A stretch of DNA of 64,000 nt from Mesaphorura yosii. Lineage: Eukaryota; Arthropoda; Collembola; Poduromorpha; Tullbergiidae. The notes under the pieces are model-generated. The model was given only the letters and a program-made list of their open reading frames with translations, was not told the DNA's origin and did not search any database. Shown here piece after piece: positions 1 through 64,000 of this stretch (position 1 is its first letter; each line of letters begins with the position of its first letter). A program made the translations under genes and the position numbers. The stretch lies in the NCBI GenBank assembly GCA_009869945.1, contig WIXG01000097.1:124001-188000 (forward strand). The letters are read 5' to 3'.

Positions 1-138
1 TTTGCAGTGTTGATTTATTTTATGTACTTCAAATAATAGCAAGAAATCATTCTGACGAAAACGAACAGGAGAGGAAGTGACTGTACACATAATTTGGGTG
101 AAGGTCGTTTCGGAACGAAGACTCATGAATATTTTAGC

Positions 139-1777
139 CTATTGTATTAGCTTTGTAATGGAAACGCTGTTGACCACAGCAGAACCAGCAGCGTTGGATA
201 CGGACGCGGACGCGACCATCGGCGTAGATGGGAAGAGTGTACCAGCAATGATTGTATTTAGCAAATTTTTAACTGGCACCTCCAAAACAGTCGCGACGAA
301 TCATTTGATAAAGGTTCCAAAAAATTCAGAGACCTGAGATATAAAGGAATAAATAAAATGACGTGTTTTGTAATGACCATTTCTAATCTATGCCTTACAA
401 TCTCTGACCAGAAGTTCAAGATGAGCCCCAATCCCGACACGTCGATACTCAAATAACCCAGATCCCTCATGTCAAGCCTTTCGAGGGATACCGCACTCAG
501 TCCAGCCGTAACACGGCACTGAATGACGATTTTGACTCCCTTTAGATTCTCTGTGACACTGGCTGATGGTCCAAGCCACAGCATGAAGTAAAACAACTTG
601 ACATCGTTCAGTTCAAGCTCGGCGTCGAATACAATGACCCCATTCTTCAAAAGTATCCAACGATCCAATTAGATAATACACCGCGACGGTGACACCGTGT
701 ACGTCTCAATTTACCGGCTCGAGGACAAGATTTGCTGGTCCTGATCGGTGAATCGTTTCCATTCCGCGCAGGACGCCAGAGTAGAGAGACGCAATCTCAT
801 GCCAGCGGACTCCATGAATAACTTGGCTAAATTCCAGAGAGTTGTCGGGTAAATCTATCCGGCCCATTCCGGTGATCGCTTCCACGAGCGTGTCATGAAT
901 GACGGGCTCAATCATATACAAAATCTGAACTCCGAGTGACGTGATGATGTCATCGATCACATCACTGAATTCATCTCCCCCAAAGGACCTTCGAATTTCA
1001 AGTTGATGTCAAGGAGTGACAATTCGTATTGTAAGTCTTTGACTTTGAATCCTCCGAATATGATTCCAAGCTTGGAACCACCGGTCGGCTGAATTCCGGA
1101 GACTGTAATCAAGAAGGAGCCCTTGCCGTAGATGGGCAGAATCAAAGCAGCCAATCCATCAATGTCATAATCCCCTGTCGAGAATAAAATGAAGGTGTGA
1201 GGAATTTGTGGTGTAGAAACTATGCTTGAGTTTGTATATTGAATGAGACTGACCAATTATGGTGAAACTTGGAAGCTCCAGCCCCATTTCTAGTGTCAGA
1301 AGTATCAGGTTAGAGTTTAGGTGGGAAAGTTTAGTATGTCGAGTGTCGAAAGCCCATCAACCTGAATGTCTCTGCATTGGCAAAAATGTAAAAATGAATT
1401 GTCAATGAAAATTGTAACAAATGCGTCGCCCTTACGTCAAGCTCCCTTTGACCTTCAACAGTGGCTCTTGGATATCCAGATTAATTTCCGCCATTTCCAG
1501 AGGGTCAAGTGGCGGAATGCCCAATTCAGGATAACCTGTGGACATCCCTCCTTTGAATGCGTTTAGTATTTCAATGATCAAGTCATCCAGAATGTTTTCG
1601 GTGCCAGATTCAGATGCAACGGCGTTTGCTGTGAAACAGTAAGGTTTCTTTATGGAACAATTTGTGAAGGAAGCGTTGAGAGTTTAACCGTTTTTCGAAT
1701 GTGTTGCATGCTTCGCATGGTGTCAGATTAGCAGCTACCGGAAATCCCAGAATCGCGAAAGCAACAATGGAGTTCAT
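139..1777 (-). pseudogene. JHBP/BPI-fold secreted protein (takeout or group-7-allergen-like), disabled copy
   Basis: The minus strand encodes a likely signal peptide starting MNSIVAFAILGF at 1777. Conserved blocks of a haemolymph juvenile-hormone-binding/BPI-type lipid-binding fold follow, including the strings GDYDIDGLAALILPIYGKG, FGGFKVKDLQYEL and IDVSGLGLILNFW. Plausible introns lie near 1250-1179, 711-648 and 400-348. The coding blocks are not continuous. One base appears to be missing near 1330, between the strand ending LSTLDI and the strand starting LSHLNS. Another is missing near 980, in a run of five G. An in-frame TGA at 303-301 is followed by about 50 more plausible codons that end at the TAG at 139. 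The joint between the first two exons is also unclear. The family binds hydrophobic ligands in secreted fluids, but the ligand here is unknown. Two single-base losses could be assembly errors. With the stop as well, a pseudogene is the simplest reading. Confidence 0.62.
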
Positions 1778-2010
1778 TGTTCTCTAGCTCAGGTTCTCTG
1801 AACTTGGTACTCGAGTAATTGGTTGTAGTGTTGCAGAGAAGATTTGAAGTGGAATATCGTCAGATACATTACGAAGTCCGCTTCAAATCAATTAAATTAA
1901 GTCCGATTGGAATGCCTCCTAAGCGCAGTCAGAGAAGGGCGTGTAGGGGAGAATTTATTTTTACTCTCAAAATATCATTAGATTAATAACCTGAACGAGA
2001 TGAGTCACGA

Positions 2011-2020
2011 TTTATAAATT
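2011..2020 (+). promoter_or_regulatory. TATA-like box upstream of the first gustatory receptor
   Basis: An isolated TTTATAAATT lies about 50 bases before the ATG at 2072. The interval 1778-2071 separates two divergently transcribed genes and may be a shared promoter. The TATAAATT core is repeated upstream of the second receptor. No transcription start is visible, so this is suggestive only. Confidence 0.35.
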
Positions 2021-2071
2021 AATTGCACCAATAAAAGAAACAACGTTCCATTCAAGCAATGAACATCAAAC

Positions 2072-3426
2072 ATGGCTGTTGTGTCGATTGCGGAGCCTTG
2101 CGACCAGCAGACGTCTGTGAAGGCTTTGGCGCGAGCAGAGTCCGAACTGCTTCACCTCATCAAATACGGGCTGCGGGGCCTGCAATTTTGCGGGTATACA
2201 CCGCTTTCAACGTCCAAGTGCACTTTGGAATGGAGGTGGATGAGCATTCCGTCCGTCTACCAATTTGTATTAATGATTTTCACTGTGCTCACGTTGTGTG
2301 GCTACTTCGTGAACTCGCAGAAAATCCTGCTGAAGTCGAATAATCATAATGGAGACACTGGCGGCCGAACGGAGTTGTTTTCTGGGATACTCCTCGTTCT
2401 GTCAATATCAGGATTCACTTTACTGCACCGGATTTGGGGAATGTTGAGCGCCAGCAGTATGCTGAGCTTCTGGAAGCAAAATGTGCAGTTATTGGCCGAA
2501 TTTTCTAATCGCGGCATTGATTACATGAGCTCACATGATGCTGTACTAGAGAAAATCTACAAGCACAGCAGACGTTCATTCTTTGGATTCACGGCATTAG
2601 TCTTAGTGAACTTCGGGGTCTTTTATAGCGTCCTGGCTTCAGTAGAAGGCCAGAATGTTAAGAAGAATGTTTTCGAGCAAAATTTTGACGAACTGGATGC
2701 GGTTGTAATCGTGTTTTACATGCTGGGCACTTTTTACTTTTATTTGCATTTCACTCACTCGATTTTTCTTACATTCTTCCCAAAGTTTTACGCTGGTCTG
2801 TTCACAATTATCTCGACGGAAGTTGAAACTATCCAGATTGAGCAGCACACAGCTGAAGAAATCATTGCCCAAATCGACAATTTTCTGGAATTACACAAAT
2901 TGGTTCAACGCACAATTGGAAAGTACAATGAAGTGTTTGGAGTAAAGCTGCTGACCGAAGTTATGTTTTGGTGCATCGTCGTCCTGATTTACCTGTTCAT
3001 CAGTACAATTTGGATCTTCAACCTGCATTTGGCATACGCTGCATGCTCATTTCCCACGGTTCTCCTGTTTTCAGCCATGGCCTTCAAGCTTTGCACTGCG
3101 GCAGACGAAACTACGGTGGAATCTAAGAAAATAGTTGACGGGTTGTGGAAATTGGAAGGATTTTACCAAATTCGTACGTCAACGTCGAAAAGGATCGAAA
3201 TGGTGGTGTTGAATTTAAACACCAATCCACCACATGTTTCCGTCGCAAACTTCTTCACTGTTAATCGACAGCTTGCAACGACGGTAAAAATTATTATTCG
3301 AAGTGGACAAATGCCATGGGCATATTCAATTTTACATTCGTTGCCATTTTAACTTTGTAGATTGTTTGCGGAATGCTGACTTACTTGGTCATCTTGATAC
3401 AGTTTCAGTTAAGCGAAATCAAGTGA
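2072..3426 (+). CDS. Gustatory receptor, 7tm_7 family (tandem copy 1)
   Basis: Two exons (2072-3283 and 3361-3426) give 425 residues, the usual size for an arthropod gustatory receptor. These seven-pass plasma-membrane proteins act as ligand-gated cation channels in chemosensory neurons. Hydrophobic segments are visible near residues 65-85, 105-125, 170-190, 215-235, 295-320 and 325-345, with the last in the C-terminal exon. The family signature is split by the intron: exon 1 ends with a VNRQLATT-type stretch and exon 2 encodes TYLVILIQFQ, matching the TYhhhhhQF motif. The start was chosen for the best N-terminus; an ATG at 2059 is in another frame. The gene is paired with a paralogue 400 bases downstream that shares a CGYTPLS motif in the N-terminus and an EVMFWC(I/F)VVL stretch. 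Ligand cannot be inferred. Confidence 0.88.
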
Positions 3427-3730
3427 GTATTAATGATTTTTAGGCGGTACCTACGTCTCATTTCATTTAGCGTCAACCCATTCATTCTCTTCTTCATTCA
3501 CCGGCGTGGTTTCATCCAAGTGATAAGTTCGTGCAATCGATAGTATGTGATATGGATAAAACCGCCTTTGTTCTTTGTTCATATTATCGATTGAAGTAAA
3601 AGCAATTAAATTAATTTTGTGGTGTTCTCTCTAAAGAAATGAACGTGCATTTTTCAGACACTAACAGGACATCCGCTCCTGTCAATTTACTCTGGTGTTT
3701 CGCACAATAAACTTACCAATTAGCTAATTG

Positions 3731-3738
3731 TATAAATT
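3731..3738 (+). promoter_or_regulatory. TATA-like box upstream of the second gustatory receptor
   Basis: TATAAATT lies about 100 bases before the ATG at 3833. The same eight bases occur upstream of the first receptor. This would fit a promoter copied with the tandem duplication, but the surrounding bases are AT-rich and chance is possible. Confidence 0.3.
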
Positions 3739-3832
3739 GCGCAATATAATTTATTACGAGGACGTGCTTAGGCCTGAATTACTACACGCTAATTAGTTCT
3801 TGGCTAGCCCCCGTCTAGTGAACTCTGTGAGG

Positions 3833-5282
3833 ATGGTGACAGTTAAAATTAAAGAGGCCTACATGGAAGCCTCGACCCCGGAACTGCTCGCGGAGAAGAA
3901 GCTCTTTGAACTGGTCAGGCACTCGTTTCGCTGCACTCAATTTTGTGGATACACACCGCTGTCCTGGCATAAGAACAATAGCTTGCGTCACAAGTGGTTT
4001 GCCATTCCAGCAATATACCAAATTCTTTTATTGCTTTCGTCTGGCGTACTATCGATTTATTCGGCCACCGAAGTGGATGTGTCCGTTTTCAAGAAGATAG
4101 GCATACTTGGAGAAACAGAAATTCTTAGTGGACTTGGTCTTTCGATGTGCATGATCGTGTTGATCATATTTCATAAGGTCTTGGGCATTTTTGACACAAA
4201 TAAAGTGCTAACATTTTGGGAAAATAACTATCGTCTACTGGCACGCTTTGCAGCGAACGAAATCGATCTGCATTCAACTCATCAGGACAAACTGGGAGCC
4301 ATTCCGAAATCAAACAAGAGAACCATCCAGACATACGTTCTTTTGATTCTCGGAGGGCTTGCACTCGCTGCTGCAGCTGTTGTTTCTGGAAACAAATTTG
4401 TGAACAGTGCGTTGGAGCTCTTATCGCTGCACTTTTTGATTGGACAGATAATTACTGGGCTCCAGTTTTACTCGCATTTTTGCCAGACACTCTGGATCGC
4501 CACATTCATTAAACTGTATGCTGCTCTCTCTTCAATTTTGGCAACAGAGTTAAAATTCCTTCGGCTCAATAAACCGAAGAACGAACTGGGAGAGGGTAGT
4601 TTCAATTCCAGGATTACGGCACTGATAAGATTGTACAAGAATCTGGAAGCTGTGGTGGTAGAATACAACGCTACTTTTGGCACGAGAATTGTCGCTGAGG
4701 TCATGTTCTGGTGCTTTGTGGTCCTCCTGTATACGTTCTTCGGAATTTTGTGGCTTTCGCGAGGAGAAATTTTCTTTTCTCTTACGTCAATTCCATTGAT
4801 TATAATTTTTCTGAGCTCGTATTACCACTTGGGGTCCGACTCTAGCAAACTAAGCTGTGACACTCGTGCGGTTGGAGAGCAATTGTCCGAATTGTATGAG
4901 TTGGCAGAGGTCGACGTGACCAACTTAAGAAAGGTAAAACACCAGCAAATCTTGTCTTTAGGAAATAGAAATTTTGAGAATGAATGAATTCGGAATTTGT
5001 AGATTCAGATGTTGGCGATGAAGTTAAACACAACCCCACCAAAAATTTCTGGAGCAATGTTTTTTAATGTGGACAGGCAACTTTTAAGTTCGGTGAGAAT
5101 GTTTACATTTATTCAAATGTATATGCGTAGTGTTCTGTTAAAATGGTTCTCTTCATCCTTTCTAGACCTTTTGCGCATTGGCGACGTATTTGTTCATACT
5201 CCTGCAATTTCAACTGAACGAAGTCACTCATTCACAATCGACGGGTTCAATAGGCTGTAATTGTTCTGGAATTAAACGCTGA
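3833..5282 (+). CDS. Gustatory receptor, 7tm_7 family (tandem copy 2)
   Basis: Three exons (3833-4933, 5003-5092, 5166-5282) give 435 residues. The ATG at 3833 is the first in frame; sequence before it is open only from a TTG. N-terminal FCGYTPLSW and internal EVMFWCFVVLLYTFF match the upstream paralogue. Exon 2 encodes FFNVDRQLLSS and exon 3 encodes TYLFILLQFQ, the gustatory-receptor C-terminal signature. As in copy 1, the protein should be a seven-pass membrane chemoreceptor. It has one more intron than copy 1, placed between the P-P-K region and the LRKVKHQ region, so the copies differ by one intron gain or loss. The C-terminal tail after the signature is about 20 residues longer and contains two cysteines. 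Confidence 0.88.
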
Positions 5283-6885
5283 GTGATTGAAATAATGCCC
5301 AGCAAATGTTCTCTCACGGCTACTTTCTGTAAGTAACCTCAAATATAAAAAGGAGAATTTGAAAAATTATGTTCGGTGTTTGCCGAACTTTGTACAGCAC
5401 GAGTTTGATTAATAACGAAACATCTCATTAGTCACACTTTAAGTACCAATTTCGGAGAAGCCAAATGCCAAAAAACACGGCGTCAGGCACAATTAACCAG
5501 ACGGACGAACGATTGTGGGGAATTGTGTTTATCTGGCCTAAATTGCGTTAAGTGGATTAGCAATGACTGTGTGCAAAGCAAAACTTTGTAGTGATATCTT
5601 TTAATTGTTTGGTGGGTCAAGAAGTCAACTTATCGTTTGACCAGCGGCAGCACATTCGAGGCAGACATTAAGCAAGTTGGGGTTCGACGACGAAGTAGTT
5701 CAGGTCTGGCTTTGATTTATCATCGGGTTCTTAAATTGAGAGCAAGGTTTCAATTCCATAATTCTCGCCGTTCACGTCCTCAGTCACACGCTGTATGCAA
5801 GTGTGAGCCAGCCAAAAATAATAACTGGAGCAAACCAGAGCCGGAAAGTGAAAGTCATTATAAAAATGCATGAGCTTCAGATTACAACAGCAGAAAGAGA
5901 GAAGGGAGCTGTGATTGTACTCTTTCAATTGATACGGTTCGACTGGTTGACCCCCAAAGACGAAATTCCCTTTGTGACAGCAAATTGACGTCAATGGTTA
6001 ATATCAATGTGTACACTGTATCTGTGCGCGCCTCGATTTATGCTGAACGCATGCTAATTCGGATGCAAAAATTATGCGGGTGCGTAAGTCTCGTTGCTCA
6101 TTCATTCACGCACGACATTTAGCACAACGTCGAAGAATTCTGTTAAGACGAAATTGCTGTTATGCAACATGGGTAATTAGCATTACGGAACAAGAAACAA
6201 GAGCAACGGAACCTCGGCTCACATGTGAGAAAATTCTCAGTGTGCAGTTATTTTGATATGTTTGTTCGACTGTTCGTCCGGGCGACCACACAATGTCAAG
6301 CAATTAGTCAATGCGCATAGGGCCACATTAAGAAAGTAAAAGTATAGCGTGGAATGGCTAATGTTAACGGGAGATAATGGTAACTACGCGCAACAGCGAC
6401 CATTGTTGCGCGAAAGGGTATTTATATTGTACTCGCAAGCAGCAGTAGTAGGAATATGAACTGGGAGGCTTCTTCCCCGTTTCGTAACCGGCTTCAGGTC
6501 TTGACCACTCAATTACAGCGGCAAATCCCAGTGGAAAAATATACTTTCTTACTACAAAAGTGAGAACTGTGGCCTGCGACCGCTGATGAATACCTACTAG
6601 ATACCAAGATGCATTATTGTTCTTGACCATTTTAAAATCTTGCACAATATCTCAGACGAGTCATTGTAATTCAGTGAGTTGACCAGTTAAGTTCGTGAAT
6701 AAAGTCTCATTCTTGGTGTTGAGCTCCTTATCGCGTATCGCATCTCGTGAAGTTAGAAAGTGCACGGAAGACAAAAGTCTCAAGGATGGTCCGATAAATT
6801 CGACGTGCAAAGATTCGTCAATCCTGTGAGGAATAATTGTGATTGGAAAATAAATCCTTTGCGAGATCGTGGCGTGCTGTCAACA
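5283..6885 (+). other. Intergenic stretch before the peroxidase gene
   Basis: About 1.6 kb between the second gustatory receptor and the first coding exon of the peroxidase. Open frames here are short, overlap on both strands and have no recognisable domain. The last part, roughly 6700-6885, is probably the peroxidase 5' untranslated leader, because it runs directly into an ATG and a good splice donor. Confidence 0.5.
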
Positions 6886-9800
6886 ATGGATTTCTACGTA
6901 TCAAGGTAAGCGTTAACCGTAGTCAATCTGCAATGGAATGCCTACGTTTGTAGACGCCAATTCGAAGAAATTGTTTCATCACACTTAACTTGTTGAGGGT
7001 TCGTTAGTTCTGTGCAATATGGATTGATGCGAAGTTTGTCACGAAAGACTAATTGTCTTGTGATAAATCTGATACACTCGCGTTTGGATTGATGATGCGG
7101 AGCGGGTTAAATATTAAAACAATGAACTGAATCTTTCGGCTTTCGGGCATAATCTTTTGCGAGACTAGAAGGTATCGTCATTTCATAAATAGGCTGTACG
7201 ACTTCAGCGCTATAGACCAGGTATCCTCTCTGGAAATCACGAGGAGAAATTGCCTGTCCGCTGGCGCTGTACACGCTGAGATAAATTACAAGATCAGTCG
7301 CTCTTTCCTCACAACTCAGTTATATTTTGATTTAAGGACATTTCCATAAATAATGGTAGCATCGAAATTGAAAGGGAATGTTTAGAAATCCTTCGATTCA
7401 GAAGAATGCCTAAATAATCTCAACAATGAGGACAATGCCCGAGTTCGAATTGGGTTCATAATTCAATAAGTTATGGTTTCATATCTCACATTGGCTCATT
7501 TCACAGCCCGTCGACTCTGTCCAGGCGCACGCATTTATGATCCGTGCGGCTGAGAAAGTTGAGTGTATTGGGCTTACCCTTTTCATCTTCTTTTGTAGGA
7601 CGACCTTGCTGCTAATTTTAATGTTATTCATAACTTCGTCCTCGTCCTCGGACTCCTCAACAATCTCAACAACACAGAACCCAATTGCACTTATTCTTGA
7701 GCACAAACAACTCGAACCAATTCTGAGCATCTTCAAGTCTGGAGACGGAGACAAGAAGCAGGAGAAATTGAAAGTATCTGATAGTTCGAAGGTCGAAGAG
7801 GTTGATGAACAGACGACTGCGAGGAGCACGAAGCTCACACCTGACCTTATTCGGCAGCTCCTCGCCTCGTCATTTGAGAAAATTGCCGACGCTCTGGCCG
7901 GGGAAGATGAGACCTTCGTGAATGCAACGATGAGCCTTAATACTACTACAATTGCAGCCGAAAGCCCAGACGGAGACGCAAACGACAAGAGCGAAAAGCC
8001 TCATTCGAGACAGGCGAGAAATGTGGATATTCGAATGCAGCCTTCGATGGGCAACACGACCCGCTCGTCTGCCTTTGGCAGAGCAGTTCGAGGTGAGAAA
8101 CTGTGACCGGATTACACAAGAAGCAAGGAGCACTCAATGAGGAACACGAGATTAAATATGTCAATGTCGCTAATTCCATTCAAGCGAACAATTACTATAA
8201 GCAATATCGCATAATCTTGCATCAGGTCCAGAAACAGCCAGCCCGGGCTTCATGGCTACCGTTCCAAGAGAGATTTTACAGCAATCCTTTGACGTAGCCC
8301 GAGACGACTGGCTTTCGCGACAACGGTCCATTGAGAACATGTGGATGAGCAGTAAAATACTACTACATATTTTTACTTATGTTGTGAATGCCTTTTATGC
8401 GATGCGCTAATTCTAATGCTTTAAGGTGGTGGAGGCTCTGATCCTAGATCGCCAGTCGGTACAGCGTACGCATTCAGCGCTCCTAACGAGCAGGCCTTGG
8501 CCATGTCCAATAATTCAGCCCTGCTCGAAATTGCGTCACGAGCATTCATGCGAAGTCTGAGCCCGGAAGCCCAAAGGGCAATCAGACAAAAGAGACAGAT
8601 TTCCAACATGTTAATGGATCCCAGAATGATGATGATGCCAGAGAACATGATGCAGGTCAACGTAAAGCCATTCGTCAAGGGACCGGACATGTCAAGTTAG
8701 TTTCTACTTCACATCATTGCTTGCTACGTTGAAGTTACGATTTGATTAAATCGTGTTTCTGTCTGTTGCAGTGAACTGTGGAAAGAGTGAACCCGAGCAG
8801 TGTGATCGGGGCACACCATTTCGCACCTTGTCTGGAATCTGCAACAATCTGAGGAATCCTGGCTGGGGAAAAGCGGTTTCAATATTTGATCGCATGCTTC
8901 CGCCAGTTTATTCCGACGGGATCTCCGTGCCTCGAATGCATTCGGTCACTGGACAACTGCTCCCATCTCCACGTTATGTGTCATCGACTGTTCATATTGA
9001 CGTGTCGCACTTGAGTCGAAAGCATACTCTGCTTCTGATGCAGTACGGTCAGTTCTTGGACCACGACGTCACGTTCACACCAGTTCACAGAGGACCCAAC
9101 GGAATTCTGAACTGTCGCTCCTGTTCAAGTACGAAAGAAGTGCACCCGGAATGCTGGCCAATCCAGGTTCCATTCGGTGACACGTACTACCCGGATCGTG
9201 AGATTGCCACAGGCAAAGCGTACTGCATTCCGTTCACTAGAAGTCTGCCTGGTCAACAGAGACTTGGACCGAGAGAGCAGATTAATCAAAACTCGGCGTA
9301 CATTGACAGCAGTCAAGTGTACGGAGAAAATATTTGCAAGAGTATCGGACTCCGTTCACATGGTGGATATTTGAATGGGACACTCCAGCCGCAAGGAAAG
9401 GCTGTGATGCCACAGGTAAACTCTTACTTTCAATCATAAGCAGGCTAAGAACTGAAGATAACCAAGCCGGTGTCTTTTATTTCGTAGACGAATGACATTC
9501 GTGAATGCAAATCGAAGTCTGGATTTTGCTTCAGTGCCGGAGATTCCCGCGCCAGTGAGCAGCCGGCCCTCGCAGCAGTGCACACATTATTTTTGCGCGA
9601 ACACAATCGGCTCGTCGACGGCTTGCACGCTATAAATCCACACTGGTTCGAAGAAAAATTGTTCCAGCAAGCCCGGCGGATTCTGATTGCAGAAAACCAG
9701 CACATTGTGTACAACGAATTCTTGCCGAGAATTATTGGACCAAGCGCCATGAACGCTTACGATTTGAACCTTGAACAAAGCTTCTACTACACACGTTATG

Positions 9801-11164
9801 ACCCAACTTGTGAAGCGTCGATGTACAATGAATTTGCAACTGCAGCGTTCCGTTTTGGGCACAGTCTCATCCGACCTCAACTGCCTCGTATGAACGACCA
9901 CTACCACGGAATGAATCCCACAATTCAGCTTCGTGACGGATTCTTCAATTCCGACATGCTCATGAAGCCACTCATGATTGACGAAGTGATCCGTGGCTTG
10001 CTGGCTGAGCCCATGGAACAGCTTGATCCGTTCGTCACTAACGAGCTCACCAATCATTTATTCGAAGACAAGAACAAGGCGTTCAGTGGAATGGACCTCA
10101 TTTCATTAAACATCCATCGCGGACGTGATCACGGGTTGGACGGGTACAATGCGTATCGCGCAGCCTGCAATCTGCAGAGGGTTCACGTTTTCGAAGAACT
10201 TGCGAGCGAAATTCCAGGCGATGTCATTGAACGACTGAAACTCGTAAGGACTGCTCATATGACGCAGTAGTGGTTAATGTAAAAACACCAACTGAATCTT
10301 TTGTGTTTAGGTTTACACACATGTTGACGATATCGACTTATTTACTGGCGCCCTTGTTGAGCGACCAGTAAAAGGAGGAATCGTGGGACCAACAATTGCT
10401 TGCATTATTGGAAACCAATTCCGGCGACTCCGACAATGCGACCGATTCTGGTACGAGTCGAATGATCCAACTGTTAAGTTTACACCACAACAGTTGGCGG
10501 AAATCAGAAAGACGACCCTGGCTAAAGTGACGTGCGACAATCTTGACATTCCGTCTGATATTCAAAAGCACGCGTTTGATGCACCGCATAATGTTTTGTA
10601 AGTTGGCTAAAATATTTATTTCTTTGGCAAGATGCGTGACAGGTAGGGCATGCGTATGTTTCAGAAATCCTCGAATTCCGTGTGAGAGGCTGCCAACGAT
10701 CGACCTCAACGCCTGGCGTGACCCCATTCCTGGATTTAATGCGCCATTCCCTCCAGTTCCCGCGCCTTATGTCGCTGCACCCGCTCCGGCTGCGTGCAGC
10801 ATTGGCAGCTCTTCAGTTCCTGTTGGAGGCTCCGGCATGGCGTCACCCTGTGTCTCTTGTATCTGCACCAGTGAAGGAGTAAGTGAAGGCAAATTGCAAA
10901 TTCCGTCAATGAGTTCAGGTAGCCCGACATATTGTTTTTTGCCTTTTGCAGACAAAATGTGCATCCCTCCGAATAGTAAATTGCAGCCAACTTCTCCGTG
11001 AAAATCAGCTGGCGAATGTTCTGGCCGACAACGTTTGCACCAATCAATGTGGTTACATGCTCAACAAATCTTCCACTGTCTCTGTCGCCAAACCGTACTC
11101 GAGATTTCGTGCGGTATTCAGGAACTCGATTGGTAAAGCACTGAACAAATTATTCGATTACTGA
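6886..11164 (+). CDS. Secreted animal heme peroxidase, chorion-peroxidase-like
   Basis: Eight exons (6886-6905, 7599-8092, 8426-8695, 8772-9415, 9488-10243, 10311-10597, 10665-10878, 10952-11164) give 965 residues. The 20-nt first exon plus the start of exon 2 makes a signal peptide (MDFYVSR then TTLLLILMLFI). A long Ser/Thr/acidic pro-region follows, with dibasic-type sites near HSRQAR and IRQKRQ. The peroxidase domain starts after C-G-K-S. It holds the distal histidine motif GQFLDHDVTFTP, the catalytic arginine in YDPTCEASMYNEFATAAFR, the proximal histidine in FRFGHSLI, and NIHRGRDHGLDGYNAYR. The C-terminus has a Cys-rich CVSCICTSEG module, typical of insect chorion peroxidases that crosslink tyrosines in extracellular layers. 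It carries no Ig or LRR domains, so it is not a peroxidasin. The substrate and tissue are inferred from the family. Confidence 0.9.
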
Positions 11165-11755
11165 CCATGGCACTCTTAATGCCTGATTCTCACAATTGAA
11201 CAGTGAATAATTGCATGCTGAACTTTATTTCTTTCATTTTCTACTAGAAGAGTAAGTGAAGTGTATTAGGACAAAAGCGAATGATTGCGATCTGAGAGAG
11301 GATATCAAGATCTGTGATAAAAAGATTAGTGAAGGCAAAACATCCAACAACAATAGTGAATGATTTAGTTTATTGTTTTTTGGCACGTTCGTATTTTTAT
11401 TACTCTACTACTTACTTACGGCTTATTGCCTGCCTTTCCGCCAACAATGATTGGAGCGGAGTTGGGCTCACATCATCATTACAAAACAACACATCACTGC
11501 CAGCAAAAAGAACCTCAGATTTGTTCATTAGTTAAAGGAAATCACTCAATTTATGTAATACAGACAAGTTATGTCAGTAGACAAGAGATAAAAATACTGC
11601 ATTACTTCGAAGTTAAGTAATAATTAGTAGTTATTAGTCCATGTCAAGACTGCTCAATTCGTCCAGCAATTGTAACAATATTTATGCTGCTCAGATTAAA
11701 ATCGCTAATTTTTTTCTTACAAACTACAAATTCAGTCTCATTTCAAACTATACAT
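11165..11755. other. Intergenic stretch between convergent genes
   Basis: About 590 AT-rich bases between the peroxidase stop and the stop of the MCTP-like gene, which is transcribed toward it. This should hold both 3' untranslated regions. No gene, repeat or RNA was recognised. Confidence 0.5.
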
Positions 11756-13131
11756 TCATTTGAGAGACCCTGAGATGTCATGCAGGGCAGGATTGCGATG
11801 GCGAAGAAGCGGAAGCTTTTCTGGGATCACAATTGGTATGTGTCGTGTCACAGAAGGTATTGCTGGTTCGTTTTCCGGGTCGAGACTTGCACTTGCTCTC
11901 AATTCAATTGGGTCGAGGTATATGGTTGGTGTCGACACGACATCGTCGTTGAAAACGTCAGAATTGTCGTTGCCTTCGTCCAGCATGGTAAAGCAGCCGC
12001 CCATACCGGTAATTAAGGCATCAGATAGTAAGGAGTGACTTTCAAGCGCATGCTGTTGAGATGCGCTCATTACATCAACGGCCGACTTAATTGCTGCTTG
12101 GATTCGTCCATCCGGCAAGTAACCGACCAGATTCTGAGAAATTATCATGCTATTTTACAAGACAATTGAGTTCAAATGAATGCTTCGGCACTTTGCTCAC
12201 CGTTTAATGACCACATGAAGAGCTGTCGATTTCAATTTATCAGATGCTGGGTGTATTTTTACAAAGCCGACAAACCCGGCAATCATTAGCAAATAACGCA
12301 GACCAATAAAATACACCCATAAGGTGACTGCCAGCAGTACTTTAAAGCCTGCCCAAGAAATTAACTCAAAATCCATCAGCTCGGCCAGCCTGCAGTGTCA
12401 AGCATCAACCTCATCAAGTCAAACAGAGAGAAAAGCGACGTTTTTGGCATGATTCAATTTATTTACCTCGATAAGTGCGCATGGACACTCTTGAATATTG
12501 GCAAAATAGCTTGTATGACTTTCACTAACTCCACGAGGGTCTGCAGCTTGTGTAAAGGGTGTATTGTTGTTTGGGTTTGACCATTTGGAATTGTTGGAGC
12601 TGGAGGTGAAAGCACATTGATTGGAATTTGACTGACACTGATCGGGCTATCAGTTAAAGCGATATGTTGGTTGAATTCATCCGCAGCTTCAACACTCTGT
12701 ACAGCATAAATTAAATAATGGTCAAATGCATTCACGACGACATACGAGAAGGAGAAAAATGACTTTTGTGACTTGAGACGAGACACAATTACTTACAATT
12801 AGTCGAAATAACACATAGCACAGCAGTGACAATGGAATCATGTACAATTGGAAGTTGTACACAATGTATTCGTACCACATGAATGCTATAAGCAGAAGCT
12901 GGGAATTCTTCCAAGCATCAATGTCCCTAAAATCCAAATTTGAGTTAGGACTGCAAGCACTATTGTCTTGAATCTATTTTGCCCTACATATAACTGAGAG
13001 TTAAAACAAGCTTACAAAAGGGATCCAAGTATATCGTTCGCAAGTACAGCGTATTTCTTCAGACTTCCCAACTTCCGAAGGGCACTGCTTTCAACCAGCG
13101 AGTCGAGCAATTTTAACGAGTCTTGATCCAT
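11756..13131 (-). CDS. MCTP-like two-pass membrane protein without C2 domains
   Basis: Five exons (13131-13016, 12926-12797, 12696-12467, 12389-12201, 12149-11756) give 352 residues. The order matches the C-terminal part of MCTP proteins. A segment with LRKLGSLKKYAVLAN leads into a membrane region (YNFQLYMIPLSLLCYVLFRL). An amphipathic helix (HKLQTLVELVKVIQAIL) follows, then a second membrane region (FKVLLAVTLWVYFIGLRYLLMIAGF) and a polar tail rich in Ser and Pro. The parent-type gene lies 1.1 kb upstream on the same strand. No C2 domain was found between 13132 and 14261. An upstream frame there (13591-13373) contains STWSSILW, but no convincing C2 strand. MCTPs anchor in the ER or endosomal membrane. 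What a form without Ca2+/lipid-binding C2 domains does is not known. The start is the first ATG of the exon, and a longer N-terminus is possible. Confidence 0.68.
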
Positions 13132-14261
13132 AATTATTTCATAGGCAAGAGAACAACCTGACTAAATAACGAGAATACGAGAAACAAGGTGACAGCAATA
13201 AGTGGAAAATGTATAGTCTATCATATCCGTAGAAATTCGTGGTTGTGCCATTGGATGGAATTCTGCATGCACTGAAATCGTCTGGCAGTATGCCTAATTT
13301 GTAAATAGAGTTGAACAAATTCGGTCTGAATAATTCCATCTGCGGTCAGCTATCAACCAATTTAATCGTCTACTACTGGCTTCCTAAAGTCTTGCAGTCT
13401 AGCCCATGAGAGTTATACAAACCTTTAAACCACAAGATCGATGACCAAGTGGATAGCTGCGCTGCGTCTTTTAAATTCTTGCATAGCTGCTCCGACGCAG
13501 AAAAATGACGGAATGGACGGGACTCTTGCACTTGGTAACTTCCGATATGAATCAGCATCAACGGGATCAACGTCATGTCTTTAATGATCATAATCTTTTA
13601 AGCGACAATAAATTAACTTAACAATAAAAATAGATAACAATGGAAGAGAAGAATCTCTTGCAAATCGCCATTCACTCGTGTCTCTGCCAAAATATTCACA
13701 AATAATGAAAAATTTCAATATCACATTTTCAGCAGTGCACACTCAAAAATATGTCAACAACATTTATAATCTTCAGTGCATTCTTCAATACTTCTTGGGG
13801 ATTAATTCCACCGACGACAGTGCGAGCGACGAGAGAGATTGCATTTGTGCGCGTGCAGAAACGACATTGAGATAGTATACATCATAAATCTAATTGATAA
13901 GTCTATCTTGAAATATTAGATGAGCAAGTTAGTTAGACGTAGTAACAACAAGAATAATTTGAAGAAGTTGCAGATAATGCAAGGTAACAACACTTACAGG
14001 ACAGGTTCATATTTAAAACTCTCGGTGATGAACAACAGGTACGTGCGGAAGGGTTTGCAATAATTTATCAACAACAATTTGAATCGACATTTTAAATATT
14101 ACCATTGCATTGCCCACATTCTCGCAAAGATTAATGGAACAGTTTCAAATTAATCAACATTTTGTGCTTGGAATTTTCTGAATCTCGATGTAGGCCTAAA
14201 TGTTTTATTTTCAGGCTCGACAACAACCTTTGTACTTTGTGCAACCACGAACCGGCCGCGA
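13132..14261 (-). other. Spacer between the MCTP-like gene and MCTP
   Basis: Contains minus-strand open frames at 13591-13373 and 13339-13139 that could be untranslated or extra 5' exons of the MCTP-like gene. Neither joins it cleanly in frame and neither shows a domain. The rest is AT-rich with nothing recognised. Confidence 0.35.
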
Positions 14262-17200
14262 TCACCAGAATTTATACTTTTTCTTTTGTGGCGCAAGCTG
14301 TTTTGCTGGCGGACTCCTGCTTCTCGACTGTGCGGAAGTGTCTTGCGGCAAAGCGGACATTCGTTGCTGCTTGTAGAAGATCTAAACAATAAAACCATGC
14401 TATGTCAAACTAACTGTGTGTTTGAATATTGCACTAATGAACATTAGAAATCTTACCAGTTGCTGGTTATCTGGAACTCGAAGCAGGAGGTTGTAGACTT
14501 CGTTGGTGGGCTTTACGTGCGGTCTAATAAGAGGCCTTAAAAACTTATGGAGACCCCACACCATCAGCAGATATCGTAATGGAATGAAGTACAGCACAAC
14601 TGTGCCAATGAGAAGGGCGATAATTGCTATCCACGAGATAAATGGCACAACCATTCTGAACATGCTGCAAACAAACAAAACGTCAGAATGGATGAAAGTC
14701 TCGCTCAATAATGCAATAACTCCGAAAGCTTCGCCCTTCACTTACTTCCTGGTGCTTTCGCAAATGGATGCAATATCACCCAAAGTGTTTTGCAATGTCT
14801 GAGTTGCGTCTTGCACAGCTTGAAGTTTTTGTCTTAAACTCATTTTCTTCTCATCACCGTCACCTTGTCCATCTTCATCATCGTCATCCAAAACGATCGT
14901 GTCGTCGTCTTCAATATCCTCCACTAATGGAGTTCCGGTAACTGCTGAAATCTAAAGCAGACCAAATGTTGAGCTGCAGTCTTTTCAGATTCAAGTGGAG
15001 TGAGTACTCAGCTTACCAGCCACTGTCTCAAGATCAGAATCAACAGTAAAAGCGGAATCATAAAAGGCTGGAAAGTAAACACGATGACTTGGTAAAGGAT
15101 GAGGGCTATTATGCTCCGGACGGGATATTCCCATTCGACGCAGCTTCTATATGATCACGTACAAGAACAAGAATTATTACAAAGCCCGTGAAGTGGGTAA
15201 AATCAGCGAAACGGGACGTACTGCATATACTGAAGTACGTCATAGATGGCCATGCCAATTTTCCTCAGTCGATCAATGTTTAGCAGAAATATTTCTCGTT
15301 TTAGTCTTTGATCTGGTGGAATGAACTTTTGTTCGGGGGGATCCATCACTCGTACAGCACCACGAATCTATTGCACGGTGAAGGATTAAATGAGCATCAA
15401 GTTTTGTTCTCCAGAGGCGTTTGAAATGTAATGATCTTGTAACTTCAATCCTACTCTTTTGCTGTTAGACTTACCGGATTCCAGACGAGATCCATTTCAA
15501 GGAGGATTTGTGGGTTGGTTCCACGTGCTGCGCGAATTAGCTTTACATCCTTCAAAACGTACCACTTCTTCTCGCCATTTTTTATTCGCCAGAGAGGAAT
15601 GCTGATTCTTCCAAGAAATTCTGTCTTGTGGTTTCTGTCTTCGTCGTAAACAGTCACGTCCAAGATTGAAGTAATGTCTTTTACTGCGAAGGTGAAAATT
15701 TTGTTCCAAACTGGTGTTAATGTGCGATATTCTGTCTGAGTCTATTGGCACACAAAATGGGCAATTGAGGATTCAACCCAGCACACAATGTGCAACTACC
15801 ATAATAATACCCTACCTGTAATCTAGCATTGACTAATTCAAGAACACAGAATGGGTCCGACTTCCCTCCGATGTCTGCAGCTGCCAAACCTTGAGCTTCA
15901 TACACCTTCACGGTCAAGAGACCGACATCTTTCAAGGAATGTAAACTTCTTGTCAACGCCTAAAGAAAAGCGCCTCAGTTATTGGCCGAACAAAATCATC
16001 ACGAGATACAAAACATGTGCTTACGTAGCGATTTTCAATCGCAGTAGATTCTTCTTGAGATGGTTTATAACTGGCAAGATCAGAAATGGTTTCCGCACCA
16101 CTCGTGCCTAAAAGTTTCATAAAAGACGTGATTCAGGCAGGATGGTCCAAATTCTGTTTTCCCCTTCTGATTATGTGGCGTACCCGAAATTGTTAATAGG
16201 AGTGAGACTTCACCAGACCCTTCCTGAAGAGGGTACGTGACATGATGAGTTTCTTCTTTCGAGAGCACACCAATATCAATGGCGCATCTCCCGATGTAGT
16301 CTTTGCTGAACGCCTCGTCGAATACTTGAATCTCCAGCATTTGTGGCTGTCCCTCGTACAAGTAAAAGTCAAACTGCTCCAACCACTTTGGATGCGTTGT
16401 TCTCGTCACTGTGCGTGATTTGTATTTCTGATTCCCCAATCTGTCGGTCATTGAATTTTGACATCTGACACCTCGCACATTTATCTTGATCATGACATTC
16501 GAGCATTTTTGTTTACCTGAACTTCACATAATTATCCATTACAATCTTATCCTCTCCTGTCGATGAGAGATCCTTAGCTTCAAGTAACAGCACGGTCAGA
16601 ACGCTACTCCAAATCTGACTCTTGAGTCTTCTTTGCGAATCAGCGAGGCGACAACTACCAGCTTGGCCATCGCTCAGCCACTGTTGTAAATTCATGAATA
16701 TATTAATTACTTCTCAATTAGTGCTGCAAAACGGTCGGACGCAAACACGCAGATGATACGTGATAGTCAAGTCACTGACGGTCGTGAAGTCAGGAGCTGA
16801 TTGCAATTGATTAGGGTATTTTCACTGTCGTGAGCTCTGAGATCGGTTGACAACTTGAAATAAGCGTGCGGTTCGTGTTAAAGACCGTCGAATTATCTTT
16901 CTACTACATTGTGCGTAGCTGGCCAGGGAATATAAAGCAATTAAAAGCGTGCCACATCAAGGGACAAGACTCCAAAGCATAGAACACGAACAGGAGAAAA
17001 CAGAAACCTAAGTAATCGTCATTTGCTCACTTTGACTGAATTGTCAAGCTTCTCATTCAGTGCACTTCTCAATGACTGTGGTAATGGTTGCAGAAAGTGA
17101 CTAAGCTACAAAGAAATGAAAAGAAAATCATATACCATAATTATAAAGTGAAAAGCATTTCTTGCATATAAATTGAGACAAATGCGAAAGTGCGCAAGAA

Positions 17201-20200
17201 ATTACTTCCCAGATGAATTGCATTTTGCATGAAATGAAAATAAAGTGTAAATGCCTCCCGAAGAACAGTGTTCCATCGCTCGCCGCCACCGCATGCGAGC
17301 ATGCGCATGTGTTTACAAAGGAATTCTAGACATATTAGACGCAATTCATGCGCTGCAGACTCTACTTTCTGTTTTCGGTTCGTTTTGTTTACATGCGCGA
17401 CTCAGAGACTAATAAAAACCACATGAATTGCATGACAAACAAGAAAGAACCTGGACTTACAACTTCTTTCTCCTCGATGGTTCTAGGCACGAGTGTGAAC
17501 GTGAGTGTAATTTCACCCATCGGACTCTCGCCAGGCATATTATTCTCACTCAGCGTCAGACTAAGCTCCTGAGACTTGTGCGGCGTCAGCCGCGATGGAT
17601 CCAACGCTGTCATCCCCATAAAGTCATCTTGGAAACCCCAATCATAGTCAAATACCTGTTGAGAAAGGAGACCGTACGCAAAAACTGTAATCAATATCCA
17701 TTTTCAATTTTCAGGAGAACGTCATTATCGACCGTCAAGTGCTAATTGAAAAAAGTGAAGCGCAAGTCTGGTTTGGAAGCGTCACACCCGCACCGCGTCT
17801 GGAATTTATGCTCTAAAAATTCGCAATGCGGGCGGCATGCATGCATGGGCTTTTTAATTAAAAAATTAGGCTCGAGATAATTCGGAATGTATGCATTATT
17901 AATTAGGACGCGCTTCAGACAACCTAGCTAATTAGACCGCCAGCGCAAATTAGCTATTCAAACAACCGCCAGCACTGCCAGCCGCCTACCTTGAATATGA
18001 TTGGTTGGTTGATGTCGTTGATGGGAAGCACGAACGACTCGTCCCATATTGGATTCAAATCTCGGTATATCGTCTTGCTCTTGTAGTGCAACTTATCACC
18101 AATCTTCACTTTGACGTAAGGATCGCTGCTTCCTGCAAATTGAAGTATAAAGCTTTGAAATAGAAGTTGAAAAAGGCCACCTTTGTTCAATGGCAAGAGG
18201 TAATTGGCGTATAAAAGTTAGCCTGCAGTCATTTAAGAAATGGATCATGCCGTGATCATAAACCTGTCCAGACCAGAAATAGAATTTATCCCACTTCTTC
18301 CTACTCCATGCTCAGTGTTCACCAATTAGAGAACATCTTGAAGTCAAATAAAAGTCAGTCTGCGGAAAGGATTCCATGACTAAAGCTCCCCGACTTAATC
18401 TTCCCGCGACTGTACATGGAATACAAGGTTTAAAGTGTTAATACGCGTGTCCCCAATCTCCCACAAGTGTGTAGTCCACATTGTCCGTGAATAGGACCGA
18501 TGAGACTTTTTGCACTAATAATGCGTGTTGGGAGCATTTTCGTGTGAATATTTTCCCATCCTTAATACTTCTTTACCCCGGGTCCAAATAAAGACTTGCC
18601 CGTTATTGGATCTGCACTGCTTTTGCTAATGAAATATGTTAGCGAAAGTTGACTGACTCTATTATCTTAACATTAATCGGGTAGATATAGCCGCGGTCAG
18701 ATACAGTCCCGGCAGATTGGGTCCGGGTAGATTAAGTGGGGGAGAATCAGTCGTGTTACGTGCGGAAAAAGGACGAGAATTGCCCCCTGGAACATAAAAT
18801 TAACTCCATCAGGCGTGGCTTTTATACTACCGTCCTCATTTTCTCCGTTGACATTTAATGGGCTCAGTCTCATGAGAAATGGGAACCGGCCCGTAATTAA
18901 GGAGGAGACTGGCAGAAATTCGCGTTATGAATGGCGCCTACACAGTATAGTTAGTAATCCGTAGTACAGTTAGAAGAAAAATGGTAGCATCGCAGCGTGA
19001 ATTCAATATTAATAGCCTCAAAAGGTTAATAAAGCCTCGAGTTCCTGAAAAATTAATCCTGCAAGCTTGAGTTCACTGAGCTGACACAACCCACATATCA
19101 AGCATTTAATCCATTTAATAATGCACGGACAAAACAAAGAGTTGCACTTACCACATGTGTCTCGCGCGACCAGATTCCTTCCTCTCTGAAGATGAACATT
19201 TAATGTGTAGAACGGAATATTGGAAGCTGGCATACTATTCGTTTGGGGAACTAGAATCCCTTCTGATGACCGCTTAGCCGAAGTAGAATTAGTCGAAATA
19301 TCACAATTTGTACGGTTTGTGGTGTTGTCTTTGTACGGAATCTCTGATCCACCATTTACAGACCTCAGTTCACTACTGCTAAGATCTTTGTGTGCAATGT
19401 TCGAACCAACATTCACGGAAATTGAGCCGGAGACGGACGAAAGCTTGCCACCTGTTGTCGAGTCACATTCAGATGAATTGTGCTGCGGTTTTGACGGTGC
19501 ACCATTCTTGGACTTAGGTGAAGTGTATAGTGGTGCTCCTGAAAATAAAAGGAATTAGGATCTCACAACACCGCTCGCAGAATCCTGGCAGCTAATCGAA
19601 GCTAAATTAAGTCGTATGCACGTATTCTAATTAACCGCTTTTGCTTTGGTTCAAAACAAATATTGACAGACGCACGACCATAAACTGTACGTCCAGTCAT
19701 GCAAGAAGCCGAACTATCGAATACAGCTGTAGCTGGTTCGCCCAGCTCAGAGACAGGCTAAAACGGAGTTATAGTAGGCAAACGGAAGGTTCTTTTAATA
19801 GAAAAACACATTTGTGACTTAACCACGCACAAGGTCACCTTATCCCGTACGAACATACTAAAGCATAATACAGAGAGTACCAAGTCAGTCAAAAAAGGTG
19901 AAGAGTATGAAGAGCACCGAGCAGCATAATAAAGATTTCATCTGTCACTAGCATCGTAGTAATCGTAGACCTCTGAGACTCACTTCAGCACTAATCCTCA
20001 CATCGTACAACATTAAATTGGTTTTTCATGGTCAGTGACATTTACAATGCAACCGACAAGCGCCGCCGTCGGCTGTCACAATGAAGCTATTGTTCATGAA
20101 TTGCGGATCATGAGATCAAATCAAATGATCAAGCTGGTAATTTAATTCAAAGAGTCAAAGATGAGCCAACTCCGAATAACGCTATTGCGTATTTTTTGCA

Positions 20201-23027
20201 TGAAACTCGAACAACTCTTAAAATAGAAATGATCAACGTCCGTGTGACCAAAATTTATGGAAAATTTTATCAAATGACGCAAAGCACTTGTTTTGGAAAG
20301 CACAGACTTCCCAAAATTGTGAGGCAACAAAAGTCAGAAATCAATTAAAAATGAAACGAAAAGTCGTAAACTTTTTGATAGGTACTGCGGAAGCAGAACA
20401 CAACAAAAGTAGAAACGTACAGTCGCACAGAGTCTCGAGGTCCACGCCACGAGTATAAATTTGTGACATGTTAAAAATTTGGAACTGATTCAATAAATTT
20501 TACTATACGCTTATCGTTCGCAATTCGCAAATGTAAACAGTCGAGTTCACGCGACTAAAGATTTAAGTAGACTGCAACGGAGAACAGCTTGGCATTGACT
20601 GACATAACTGTAACTTTTGCCTATCACGGTTATTATTCTCTGTGTGAAGTGTGAAATAAACAGAACCCCTGAATTATTAACCCGAGTTGGGTTGTTGGCT
20701 AATTTGACAGATATCTCCATCGCGCATTTGGGACTCACCTGAAATGCCAATTAATGTGTCCGTAGAGTCCACATCCCTTGACAGGCTGCAGCAGGTAGAG
20801 AATTGATGATGATGCTGGTGATGGTGATGCACTGGAGACGGAGATGCGGACGACGAGTCTTTGTCTCTGGACCTGTCTCGAGCCTTTGAAATTCTCGACT
20901 GAAACGAGTTACAAATGAGAAGAGTTAAAAGTGCGACTGGCTTCGTACGTGCAACAGTAAGGCTAGACGAGCAGTGTTTTCATTAGATTCACACTGCTTT
21001 GATCGCATTCACTACGAGCGTACAGATGCGGATGTTAAATGCTCACTCAGGCGATCTCCGAAAAACTACCAGAACTGAATTTTTGATACGAGACTTTTAT
21101 CCAATTTTGTGGAAACAACAAGCGAGAGTTCTGTGAATTCGACGAAAGACTCTAGCGGGATAGTAATAAAGTTGCTTTTTACTCAGAATTCTTGCTCACG
21201 TTACTCGTTACACGCAGTTTGTCCGCGAAATTCTGCACTGCATTTAATGACAAGAGCCGTAACCGTGTTCTGAGTTCGTACGATAGAAATATTAGACGTG
21301 TTGCCGGAAGATAGTCTGCTGCTGCTGCCAGTACCGGCAGTCCTCCTACTGACACGAGATTATTTAGTTATAGATATTATACGAGAGACTAATGGACTTT
21401 CCAAAATGGCAAACTATGAGAAGAATAGTGCAGCTTTCGAAATGGAAATTTACACGCACGAGAGCCTCTTGACAGGCGACGCGACCGACGTCTGAAATGA
21501 AACATTCTCGTTACACTCTTTCCCTCGACCGCTTAAACGATCGCTAAACTAAAAGATATTGCACAGATGGGCTCAAGAGCAATGACAAAAATGACGGAGA
21601 AAAAACAAAGCTAAAATCTACTGGTCAAGCCCGAAATACACTAATAACATGCATGTGCAATTTAATTTAGTTGATAAGATACGGTTTCCTGAATCAATAA
21701 AAAACTCCGGCCTAGCTCAGCTCGCATGGGTTCCAAAGTTCCGATCTGCGTGTCTCCTGCCCTGCCCTGCCACCCTATCCGATCAAATTACATATGAGCG
21801 AAGTAGAATATCCAGAATATGATACGACTTAATTTCTGCTTTCCGGCTCAATTCGCCATAATAATCCGCGCTTTTTTTACTTACGGCTACAATAGACATC
21901 ACTCCGTTCATTTTGCCCCGGCACGCAAATTGAAACCTGAACCGAACTTCTATAGTTTACAATACAACTTTACTTTCTAAGAAGTAACACTCCAGAAGCA
22001 CCTCTGTCACTGGCAGCGTAGCAAACGCTGGATTTAAATGTAAACTTTTAGATTCAAACACAAACACCAGCAATTTAAGACTTATACGGGGAATTACACT
22101 GCGGAATGCACTAATTTAATTGAAAAACCACAACCTTTGTGGTACAGGACTAATGACTAATTTAATTCGTACGACCCAGCGTAGAATGTAACGCGTAATG
22201 ATAGTAATGCCCTGCAAATGTAGGCAAAATAATACGCAATTATTTGGCCGCCGCCTGGCCAGGAAAAGGATAAGTTAACTGCTAAATAAAATGCAAGTAA
22301 ATAGTTGATAAGACATGTAAACTGTGCTGCCTGATGGCCGGGCATGAGTTTCCTTTATGCAAGCAATTCGTCTGAACTCGTAATCGATATTGGAACATCA
22401 TGTGCATATGGACTTTATTTATTGCCTTGCCCTGAACGTGTGATTTGGTAATTCTCCAGATGCGAGTGCATGCATCTAATTAGAATTTAACGCCCGAGCA
22501 GCAGTAATCTTACCTTCAAGTGTGTCATGTATCCCGTAGCTTTGGAAATGAAACCGCGTGAAGGTGAACTGTTCGCACTGCTCCCTTCCGATGACAGCGT
22601 TCTTTGCCTCTTTCGTTGCTCAACTGCAGCTGCTTTTGGTTTGTAATCTTCTTCTTGCTCAGATTCCTCAGAGGTCGTCATCTGGTCATGATCCGACTTC
22701 CGGCCCTGTAAGCTTACGGTTTTTGAAACTGCAAAATATCTCGAGCTATTGTTCCGTCTCTACCTTTGTAAGGTTTGCATCTGATCTAGACAGAAACCTC
22801 CCCACTCTTTCCAGTCTCGACAGTCTTGGAGAAGCAGGCGTTGATGAACAAGATGAGTAATTGGCATTTGGTCGCAGTGTGGATGATTTGTCGCCATTGC
22901 CATTTCTCGCTTCTTTCGAACTACCACCACGCTTCAATTTCGCAATCTTCCGTGCAATTGATTTCTTGCTCGATTTAGCAGTATTGGAAGAGGTATTTGC
23001 ATTCGGAGACAATGAGTAGCTTTCCAT
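14262..23027 (-). CDS. Mctp: Multiple C2 and transmembrane domain protein (MCTP)
   Basis: Seventeen exons give 1046 residues: 23027-22764, 22705-22514, 20898-20739, 19538-19152, 18132-17990, 17655-17461, 17105-17031, 16680-16517, 16440-16184, 16107-16025, 15959-15816, 15741-15475, 15367-15222, 15146-15017, 14951-14746, 14664-14457, 14381-14262. A disordered N-terminus holds basic patches and a His-rich run ([11 protein letters not shown]). Three C2 domains follow. C2A has [11 protein letters not shown] and [14 protein letters not shown]2B has [10 protein letters not shown] and [12 protein letters not shown]2C has [10 protein letters not shown] and [13 protein letters not shown]. The acidic Ca2+ ligands look mostly kept, but C2B has MDNY where SDPY is usual. 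The C-terminus has two membrane segments ([21 protein letters not shown] and [20 protein letters not shown]) separated by an acidic loop. In flies and vertebrates MCTP sits in ER or endosomes and supports presynaptic homeostasis. Large introns near the 5' end suggest regulated expression. Confidence 0.9.
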
Positions 23028-26000
23028 CGTGCTTAACTTCCAGCCACGAGCCTATTTACTGGTGACCCAGTTTGAAAGAAGCATTTGCAGATTGGATGGA
23101 GAAATAATCACACCCGTTGGACCTGTTCAATGAAATTCATTAAGTCAATTCGAAGCAGTTGAAAATGTATTATTTCGCGAATCAAATGTCAACATTAAGA
23201 AAAGATTCCCGTTGTTCCTTGCCTGGTGAGTGCTGCTAGTGCAAGTGAGTTCGTAAACGGTTTAGGTTTACTGGAACTGCACCGATGCTCAACACTTTCT
23301 TACTGCATATGCGGGAAAGCGGGATAAATTATGCATAAGAATTTACCTGCAAAGTAATAAAATTCCGTCCGTTCTCATATTCCCACGTCGTGCTCGTGTG
23401 CTTCGCTTCAACCACGCCCGAAAGGTTTATGGACTCATGTTCTGCGCTGCCGATTAATCAATATCATATTTCTGACTCCCAGCGTGGCTCTGTTGCATGA
23501 TTATGCATATCGAAGGCCTTAAGCAGGTCTCAAATTAGTTGGGCGACCTTTCCTACAAAGTGGCGTGCCTTCCAGCGGAGTATTATTTTAATGCGAATGT
23601 TCTACACTACACCGAGCAGTGTAAAGGCCGTGTCAGTTATTCCAGTTATTCGGGCATTCCATTAATTAGCGGGTCGACTGCTGTCGAGACGGTGACATTT
23701 TTGCCGAAGCTGAAAATGACATGTCGCAGCTACTTGATGAATGTTCAGTTGGCTTCATGTTTGCAGAATTTTGCTCAGTTTATTGTTAGCGTTGAGTGCT
23801 TGCCAAAGTCACAGTTAGCACAGGCCTTTCATCCAACGAAATATTCACAGGAGGGTATATTAATTACACGGTGAATAGTGAATAGGCTGCTGTTTACCTT
23901 TAATTACGTCCTACACTGCAATTTTCATGTCTTCTTTTGATTACTTGAGTTGAGCCAATTCGATCAGGTACACTCGTGACACAATTCGTCTCAGGAAATG
24001 CTTCCACTTTCGCAGCCTTAATTTAATTACTTCAGTTTGCAACAATTAATTAGCACAGGGATATATTGTTTCTATTCTGTTCTTGCAATTTGTTCACTAG
24101 TTCACTTGCCAGAACTAAAAGTACAAAGACAGAGGTTATAACCGAGTTGTCACATAGCCGAACTAACCACTGAATGCAACATGTGATCGTCTGAGTAGCT
24201 GACCATGAAATGCCAGGTTGAGGAAGATGAAGAGGTTCGCGTGACTTTGGTATCTCACATTTCATGCACAAATTTACTTACGAAATTAATGAGGTACAAG
24301 ATCAAGTTGAGATTGAGATTCAGTTGTGTATGCTGTCCGGTTCACTTTTTCATTCCGCCACACCACGTATTGTTGTTATTGTGTCCAGACTAGTGCTCGT
24401 ATGGTCTCAAGGACGTTGGGTTTGGTGTATACCGCATTACGTAACCCAGGAGGATAGATGAGATGAGAGAAGCCAAATAAAGGACACTGTGATGCAACCG
24501 TAATTTCCATTGTGCGTGTTGCGAGAGTGAAGTCGGGCCGCGTTGATTAACAGCCAATGTCGTAATCTCTTTCAACCCCAATTTGATCTCCTTTGGAAGG
24601 TCCGCATATTACCTGATGGAACATGGAAGAAACCCCAATTTAGAGCTCCGAAGCGACACCAGCAAATTTCAGCGTTGAAACTTCTTTCCCTGCCTGCTAT
24701 CTCTAACTACTGGTAGCATCTTATATTTCAAAGCTATTTCAAGGGAATATTAAGTCTTCGTGAATGGTGAACGGGCTCTGATTGGTTCTAACTTGCTTTT
24801 TGCAAAATTGCAAAATCCGAAAATTCACCACAGGAAAGAGGGAACTGTTCCCTGATTCCTCATACTATTGATTCGGAGTGCTACGCTATCAACCCACGTT
24901 AAGATTTGCGTTGTGATTTGAAGAAAAGTCGCATATTGAATTAAATAATCCTCCTCCGAGCCAGGTTGAGTTGGCTGCTCTGTTTTTACTACGTGTTTAT
25001 TTTCAAAGTTTAGCCTGACTTTTTTGTTTACTCAGCGTGAGGTTGTTGAAACGAACAACCAACTTCAAGTTAGCTAGCTTTTTTGGCACGCAGCAATGAC
25101 AAATAAACTTTAAGCTCAACTCGAACCGTTTGAGTTTCTTTTGAATTTTTGATGTGTAATAAATTTGTAAGATCCTTCTCCTCGTGGAGCCTTGCGGGTG
25201 GATTGGATAGCACACCGAATAAGCCATAAACTATTAAGAAATGTTACACATGTAAAGAGCCCGAAAAGTAGGTTTACGGATTCATTTTCAGCAAAGACCA
25301 AGTAGTAAAATGAATATGGCTGACCTGTTTAACGATTAAGCCTGGGGACACTGTCATCACTTGAATACGGTTAGGCTTTAAGTTGAACTGTAACGGCCAC
25401 TTGTAAGAATATGTATCCGTTATAATGTAAAAGGCAAGACGTGAATGTAGAATTCGAACGAACAATGAGTGAATTCAAGTCAAAATATTGAAATTCAATT
25501 AAGACCGTAGTCCACTAAATAAAGTGTTGTTGTGTAAACACTTTATCCGTTTATCCCTGGCACGACATGCCCGTCTCCGGAAAGAAACTGGATAGACTGG
25601 CAGTTTTTTCACATTTAGCCAAGTGGAACCTTTCCATGGAGTATTGCTTTTGGATAAATACAGTCTTCGTGACAGGTTACTGCCCAGAGTCCGGCTGGTT
25701 TGAGGCTTGGAATGGACAGCTGATGCATAAATAATTCATGTCCGAATGATGGAGCAATGGGTCAGCATGTAATTTGCAACCGATGCTAAACTGTCTTCAA
25801 TACCTGAGTGGCAAATTGTTCTCATGCATTCGCAATGATGACCGCCAGTGCCTCAATTGTTATTGACTAAAGACAAACACGAGGTAACAAACACGATGCA
25901 CAAAACTGACTATTGTACACAGCACGCACACAAGACAAGAGAAAAAGAGGCAGTTATGCGGTAGTCCACGAAAACGCCAGAGGAATTCCAAATTTGGATT

Positions 26001-27537
26001 ACTTTGGCATTTCAAATTAAATTTAGTCACGTTAATGACAACACAACACAGAGCACTACGGTACTACTGTTGACAGTTCCAGTCTGAACTTCCAAGCATG
26101 CATAATGGACGAGACGAGAACGAGCGACTTGAATTACAGGAAGACACGATGGGACAATGCGTCAAAAGTAATAAAGGTAATTTGTATGAGGCAAGATGCG
26201 CGAACTGACAGTGCAGGACAACAGCAGCACGAGCACGAGTTTGCAAACTTTGGAGTACGTAGATTATGAAATCTTGAGGAAAGAATGCGAGTAGAGAGAA
26301 TGGAAAATTCGCAAAACGAGAGCATTGGATAAGATTAAGCAGTAAAGTGGCATGGTTCCACGAGGAGGTTCATCATAGCACGTTGCTGATGGTATAAGCA
26401 GAGAAGCGTTGCGGGATCAAAGAAGTCACCTAACAGTAGTAGAGTTTCCTGGATGAAAAATACTGCAGTAAACGTTAAACGGTGGAAGTTTGAAACAGCC
26501 AGCGCCTGGCTCTGCTACTGCTACTGCTCCTGAAAAGAGTTTGCCTTTTCCAGTAAAAGGAGCCCCAGTTCCACAACCTAAATTTTCGTAACACACATTG
26601 TACAGCGCAGATATACAGCTGTGCCATGGAACGGAGTACCGTCCGGGTTCTCGGTGCTCGATACACAGAATTCGCAATGTTTTCTCAATGCGAACTGGGA
26701 AATTGCAAAATGAAATGAGTTACAGAAAGGTATTTTGTCCATACAACGCCTACCAGCCCAGTACAGCATGGAAAGAGAAAAGAAATCCTTGTCGTACTAG
26801 ACTCGACTCGAGATCCTAGCTGTGTATTGATTTTCAGCACATTCGAAACTCGAACTTCTAGACAAATGGGACTTGGGCAATATCTGCAAAACAAACCTTT
26901 TATTTACCCAGTGTTACCCTTATTGCCGTACCATACCGAATGAATTGAGAAGTGCATTTTTGCAATTTGTGGGGCTGTTGCACGGCAATTTCTCCTGCAA
27001 TTCTGAGCCAACTACCAGCCAAGTCAATACAAACCGATTAAGAGTCGATTTAGCGATGCCTGCATTCAAGCTGTGCAATGGACACATGGCACGTCATATG
27101 TGTAGGTACACTGTTGACATATACCGAAATAATGACCAGCTAAATGATGCATGCTTTCTGAGAGCGGACTGGACAACTCTTCAATCGGTTGAGCTTTTGT
27201 GAACTGTTTGCACTAAACAATGGCAGTGCGGTGAATATCGAATAAATAAGATCCTGTAATTTACCAAATTCAGACATTGTCCTTAGCTTCACAGTTTGTC
27301 GGATTCATTACTGTTACTGTGTTCCGCATATTATATTTGCACTTATCAATTTTGAAGTTCGCACGTAGCGATCAAATGCTGCTGACTACTGCAGATTCTG
27401 TCAGCTCGGTCAACTTCGCATTGTTCGCATTCTCAGCTGTACCTATTTCACGCGCGTTGCATTGGCATCAATACTGTTTACGTGTATTTCTCACGCTCTG
27501 CTTCAATATACTGTAATAACGCACACTCTCCAGACCC
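23028..27537. other. Gene-free stretch upstream of MCTP
   Basis: About 4.5 kb with only short open frames on both strands, none with a recognisable domain or good splice context. It probably contains the MCTP promoter and untranslated leader at its left end. No repeat family was recognised. Confidence 0.5.
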
Positions 27538-27610
27538 GGCCGTGTGGCCTAATGGATAAGGCGTCGGACTTCGGATCCGAAGATTGTGAGTTCGAGTCTC
27601 ATCACGGTCA
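27538..27610 (+). tRNA. tRNA-Arg, anticodon TCG
   Basis: A 73-base cloverleaf without intron. The acceptor arm GGCCGTG pairs with CACGGTC, with one G-U pair at position 2. The D arm is GCCTAATGGATAAGGC. The anticodon arm TCGGA-CTTCGGA-TCCGA carries TCG at 34-36. The T arm is GTGAG-TTCGAGT-CTCAT, and the discriminator base is A. The A box (TGGCCTAATGG) and B box (GTTCGAGTCTC) are intact, so it should be transcribed by RNA polymerase III. It would read CGN arginine codons. Confidence 0.95.
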
Positions 27611-27618
27611 TGAGGAAA

Positions 27619-27624
27619 TTTTTT
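27619..27624 (+). terminator. RNA polymerase III terminator of tRNA-Arg
   Basis: A run of six T begins nine bases after the mature tRNA 3' end, at the expected place and length for a polymerase III stop. Confidence 0.75.
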
Positions 27625-28116
27625 GCATTTTCAAAAACGTCGAAATCCATCTGCTGTTGACTAGTTTTTAACTTTTCAACAAAATGGAATGCATTGCTGC
27701 ACCTTGTGTAGTTTTTACTGCACAAAAACTGCTGCAGACCATACAAACAATGGAAATTCGGTTTCAACTCTGATTTCAATGCAACAACTTGTTCCATCTC
27801 AGCTACCTTCTAGTTTGGGGGATTTCTGTCTATCCTGTTCTGGCCTTGGCCATGCCTCTTGCTATCTTCATCAATTCTTTTCAGCAGTACCGCTAAGTGC
27901 TCTGAGGTACATTCCCGAATAAGTATGATGCGCTTATATTTAACTTTTGGGTACTTTTCCTTTGTTGTAAGGGTCCTTTTAGATTACTAAAATAGACCAA
28001 ACACCTTCGAGCTAATTCATGGTCAGGATTCTGGCGCATAAAAGTCGTGGTATTTTCTTGAAAGCTGAAATTTTTCTTGGTGTTGACCTTACAGTCGTTG
28101 CTCGTGCACGCAAGCC

Positions 28117-29391
28117 ATGCTGATTGCGATTTTCTCCGTATGTTTGCTGGGATTTGTGACTGGAAGTCCACTTTCAGGTAAGTTAATAATTACTGGTCGA
28201 CGGCCGCTTCAAGAAAATAATCACGAATATAACCCGCAGAGGTTCCAGAAGCTGCTGATCTGAAGAATCCTGCAGTATTCAGCTTGGGTCCTCAGATATT
28301 TCATCCAAATCGCATTGTTGGCGGAGAGCCGGCCGGCGAGAATGAGTTTCCGTATATCATCGACATTCGAATGTCTTACTCCAGCAGCGGTCGGAGCTAC
28401 CACGCGTGTGGCGGAGCGATTCTAAATGAGAACTGGGTTCTTACAGCAGCGCATTGTTCTCAACGGGCAGCGTCCAGCTACGTTTTGGTGGCTGGCGAGT
28501 ATGACTTCGCTTTTTCATCGGGAAGCGAACAGACTGTCAAGGTGGAAAAAGTAATCGTGCACCAAAACTATAAACCGTAAGCCAAAACGTACATCTTGAA
28601 TTTGAAAGGAAATACTTGAAATAATCAAAGATGCTGGTTAATTTTGCAGTAGCACGGTTGAAAATGATCTCGCTTTGATGAAAGTGACGCCTCCCTTCTC
28701 TCTGAATAGCCAGTCCGTGAAAGGCATCAAGGTTGCTGGAGCGGATCTGCAGCCAACACGTTAGTAAATAAGGCAAGACGACATTTTCTTTGTAGTGTCA
28801 ATTAATTGCATATTTGATTCACTAATTAGAGACCGCAGTAGTCACCGGTTGGGGCACTTTGACCAGCGGTGGAGACAGCCCTCAAATCCTGCAAAAAGTC
28901 ACCGTCCCTTTCGTAGCTGACGACACTTGTCAGCGAGCCTACCAGAACATCAACGACATCATGCCAACAATGGTCTGTTACGGCGAAAAGGGGAAGGACT
29001 CGTGCCAGGGTAAGCTATAATGGAAATGTCGTTATTCCCGAATCCTGACTGATTTCTTTCACATCTCTGCATTTTAGGAGACTCGGGTGGTCCCTTAATT
29101 GGATATGTGAATGGTGAGCCGTATCAATACGGCATCGTGTCATGGGGTTATGGTAAGCGAGCTTGGCTCAAACTATAAATGTTTTTCTGATTGTTCACGA
29201 TTTAATTTTCCTCCCAAATTTTCAGGATGTGCGGAAGCAAACTACCCTGGTAAGTGAATAGTACATGCTTTTTGCCTCAATGGTCAATGTATGGTCAATG
29301 TCACAATGCGTTTTCGTTGTTTTCAGGCGTTTACACAAGAACATCGTCATTTTACAACTGGATTCAGAACACCATTGCTGCCAACAGCTAG
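28117..29391 (+). CDS. Trypsin-like serine protease, secreted zymogen (tandem copy 1)
   Basis: Seven exons (28117-28177, 28240-28576, 28650-28759, 28830-29009, 29078-29152, 29226-29249, 29327-29391) give 283 residues. A signal peptide (MLIAIFSVCLLGFVTG) is followed by a propeptide of about 30 residues that ends PNR before IVGG, so activation would be by tryptic cleavage. The catalytic triad is present: His in TAAHC, Asp in ENDLALMKV and Ser in GDSGGPL. The specificity pocket has Asp six residues before the serine (KDSCQGDS), giving trypsin-type cleavage after Lys or Arg. This is the S1A fold with paired cysteines, probably a gut digestive enzyme by analogy with crustacean trypsins. One of its introns splits a 24-nt exon (GCAEANYP) from GVYTR, and that intron is absent in copy 2. 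Confidence 0.93.
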
Positions 29392-30031
29392 TAACGACAA
29401 ACACTCATTCAAGGGAACGGCTAATTCTTAGCTGACAGGATTGTTAAATAAGTTATGCACTTTTGAAATTTCATTAACTTTTCAATAAAACCACATTGAT
29501 GATCAAATCTCACGCAGTTAGGCGTGCAGTCATCTCGTACGCCTTTCCAAATATTATACAATCGAACAGTCATAGCTTCAGTATCGCGAAGGTTTCCATT
29601 TTTGGTTTGACGTGGTTTGTTTCACAATCAATTGGGCTCTAATATTTGGAGTTTGAATGCTGCTGAAGCTTCAAGTTTTGCTTCGGTTAATGATTATCCA
29701 TTCTCGACCAACGGTTCCAGCCAAATCCCTCACACAGTCTGAACAATTTATCGCAGAATAGCACGTGTCATTGTAAAAACTATATAATATACAGGCAAAT
29801 GCAACCGTTTTGTATGCTTTTTCGCGTTTTGGGGTACTTTCTAATTACTAAAAAGGTTGTTTCGATACCAAAAATAGAATCGCCTGGAATGCCTTGCAGG
29901 TGCCGAGTGTACGAAGTTGCTGGATGAAGAGGTGTACCTGAAACTATTCGTCTTGTTGGAGAGTGTGAACGCTGGGAAGTTTAGTGTTCATTGATTCTCT
30001 GAGTTGGCTCCTAATTAAAGGAAAATTAGCT
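29392..30031 (+). other. Spacer between tandem trypsins
   Basis: About 640 bases holding the 3' end of copy 1 and the promoter and leader of copy 2. An AT-rich TATATAATATA lies near 29780. Nothing else was recognised. Confidence 0.45.
29484..29489 (+). promoter_or_regulatory. Polyadenylation signal of trypsin copy 1
   Basis: AATAAA about 95 bases after the stop codon, in the expected range for this gene. No cleavage site was confirmed. Confidence 0.5.
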
Positions 30032-31299
30032 ATGGCGTCCACCATTTGTGCGTTTCTCGTTGTATGTTCCCTCGGATTTGGAAATTCTGCCGTGGTTCCA
30101 TTTTCTGGTAACTGGCTTGACCTTTAAGGTCCTATCTCCGTTTGCAAGTCAGTAATTCAGTTTCCATTAACAGAATATCCGGAGAGCTTGAGGAATTTCT
30201 CTATCGTCGACGCACGGCGGCAAATTGTGCATCCAAATCGCATTGTTGGCGGCGTCGCGACAGGTGCGCAAGAGTTCCCCTTTATCATTTCCGTACGAGT
30301 ACTTTACAGCGAAACTGAGTACCACATATGCGGTGGAGCACTTGTCACCAAGTCGTGCGTAATAACTGCAGCACATTGTGCCCAAGAGATGCAAGACACG
30401 TACAGACTTATGGCTGGAGAGTATGATTTCTCAAATCTGTCCGGAATGGAGCAGACCAGATCCGTGGACAAGATCATGGTTCATCCAGACTATGATTCGT
30501 AAGACATGAGGATTGAGGCCAGAGTGCGTGTAACTCACTCTTAACTTTGAGCTAATTAATTGCAGGAACACTATTCAAAACGATGTTGCTATACTCAAAG
30601 TGACTTCTCCGTTTAACTTGGATGGTGTTTCAGTGGCAGCGATACAGTTGGCCGATCCAAGTGTTCAGCCACCACGTACATAACTTTATCTCGTTCTTAT
30701 ACTCATTCTTGCTTCTAACTCTTCCCAAATCTAACGCACAAACCAAACCAAAACTTAGAGACTGCGGTTGTCACTGGATGGGGAACTCTGTCAAGTGGGG
30801 CCAGCAGTCTTCCAAGCAAGTTGCAGAAGGTCAGCGTTCCATTTGTGTCCGATGCGACCTGCAAGAAAGTCTATCAGACTATCAATCCTGTGGTGGACTC
30901 GATGGTTTGTTACGGCGTGAAGGGAAAGGACTCTTGTCAGGGCAAGTCTCAATTCATAAATCTCACAATTTTTACTGAGAGTGGGCCATTAAAATCCAGA
31001 CTTATGACTATGACTTACGCAGGAGACTCGGGTGGGCCTTTGATCGGCTACGCCAACAACGTGGCTTATGAATATGGGATTGTATCGTGGGGTGTAGGTA
31101 AGTACTACTACTGTGCTGTGTGATGGTAGCGTAGAGCTAACAGTGATTGCACCTAGATTGATGGTTCTTAGAATTGGCAAAGATTAATTTTTTGCACACT
31201 TGTTTATCAGGGTGTGCTGAAGCAAAATATCCTGGTGTCTACAGCAGAATTCCATCCTTTTCTGACTGGTTGGCTGGGATCATAGCTACCAACTGCTAG
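30032..31299 (+). CDS. Trypsin-like serine protease, secreted zymogen (tandem copy 2)
   Basis: Six exons (30032-30107, 30174-30498, 30566-30675, 30759-30941, 31023-31097, 31211-31299) give 285 residues. Signal peptide MASTICAFLVVCSLGFG, propeptide ending HPNR, mature start IVGG. Catalytic His (TAAHC), Asp (QNDVAILKV) and Ser (GDSGGPL) are present, with Asp in the S1 pocket (KDSCQGDS), so trypsin specificity is expected. It is clearly a duplicate of the gene 640 bases upstream, sharing ETAVVTGWGTL, VKGKDSCQ and GIVSWG. Two structural differences stand out. The intron between exons 4 and 5 begins GCAAGT rather than GTAAGT, a GC-AG intron at the same place as a GT-AG intron in copy 1. The last intron of copy 1 is missing here. 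Confidence 0.92.
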
Positions 31300-31561
31300 G
31301 GATACGTTTTATAAGTGACTGACTGCCCCTGACACTGACACTTGGCAATTTTATTCAACTGGTTCGACTGGTTCGACTGGTTCCTGAATTTTCTTCATGA
31401 CATTTCTAAATACACGTATCTTATTCAAAGTACTAGAATGTAATATTAAAGTATCACTTCAGTTTCCTCATAATTCGTATTCTTAACTTAGTATTATCTT
31501 AACTTCAACTTAGGAACGCTGTCACCTACTACTGCTAACTCTAGTGATCTCCTCTCCTCGA

Positions 31562-32386
31562 CTATCCGAAAGGATACGAGTGGAGGAAGTGCGATGGGAC
31601 GTTAGGGCGCTCTTCCAGCTTGTAGTATTCGAGATGAAACTTCTTAGCCACCTTGTGCCAGGTGATTGGATCGAAGAAACAGCAAATCCCTCGCTTGAAG
31701 GTGCTGCCGTTCTCGATCGCCTCCACCCTAAGAGCTCTCAGCCAAACTTTTTCCTCTTTGTGATATCTCCAATCACGATTGTAAAGCTCATTCGCGGCCA
31801 CCAGCTGCAGTGCATCTCTAGTGAACGTGTAGAATAGATAGAACAGCACTTCATCTTTATAACGCTGAATTTTCAAAGGAGTCAACTGGTCTTGAAATGA
31901 GCCAAATTTACTAACTCGGAATAGGTCGCTGATGTTGTACTCCCCTGGAACATGGTAGTCAATGTCCTCTGCTCTGATGGGTCCTTCATTCCACGGTCCA
32001 CAAAACGTCGAGTACAGACTCCCAATCGTATTCACGTCCAACACCAACGTAGTCAAGTCGACGCCGAGAGCCAATGAGGCTGTATTCGATTCTGATTCGG
32101 CAGCACGAATGAACGCCAGCAATCCAGCCATTCCAAACTTATCCTTCACCATGCTTGCCGGTATATACATGACCTTTCCGTTGGGATTTGTGAGAATACC
32201 TCGCTGGAGATGACCGTCGACCTTCCCATTCTGCGCTGCGTTGAATGTAGGCCTCCCCGACGCTTGGTTTAAGGACGATAGTGGCGCGGAAGTTCCTGGC
32301 AGGGCGGGGAAGTCCTCAGCGCTCAGGGTGAATGGTGTGTGTTGTAATCGGGGAAAATTGGTCATTTTGTAAGGCCAGTAAGGCAT
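31562..32386 (-). CDS. Intronless CNOT2-like protein (NOT2/3/5 domain), probable retrogene
   Basis: A single uninterrupted frame of 274 residues. The N-terminus keeps the CNOT2 motif SAEDFPALPGT. After a short linker come KDKFGMAGLLAFIRAAE, GVDLTTLVLDVN, EDIDYHVPGEY, NRDWRYHKEEKVWL, and W-H-K-V-A-K-K-F-H-L-E-Y-Y-K-L-E-E-R-P near the end, which together span the NOT-box region of CCR4-NOT subunit 2. In the CCR4-NOT deadenylase complex this domain pairs with CNOT3 and docks on CNOT1. Vertebrate CNOT2 is about 540 residues, so the long N-terminal half that binds CNOT1 is missing here. Every other long gene in the window is split by short introns, so an intronless copy points to retroposition. 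The open frame is intact, which argues against a dead copy. Function is uncertain. Confidence 0.83.
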   Translation of the reverse strand: MPYWPYKMTNFPRLQHTPFTLSAEDFPALPGTSAPLSSLNQASGRPTFNAAQNGKVDGHLQRGILTNPNGKVMYIPASMVKDKFGMAGLLAFIRAAESESNTASLALGVDLTTLVLDVNTIGSLYSTFCGPWNEGPIRAEDIDYHVPGEYNISDLFRVSKFGSFQDQLTPLKIQRYKDEVLFYLFYTFTRDALQLVAANELYNRDWRYHKEEKVWLRALRVEAIENGSTFKRGICCFFDPITWHKVAKKFHLEYYKLEERPNVPSHFLHSYPFG

Positions 32387-33481
32387 CGACGACAGGTTTT
32401 GACAATAAAAAGTGCTAGCATGAAAATTGCAAGCGTCTGTTTAAAAAATGATTGGATTAAGCACCTTTAATTGAAAAATACTAAATTCTGAGAATTTTTG
32501 CCTGAATTTGTGATAAGAAGCGGCTGTATTAACACAGTTTGGACGATTTGGCTCCACAAGACTTTGACTCTTTCAAAACTTCGACATACATACGAAAGAA
32601 TTGCTGGTTACGTTAGGCGATAATTTTTTTTGACAAGGCCGCATCATGTTTTCATATTACGCTATGTACGGAACGTTTAGTTTGGAGGCGTTTGGTATAA
32701 AGTAAGAATTGCAAATGAGACAACCATCAACAAGTGCATCGAACCGAATGCTCTCATTTCTAAGAATCTTTCGCACGCTGCTGCTCACGCCAGCCAGGCA
32801 TGGAATAATTGCTAGATTTTTCTCCTTTTTCTCAAGTTCAATTCGGTCCATTCAATCAATTCTACGAGAATTTTAACTCAACCTTGTTTTCTTGACCGCA
32901 CTTTGCATTTGCATATTGAACTATATTAGCAGGTGGGTGTGAAATTGGATGGCAACAAATGGCTCGCTGTCCCAAACACAGCACTCGAAATTTCACACAC
33001 AAAACTGGTTGTGGGCACTCCGTGCAGAGTGATCTCTTGATATCGAACCCAGTTTTGCCAATGCTCTGCCACTCGCGTGCATTTCGACGGGATTTATTGC
33101 AAAAACCAGCTCGAATCACAGACGGGCTCCTGCTTCAACGCAAACCTTAATTTTGCGGCGCCCTGTACTACATAGAACGAGTTAGGAATATTGTATGGAG
33201 TTTCCTTCTTGATTAGAAGTTATTTACCTCCATCAAATGAATCACACCATTTGACGACGAATGGGGAATCAGAAATTTCCAGGAAATGCGGAAAGAACGT
33301 TCACAACAGACCGAATCCATTCAATCGTTCAATGGCAGTATAACAGCCAGGAACCAACGCGAATCGCAGTCGCAATCGCAAATTGAAGTCGCAAGAGGAC
33401 AAGCGTGTCAAAAGTCGTTCTCGCAATATTAGCAAAATCGCAATAGCAGTTACCGTTACCTCTGAAATAGTCCGATGAAAC
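32387..33481. other. Intergenic stretch between divergent genes
   Basis: About 1.1 kb between the CNOT2-like start and the start of the secreted-protein gene on the other strand. It should hold both promoters. Open frames here are short and show no domain. Confidence 0.5.
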
Positions 33482-34336
33482 ATGAAGGATTTCTGGAGCT
33501 ATGTGATTGGAATTTTTTGGACAGCGTTGTTCTCTCAAGTTCTCCAACACGTCTGCTCTGCACCGGCAGCAGTAAGGCGAGAATATATCATTCGGTACCA
33601 AATTCCAGGTGAGCAAAGTTTATGTTCTGAGTCTACTGGCTACGAATCAAGATAACCAAATATCTTGCCCCGACATTGAAGTATAAAGTGAGCTTGCGCA
33701 ATTAATTCATTATCCCCATGAAATTAATTTAATTTCGCATACAGGTGCCAGCTTAGTGCATTGGAATTACCATCCCGAGTCAAATTATAACCACAAGTAC
33801 GGCCCACTGCACGTTCCTGCTACACAAGACAAATTACTTCCTTTGCAACCCCAAGTAATTCCAACCGCAACTCCACCATGTACTTCAACTGCAAGGACAA
33901 TCACCACCACACAAGCAACGCCAACACAAAGTCCTTCTGAGTTTGGTCAGTGCCTTTGCCTTGCTTGCCTTTCATGCTTTAATCGCAACTTACGCGCAAT
34001 TTTTACGTTTCTCGTTGACCATGATTCTCGTTCAATTTTCTAGGAAACAAACCAAGCGCTGATCACAAGGATGACGAAGCTCTGACGGAGGGTTTTTTGG
34101 AGTGGCTTGACAAGAATCCTGTCCCGAAGCAGCAACAGGCCGTAGCGATCAAACCAGACGACCAAGATGAATTCCCAGTGCTGCAGCCTGAGGATGAGAG
34201 CGAGCACAGTGACTTCGCGTTCTTGTATGTACCATCACGAGGGGTCAAGTGTCCATCAGGTCAGAGGCTTGTGGACGGAGTATGTAGACGACAATTGAGT
34301 TTAACGTTCAGACCTAGACCCAGGCCTAGGCTATAA
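33482..34336 (+). CDS. Secreted protein of unknown function with C-terminal Cys motif
   Basis: Three exons (33482-33608, 33745-33945, 34044-34336) joined by phase-1 introns give 206 residues. The N-terminus is a signal peptide (IGIFWTALFSQVLQHVCSA). The middle is rich in Thr and Pro (TTTQATPTQSPS) and may be O-glycosylated. The C-terminal exon has acidic stretches and ends with CPSGQRLVDGVCRRQ, a two-cysteine pattern found at the end of several arthropod secreted proteins, then RPRPRPRL. I do not recognise a named family. It is convergent with the sulfakinin gene, whose stop lies 361 bases away. Confidence 0.7.
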
Positions 34337-34401
34337 CTGTACCTTAAAAACTCTATAAATTATTGTAGTTTACTTTTGTGCGGAGGCCGACGACTTGTTC
34401 A

Positions 34402-34407
34402 AATAAA
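34402..34407 (+). promoter_or_regulatory. Polyadenylation signal of the secreted-protein gene
   Basis: AATAAA 66 bases after the stop at 34336, at a usual distance for a short 3' untranslated region. Confidence 0.5.
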
Positions 34408-34697
34408 ATGAGTGAATTTCACCCAGTTTGGAACTGGTTGCATGTTTATTCATACTCCATTAAAAGAGACATTATTTAAAGCTACAATTTAACTTACAGC
34501 AACAATATGAGTCATGATGAATATTGTATCTTGTTAATTATTACAACCTCTCAAGTATTTCTATACTTGTCCATTATACTTGCGGGTGTTAGAACTCCGG
34601 GTGCATTTGTGAAAAAATTCCGCTTACAATATTAGTACGCGTTGTGCTTTTCTTTGTGATGATCTTCGTAGAAAGTTGCTCCATCAAAGTTTACTAT

Positions 34698-35148
34698 CTA
34701 CTTCCCAAAGCGCAGGTGGCCGTAGTCATCGAAATCACCGCCACCACGATTCTGCCTCTTTCCGAATCTCATGTGACCGTAATCATCATACTGGCGTTTC
34801 TGGACAATGTTGTCGTCGTCGAGAAACAAATCCTCGTCATCGGACCCACTGTTTGTCTGAAATTTTCAATCAGTTAAATGCTTGCAAGATGAGACAGAAT
34901 GAAAAGATTGATACAGAGAAGTGGTTATTAGTTACCCCGAACCGAAACACTCGAAACAATCTGTTGGCGCCTGGATTCACTAAATGAACCTTTTTGGGGA
35001 GCGCAGCTCCTGCACTCTGAGACTGCGATGCGCTATTTGAGTTTGAGTTTGAGGACGCTGGAAATCCCCACGCCGAGCACAAACAGCAAATTACGACAAT
35101 AACTGCGAAAGCGAGTGTAATTGGCTTAGCCATAATTAGAAAGGTCAT
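34698..35148 (-). CDS. SK: Sulfakinin neuropeptide precursor
   Basis: Two exons (35148-34936, 34856-34698) give 123 residues. A start at the second Met (35133) would give 118. A signal peptide ([19 protein letters not shown]) is followed by a Ser/Asn-rich spacer. Exon 2 carries the peptides. After Lys-Arg at 91-92 comes [11 protein letters not shown], closed by Lys-Arg at 104-105. Next is [17 protein letters not shown], closed by a final Lys and the stop. Each Gly would be amidated, giving xxDYGH(M/L)RF-amides. The Tyr next to acidic residues is the expected sulfation site, and the first Gln could become pyroglutamate. Sulfakinins are the arthropod counterparts of cholecystokinin and act on CCK-type GPCRs in satiety and gut motility. 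Two peptides, the second with GGG ahead of the core, is the layout known from decapods. Confidence 0.93.
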
Positions 35149-38100
35149 TAGTTTGATAATTCACAAAAATAATGTCAACACTTGTGCCCTGACTCGGAGG
35201 CTCAGTCCTAAACCAAAGCTACTGCGTTTGTGAGAGGGATCCCGGTAGAGCGAAGGCTATTTAAGCAAATTCTTGCGTTTGCGTCTAGTATTTAAAATAA
35301 CTCCTAGCATCGCATCACTATGCCGTCTTATAGGTTTGTGCCTACGTTGAGCTTGGAGTTTTGAGCTCCCTTGGGTCCTTTCAGCCAACCTCCGGAAAGC
35401 ATTTTTAGAATGACAAAGGCACACACGAAAATGTTGACGTTAATCTAATTTAAGTTGCGTTGAGTTGGTTTGGCCCTGGCCACACCAGCGAGGCGCGCAC
35501 AAGGACTTTTCCGCAATAACTCTTCCTCCTACGAGCCAAGACTTCTTATCTTCTTCAAGCATCGTCATATTAACTCCATCTTATTCTTCATTTATGTCGC
35601 TTACGAAAGATGATTCCATGTAAAATGTAAAGTAAGGGTGTCGCATACGCTTTCTAAGCTCATTGTTTCGGGATCTTTTTTATCGGACACTCGTGGACGT
35701 CTTAAGTATTTCAAGCATGAGCCAGAAAAGATCGGTATTCCATCCGCCTACTGCATCGCAAATACTGCCCGCCTTTAGCTCGGTTAATGAAATAAACTTG
35801 CAAAAGGTCTTAAAAATGTACCCACACAGTGCAGGAGCCTGAATTATAATTTTCCTCTCCAGTAAGCAGGCTGGACAAAGTAGGAGATGATGATTGGCAG
35901 GTGTTGCCCCGTATTCAAATTTTAAATGCGTCAGATGGGACTCCTTTTATGTGCCACAATAGACCGGAATTGAATATTCATGGTCCCTTTGGTCTTTAGC
36001 ATTTTGATCTGCAACTTTTAACACACTTGTGACTTTTTGCATTTTTGCTTTCATTGTGCGAATTGTTCAGAGAGGCAGCGGAGGAAGACATCAAGGTTTA
36101 CGCTGCCGGAGAAGAATCCAAGATAGGAGATAAAATGGTGACGTTCGTCCGAGCAAAGTTGCGTCAACCCTTTCCATTTTCCCGGCATCCTCCTTCAACC
36201 TGCCCCTGCCAAGTTTCGGAGTATATCATAACGATAATCTAATTAAAGCCGGGACGATTCCGCTCAACCCGTTTGCGCATTCCAAAATTAATTTGTTTTG
36301 ATAACGTCGCGCAGGCTTAATTAAATGGCTCCTTCCACGCGAGAAGGATAGGGCGAGATGAGAAAATGAACGAGACTACAAAATTTGTACATGGATACGA
36401 AAAGGTCACACGTGCCGTGCCATTCCACCAGTCCACCACCCACGCATATCCATCTGCCATCGTCATTTCTTTATCAGAAGTTGTAGCCTCGGGGCTCAAT
36501 GACAAAACTGATCTAGCAATTTAGAATTACTGAGTTGTAATTGTCGTTCGTTTCGAAGTCTATTTTCAACCGCGATGCCACTAAGCAGCCAGACAACCTG
36601 ATGTTGTTTCGTAGCATTTCTCTTCAAATATGCAAAAGTATAAGCGGAATTTACCCGTTGAAGACTTTAAATGGAATGACAATTCATTAACTCTGGAAAG
36701 CAAATCAAGAGATTATTTGAGCAGCTATTTGATGACAGCCACGTATCACATTTCCCTTAAAAACATCCGTATTAAATTCCAAGCTCCCCATGCATGCAGA
36801 AGTGGACCGTGAAATTCTAACTTTATGACGCAGTTTGAATGCGAGGCAAACAACAATAAGTTTATAAATTCTCGGAATACTTTTCGTCTTGAATCAGATG
36901 AAAGTCTGCATAATTGCACGTTACTTCCTTCAAAAGTCTAGCCCGCAAAAAAGGAACTTGATTCCGAAAGAATTTTTAGCAAAAGAGTACAGCAAATCGA
37001 GCCCTGAAGACCAAAGACCAACCGTGTAGCGTAATTATACAGTTGTGTGTGTCGATTCAAATCTGAGCAGGATCAGCAGATACCAATAACGAAATGCAAG
37101 TAAGCCTGCAATACAAATAAATTAATTTTAATTATTGTAGACTTGTTTCACTACTTATCTTTCGGGATGATACCATATCGTGTGCCGTGTAGCCGCTGCT
37201 TTCTGCTTGTACGACAGCCACCGCAATCATAAAAATGCTTCTTCCTCATAAAGCAGCAAGCCAAGTCAAGGCAAAGAAACAACAAAAACATAAACGTAAA
37301 ACCAGTTCATGAGCGCAACTACCACGTAAATCTACAACTCTTCCGTTACTTTTTTCACAAGTGCACCTCCGCCGACAGCAGGCACCATGGCACACATGGC
37401 ACACATGGTTCGCATGGGGCATGGCACGGCATGGACATGGCACATCCGACTCGCGAATCACATGGAAGATGGACATAACATCGCATGGGGCAGGAGCAGG
37501 CGTTCGGGGTACGAGACCGGCTCTTACGAATAAAAACAATGAAAGCTAAGTAAACAGAACTGGCTACAAGGCACAGCAATGCATTTGCATTGTAGCTTTA
37601 TAGGTTTGACCTTTCAATGAACTCTGATGCTCAATAAGACTATAAAACGCGCAACCTGACCATGCACCACCACCATCAAGGAATCTTACACAGGAAGACA
37701 ATGAGTTGCACTGCTGCTGCGGACTTATGGCCCTGCATGTAAAATAGATCATACTGGTTTACTGGTTCTCGTGCTTTGGCTATGCTCGGCTGCCGAAGAA
37801 ACACATTGCAGCTCCAAAAAAGTTGCAAGACCAGCAGGACAAGAAACGTACTCCAATGGCCATTAATTCCATATGCATCCTGCCAGCCGCATTAAGCGGG
37901 CAAACAGCAGGGCCAGAACATAAAGCATAGAAGCATGTGACTACCGAGTTGTGAGGCAAGCATAAGGCTTGAAGAACCAAGACAATTAACTTTAACGAGC
38001 ATGGGCTTCATGTATAATGATAAGGAGAATGCCAATCACAATTATAGCTCGTATCTGTCATTTCCTTTTCTCCCATCACAGCAGTTTACCAAATATTCAA

Positions 38101-41100
38101 ATATTTGCAGTCAAGTTTGAACGCGAAAATAAATGAGTAGAAATACTCGATTCTTAGATATTTGTCGGACCGCCTGCTTGGACTTATCGGAATCGCAGAT
38201 TCCTCATCGCTGAACTGTTGGAGGATTAGAAATTTTACGTAGAAGTAGTAAGTAGGGCTGAACGGGTCTTAAATAGAAAGCCGTCCAACAAAGTGCCTGC
38301 CTCGTCCCTTAAGAATAAGGCAGACAACGCGTTCCACATAAAGTCTTTCATTGTTGTTCGGTCGCTGAGACACACGAAGCCTAAGCTGTTGGAGCAGGCT
38401 GAGTAGTACGAAGCACGCACTTTGTAAAGTGCAATTAATAGTTGAGGCGTACGTCAAGCTGGATAGGCACAGGCTGATGAAATGAATGATGAATGACAAG
38501 TTGTATTATTATTGTTGTTGCCAAGATAGTGTTTTTAAGCCAGGCAGGCTGAGATTCTACTTTGGAAAGAACTAAAGAGCTGCATCACTCAGAGTTCCCT
38601 TCCTCTTTTCTCATTGCCTTACCTCCTCCTCGCAGCCGTAATCCACCAAGACGGTGGATTGCTTGCCTGTCCTTAATCCTAATCCCAGACCATAGACCCA
38701 TTAAGCCACATTGTTGTAGCCCAGCCGAGTGCCGAGCCGTGGACGTGGACATGACTAGGATGACCTTCACGTTGATATGGCTCAGTTGATGCGAGATTGT
38801 TGGAGGAGTAGCAACAACACCACCACGCCACGCACGGTTGTTGTTCTTCGTGCTGCAGCAGGAGCAGCAGCAATAACAAAGCAGTACATTTGTGGAGTGC
38901 GGACCATAATAAATTAAAATCCAAGGGACGAGACGACTGAAGATTCAGATGAATGATGATGCTGTGCAACAATGCACGAGAGCCACAGTGCAGAGTCATT
39001 GCGAGCCAAGAACAAGAATATGACCAAGCAAAGTATCCAGCAGTAAACCATAACATAACAATAATAATAAATAAGTATAACACTGTCTGCCGTTGTTCGT
39101 TAGACTTTTCGAAATCTCATCTCCGTCGTGCTTCGTGCAGCCTTAGCCTTAGTCAGCCATAGCAAATTATAGTCGTAGAACAGCAAAAAATTATATATTA
39201 ACTAAGGCAAAAAATAGCATGGCATAGCCAGCAACCAACAATAACAATAAAAGAATGAGATTTTCAAAAAGACAAGCAAGATAGAACCAAGCCAGCCAGG
39301 TCCGTAGCTGGCTGGCTGTGAGTACCTTTGCATCAAAGTAATTTAGAACTTTTTTCCTGTGCCATACACGAAATGTAAAACGAGGTTCTCACTATTTTCC
39401 TGCCCTGCACAAAAGTACCAAAGCGAGCGCGAGGAACGACCGACCATGATCTTTGCTATTAATGTCGCTCAGAATTTTTCAGAAGATTTTTGCGTTTTGC
39501 GTACTTAACTTGATTTTCATGAAGAATCTGAGAATCTACCCGAACCAACACGCACGCCATGCTTGCCGTGCAGTTGGCTTTTGGAATTCGCAGAAATGGA
39601 AACGAGAGCGGATGCCGCATTTCTTTCGCAGCACGTTAAATTTGAGACGAGCAGCCAGTTGACTTTGCGGATGCTGATTAGCAAATGGCACACACAAACG
39701 CAAACTGCAGTGCCAGCATCGCCAACAAGCCAAATATGGCATTGCGATATTATCTTTAGATTTTTGGATGCTTTGGCATCGGAAGTAGTAGCGCACCCTC
39801 GTCTTGCTCTTGTCTAGAATTTGCATCTAGAAAGCTCTGAATGCTAAATAAGGAGAGGAGAGAGAATTTCATTAAGCACCGAAGCCAAAGCAATAACCAA
39901 ACCCCTTCGTCCATCCGTTCTCTCGTTCTCGTTCTCTTGATGTTTCGCGTTCATCGTTCATGGAAATGAAGAATGCTTCTAAAGTTTCCAAAGACTCTCA
40001 GCCCCGCAAAGCACAGCAACTCTCCTTTCTTGTCTGGCTTTGAGGAGTTCTTTTCTATGGACGAAATTTTGCTCTCTCATTCTCATTTCTATTTAGCAAT
40101 TGTACGTGTACTATTTGTACTACTTGTTCCCTAAGGGCTTTCACTTGGTCTCAAAAGACTTACAATTTTTTCTCCTTTCTTATTCGGAAATTGGCTATGG
40201 AACGGAATGGAATGGCTTTGATGGCAGTGCGTGCTGCAGCAGCAGCAGTGGAGTTCGTCATTCGTCTCGTCTTGGCAGTGGCTGTGGATGCAATTCAATG
40301 CAGCATCAGCACGGAACAGCACTCCACCGCGCACTCCGCTCTGCTCGGTTCTCTGTTCCAGTCTGCTGTTATGGCACAAAAGAAGGAAGGGGTCCATTCC
40401 GTATCCAGTAGTGCATTGAAGTGTGAGAGAGAAGCTCTAAAGTTACCATCAGGGCAAGCCACGATGCATGTAACTAGACGACTCACGAACGAAGGAAGAA
40501 TGAGCCTGGGACAATGGACACATATAAAATTCAGGCAACAACCCTAAAATACTAAAATCCTCATAAAAAGCACGGGCAGGGTAGAATCGGATCTCATACA
40601 GAAATAACAGAGGAGAGAGCGGCGCGGTGGTGCGGTGGAGGAAACGAAAGGAATCGGGAAAGGGAAGAAGAAATATAAGAAGCCAGGGCAAAGCCCCATA
40701 AGCCGAGACGCGTGAGGCAGCCAGACCAAAGCCACTAGAACTAGAGCCCTACCGAGTCCAATGCCAAGCCAGTTTATAGTTTATGGTAAAAGCTGTAAAA
40801 AATGAGATAGACAAGACGGGTATCATCCTTCTTGGAGCTGCAGTATCGAATTCTCCTCCATTGCAGCAACTGCACACTGCAGCAGCGCTCGGCTCTGATG
40901 CACGAGCAGCCAGAAGGAACGACATCGGGGATTCTTCAGTTGCATTATTGCACTTTTACAGCCCTTCCTCGCTCTATGCCTCACGCACTGTTTGATACTC
41001 CCGCTTCGGTTCGTGTTGTTGTGCCTCCAGAAGTAAATTACTCGGAGCGCAAGAGTGCAACAGCTTGAGCCTGATGCCTGAGCCAAGTCTTGCGTCAGGC

Positions 41101-43952
41101 AGCTCGACTTTTAGCATGGTTCGTGACTTGACACTTCGCTGCCAGCAATATCGCCTTCGCCCCGCAATGAAACCGGATAAAAAACTATAAAATCTTATTA
41201 AATGAGAACTTTTACTCGAAACGAAAGTGCAATGGCAGGAGGGAAGAAGGAAGCTCGGCTGCAACTGCAACGTGTGCTTCTCCATGCGCAATGTGCAAGG
41301 CTGAATCAACCCCAAACCCGGAATTCGTCATGATTTCTCAGACTCGGGAAAATCGCATCTTGCATCTCGTGCAGCTTTGTTCATGCAAAACGGCAGTTAC
41401 AGTCTACAATGAACTTCTTCTTTCCCTTCTATGCCATAACTTTCAGCTTTTCCCTTTAAAATGCGTCTATATTCTGAATCTTCAACTGCACAGTACAACG
41501 AAGTGTATCTTGGATGAAAATCTAGACCAAATTACTAATAAAAATATCTGGCATTCTCTCCTTCGTCCGTCTTTTCTCATTTTAACCCTTTTACAATTTA
41601 TTATTCTCAATTCTTTGCACCACATCGGTCTGCATCTTTCCTCTCCCTCTTTAAATCCAGGAGCATCAGCACTCAGCAGCAGCGCTGAAGATCGTACAGG
41701 TCTCCTCGATTCGTGTTCCAAATCTATTATTACTATCTTCCATCGCGACACGATGGTCGCGACGAAGAACCCCAAAACCCTCATGCTCATGCAATGCACA
41801 CAACAAAAAGAAGTTTTTGAGAAAAAAAAAGAAAGAAGAGAATCCGATCCGACCGTTTTCACATCTTTTCAAAGAGCAAACAGCCAGCCAGCCCAGCATC
41901 AATCTCATCATCCCCGAACCTGAGCTCCTTCTTTTTCGGTGAACATCTTCAAATTTCTCATTTTCTCCTTCGAATCCGAAACTTTGCTGATGATTCTTTC
42001 CAGTTCCTGCCATGATCTAGCTTTCGGTAGAGGATATTTCCACTTTTTGCCTGGCTTATGGTTTTAATATTCCAGTTCCCGTATGCATGGACCTCTTTCA
42101 TCGATCGCAGGCAAAAAAGTGAAAAAGAAGACTTCTTTTATGGGAGCAGGGTATGAAATGAAAAGAGGAACGTTTAAGAGAGTCGTGCAGTGAGAGCAGG
42201 GCGATGCAAGGTTCCCGTTTTTCTTTTTGATCAGTCCACAAAGAAGGTCGGTGCGAATGCACTACGGCTTTATATGGCACAAGAACACTGACTCACTTTA
42301 CTTTTACGCGAGTGAATCTCTCGTATGTACGCGCACGCAAGTAAGAGCCATCATCAGTATTCGTAATACCTTCCACATGGAATTCTAAGGCAAGAACCAT
42401 TAAGCGAGTGTGTATGCGCGAATACTGAATACGGGTACGGGAAATACGCGCATCTCGCGTACTTACGGACGCTCGTACTCCGTGAGTAAAAGTTTTGGTA
42501 TGTGCAAGAGTGCAAGTTCCTCTTCGTAAAAGAGGAAGACCCATCTCGCCAGCAGAAGAAGTACGACCACGGCCACGGACTCGACCAAGACCAAGTCCGC
42601 CGCACCATTGCCATATCGTATTCCTGGGGTTTAACAATAAGCCAAGCAGCAGGAGAGGAAGGAAGCAGCATAAAGAAGTAGAAGTAGAAGTAGATGTAGA
42701 ATAGCCTGCGTACGAAACGAGGTGGAGAACAAGTACAATAGTCAGCCAGTGGTAGGAGTTCAGTTGTTCAGTACTACGCGCAGGCAGTGGTGGTGGTGGT
42801 AGACGAAGAAGAAGTTCGATAAGTCCGTGAATAGATTATTATTTTTTTTAAATAGATTATTTAGTTTGTGTTGGTCTTCTTCTTGATATTCTCCTCATCA
42901 CATCGCGGAACGTAGCGACAGACTCTCCTCGCCTGCCTGCCCCGCTGGATGGATTCGAAATTGTCTTGGTTTTCGTGAAAGAAATCATTTCTCTGCACTT
43001 TTCGACTGCTATTCCCTGGATTCGTGGATTCATTATCAGCAAGAGAAAATTGGCAGTCAGTGTCACAGTGTGGTCAGGGTTGTGTTCACTACCATTGGCA
43101 ATAATAAATTATGGAACACAAGAATTCATATTCTTGACGAAGATCCGCAGAGAAAATCGAAATTGAAATGTGAAATTTCCAAATTCTGAAGAATAAGCAG
43201 ATAATCAATGCATACGGGAGAAATATCAATATCACAGTGCAACGAGAAGGAATCGTGAATCGAAAGTGTATCATACGCTCACCCGCAAGACACAAGCACC
43301 GAACCACATCTCTTCCAATAGTGCATACTGCGTTATTACACATACATAAATCAAAGGTAAACAAAGAAAAATATGTCACTCAATTAGAGACGTGTTGTTG
43401 TGTAATAGATGTAATTAATATGCACAAAGAGCAGAGGGACGGCTGACGGGACGAGATAACGCAAAAGTTTTACATTTATCGGTTATCATCAAAGCTGATG
43501 TCTGATATGTGGCATTGAGCCTGACAAAAATAAATCCTGATAGTGGATATCGCCTTTTGCCTTCTACTTTGATTAAGTTCAAATGATTTGAATGATGTGC
43601 GAAGTTCAGCAAAGTTCCACCTATTAAAAGTGGCAAATGGAAAATTCCTTAGTCATTAGTCGTCTTCGTGGTCCATGAAGACCGAAAAGTGAAAGCCTCA
43701 TATTGGCCTGGCCTTCCTGGCTTAATTTTAATTCTTTCTGTTTGCGTGTTTCTAGTGCGTCATTGAACATCCTGGTTTCCAAATGCAAGATCGTCATTGA
43801 ATACATCACGCGTTCAAGATCCGCAAGCACAAGTTAACTAGTGTAGAATCAATTTATTTTTGCTGGAAACCTGTTCAAAATAAGGCTTCAAAATTGCAAC
43901 CCAACGTAGACGTCACCACCACAACATTTACTGGCAGCAGATATCAGCGGAT
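35149..43952. other. Long gene-poor stretch
   Basis: Nearly 9 kb without a supportable gene. Many open frames of 60-210 codons occur on both strands at once, mostly in low-complexity or GA/CT-biased sequence. None has a signal peptide with good splicing or a known domain. The left end should hold the sulfakinin promoter. The right end, roughly 42700-43357, may include a noncoding leader exon of the MATH-BTB gene, since a good donor (GTAAAC) occurs at 43358. Confidence 0.45.
37386..37445. repeat. Short CATGG/CACA tandem repeat
   Basis: CATGG occurs seven times in 60 bases. The first four copies are spaced exactly 9 bases apart (37386, 37395, 37404, 37413) and the later ones are irregular. It looks like a degenerate minisatellite. 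Confidence 0.6.
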
Positions 43953-46900
43953 ATGCATCATCCTGTGAGATCCAGGGGAAGTATTGCAGCTGATGGCCTG
44001 GGTGTCGCAGGCGCTGGTGGAAGCCTAAATGGCGGTGGTGGCCATTCTATACCAGTTGGTATTCCAAGTAGTCTTGTCAATCAAATACTCAATCATAATC
44101 ATGACATGTTCCCGCAAATACCAGCACCATCCAACCACAGTTTTCGTGGGAACAAACGTCTCCGGACAGGAGCTGCAGCTATGCAAATGCAGGCAGATGT
44201 AAGTACACTAATGCTTGATTTATTCAACAATTCTAGGTTAAGTGAGAATAAGAAGTCATAAATTAAGAAGGAGTCGAAACAAATAACAGATAATTAACAG
44301 CAATAATTGTGGTCTGGCAGTAAAGACTTGGAAAGTGAAGCCATGTTATCCTCAGAATGAATTCAGCCTCCCTCTTCCCAGATCTTTGTACTCGTAGGAA
44401 CCAGTTAGCCGTTTGAACTTGTCTTCTATGGGTCTTGGATTCGCGTTGTCAGGAACCTTCTCCAAAATTGGAACCTTAAGAACTTGCCTTCCTTTCTCTT
44501 CATGTTCGTAGGCGAAATGTACTTGTGAGTCACGCCTGAACTCAGCAGGGTCAGATCCACTCGCGATGAAGGCCTCGATTTTCGATGAGGAGTATTTTTG
44601 ACCTGTGCTTCCACTAGTCTTGTATGACTCCGTACCATCCAAATGACGTCTTATACGCTGTCACTGAAATTAGCTGTCGACCCAACGTGGTTTGAGAATG
44701 AGCCAGATTCTTTGTAGGCGGCACAATGGGTCATATCGACGACACGATGAGCTGTACCACACGTGAACCGCTTGTCGACATTGATGTACCTATCACGGCC
44801 ATAGTCAACAGTAGCAGAGGTAGTGACACAATGACGTAGCAGGCATTTTGTTTGCCGACACCAGAGTGTTCCTGGACCATAATGGCCGTACAGGGCGTTC
44901 TTATTAATCATTTCAATCATATCTGTTAATAAATCAACAATGTTGGTGAATTGTTAGTCCATTTCACTAGGGAGTGTTTCAACAGTGTCATACCTTCAGG
45001 AAACCCGCTTCTCATACCAAGTGAAGGCTCGCCACCGGGTAGCTGTGCGTATGAAATTAAATCCTGAACAGTTTCTTGACATTAATCTATCTGGCCCCAA
45101 CACCAAGAGTTTGTTTGATGAAGAAATTTTTCAAATCCGTAGCCAAGATTCTACTTAACAATTTCATTTCTGAAGTACTCGCAGTGTTACGAATGCCTGG
45201 AATTGAGACGGTGAATTTCTGCTGATTACCTCGTATCCCATCCGTGAAAGATTGAAGGACTTTCACATCACTTGAATTGAATTCAAAGTTTGACATCTGT
45301 GGTGTGCTGAATGATTTAGGGCCGAATCTTTCCCACGTTGCGAAAATATTATCATCGCAAGTATTACAATACTGATTTGACTCCTGTATCAACTACTAGA
45401 ATTCGACTTACGCTGATCAGGATTCTCGAAAATTGGGTCACCTGACTCTGGGTCTCACTGCCAAGCTCCAGCGATTCTCGGATCAGCGGATTGTTGTGTC
45501 CCAATTTGTGATATCTTCTGCTTCTTCACACTAGTAGTAATTGATTTTTCGAGTTTCCTCCTCTCTGGTGTTTTAACAAAAGTAACGCCCGCTGCACATC
45601 TTCGAAATGTGACGTAGAGGTAATGAATACACCGACCTCTTGCAGTTTGAGCTTCTTTCTTTGTTTCATCTTCGCCTTCGTGCCCTTCCATCTCGGCAAT
45701 TTCGCTTCTTTGAATTACTTCATCATCGTTGTCAAAAAAGGAGATGTTATCTAAAATGTTCTTGTTGGCTTCGTTCGCCATTATTTCAGCGTTTAAATCA
45801 AATGAGGCAGCAATCAGCACAGAAAGGTTACTAAACTTAAACATTGACCGAAGAATTATTATTGAAACCAAAATTAAAGCAAAATTTACTGATACGGTTG
45901 GTTATTCTCGATGGTTTTTAAATGCTCGCCACCCATTCGTATTTTGAACAATATTATTACAAACAATAAATTTATTGCTTCACTACAGGAAGCTCTGCAA
46001 GCCTTAGCTGGACCTAGCCTTAGTATGGTAAATTCATCAGAGACATTCGCAATTTCAGAGGTAAGAACGCCCAGGACAGAATAAGAAAGAATCCATTGTT
46101 CAGATATGAATATTATGCTTCATTGAACGGGCGAAATCTTTGCAGGTGTCAATGACTCGGACAGTCTTTAACTGGAACATACAAAACTTCAGAGGTTCGT
46201 GTGAATTTTGTTTACTGACTATTAAGACTAGGAATGAAACTGATGGATGGAAAATGTGATTTCAGATATATGCAACGCACAAACACCATTAGATATTAAT
46301 GGCCAACCTATTTTTGGTAATGCCTTGTCCAACTATTAACTTCAGTTAAGTTGACCTGAAATGGGAAATTAATTACGAGTTTTTTTTTGTTTAGTTCCAT
46401 TTCGTTCTTCATCGTTTACGGCTGGGGCGGAAATCAATAAAAATAGTGAATGGTAAGAAAGTTGAATGGTCATTCCGAATGTCATGAATGCTCTGGAGTG
46501 ACCGTCAGCGATATGAACTTGCTGAACTTAACATTTCGCAGGTATGTTCGAGTGCAACCGACGTCCATTCCAAGTTATGGTAGTACAAATCCAATCCTAA
46601 GACAACCTTGTGTCCTGCTGGTACTATGCCTGGACAAGATACTAGGAAGAGAGAAAACGCCAATCAATGCACGGTATGAATTGTATTGAGAAGCAGATTG
46701 AACACGAATTTGTTCATAGGCTTACTGTGCGCAACATAACATAAGATGTAAACAACCTAAGACGCTCGCCTCTTATAGCGAAACTTGGCGTTTAATGTGC
46801 AATTCGAATCACACTTCGTTTGTGAAGGTTTTATTGTATTTCATTTGTCTTCCCGTTTGAATTGATATGACTCTTCATTCAAAGTGAAAGTAACAAAGTA

Positions 46901-48431
46901 CTTCAGTATTACTAGTTTGATTTTCAATTTAATTGATTCATTTTTAAGTTTACATTTTCCTTTAAATATGAGTAATCGAAAGTTAGTGAAACCAGCGATT
47001 AGTGATGAGTCTGATTTTCTATCGCGTGCGATCCCGATTGTGTATGACCAAAAGTTGTTAATTTTAACTCTGTCTTCTCTTCTCTTGGACCGAATAAGTT
47101 CGGATGAACCTTCTTAATCTTACCAATAGTTGTTCTTATCGTTGTTACATGCCTTAACTTAGTAAACGCTTCAGTAAGTAAACCTTCGGGTCTATATAAA
47201 TACAGAGAAGATTAGCATGGCCCCTGCGCAAGGATGACACACAATTCGTGAGGCGTTAAACGCTTCAATAAAAATTACATTATGCAACATTACATTACAT
47301 TAATAATTAATAATAATACATAATAAATAATTACATTAATTACAGATATGCAATTTATGCAGCTTCTCAGACTGGCAGTCCCATCGGGGTTACTGGCTGT
47401 AAGATTCTAAATGAATGCCTTGTTGAGCAAAGTGTATGACTGAAGTTTAACATCGTAACTAATTTCTGTACAGTTGTTGGAATGCAATCAAAAATATTTC
47501 ATCCGCTGAATGGTGGTACAAACTATGATCTGGATACAGTTAATGCACCATATATTTATATTGGGAATTTCGGTTCATCGACGACAACCTTATGTATTCA
47601 AGTCAAACTTGAAATTATATCTGATCCAATTCCAACGATGGAGCCCGTTGGGTCCGATCGTACTCTGACCGCTGAGACTGAACTGCTGAGCCAAATCTAT
47701 GACTTGTGGTCGTCCAAAACTGGAGCTGATATATTGATCCAGTGTGGTACGGAACTGTTCCAGGCTCACAAGACGATATTATCAGGTATTAAATACTAAT
47801 TTATAGAAAATTAGAATGATGGAGGAGGAAGTTGAATGAGGAATTAATTGTCATTGTTTTTCTAGCTCGAAGTCCAGTATTTGCCAGAATGCTTGAGCAT
47901 GACATGGTTGAAAAGGAGACGCAAAAAATTAAAATTGATGACATCGATCCAATAGTAATGGAGGAAACCCTCAAGTATTTATATTGTGGTGTACTCAACA
48001 TCCCTTTCGATTACGACTTAATGGCTGGATTGCTGCATGCGGCCGACAAAGTATGGTTTAACAATATTTCTAAACTATTGTCAAATCGCTAACATTTTAT
48101 GATGTCTTGTTTCACCAGTACGAGCTTGAGAAACTCAAGACTTTCTGCATGGAAGAGTTATTCAGGCACATTTCGCTAGAAAACGCTGGGCACTTGGCTG
48201 TACTGTCATATCTTCATAATTGGGATCCAACGCTCAAAGATAAAATCAATCAGTATATTCAGAGGTACGTTACCTTCCTTCCTTTTCACTTCTAAAATTT
48301 TGAATTGTGGCTCCAATTCCCATGAAAATGTAATTCCAATGCTTTCCAGAAACTGTGTAACACTTTGGAAAAAGGCCAACTTCCGAAAACTTTTAGTGGA
48401 GCATCCGGCAGCTTTTGGTGATGACGACTGA
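43953..48431 (+). CDS. MATH-BTB protein (SPOP-like cullin-3 adaptor)
   Basis: Eleven exons give 461 residues: 43953-44198, 45989-46060, 46146-46194, 46266-46316, 46395-46452, 46542-46673, 47346-47398, 47474-47785, 47866-48050, 48119-48264, 48350-48431. The N-terminus is Gly/His/Asn-rich and looks disordered, with a basic GNKRLRTG patch. A MATH domain starts near TRTVFNWNIQNF and ends near LCIQVKLEI. The BTB domain includes LWSSKTGADILIQCG, FQAHKTILSARSPVFARML, and a TLKYLYCGVL core. A BACK-like helical tail follows. In SPOP-type proteins the MATH domain binds substrates and the BTB binds cullin-3 for ubiquitination. The long first intron (1.8 kb) contains a decayed antisense gene. The tail ends soon after HPAAFGDDD, without an SPOP-type nuclear signal. 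Confidence 0.87.
44352..45844 (-). pseudogene. Degenerate antisense gene inside the first intron of the MATH-BTB gene
   Basis: Several exon-like open blocks lie in order on the minus strand. They are 45844-45458 (starting MFKFSNLSVLIAASF, a possible signal peptide), 45385-45087, about 45067-44990, about 44937-44660 and 44642-44352. The reading is broken repeatedly. A TGA at 45458 is followed in frame by DPESGDPIFENPDQ. A frame change is needed before the ESNQYCNTC block. A TAG after LGVGA and another frame change precede the DLISYAQLPGGEP block. One more shift lies near 44660. Blocks contain cysteines (CNTCDD, CRQTKCLLRHC), suggesting an extracellular protein. The family is not recognised. 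Several independent lesions make a pseudogene more likely than assembly error, while the good composition of the blocks suggests recent decay. Confidence 0.6.
47200..47257 (+). ncRNA. U6 snRNA-like fragment
   Basis: The bases from ATACAGAGAAGATTAGCATG through CCCCTGCGCAAGGATGACAC are identical to the conserved core of U6 spliceosomal RNA, including the ACAGAG box. The following CAATTCGTGAGGCGTT is slightly diverged. The 5' stem-loop and about 40 leading bases are missing, and there is no clear T run after the end. It sits in an intron of the MATH-BTB gene, on the same strand. It is most likely a truncated U6 pseudogene. Confidence 0.75.
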
Positions 48432-50363
48432 ATCACAATCGGCAAACTCGTACAATAAAAGTTCAGGACAGTTTCAGCCTCCGTATTAATAGGTAGAGTA
48501 TGTAAGACTGTAGAAAGTCAAGTGCTGACTACTTCAGGAAATTCAGGATTAGGAGCCGTAACGCAAAACTGCCATGTAATTAACGTTATACAATTTAGAA
48601 TTTATGGATAAGCTAGTTTACAGAGAGCAAAGCACTACTAAACACAAGCATTTAACGTAAATTTTGCTCCAGCGTTACGTACTGTAATGTCTAATTATTA
48701 CTTCTGCAAGCTATGAATCTTTCTTAAAACAACTTCGGATCACTCAAGCCTTGTACAATAATTTGATACAATGTTTCGAAACAATTCTGTAGATATTGTA
48801 GGGTATAAGAAATTACAGTGAAAAACCTTGTGATGTTTAATTTAGTTAATTTTAGTAGGAAAAACTGAACAGTATTTTCTCGATTTTGTTAAGCCTAGCT
48901 CGATTTTAGCTTAGTATTGTTTTTTAGTTTAAGTAAGATTGTTTAATTAGTAGTTTATCATAACTTATTCTCAGAAATGCGAAAAAGCTTGGGTGGTACA
49001 TCGCGGCACGATAATGGCTTTACCTTCCATCAAAAATGGATACGCACAATACAATCGAATCGACACAATTCAAATTCGATCCTGTAGGCTCTGTGAGCTG
49101 CGTCATTTCGTCTCATATCAGCAGCAGAAACAAACTATGCATTTACCTTTCGTTATTGTTGTGAATGATTTAATTCCAATGCCAAGTTTTCTAGCCTCCT
49201 TTCCTTACTTTCGAACCAAGTCTCACTTTCACCTTTACTTTAATTCCTTTAGAAGCCCAAAAACTTATTGTTTACGATGATTACGTATTCGCACTGCAGA
49301 ATCGAATCGAAGAATGAACATTGTCCATACATGAATTGTATTTTCTGTAACTGTGACTTACAGCTAAGCTAAGGATAAGAATGGGTAAATTGTGTACGAC
49401 GATGGCATTTACAGTGATGATTACGACAAATTCCAATCTTCAACAGCTCCTCTGTAATATGATTTCCAAAAATACCAAATTGAATCATAATGAACTAAAA
49501 CTTTAATAAATTATAAGAGTTAGATTCTCATCGGGCCGTAATGCACTGATAAAACTTAATGTAATGGATTGATAGGCACAAGAAACTACTTTTGTACATG
49601 TCATAGGCATACTCCATGGTGGGCATCAGTAAATTTTATAACCGTATGTCGTAAGAGTTTTAAATATAGTTTTTGATATAAGCAATAAACTATTTTATGT
49701 TCCTACAATGTGTCGAGTAATCTATCAGAAAACTCATTCAACTTTCGTGGGAGCTTGGGACTGGTCTGGAGATCGAAATACTTGAACATGGTGCATTTGA
49801 GAGGCGAGGCTGACACCGGCATCGACAGAATTCTAACAGCAACATGAGACTTTATTTCAGCGATGACAGCATATACAGCATACGGTAAATACATGGTGAA
49901 CTAAACTAAACAACCATCAATGGCTAAACTCTAGCTATAGCTATTCTAAGATTTTAAAGTCGATTTTACGACAATGCTGACGCATATAATCATTAATCAC
50001 ACTATCACCGCTTCCGCTTAACTAAGGACTAGATTTTCGTTCTGCATGCAAATGGTTAACAACGATTGAGTTGACAAGCTTGAAATGAAATGCAACAATG
50101 CAAGGGTATTAAATGCGAGGAAATAAAGATTCACATCAGAGTACGAAATACTCCAAGGAAGTCATTTCGTGTTACTCGGCAGAATTGGCATGGGATGGTA
50201 CACATCGAGAGGTTCCAACATTTCGAAGATAATTACAGTGCTTCCTTATATTCAAGCATGCTACTCCATTCCTATTTAGCGCCATGACTTGGTTATAGTT
50301 ATAAGATTCCAAGTCATAGTCACGTTATTACATCATTGAAGTGTTAACGCTATTTTAGGCCTA
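48432..50363. other. Intergenic stretch between convergent genes
   Basis: About 1.9 kb of AT-rich sequence between the stops of the MATH-BTB gene and SUCLA2. It should hold both 3' ends. No gene or repeat was recognised. Confidence 0.5.
48454..48459 (+). promoter_or_regulatory. Polyadenylation signal of the MATH-BTB gene
   Basis: AATAAA 23 bases after the stop codon, consistent with a very short 3' untranslated region. Confidence 0.5.
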
Positions 50364-52247
50364 CTAGATGGGGATCTCAAAGTTGATGTCAACTTTCGCC
50401 GATCTTGCAAGCTTAACAATGTTGGACAGTTTGACGGCTAGTCTGGCAGCTTCATCTAAATTGTCGCAAGGCAAAATCTTCATCCCCGAACTAGCAATTA
50501 ATACTTTTGCATCATCAACGTTAGTTCCCTGTAAACAGAACATGATCATTATGTAACACTTTCTTCATAAACAGTTTATGTGTGGATTATGGACTTACTT
50601 GAAGTCTGGCAATAATTGGTGTCTTGAGTTTAAGTTCTTGTGCCGCAGCAATGATACCTTCGGCAATCACATCACAACGCATGATTCCTCCAAAAATGTT
50701 GACCATGATTGCATGAACCTACAGTCAGTTAGTGAGAACTTCACTGCTTAACAATGTTGCTTGATTTGGGATTTGTCCTATCGTCTCGTAAAGAATTTGC
50801 CGCCGGAAACTTACCTTGGGATCGGCTGTAATGATTTTGAATGCTTCTTTGACTTGCGATGCAGTTGCGCCACCACCCACATCCAAAAAATTGGCTGGGC
50901 TTCCACCGTGCAATTTGACTAATGAAAAATGCCGAAATTGTACTGGAATCGACCAGATCTAGCTCATTACTATTACTGTCCGTCTAGGTTCACTTACTGA
51001 TGTCCATTGTAGCCATTGCAAGTCCAGCTCCGTTTACCAAACAACCAATGTCGCCGTCCAGAGCGATATAATTTAAGTTGTGCTTTGCAGCTTCAACTTC
51101 TTTCTCATCTTCCTGAGTCCAGTCCCTCAGATCAAATATTTTCTTTTGTCGAAATTCAGCATTGTCATCAAATCGAAGCTTGGCGTCCAAGCACATAACT
51201 ATGAAGTAGAAAATTAGTCATGGATGCTAAATAATAATACTCTACAAATTAATTGATAGAAGCCTTACATTCTCCATTGGAATCCTCTGCCAAGGGATTG
51301 ATTTCAACCATCAGAGAATCAGTTTTTTTGAACATTTCATAACACTTGAGGAACATCTCGGAAATTTCTTTACTACGATCTCCAAATCCAAGTTTTTGAG
51401 CTACAGATAAAGCCTTTTGTGGGGTGAGCCCCTCGACGATGTCGATTGGTTCTTTCAGGATGGCATCAGGATTTTCTGCAGCTACATCTTCAATATTTAC
51501 ACCACCTTGTGATGAAGCAATTATTACAGGACCCTAGGTACATACGTAAAAATTAATTTTATTAATTTACTATTACTTAACCTTAGTTGAGTTAACAATA
51601 TGCGAGGGACATCGAACATACCGCGAAAGCTCTTTCCATCATAATGCAAAAGTAGTACTCCTTTCTTGGATACTTTCTCTCAGTTATCATGACCGAATTG
51701 CAAATTCGACCTTTCTCTCCCGTCTGCTTGGTCACCAAAAAGTCTCCAATCATTTTTCCTGAAATTTCTCCGGCTTCCTTCGGGCTGGTAGAAAATGGAA
51801 GAAGTTCAATCGGAGCCGAGTGAATAGATAAAATTACCAGTTATTATTAGCCTTACGAAAAGACCAGTTTGACACCCCCTTTTAGACCACCTTTAAAACC
51901 ACCCTTGCCTCTTCCACCGGTAAGAACTTGTGCCTTGATAACAAGATCCTTTGCTTTTAAGTCTTCAGCAATTTTGACCGCCTCGCCTGCACTTTTCGCA
52001 ACTCCAAACTTTGGGACGGGAATTCCGTTTTCTGACAAAATTGTGTAGCTAACATATTCATGAACGTTAAGAAATCTTCGAGTTTCTTGCAGGAGGTTCT
52101 AATTACCCAATATAAAATAATGGATTAATGAATCAGTACCAGCCATTAAGCATTAACCCTTAAGTAATGAATAGACCATTGAGTGTTTACCTGAGGTGTC
52201 AAAACTCTCGACACTCCTAGCGCAGATCTGGTCAAAATATTAGCCAT
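50364..52247 (-). CDS. SUCLA2: Succinate-CoA ligase beta subunit, mitochondrial (ADP-forming type)
   Basis: Eight exons (52247-52191, 52098-51857, 51784-51622, 51533-51269, 51198-50998, 50918-50815, 50718-50599, 50528-50364) give 438 residues, the normal family length. A basic N-terminal presequence ([16 protein letters not shown]) is followed by the ATP-grasp domain, with [20 protein letters not shown] for nucleotide binding and [26 protein letters not shown] supplies metal ligands. The CoA-ligase domain has [29 protein letters not shown] and [13 protein letters not shown]. The enzyme interconverts succinyl-CoA and succinate with nucleotide phosphorylation in the TCA cycle, pairing with the SUCLG1 alpha subunit. 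Similarity is closer to the ADP-forming isoform (for example [16 protein letters not shown]) than to SUCLG2, judged by eye from memory. Confidence 0.95.
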
Positions 52248-52977
52248 TGTGCAAGCAATTTTGTGATCGACCGTCCCGAAGTGTTCTACTCGTCTCTGTG
52301 GCTAGTTGGCAGTTGAGGCTTTGACAAAATTACAATTTGGAGCTGTTCCCCATTTAAAATCAACCAAAGCGAAGTTAAATTCAGCTGTCGCGGTGAGGTT
52401 CCGGACTCAGCTGGGTCATGACACGAATATAAAGCAGTGTGCACTCGTGATATTAGCATAAACAAACTCGTACTGAAAGTCCAATAACTTATCACTATCA
52501 CTACTCACTTCCCAGCAGTTACTTTCACAAGTTCTGGGTGTTCGATAAGGGGAAGTGTGAAACTTAACTGTGCCAAGTGCTGAGGTGTTTGAAAACTTCC
52601 TCGCCAATGTGCAGACCCAGCTATATCTAAAGTTATGCAGTGAATGAATACGGGCTTGAGCTATTTCGCGAAAATAAGAATATCATCACATCACATCTCG
52701 CAACATCACACCATACCGAGCCACGACCACGATATCAAACGGGACATGCTACACCAGATTGCAATTTCTCATATAACTGATAACGTTTGTGAGCTTAACC
52801 GATCCAAGTCAAGGTTTATCTTGAAAGATATATAACACGAGATTGTTTTAATCGCATTTCAATTTCTTATTTCATGTACTACTTAATTATGATTATGAAT
52901 TATATTACATTATCATGTCACATCTCATTCGTATACCCGCCCCGATATTTGCATAACTCCGACTATGGTACGGGACC
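52248..52977. other. Intergenic stretch between SUCLA2 and DNALI1
   Basis: About 730 bases holding the SUCLA2 promoter and the 3' end of DNALI1, both on the minus strand. No other feature was recognised. Confidence 0.5.
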
Positions 52978-54378
52978 TTAAACAAATCTTCGGACTTGTG
53001 CGAGTGAAGGTCGTGCCGTCGCCGTCTGCAGGTAGCCAGGGGCGATAGTGCGCATGAGCTGAGTCTAAAGTGAAATGAAAGAATTTACCGTGAATTGAGG
53101 AGTGCTCTGATTCAAGGAGCCAAGATTGCGTTACTGCGTTGCGAATTACCTTCACTTGTTGATTAAGTCGCTTGAGAACTTCGATATCATTACTATGTTT
53201 CGACTCATCCGCTTCGTGTTTTTCTCGCGTTTGGCGCTCTAAATCCTCCCGTCTGGCCCGCAGGACTTCCTGCTCATGGATCAGGTCATCTCGTTCGCTC
53301 AAAACCTCATTGTACTGGACAACCTCAGCTGCACGCTTGGCGTCCAGTTGCAGTCGGCATCTGGCAACGGGAGTTCATTTAGAGTACATACAAAAATACT
53401 GGTCGAGATTTAGGAATGAGACACATTGCAGTTGGACACACCTCATTGCAAACGCTGTTGCACTCGAGAAAATGTCACGGCAGGCTTCAATCGTATTGTC
53501 CAGTTCATCCCTTATGCGACCCAGCAAGAGACCTGAAATGGCACCACAAACTGATGACTGGACTACTAAATGAATTGCTATTCTTGTAATGCCTCGTTCA
53601 GCACAGATTACTGTCATTTGCCGTATCAGTTCATCTGGAAGAAAGGAATTCTTCAATGGATGCAGCGTATAAAACACGGAAGTTGCATGAATCCTCGCTT
53701 TTCTTCGTGTCAACTTACTGAAGCACTCGCGGTGCAATTCATGACGAATAGGACAGATTCCATACTCCAGCGCACAACGTTCCTTCATCCGGTTGTTTAG
53801 TTTGGTTTCCAAATTGGTTACATCGAGTTCGCTTGCTGGTGTGATCGCAGCCTGTTCCAAAACGGTCAGTTTTTAAACTGCCCTGCCTCAGCTGTATTAC
53901 GTAGTATTTCTATTCATGAATTGCTACGTGGCACTTACAACTTGCTTCCAAGTTTTCTCATTTTCTTGCCAAATTATAGGCGGCAAAATTGTGTTTAGAA
54001 TCTCCGGCAATGTTTGATCCATCTCATCTGATTCGCCGAGTGGCTGACTCGTACACTCAACTAACCTACAAGGTGAAATTAATGTGGGCAGTTCTCCCTT
54101 GCTCGACAGTGACACTCCAATCCCGACGGACGGCTATTCATAAGAAAGAGCATTAATATCAGATTCAGATTCGCTTGTCACAAGCGCGCAACAGTAAAAG
54201 CAGAACTCACTCGATAACATTTTTTCTTCGCTCCAGCTCGTTTAGATTCGATAAAGGCGGCAACGGCGCCGTCGGCTTGATCGCTTACAACAGAAGGAAT
54301 CTCATACTTCACAAACGAATCTGGATTCTTGAGCTGGTTTCCAGTCGGTCGCGGGCTTGCATTCACTGCCTGGTGCAT
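52978..54378 (-). CDS. DNALI1: Axonemal inner-arm dynein light chain p28 type
   Basis: Seven exons (54378-54211, 54133-53939, 53851-53719, 53634-53593, 53532-53442, 53360-53150, 53064-52978) give 308 residues. N-terminal SFVKYEIPSVVS and ILNTILPPIIWQENEKTW match the family. The core has CPIRHELHRECF then ELIRQMTVICAERG and LLGRIRDEL. The C-terminal half is a coiled coil (EVLRARREDLERQTREKHEADE) ending in LNQQVK and TQLMRTIAP. The protein stabilises single-headed inner dynein arms in motile cilia and flagella. In arthropods it would serve sperm flagella or chordotonal cilia. The intron at 53592-53533 is 60 bases long, has no stop codon in frame, and starts GC instead of GT. If it is retained, the protein gains 20 residues inside a conserved helix. 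Confidence 0.9.
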
Positions 54379-54699
54379 TGTCTATTTAATTTGGTCTACC
54401 TTTGCTTCACTCGGATGGACAAAACGCCTTCATGTTCATTCTACGAGCAGAGCACTGGGGATGCAAATCCTTATCACCAGTCAACCAGCAGGGAAGGCAG
54501 CGAAGGTGCCTTTTCAAGATGGTAGAAGCTGTCATTCTTCAAGCGTCATAAGAACAAGCCTCCTCACGGTAGGAGTAGACTAATTTAGCGAAGGTTCCCT
54601 ATGCTTTATAATGATGATTTTTTAATTTTGTCAGTTGTATGATTTGCAGGTATCAAGATTAGATATTACAGACAAAGTCTTAAATGTGACTGTAACACA
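54379..54699. other. Short spacer with promoters
   Basis: About 320 bases between the DNALI1 start and the decayed frame on the other strand. Nothing specific was recognised. Confidence 0.4.
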
Positions 54700-55255
54700 A
54701 TGAACAAAGCATTCACTAAGGCGCATTGTCCAAATTTAGTCTCCACGTTGTTGGCGCTAGTTCTGCTAATTTCAGGTTCAGCGCGACCTGAAGTAGAGTT
54801 AATTTCATTGCTTGCAAACTCCGGCTTCGACGGTCAACTGAATATTTCATTAGTCATCCCTCTCACTTGGGCTGAAAACGCCTGAACACAATGGACGTCG
54901 TGAGTTGAACACAACAGCCCCGGACGTGTCCATTGTATGGTGAATACTGCAACGTGGTTAAGGTCCAGATGAATGTGTGGAAGATTAAATTGGAAACGAA
55001 ATGCCTATCTTACGGTTTAACAATTGAGAAAACCAGGTTTTTAGGTAAGGAGTTGTCCGTGTTTGTGGTAGGCGTTCCCAGTTACTGTCCGAGAACAAAT
55101 TCAGAAGCACTGAAAATATTAGCTTATGAACACAGTTCATAGTGTCTTGATCCGTTTATGGAAAACTGCACAAATCTTCTTTGGAACGATTGGAATGAGA
55201 ATGAGGAAGGTAATTACGCTGGTGTTTATTTCGGTGGGTTCAATGAGGAAGCTCT
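54700..55255 (+). pseudogene. Decayed gene of unknown family with a signal-peptide-like start
   Basis: A 61-codon frame begins MNKAFTKAHCPNLVSTLLAL with a good signal peptide and runs to LVIPLTWAENA before a stop at 54883. The next base frame continues with EHNGRRELNTTAPDVSIVW up to about 54948. Another block (VQMNVWKIKLETKCLSYGL) starts near 54960, and GKELSVFVVGVPSYCP follows past 55040. A further frame with LLWNDWNENEEGNYAG runs near 55180-55255. Amino-acid composition looks protein-like throughout but no single frame or splice path joins the blocks. Cysteines and the signal peptide suggest a secreted ancestor. I do not recognise the family, and some breaks could be real introns. Confidence 0.4.
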
Positions 55256-55390
55256 ATGATCATCCAGCGGTTAACGGAAACGAGTTATTAATTGGACAAA
55301 TTCACATACCGCGGCTGCGGGCGCATTTCGACTAGCATGTGTCGGGTTAGACACATGACTTCGAATTTACTCTTTCCCAAAAAGGAAGCG

Positions 55391-55964
55391 CTAAATAACA
55401 ATCTCGTATAGAAACAATGTAAATGTCAAAAAGTTTAACAGAGCATGCCACGTCACACTAGCTGAGCTTGAAATCTGTGGAAGATTCTGTGTATTTCCAA
55501 ATTCTTCATCTGTTAACACAACTTTTCCGTCATTAGCATTCGAATTTCTTGGCTGTCCTCCTTCGGCTCCGGCGTCTGTATTATCCCTGTTTCCGGCCCC
55601 GCCTATCCAGTCGAACTCCTGGATACAGTCATCATCCTCGTTGATATCGGAAATATATTCGCAACGTGAACTCTCTGCGTCGAAGACAACGCCTGGGGAG
55701 TTTCTGGGTAATGATGAAAGCTCCCTGCTGAAATATTCGGAAATTCCTGAAATTATTAGCCGATCATCTAATCTACCAAAGAGGGTTAACGTACGGTGGA
55801 ATGTCCTCAAGTGAAGGAGCTTCGGATGAAGCATTTGTTTCTACACTGGTTTGTATTTCGCTAGCTGAAACAATATAGCAACATGAGACCAAGACCAAAA
55901 TCGAGGTAATAACGATGAGATCGCGAGCGGGGCAGTTGTGATTGTTGTGCCGACTGAATCTCAT
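55391..55964 (-). CDS. Small acidic surface protein with probable GPI-anchor signal (copy 1)
   Basis: Two exons (55964-55795, 55727-55391) joined in phase 2 give 168 residues. The N-terminus has a signal peptide (RDLIVITSILVLVSCCYIVSA). The middle is acidic and Asn/Ser/Gly-rich, with two cysteines in the segment CEYISDINEDDDC. The C-terminus is a hydrophobic tail (WHALLNFLTFTLFLYEIVI) preceded by small residues (SSSAS), the layout of a GPI-anchored precursor. No domain is recognised. A second gene with the same layout lies 290 bases upstream on the same strand, so the two may be distant duplicates. Confidence 0.6.
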
Positions 55965-56251
55965 TGTAAAAAAGCTGACCCAACCGTCCGGTTAAAAGTG
56001 AATCACGCACAACAGTCAGATGAAAACTCACGGTGTGCCCGATAGTCACAATCGGCATAACTCATATACATCAAGCCATAAACAAAATGGTTGCATCTCC
56101 TTGTTTATTAGATCAAATTAAATCAATTAACACGAAACCAACGCTTGCGGTTATGGTGGACTGGAATATATGCTTGAAGCGAATGTCGTGTGCCAGTCGC
56201 CTTGTGTTTGTATTTACAATGTTGTGATATTACGGGACACAATTTCGTTGC

Positions 56252-56710
56252 TTATTTTAACAATGTAATAATTGAGGCAAACACGAAATAAAAAAGAATT
56301 ATTTGGACCGGGTTACTATTTGAGCTTAAGGCCTCTCGACGGTCAATTGGAGTTTTCTCAGTCAGCTCAGAAGGTTCTTCTCCGCTCCTCGACCTGGGCG
56401 CTTTCGGCCTAAGTTCGCTTGTTGTTGGCCGTGAGTTAAAAATGACTCCCATAGAGTCCCGCGTTTCTGGCTCTGAAACTGGTTCGTTTCGCTTCTTGGG
56501 CACACTATTAAACAAAAGCGAGAATGGCGGAGCTGACAGCTTTGTGTGTATTCCTTACGTGAGAGTGAAGTTTAATAAAACAATATCACTTGAATCCATT
56601 GTAGTGTTGGAGCCGAGGTCTTCTGCTGTGCCCAGCAACAGAAGCGAAGACGTGAAGAATAGGCCTGTAAGAAAGATTCTGAACTCTATATGATTACGTT
56701 TGGAGTCCAT
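56252..56710 (-). CDS. Small surface protein with probable GPI-anchor signal (copy 2)
   Basis: Two exons (56710-56559, 56504-56252) joined in phase 2 give 134 residues. The signal peptide is FRIFLTGLFFTSSLLLLGTA. One or two N-glycosylation sites (NTT, NFT) follow. The middle is polar and basic, with several Lys/Arg pairs. The C-terminus is hydrophobic (VQIILFYFVFASIITLLK) after SSNSNP, again like a GPI-anchor signal, although a single-pass membrane anchor is possible. Sequence similarity to the neighbour is weak; the shared gene structure is what links them. The function is unknown. Confidence 0.6.
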
Positions 56711-57856
56711 TTTAAAACAAGATTGAAGGTAAAGCTAATGAAGCTTGAACGTTTTCAGCAGGTCCAAACCACGTTTAACAGAGGATGCTTTCAAGTCTTC
56801 CAAAAATAAATTATAGAGCACGCCAGAGACGAGAGAATTTGCCGAATGCAAGTTGATTATTATAAATTGATGTGCGGTTAAATGCGCGGTGTCCTTAATT
56901 AAGATTAATTTATTTCTCTACATTTTGTAAAGCTATAATTTTAACACAATACCATTGGCGTCCCACGTCGTCGTCCTGGTTCTAACTGCATTTTGTACAG
57001 TTTTTATAGTTGTACTAGCCTAATCAGCCGGTCCACTAAGTGGCCGGACCGTACGGATTCTTTTCGCCTTCTTAAACTGTCAATTTCTCGCCTCCTTCTC
57101 AATGCCACCCAGTACTGGCCTTCTCCTGAATTCAATAATTAATTTTTCATGAAGTCGAGCGCTTTGTAACGACGGATTTTGAGCCCTATTTGAGCCCACT
57201 AAGTACAGAGGAACCATAGTTCAAGGCCGTACAATGGAGCGGTATCCGAGGAGTAGAAATCCATGGGACCCCGGTAGGATTCCCACATCCCACTCCGTCA
57301 TTCCTGCTCCAGCAACGGACCACTAGCCCGTACCGTGCCCAATGCCCCACGTCGACACAAGACGGCCTGCGTACAGACGGAACCATCACCCCCAGGCCCC
57401 ACTGAACCCACGCTCCACACCACACGGCAGGCACCAGCCTCCAGCTGCTGCGACGAGTAGGTTCCGCCTGGCGGCCCCTGCAGTCCAGCGCTAAGAAAAG
57501 GCCACCGACCACAGCTCGCCGGCTGTGCCTCAAGTTCCCGCACCGCCAACCGGCTACCTGTCCATATGCCGTGCCCGGTGTCCCAATTCGGTCCTCAGTT
57601 ATCCGGACCAGGTTCTAGCGACCGACATGGTAGAAGCCGTTGCCCCCAGTCCCTAAAATGGCTCCACACCAAGCACGACACACACCGGCAGCTGACCACC
57701 GAAAAAGCGAGATCCCCGACGCACACGTCTTCTCTATTCGACAACCAGAGCGAGAATATAGTTTTTATAGTTAGGAACATGAAGTTGACAATTGAACAAT
57801 ACGTGAAGTAAGTTGAAGTAACTACAAGTATTCATAGCTCAGCGTCTAGTGATGAT
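56711..57856. other. Intergenic stretch including a GC-rich block
   Basis: AT-rich at both ends, with a strikingly GC-rich, CCA/CCG-rich core from about 57290 to 57720. A small inverted repeat (CGGTCC at 57029-57034 with GGACCG at 57046-57051) lies at the left. The open frames across the core have no recognisable domain. See the repeat entry for flanking copies. Confidence 0.5.
56999..57772. repeat. 13-base direct repeats flanking the GC-rich block
   Basis: AGTTTTTATAGTT occurs at 56999-57011 and again at 57760-57772, with 748 bases between. The enclosed sequence differs in composition from the surrounding DNA. The pair could be a target-site duplication of an inserted element, but 13 bases is unusual for most element classes and no terminal inverted repeats or transposase were seen. 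Confidence 0.4.
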
Positions 57857-60800
57857 TCAGTTTTCCCCGAGAAATGGCAAGCTTCCTTTCCCGCTTGTGT
57901 CCTCACTGCCAACCCCAGACTTGGAACCTTCTGGTGGTTTGTAATGCGGGTTCGGCTTTACCGTTCCAGTAAACTTGAGAGCAAACTTCAACTCGGAGAC
58001 CATTTCCTCGTGTGCCGATTTCTGCAATTAAAGTTAAAATTAGTATTTTTTATGCTAGTCGGCGTTTAATGAATAAATTACGTACATCCGTCATTCCTGC
58101 TGACTGTTGTTTCCAACCCCAAATGAACTCTCCAATATTGACGAGCATGGCAGCAAAACAACCTCCCACCAGAACAACGAATACACCACCTACGTTCGCC
58201 AATGCCAAAGCTTCCACATTTCCACTCACTCCAGATCCCTTAAGCCAATGAAAAGAAAACTCATTAGTACCGAAGGATATGCGATTATTCCTGCCTTCCG
58301 CCTTAGCGTACCTCGCAAGCCGGCGGATTCACTTTTTCCTTCCACCACTTCCGTTTGAACTTTGTAAGTTCACCTAGAATTGAAAATGGGTTTCAAATAT
58401 TAACAACTACGAATCAAAATGACTTCTGCCAACCTCTTTCTTGCAACTGAAGTATTGCACCGTTGAAGTCTCCGAGATAACTTGAATTTTTAGGCAGCAC
58501 AATCCCGTAGCCTTTGTTATCCAGCAACCCGCCCAACTGCGCCAGGCCACACTCAATTTCTATGTTGTAGTCGATCAGCGTTGACTCCATGAAGAAAGCA
58601 TACTTTCCCTTATCCCTCTTCACTCGATTAATACCGTCGATATTTTTCTCCATGTATGGCGGCGGTGACATTTTTTCCATCTTGAGATACGCGTCGTGAG
58701 CAATTGTCCCCGGCTGTCCATCTGAAAACATTTTTCTATTGAATCCATCTTGATCACAGCAAAGTTTTTTCGATTACTGTTGGAACCTTTGAAGAAATTT
58801 CGAGTGCTTCCTCGACTAACACAACCATATTTCACTTTGTCTTGATTTACTAAATCTTTCAGATCTTTAATGCTGTCATCTTTGTCTTGAACAATGAGGA
58901 AAAGTGCCAAACCAGCAGTGTAAGAACTGACCATGATGAGGGTGAAGAACCACCAAATTGCACCTACAATTCTCGTTGAAGTGGCCCTAAAAATGTGAAA
59001 AATGAAATCAACTCGCAAGTATCTGTAAATCTGTCCACTACGAAGTAAGCATGACTTACTTTGGAGCAATATCAGACCCCTGAAAAGAGAATAGATAATG
59101 AGTCCAGATTACTTCATTGTTAAAGGCATCAATTAGGAAGGACTTTAACCAACCTGTTGCATGATTGATCCTACGGCAAACCAAATACTGTTTGACAGAC
59201 TGAACTGATTGTGAAGCTTTGTTGGATTTTGAATGCAGGGCATTGGGCAGTCCCACTCCTGAAAGGATGAAGTGCGGATTTGAATATAAATTGGTGATTA
59301 AGCGCTGAACTCAATACAATGTATTACCTTTGGCGAAACTCTGGCAATAATGAAGAGGGTTAACGAGACTCCGAAGAACGCTAAAAGCGTGAACATCCAA
59401 ACCTCAATTGCAAAGGGGCTCATAAACGACAGCAGACCAGGTGGCTTGGCCATGGGCGTGACGTATAAAATTGATATGCCCTGATTATTGAAACAAATAA
59501 TTGATACTTAATGATAACAGGCCCGGGGGTTTAAGGCAGATACCACACACAAAATCTATTCTGATCAGATTTTTACCAAATTTTGGTGCGGCATAGTAAA
59601 ATCCACATCTCTCTGGCGAATTTTATTAATTGCAAGGTCCCCAATTGCAATATCTGCTGTTTTCTCAACAATCTCTCTGATCATTCCATCCCACCTCTTC
59701 GTAGTTTCATTCCAACCTCCGTAGCTGGTGCCATCGTAGACTAGCTCGATCTCGTAGTCGAACTTGAGTAGCTCGGATAATCGGTGAATCAAGTCAATGT
59801 TGTATCCTTCGAAGCGGTCATTTCCCGACAAAGCGGATACGTTCTCCTTGAGCTTACAAAATGGCCAGCTGACAATTGTTACCACTCGAAATTTTCTCTG
59901 GGAAATCGGGAGAGTGTCTAAGTACTCCCGATCAGTGCTATTGTGAGTCTGCTGCGTCTCTGCAGCCGGCCCGTCCATGGCAAATTTCGTGACACTTGAC
60001 CATGTCCCATACTTTTCAATACCGTCTGCTTCGAGCCCAACCACATCCATCACAACATCAGTTCGAAATCCACTTTGCCCAAAACTGATCGGACCGGATA
60101 AGCCCTCAAATTGAGTCTAACAAAAGATGTTAGGAAAACGTTAAATTTAATTAACCATGCGCCCCGAAATGAAGTAGGAAGAGGAATTTTACCGTTTTCA
60201 TGAAATTCATCAGCGTACTTCCGTGACCAGATTTCCAATCGTTACCAGCACATTGCAAGGTTTGCGTATTGATTTTATCAGATTTTTCTAACTTTGGTAG
60301 AATATGCCCAAATAATTGCAGCGCGTCATAAACCAGCGCAATATTCAACTACAATAATAGAAAAACTGAACAGAAATTACAATGGAACTAATGAAAATGA
60401 CGCTACGTGCTTTACCGGCATTGCTTTAGAACTTGAAATCAGACGTTGTACGGTTTGTTTAGTGAGATGAGCATCTCTCCACGAGACGCTACTTGAAAAA
60501 CTTAATTGTGATTGTAGTACTTCAGCTTCTTGTAGCTTATGATCTAAACCAGCCAATGAGTTAAATTCGGAAATAACACGGCGAACTTCCGGACGGTCAG
60601 GATTAACCAGACGATACGCATAGATTGGAACCTTGCCATATTTGTAATCATCCAAATTCATAGTATGAATGTCCTGCAGTCGGATGAAATGTTCATAAGG
60701 TTAAACCGCAACAAGACTAGATAAACATACGAGTTACCAGCGAGGTTAGGAAGTATTGATACTGTCGGTTCATCAAGCCAACTTGTTGTGCTTGTTTCAG

Positions 60801-61804
60801 TACAATTTCAGTTTTGTAAGTGTCACAGTCAATGATGATGTTCTTGTACTCCCCGAGATTCAGAATTTCCTCCAGTATGGGTCTGAGAAAAATCCATGCC
60901 ATACTTCAACGGAACAGCGTGGAGCAGAGAAAGAAGGACTGGACCGAAATAACTGACCTGAAGTCATCCCCGATCAATCGGCGGATGATAACTTTCCTCG
61001 GTGGGGAAGTTGTCAGGGTCAGTAGACGTTCCATGCGATACAATCCATCATCGTAAAGTATGACATACTGCGTCCACTCCATTGCTTCCACTAAATCAGC
61101 TATAGCCTGCAGAATACATATGAGAGGTCAAGCAAATGGTCCCGGTGAAAAGTTAACTGGCCGGCATGATTACCGCGCTGATTGTATCAGGATGCGGGTA
61201 CAGGTTCACCATGCGTTGACGTTTACAGATATGGAAGTCCCATTGCGTTTCAATGTGCAGCATGTCGAACGCGTCGCAAACTGACTGCACATGACATGAC
61301 GTCTCCGCATTCTTCGGTCCGATCATAAATGCGACGCCTTCAGCGAGCATCTTACAAGCTTCGGATACAAATTATAATGTAAAACAAATGCGAGGACAAT
61401 TTTTGCATTTGTGCACTAACTTGTATCATTCGCAAAAAACGAGTTTCCTGGCAAAATCCTATCAATTCTTGAAGTGAGTGACGTGCCCAACGCAGCTGCC
61501 ACATTTGAATTGACTCGTTCCACGGCATGCTTAAAAGCTACTTCTTCTAGCGGATCGCCTCCGTCATCAAACAGACCTCCTACATTTGCAGAATTGGGAT
61601 CCCAAGAAGAGGCAATAAAAAGTACACGCGTTCGGATTGTTTCACAATTTCTAGCCAGAAGAATTTCTTACCGATTCTGATTTGATGCGGAAGTGATCCT
61701 CTGTTGTTATTCGATGGGAAGCCCCTTTGCCCATGAATTGGCACATATAAAAATACGACTAGTAAAAACACTGTCCTCCGGGCTGTCTGAACTAATTTCC
61801 CCAT
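57857..61804 (-). CDS. Kainate-type ionotropic glutamate receptor (tandem copy 1)
   Basis: Sixteen exons give 956 residues: 61804-61672, 61579-61421, 61358-61174, 61106-60958, 60882-60738, 60673-60416, 60348-60193, 60116-59577, 59480-59328, 59258-59154, 59079-59060, 58986-58787, 58721-58434, 58373-58312, 58238-58086, 58021-57857. Signal peptide ([15 protein letters not shown]), then an ANF-receptor-like amino-terminal domain to about residue 400. The S1 lobe has WPFCKLKE and [12 protein letters not shown], keeping the Arg that binds the glutamate carboxylate. M1 is [19 protein letters not shown]. The pore loop has [12 protein letters not shown] with Gln at the Q/R site. M3 carries [10 protein letters not shown]2 has SRGSTRNFF and FMESTLIDY with the ligand-binding Glu. 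M4 follows. Receptors of this type form tetrameric synaptic cation channels. One exon is only 20 nt. The start was set at the Met closest to the signal peptide, because an acceptor-like site lies just before it. Confidence 0.9.
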
Positions 61805-62538
61805 TTTACGAGCGTTACATCCTGTAGAAAACAACTTCAAAGTTCAAACTCAAGCTAAATTTTTACGACTTCCAGATTGGTTGGGTTTCCTGCTGTGGAT
61901 AAATTGCAACTGCTGTGAGTGAACGGCACCGCTGAGCTTCGGAATCGGATAGCACAGGAAATATTATTTGGATTAACTCCAAAGATCTCATCTCAAATAA
62001 TAATCCGCACAATATTTTTGTTTGCATCGTTATGTTATGCAATTATTTTCGTCTTCAATGTGGATTCCAAGAGTATATGGCAAACGGCACGTCCTCAGGC
62101 GCGTGCACACAATGCGGGCAGATATTTTTAGAATATTCTCATCTTTACATAATTTATGGATCGGGTGCGTACAACTGCGAGCTTCAAGCACAGGCAGTGG
62201 CATACTTGAACGACAGCATGAGCGTAGATCTACAATTTTGGCAATCTTTTCCTGTGAGCGAGAGTGTTCATAAGAAAGTCAAGGGTTTATTCGTAGTTAA
62301 AGTTGATAGGCAGGAATCATAAGTCACGCAACAGAGGCTGGAATAGGAAGAGGAATAGAATAGAAACTGGAAATCGCAAGAATATGGCCACACGCAAATG
62401 CCTTAAAACAAAAATTTTTAATATGTGGGGAAGATTCCAGTATTTCCACTTAATATGGACGATTTCTTGCTTCCGACTTGCTTTACGTTAGAACCAAAAT
62501 CCATCGCGAATTTTAATTCCTCCAACATTAATTTTTTC
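61805..62538. other. Spacer between tandem glutamate receptors
   Basis: About 730 bases between the start of copy 1 and the stop of copy 2, on the same strand. Plus-strand open frames of up to 96 codons overlap one another and show no domain. It probably holds the copy 1 promoter and the copy 2 3' end. Confidence 0.45.
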
Positions 62539-63989
62539 TTAGACGCCTGTTAATTTTGGATGCATATGAATAGATTTGATCTTGTGATATAGCCTTTTTT
62601 GATAATTACTAACGTCGGGAAGATTCGGTTGCTTCTTCCAGCCCCAGAGGAATTCACTCGCTGTCATCAATACGCCGAGTATGCAGCCCGCAACAAGTAC
62701 CACAAAGATGCCGCTTAGATTGGCCAACTCCAATGCTTGGACACTGACGCCACTTAAGCCAGCTCCCTAAAAGTATAATTAGCAGTACACTTTTGTATTT
62801 TTCAGTTGTAAGAAGACCATTACCTCACAAACTGGAGGATTCACTTTATCCTTCCACCATTTTCTCTTTAATTCAGTGAGTGTTCCCTGCTCTTGCAGGT
62901 GCAGGATTGCTCCATTAAAGTCGCCGAGATCTGTAGAATCTGGAAAAAGAAATCGGCAATCAAAATGTTAAAGGAAGAGATTCAATTGTAAAAGATTCAG
63001 GGCGCTTTACTTTTGGGCAGCACAATTCCGTATCCTTTATTGTCTAGCAAGCCTCCTAAAAGCCAAATTACACATGCTTAAACGGAACACGGAAAGAAAG
63101 TTTCCTTAAATGAATATATACCTAATTGCGCTAACCCACACTCTTTCACCACATTATACTCAATCAAGGTGGACTCCATTATGAATGCATAATCTCCATG
63201 TCCTGACATTACTTTCTTGATGCCTTGAATGTTCTTCTCCATGAAAGGACTTGGCTTCATTTTCTCCATCTTCTCCATTGCCTGCTTGGGAATTGAGTTG
63301 TCAGGAGCTCCCTACAAATACAAGAATTCTACATGAAAAAAATCGCCTGCCCAATCAGAGTGCACATGTATATGCGTGGGAATTGTCATACATTGAAGAA
63401 CTGGTAAGTACTTCCGCCGCTAACGCAGCCGTACCGAACTTTGTCTTGGTTCACCAAGTCTTTCAGATCTTTGATGCTATCGTCCTTATCTTGAACAATC
63501 AGGAATAACGCGAGGCCAGCTGTGTATGAACTGACCATAATGAGAGTGAAGAACCACCACATGGCGGCAACAATTCTTGTCGACGTGGATTTCGGAGCCA
63601 AATCAGACCCCTAAAACAAATTCAAAACAATCCAGAAATTGTGCATATTACAATTCAGAAAGTACCTGTTGCATTATTGCACCGATTGTGAACCAGATGC
63701 TATTTGATAAACTGAACTGATTGTGGAGTTTCGTCGGGTTTTGTATGCAAGGCATCGGACAATCCCATTCCTTGATAAAGAGCCATGACAACTCATGATC
63801 TCTAATCTGTGTTAATATTATACGCAGTCAGACTACCTTTGGTGACACTCTTGCCACCACGAACAAAGTGAGGGAAACGCCAAAAAACGCAACGACAGTG
63901 CAGATCCACACTTCCAAAGCGAACGGATTCATGAATGAAAGTAAGCCTGGAGGTTTCGCCATTGGAAGAACGTACAGAATAGATATGCC
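62539..63989 (-). CDS. Kainate-type ionotropic glutamate receptor (tandem copy 2), cut by the window end
   Basis: Seven exons are visible: 63989-63837, 63770-63666, 63610-63392, 63311-63122, 63055-63011, 62939-62824, 62766-62539. They encode M1 to the C-terminus, and the amino-terminal and S1 regions lie beyond 64000. The pore loop reads AIMQQGSDLAPK, M3 again has SYTAGLALF, and S2 has SGGSTYQFF and [10 protein letters not shown], with the ligand-binding Glu. M4 is [20 protein letters not shown]. It is close in sequence to copy 1 but differs in splicing. It lacks the intron after APK, has two introns where copy 1 has none (after AQLG and after VLPK), and lacks the copy 1 intron after LQER. 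The C-terminal tail is shorter and unrelated. Confidence 0.88.
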
Positions 63990-64000
63990 CTGATGAATTG

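Follow-up and report, generated by a model that had tools for sequence, protein, structure and literature searches.

A probable two-peptide sulfakinin precursor gene and its likely receptors in an arthropod genome

Results

The feature at 34698–35148 of the window, by which we mean the whole 64,000-nucleotide stretch of DNA analysed, is almost certainly an arthropod sulfakinin precursor gene, of the invertebrate cholecystokinin/gastrin type, from which two peptides would be processed and act on receptors in the manner proposed below. The initial annotation had taken it for a sulfakinin precursor with two peptides and an intron in its coding sequence, and this identification is supported by a splice-consistent structure, a Pfam match and a single match in the genome, as well as by the presence in the same genome of two CCK-receptor-like loci and a tyrosylprotein sulfotransferase. 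The gene is an ordinary, complete-looking addition to a well-known arthropod family, a relative of vertebrate cholecystokinin, and leaves the general picture of that family unchanged.

Structure of the gene

The coding strand is the minus strand, a point that the initial annotation leaves unstated; translation of 34698–35148 in frame 1 of the plus strand is interrupted by several stops. Read in the direction of transcription, its parts are the following.

35258..35264, minus strand: TATA-like element TTAAATA, 131 bases before the ATG (a motif match only)
35134..35148, minus strand: alternative in-frame ATG upstream (35148), adding MTFLI, with a weaker start context (from the list of open reading frames and the sequence)
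34936..35133, minus strand: coding part of exon 1, with 66 codons for a signal-peptide-like start and a spacer that runs to ...RVFRFG (from translation, the donor being in phase 0)
34857..34935, minus strand: intron of 79 bases, GTAACT...TTTCAG, with GT..AG ends and phase 0 (from the sequence and its translation alone)
34698..34856, minus strand: coding part of exon 2, comprising an acidic spacer, KR, peptide 1, GKR, peptide 2, GK and the stop TAG
34445..34450, minus strand: candidate poly(A) signal AATAAA (a motif match only)

Joining of the two exons gives a product of 118 aa. The coordinates in the initial annotation, including those of the intron at 34857–34935, were right (phase 0, GT..AG), and its end point at 35148 corresponds to the upstream in-frame ATG. 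Of these two starts, the ATG at 35133 has the better context (−3 A, +4 G), and the N-terminus that follows has a hydrophobic core as judged by eye. When the intron is read through from exon 1 an in-frame stop is encountered; retention of the intron would therefore lead to a precursor without sulfakinins. Two further TATA-like strings, again identified by motif only, start farther upstream at 35295 and 35332.

The existence of two in-frame ATGs (35148 and 35133) raises the question of whether the gene is real but its first exon wrongly joined, with another start, an extra 5′ exon or another donor, in which case the precursor would differ upstream of the peptides. The simplest join, however, already produces a signal-peptide-like start and an intron that is true to frame, and the length of the resulting precursor resembles that of the rock lobster, at 115 aa. 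We therefore consider a different exon 1 quite improbable.

Evidence for sulfakinin identity

Both repeat units of exon 2 contain the C-terminal core (D/E)YGH(M/L)RF followed by Gly and one or more basic residues. Across the six frames of the 64 kb window, Y[GA]H[MLI]RFG has two occurrences, both in exon 2; a set of 100 first-order Markov simulations of the same length has none. The joined protein matches the Pfam family Sulfakinin (PF08257) in two stretches with a score of 23.2 bits, above the cut-off of 20; the E-value of 5.3e-5 is modest and the model only 9 positions long. A search of solved structures with the precursor gave no relevant match (one match, E 8.1), as expected for a short precursor.

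Over 11 aligned codons, the two repeat units have 4 codons in common, 5 with silent differences and 2 that encode different residues, such that 9/11 residues are shared. This codon pattern would fit an old duplication kept by purifying selection. In the genome as a whole (93,006,257 bases in 1127 contigs), a 31-aa query containing both peptides finds one match at E ≤ 0.001. The single match is in line with the presence of one sulfakinin gene in invertebrates other than spiders, as given in the excerpt of PMC8921109 used here. At the same threshold, this one query revealed no second sulfakinin gene, although a diverged copy could escape it.

Outside the Sulfakinin repeats, the precursor has no Pfam match at E ≤ 1, which could be taken to favour a sulfakinin pseudogene or silent copy, in which the motifs persist without being expressed. 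Against this, both exons are open and agree in their GT..AG ends and phases, most of the differences between the two units are silent, and the locus is the sole match in a genome that has retained CCK-receptor-like loci, so that a dead or silent copy is very improbable. An RFamide-like open frame that arose by chance or is unrelated to sulfakinins, for which it might be said that the coding sequence is short and that the window contains 245 stop-to-stop frames of at least 70 aa, has next to no probability given the two DDYGH(M/L)RF-GK units, the dibasic sites and the signal-peptide-like start, and is rejected on the absence of the motif from all 100 simulated windows and the Pfam match above cut-off.

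The two peptides and their proposed processing

The sulfakinin precursor gene thus encodes, in the last part of exon 2, the following products.

34764..34793, minus strand: sulfakinin 1, 10 aa between KR and GKR, with pyroglutamate, amide and 1–2 sulfates predicted from the family
34707..34754, minus strand: sulfakinin 2, 16 aa, or 13 aa if a single Arg is also cut; one Tyr
34698..34706, minus strand: C-terminal Gly-Lys-stop, where amidation would take place and the precursor ends (from translation)

The core of peptide 1, with its QYDDY start, is YDDYGHMRF and that of peptide 2 is FDDYGHLRF. It had been claimed earlier that the precursor ends in Gly-Lys-stop and that peptide 1 contains two Tyr and peptide 2 one, and the translation agrees on each count. 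The computed [M+H]+ of peptide 1 in its pyroglutamate form, unsulfated, is 1313.54, and that of unsulfated peptide 2 is 1835.82 for the long form or 1454.64 for the short form; each sulfate on either peptide would shift the mass by +79.96.

The end of exon 1, LFRVFRFG (34936–34959, minus strand), was considered as a third amidated peptide and rejected, as its Gly has no basic residue following; the residues that come next are Thr-Asn if the transcript is spliced and Val-Thr in the unspliced frame.

By analogy with the family, the precursor would enter the secretory pathway of neurosecretory cells, where convertases would cleave it at KR, a carboxypeptidase would remove Lys/Arg and the exposed Gly would be converted to a C-terminal amide on each sulfakinin. 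The N-terminal Gln of peptide 1 may cyclise, and tyrosylprotein sulfotransferase would be expected to sulfate the Tyr of DYGH. The order in which these enzymes act is partly a matter of general knowledge. The targets of the two amidated peptides would be either or both CCK-type receptors of the same genome, with effects on feeding, the gut and related functions. In the family, the peptides are described as acting via CCK-type receptors to limit feeding and to tune gut and other functions (excerpt of PMC8921109).

Likely receptors and candidate processing enzymes in the same genome

The initial annotation had suggested a search for a CCK-like receptor in the same genome. With TM6 of the CCK receptor as bait and E-values up to 1, we obtained 8 genome matches, the best two at 2.3e-10 and 4.0e-10 and the next at 0.007; the best 2 of the 8 were compared with solved structures. 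These are two neighbouring receptor-like loci (L032 and L033) of a single contig, C422, with opposite orientations and ~6 kb between them. The comparison covers their TM6–TM7 exons alone, stretches of 90 and 85 residues, which match solved structures with best E-values of 1.9e-21 and 2.3e-19, respectively. For each locus, CCK A and B receptors make up the top 9 among the 60 rows shown; the receptor families that follow begin at E 5.4e-11 and 3.6e-09. From these stretches, the two loci are likely to be sulfakinin receptors. The generic 7tm_1 family has 158 matches in the genome, and additional receptors of the CCK type may be present.

A tyrosylprotein sulfotransferase locus is found in the genome, where solved protein-tyrosine sulfotransferases match with a best E of 3.7e-90, and the P domain of proprotein convertases (P_proprotein) has 5 matches. 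Cu2_monooxygen has 41 matches, including 11 within open frames that reach 400 aa or more. For the amidating enzyme, the stretches around 7 of the weaker Cu2_monooxygen matches were fetched, frames were obtained from 4 of the 7, and one fragment (L057) was compared with solved structures; all 13 of its 13 matches at E ≤ 1 are to peptidylglycine amidating monooxygenase, and weak, with E from 0.009 to 0.27. A motif pattern for the amidating enzyme had 0 exact matches in the genome. On general grounds, the amidating enzyme is likely to be present.

Two of the best Cu2_monooxygen matches (L041 and L043) we take to be DBH/MOXD-type relatives. As a separate observation, the 41 matches, which lie on many contigs, may reflect an expansion of DBH/MOXD-like genes.

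Comparison with known sulfakinins

The published sequences are taken from excerpts of the papers cited, and the likenesses and differences below extend as far as these. The Phe before DDY, the single Lys after Gly and the presence of two peptides had initially been picked out as special, but each has a precedent and all three are ordinary. FDDYGHMRF is the C-terminus of a Tribolium and a Drosophila sulfakinin (PMC3981819), FDDYGHLRF is contained verbatim in a Bombyx sulfakinin (PMC3534322), and two is a common number of peptides per precursor (PMC8921109). The three insects are alike in the core FDDYGH(M/L)RF and commonly have two sulfakinins per species; none of the insect sequences compared has the QYDDY with which peptide 1 begins, and YDDYGHMRF has 0 occurrences in the Bombyx sulfakinin paper.

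In the decapods, the sulfakinins of Homarus are EFDEYGHMRF and a peptide of 13 aa, the counterpart of sulfakinin 2 (cited in PMC4018349), and those of Macrobrachium are QFDEYGHMRF and a peptide of 14 aa (PMC4449106). Sagmariasus, the rock lobster, has an architecture similar to that found here, with peptides of 10 and 13 aa in its precursor of 115 aa (PMC4018349). As excerpted, each of the three decapods has two peptides, one that is short and ends in YGHMRFa and one that contains Gly and ends in DDYGHLRFa. For Macrobrachium, the cleavage sites K96R and R113 taken with the peptide lengths imply, by arithmetic from the excerpt of PMC4449106, a single Arg after the second amide Gly, so that a single basic residue at this position is not new.

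Given FDEYGHMRF in the decapods and YDDYGHMRF here, peptide 1 differs from its decapod counterparts as much as peptide 2 does. A mild oddity is that, relative to decapods, the Phe and Tyr that precede DDY/DEY have changed places between the peptides. Peptides with two sulfated Tyr have been reported from white shrimp, oyster and Ciona (excerpt of PMC8921109). It is conceivable, although we think it unlikely, that with the swap the site where double sulfation might occur passes from the Leu-type to the Met-type peptide, such that in this lineage their sulfation states would be exchanged, and perhaps also which of the two neighbouring CCK-type receptors each prefers.

A peptidome study of Daphnia pulex is said to have reported two sulfakinins. 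This species resembles the present genome in having both a sulfakinin precursor, already known as EFX80896 (cited in PMC3462748), and a reported sulfakinin receptor (PMC8921109), again as far as the excerpts go. For branchiopods other than Daphnia pulex, nothing on sulfakinins appeared among the literature matches listed. The exact pair of peptides encoded here was not found in the literature covered, by a search that a paper on a single peptide lacking the word sulfakinin would escape, and the excerpts contain no comparison of sulfakinin intron positions.

The gene adds one sulfakinin precursor with its exon limits and likely receptors, which should help when cholecystokinin-type signalling in crustaceans is compared with that in insects. 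With two peptides that differ in the number of sulfatable Tyr and two CCK-receptor-like loci, a small and direct test of their pairing becomes possible.

Other neuropeptides of the genome

A pattern search of the genome for crustacean cardioactive peptide gave 0 matches. A SIFamide precursor was found by pattern and reads ...EATGNARKLPPFNGSIFGKR... The consensus for SIFamide is XYRKPPFNGSIF, and Daphnia pulex is described as an exception, without Tyr-2 and with Leu for Pro-4 (PMC3749230, on ice krill, in excerpt). On this description, the peptide found here is like that of Daphnia pulex in being without the Tyr and having Leu after Arg-Lys and, unlike it, has kept two Pro. The SIFamide would thus suggest a branchiopod, although another species than Daphnia pulex, with which the small genome and the single short intron agree as far as they go.

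Neighbouring features in the window

Tail to tail with the sulfakinin gene lies an open frame at 34025–34333 (plus strand) with a Cys-containing C-terminus (GVKCPSGQRLVDGVC) and no Pfam match above cut-off. It has an AATAAA at 34402, and the distance between the closest AATAAA strings on the plus and minus strands is ~40 bases.

Towards the start of the window, two adjacent chemosensory-receptor-like frames at 2063–3349 and 3797–4984 (both plus strand) have FCGYTPLS in common; the former matches Pfam 7tm_7 with E 9e-12 and the latter has no match above cut-off. An exon of an animal haem peroxidase (E 1e-90) is located at 9488–10267 (plus strand). Towards the other end, 51252–51533 (minus strand) is an ATP-grasp exon (E 9.3e-24), perhaps of the succinyl-CoA ligase beta subunit, and 59568–60116 (minus strand) is an ionotropic glutamate-receptor-like ligand-binding exon (E 2.3e-31). 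Frames near 63081–63610 (minus strand) resemble 58417–59108 by eye, suggesting a second copy. The window also contains a U6 snRNA at 47180–47267 (plus strand; Rfam, 65.7 bits) and a tRNA-Arg(TCG) at 27538–27610 (plus strand).
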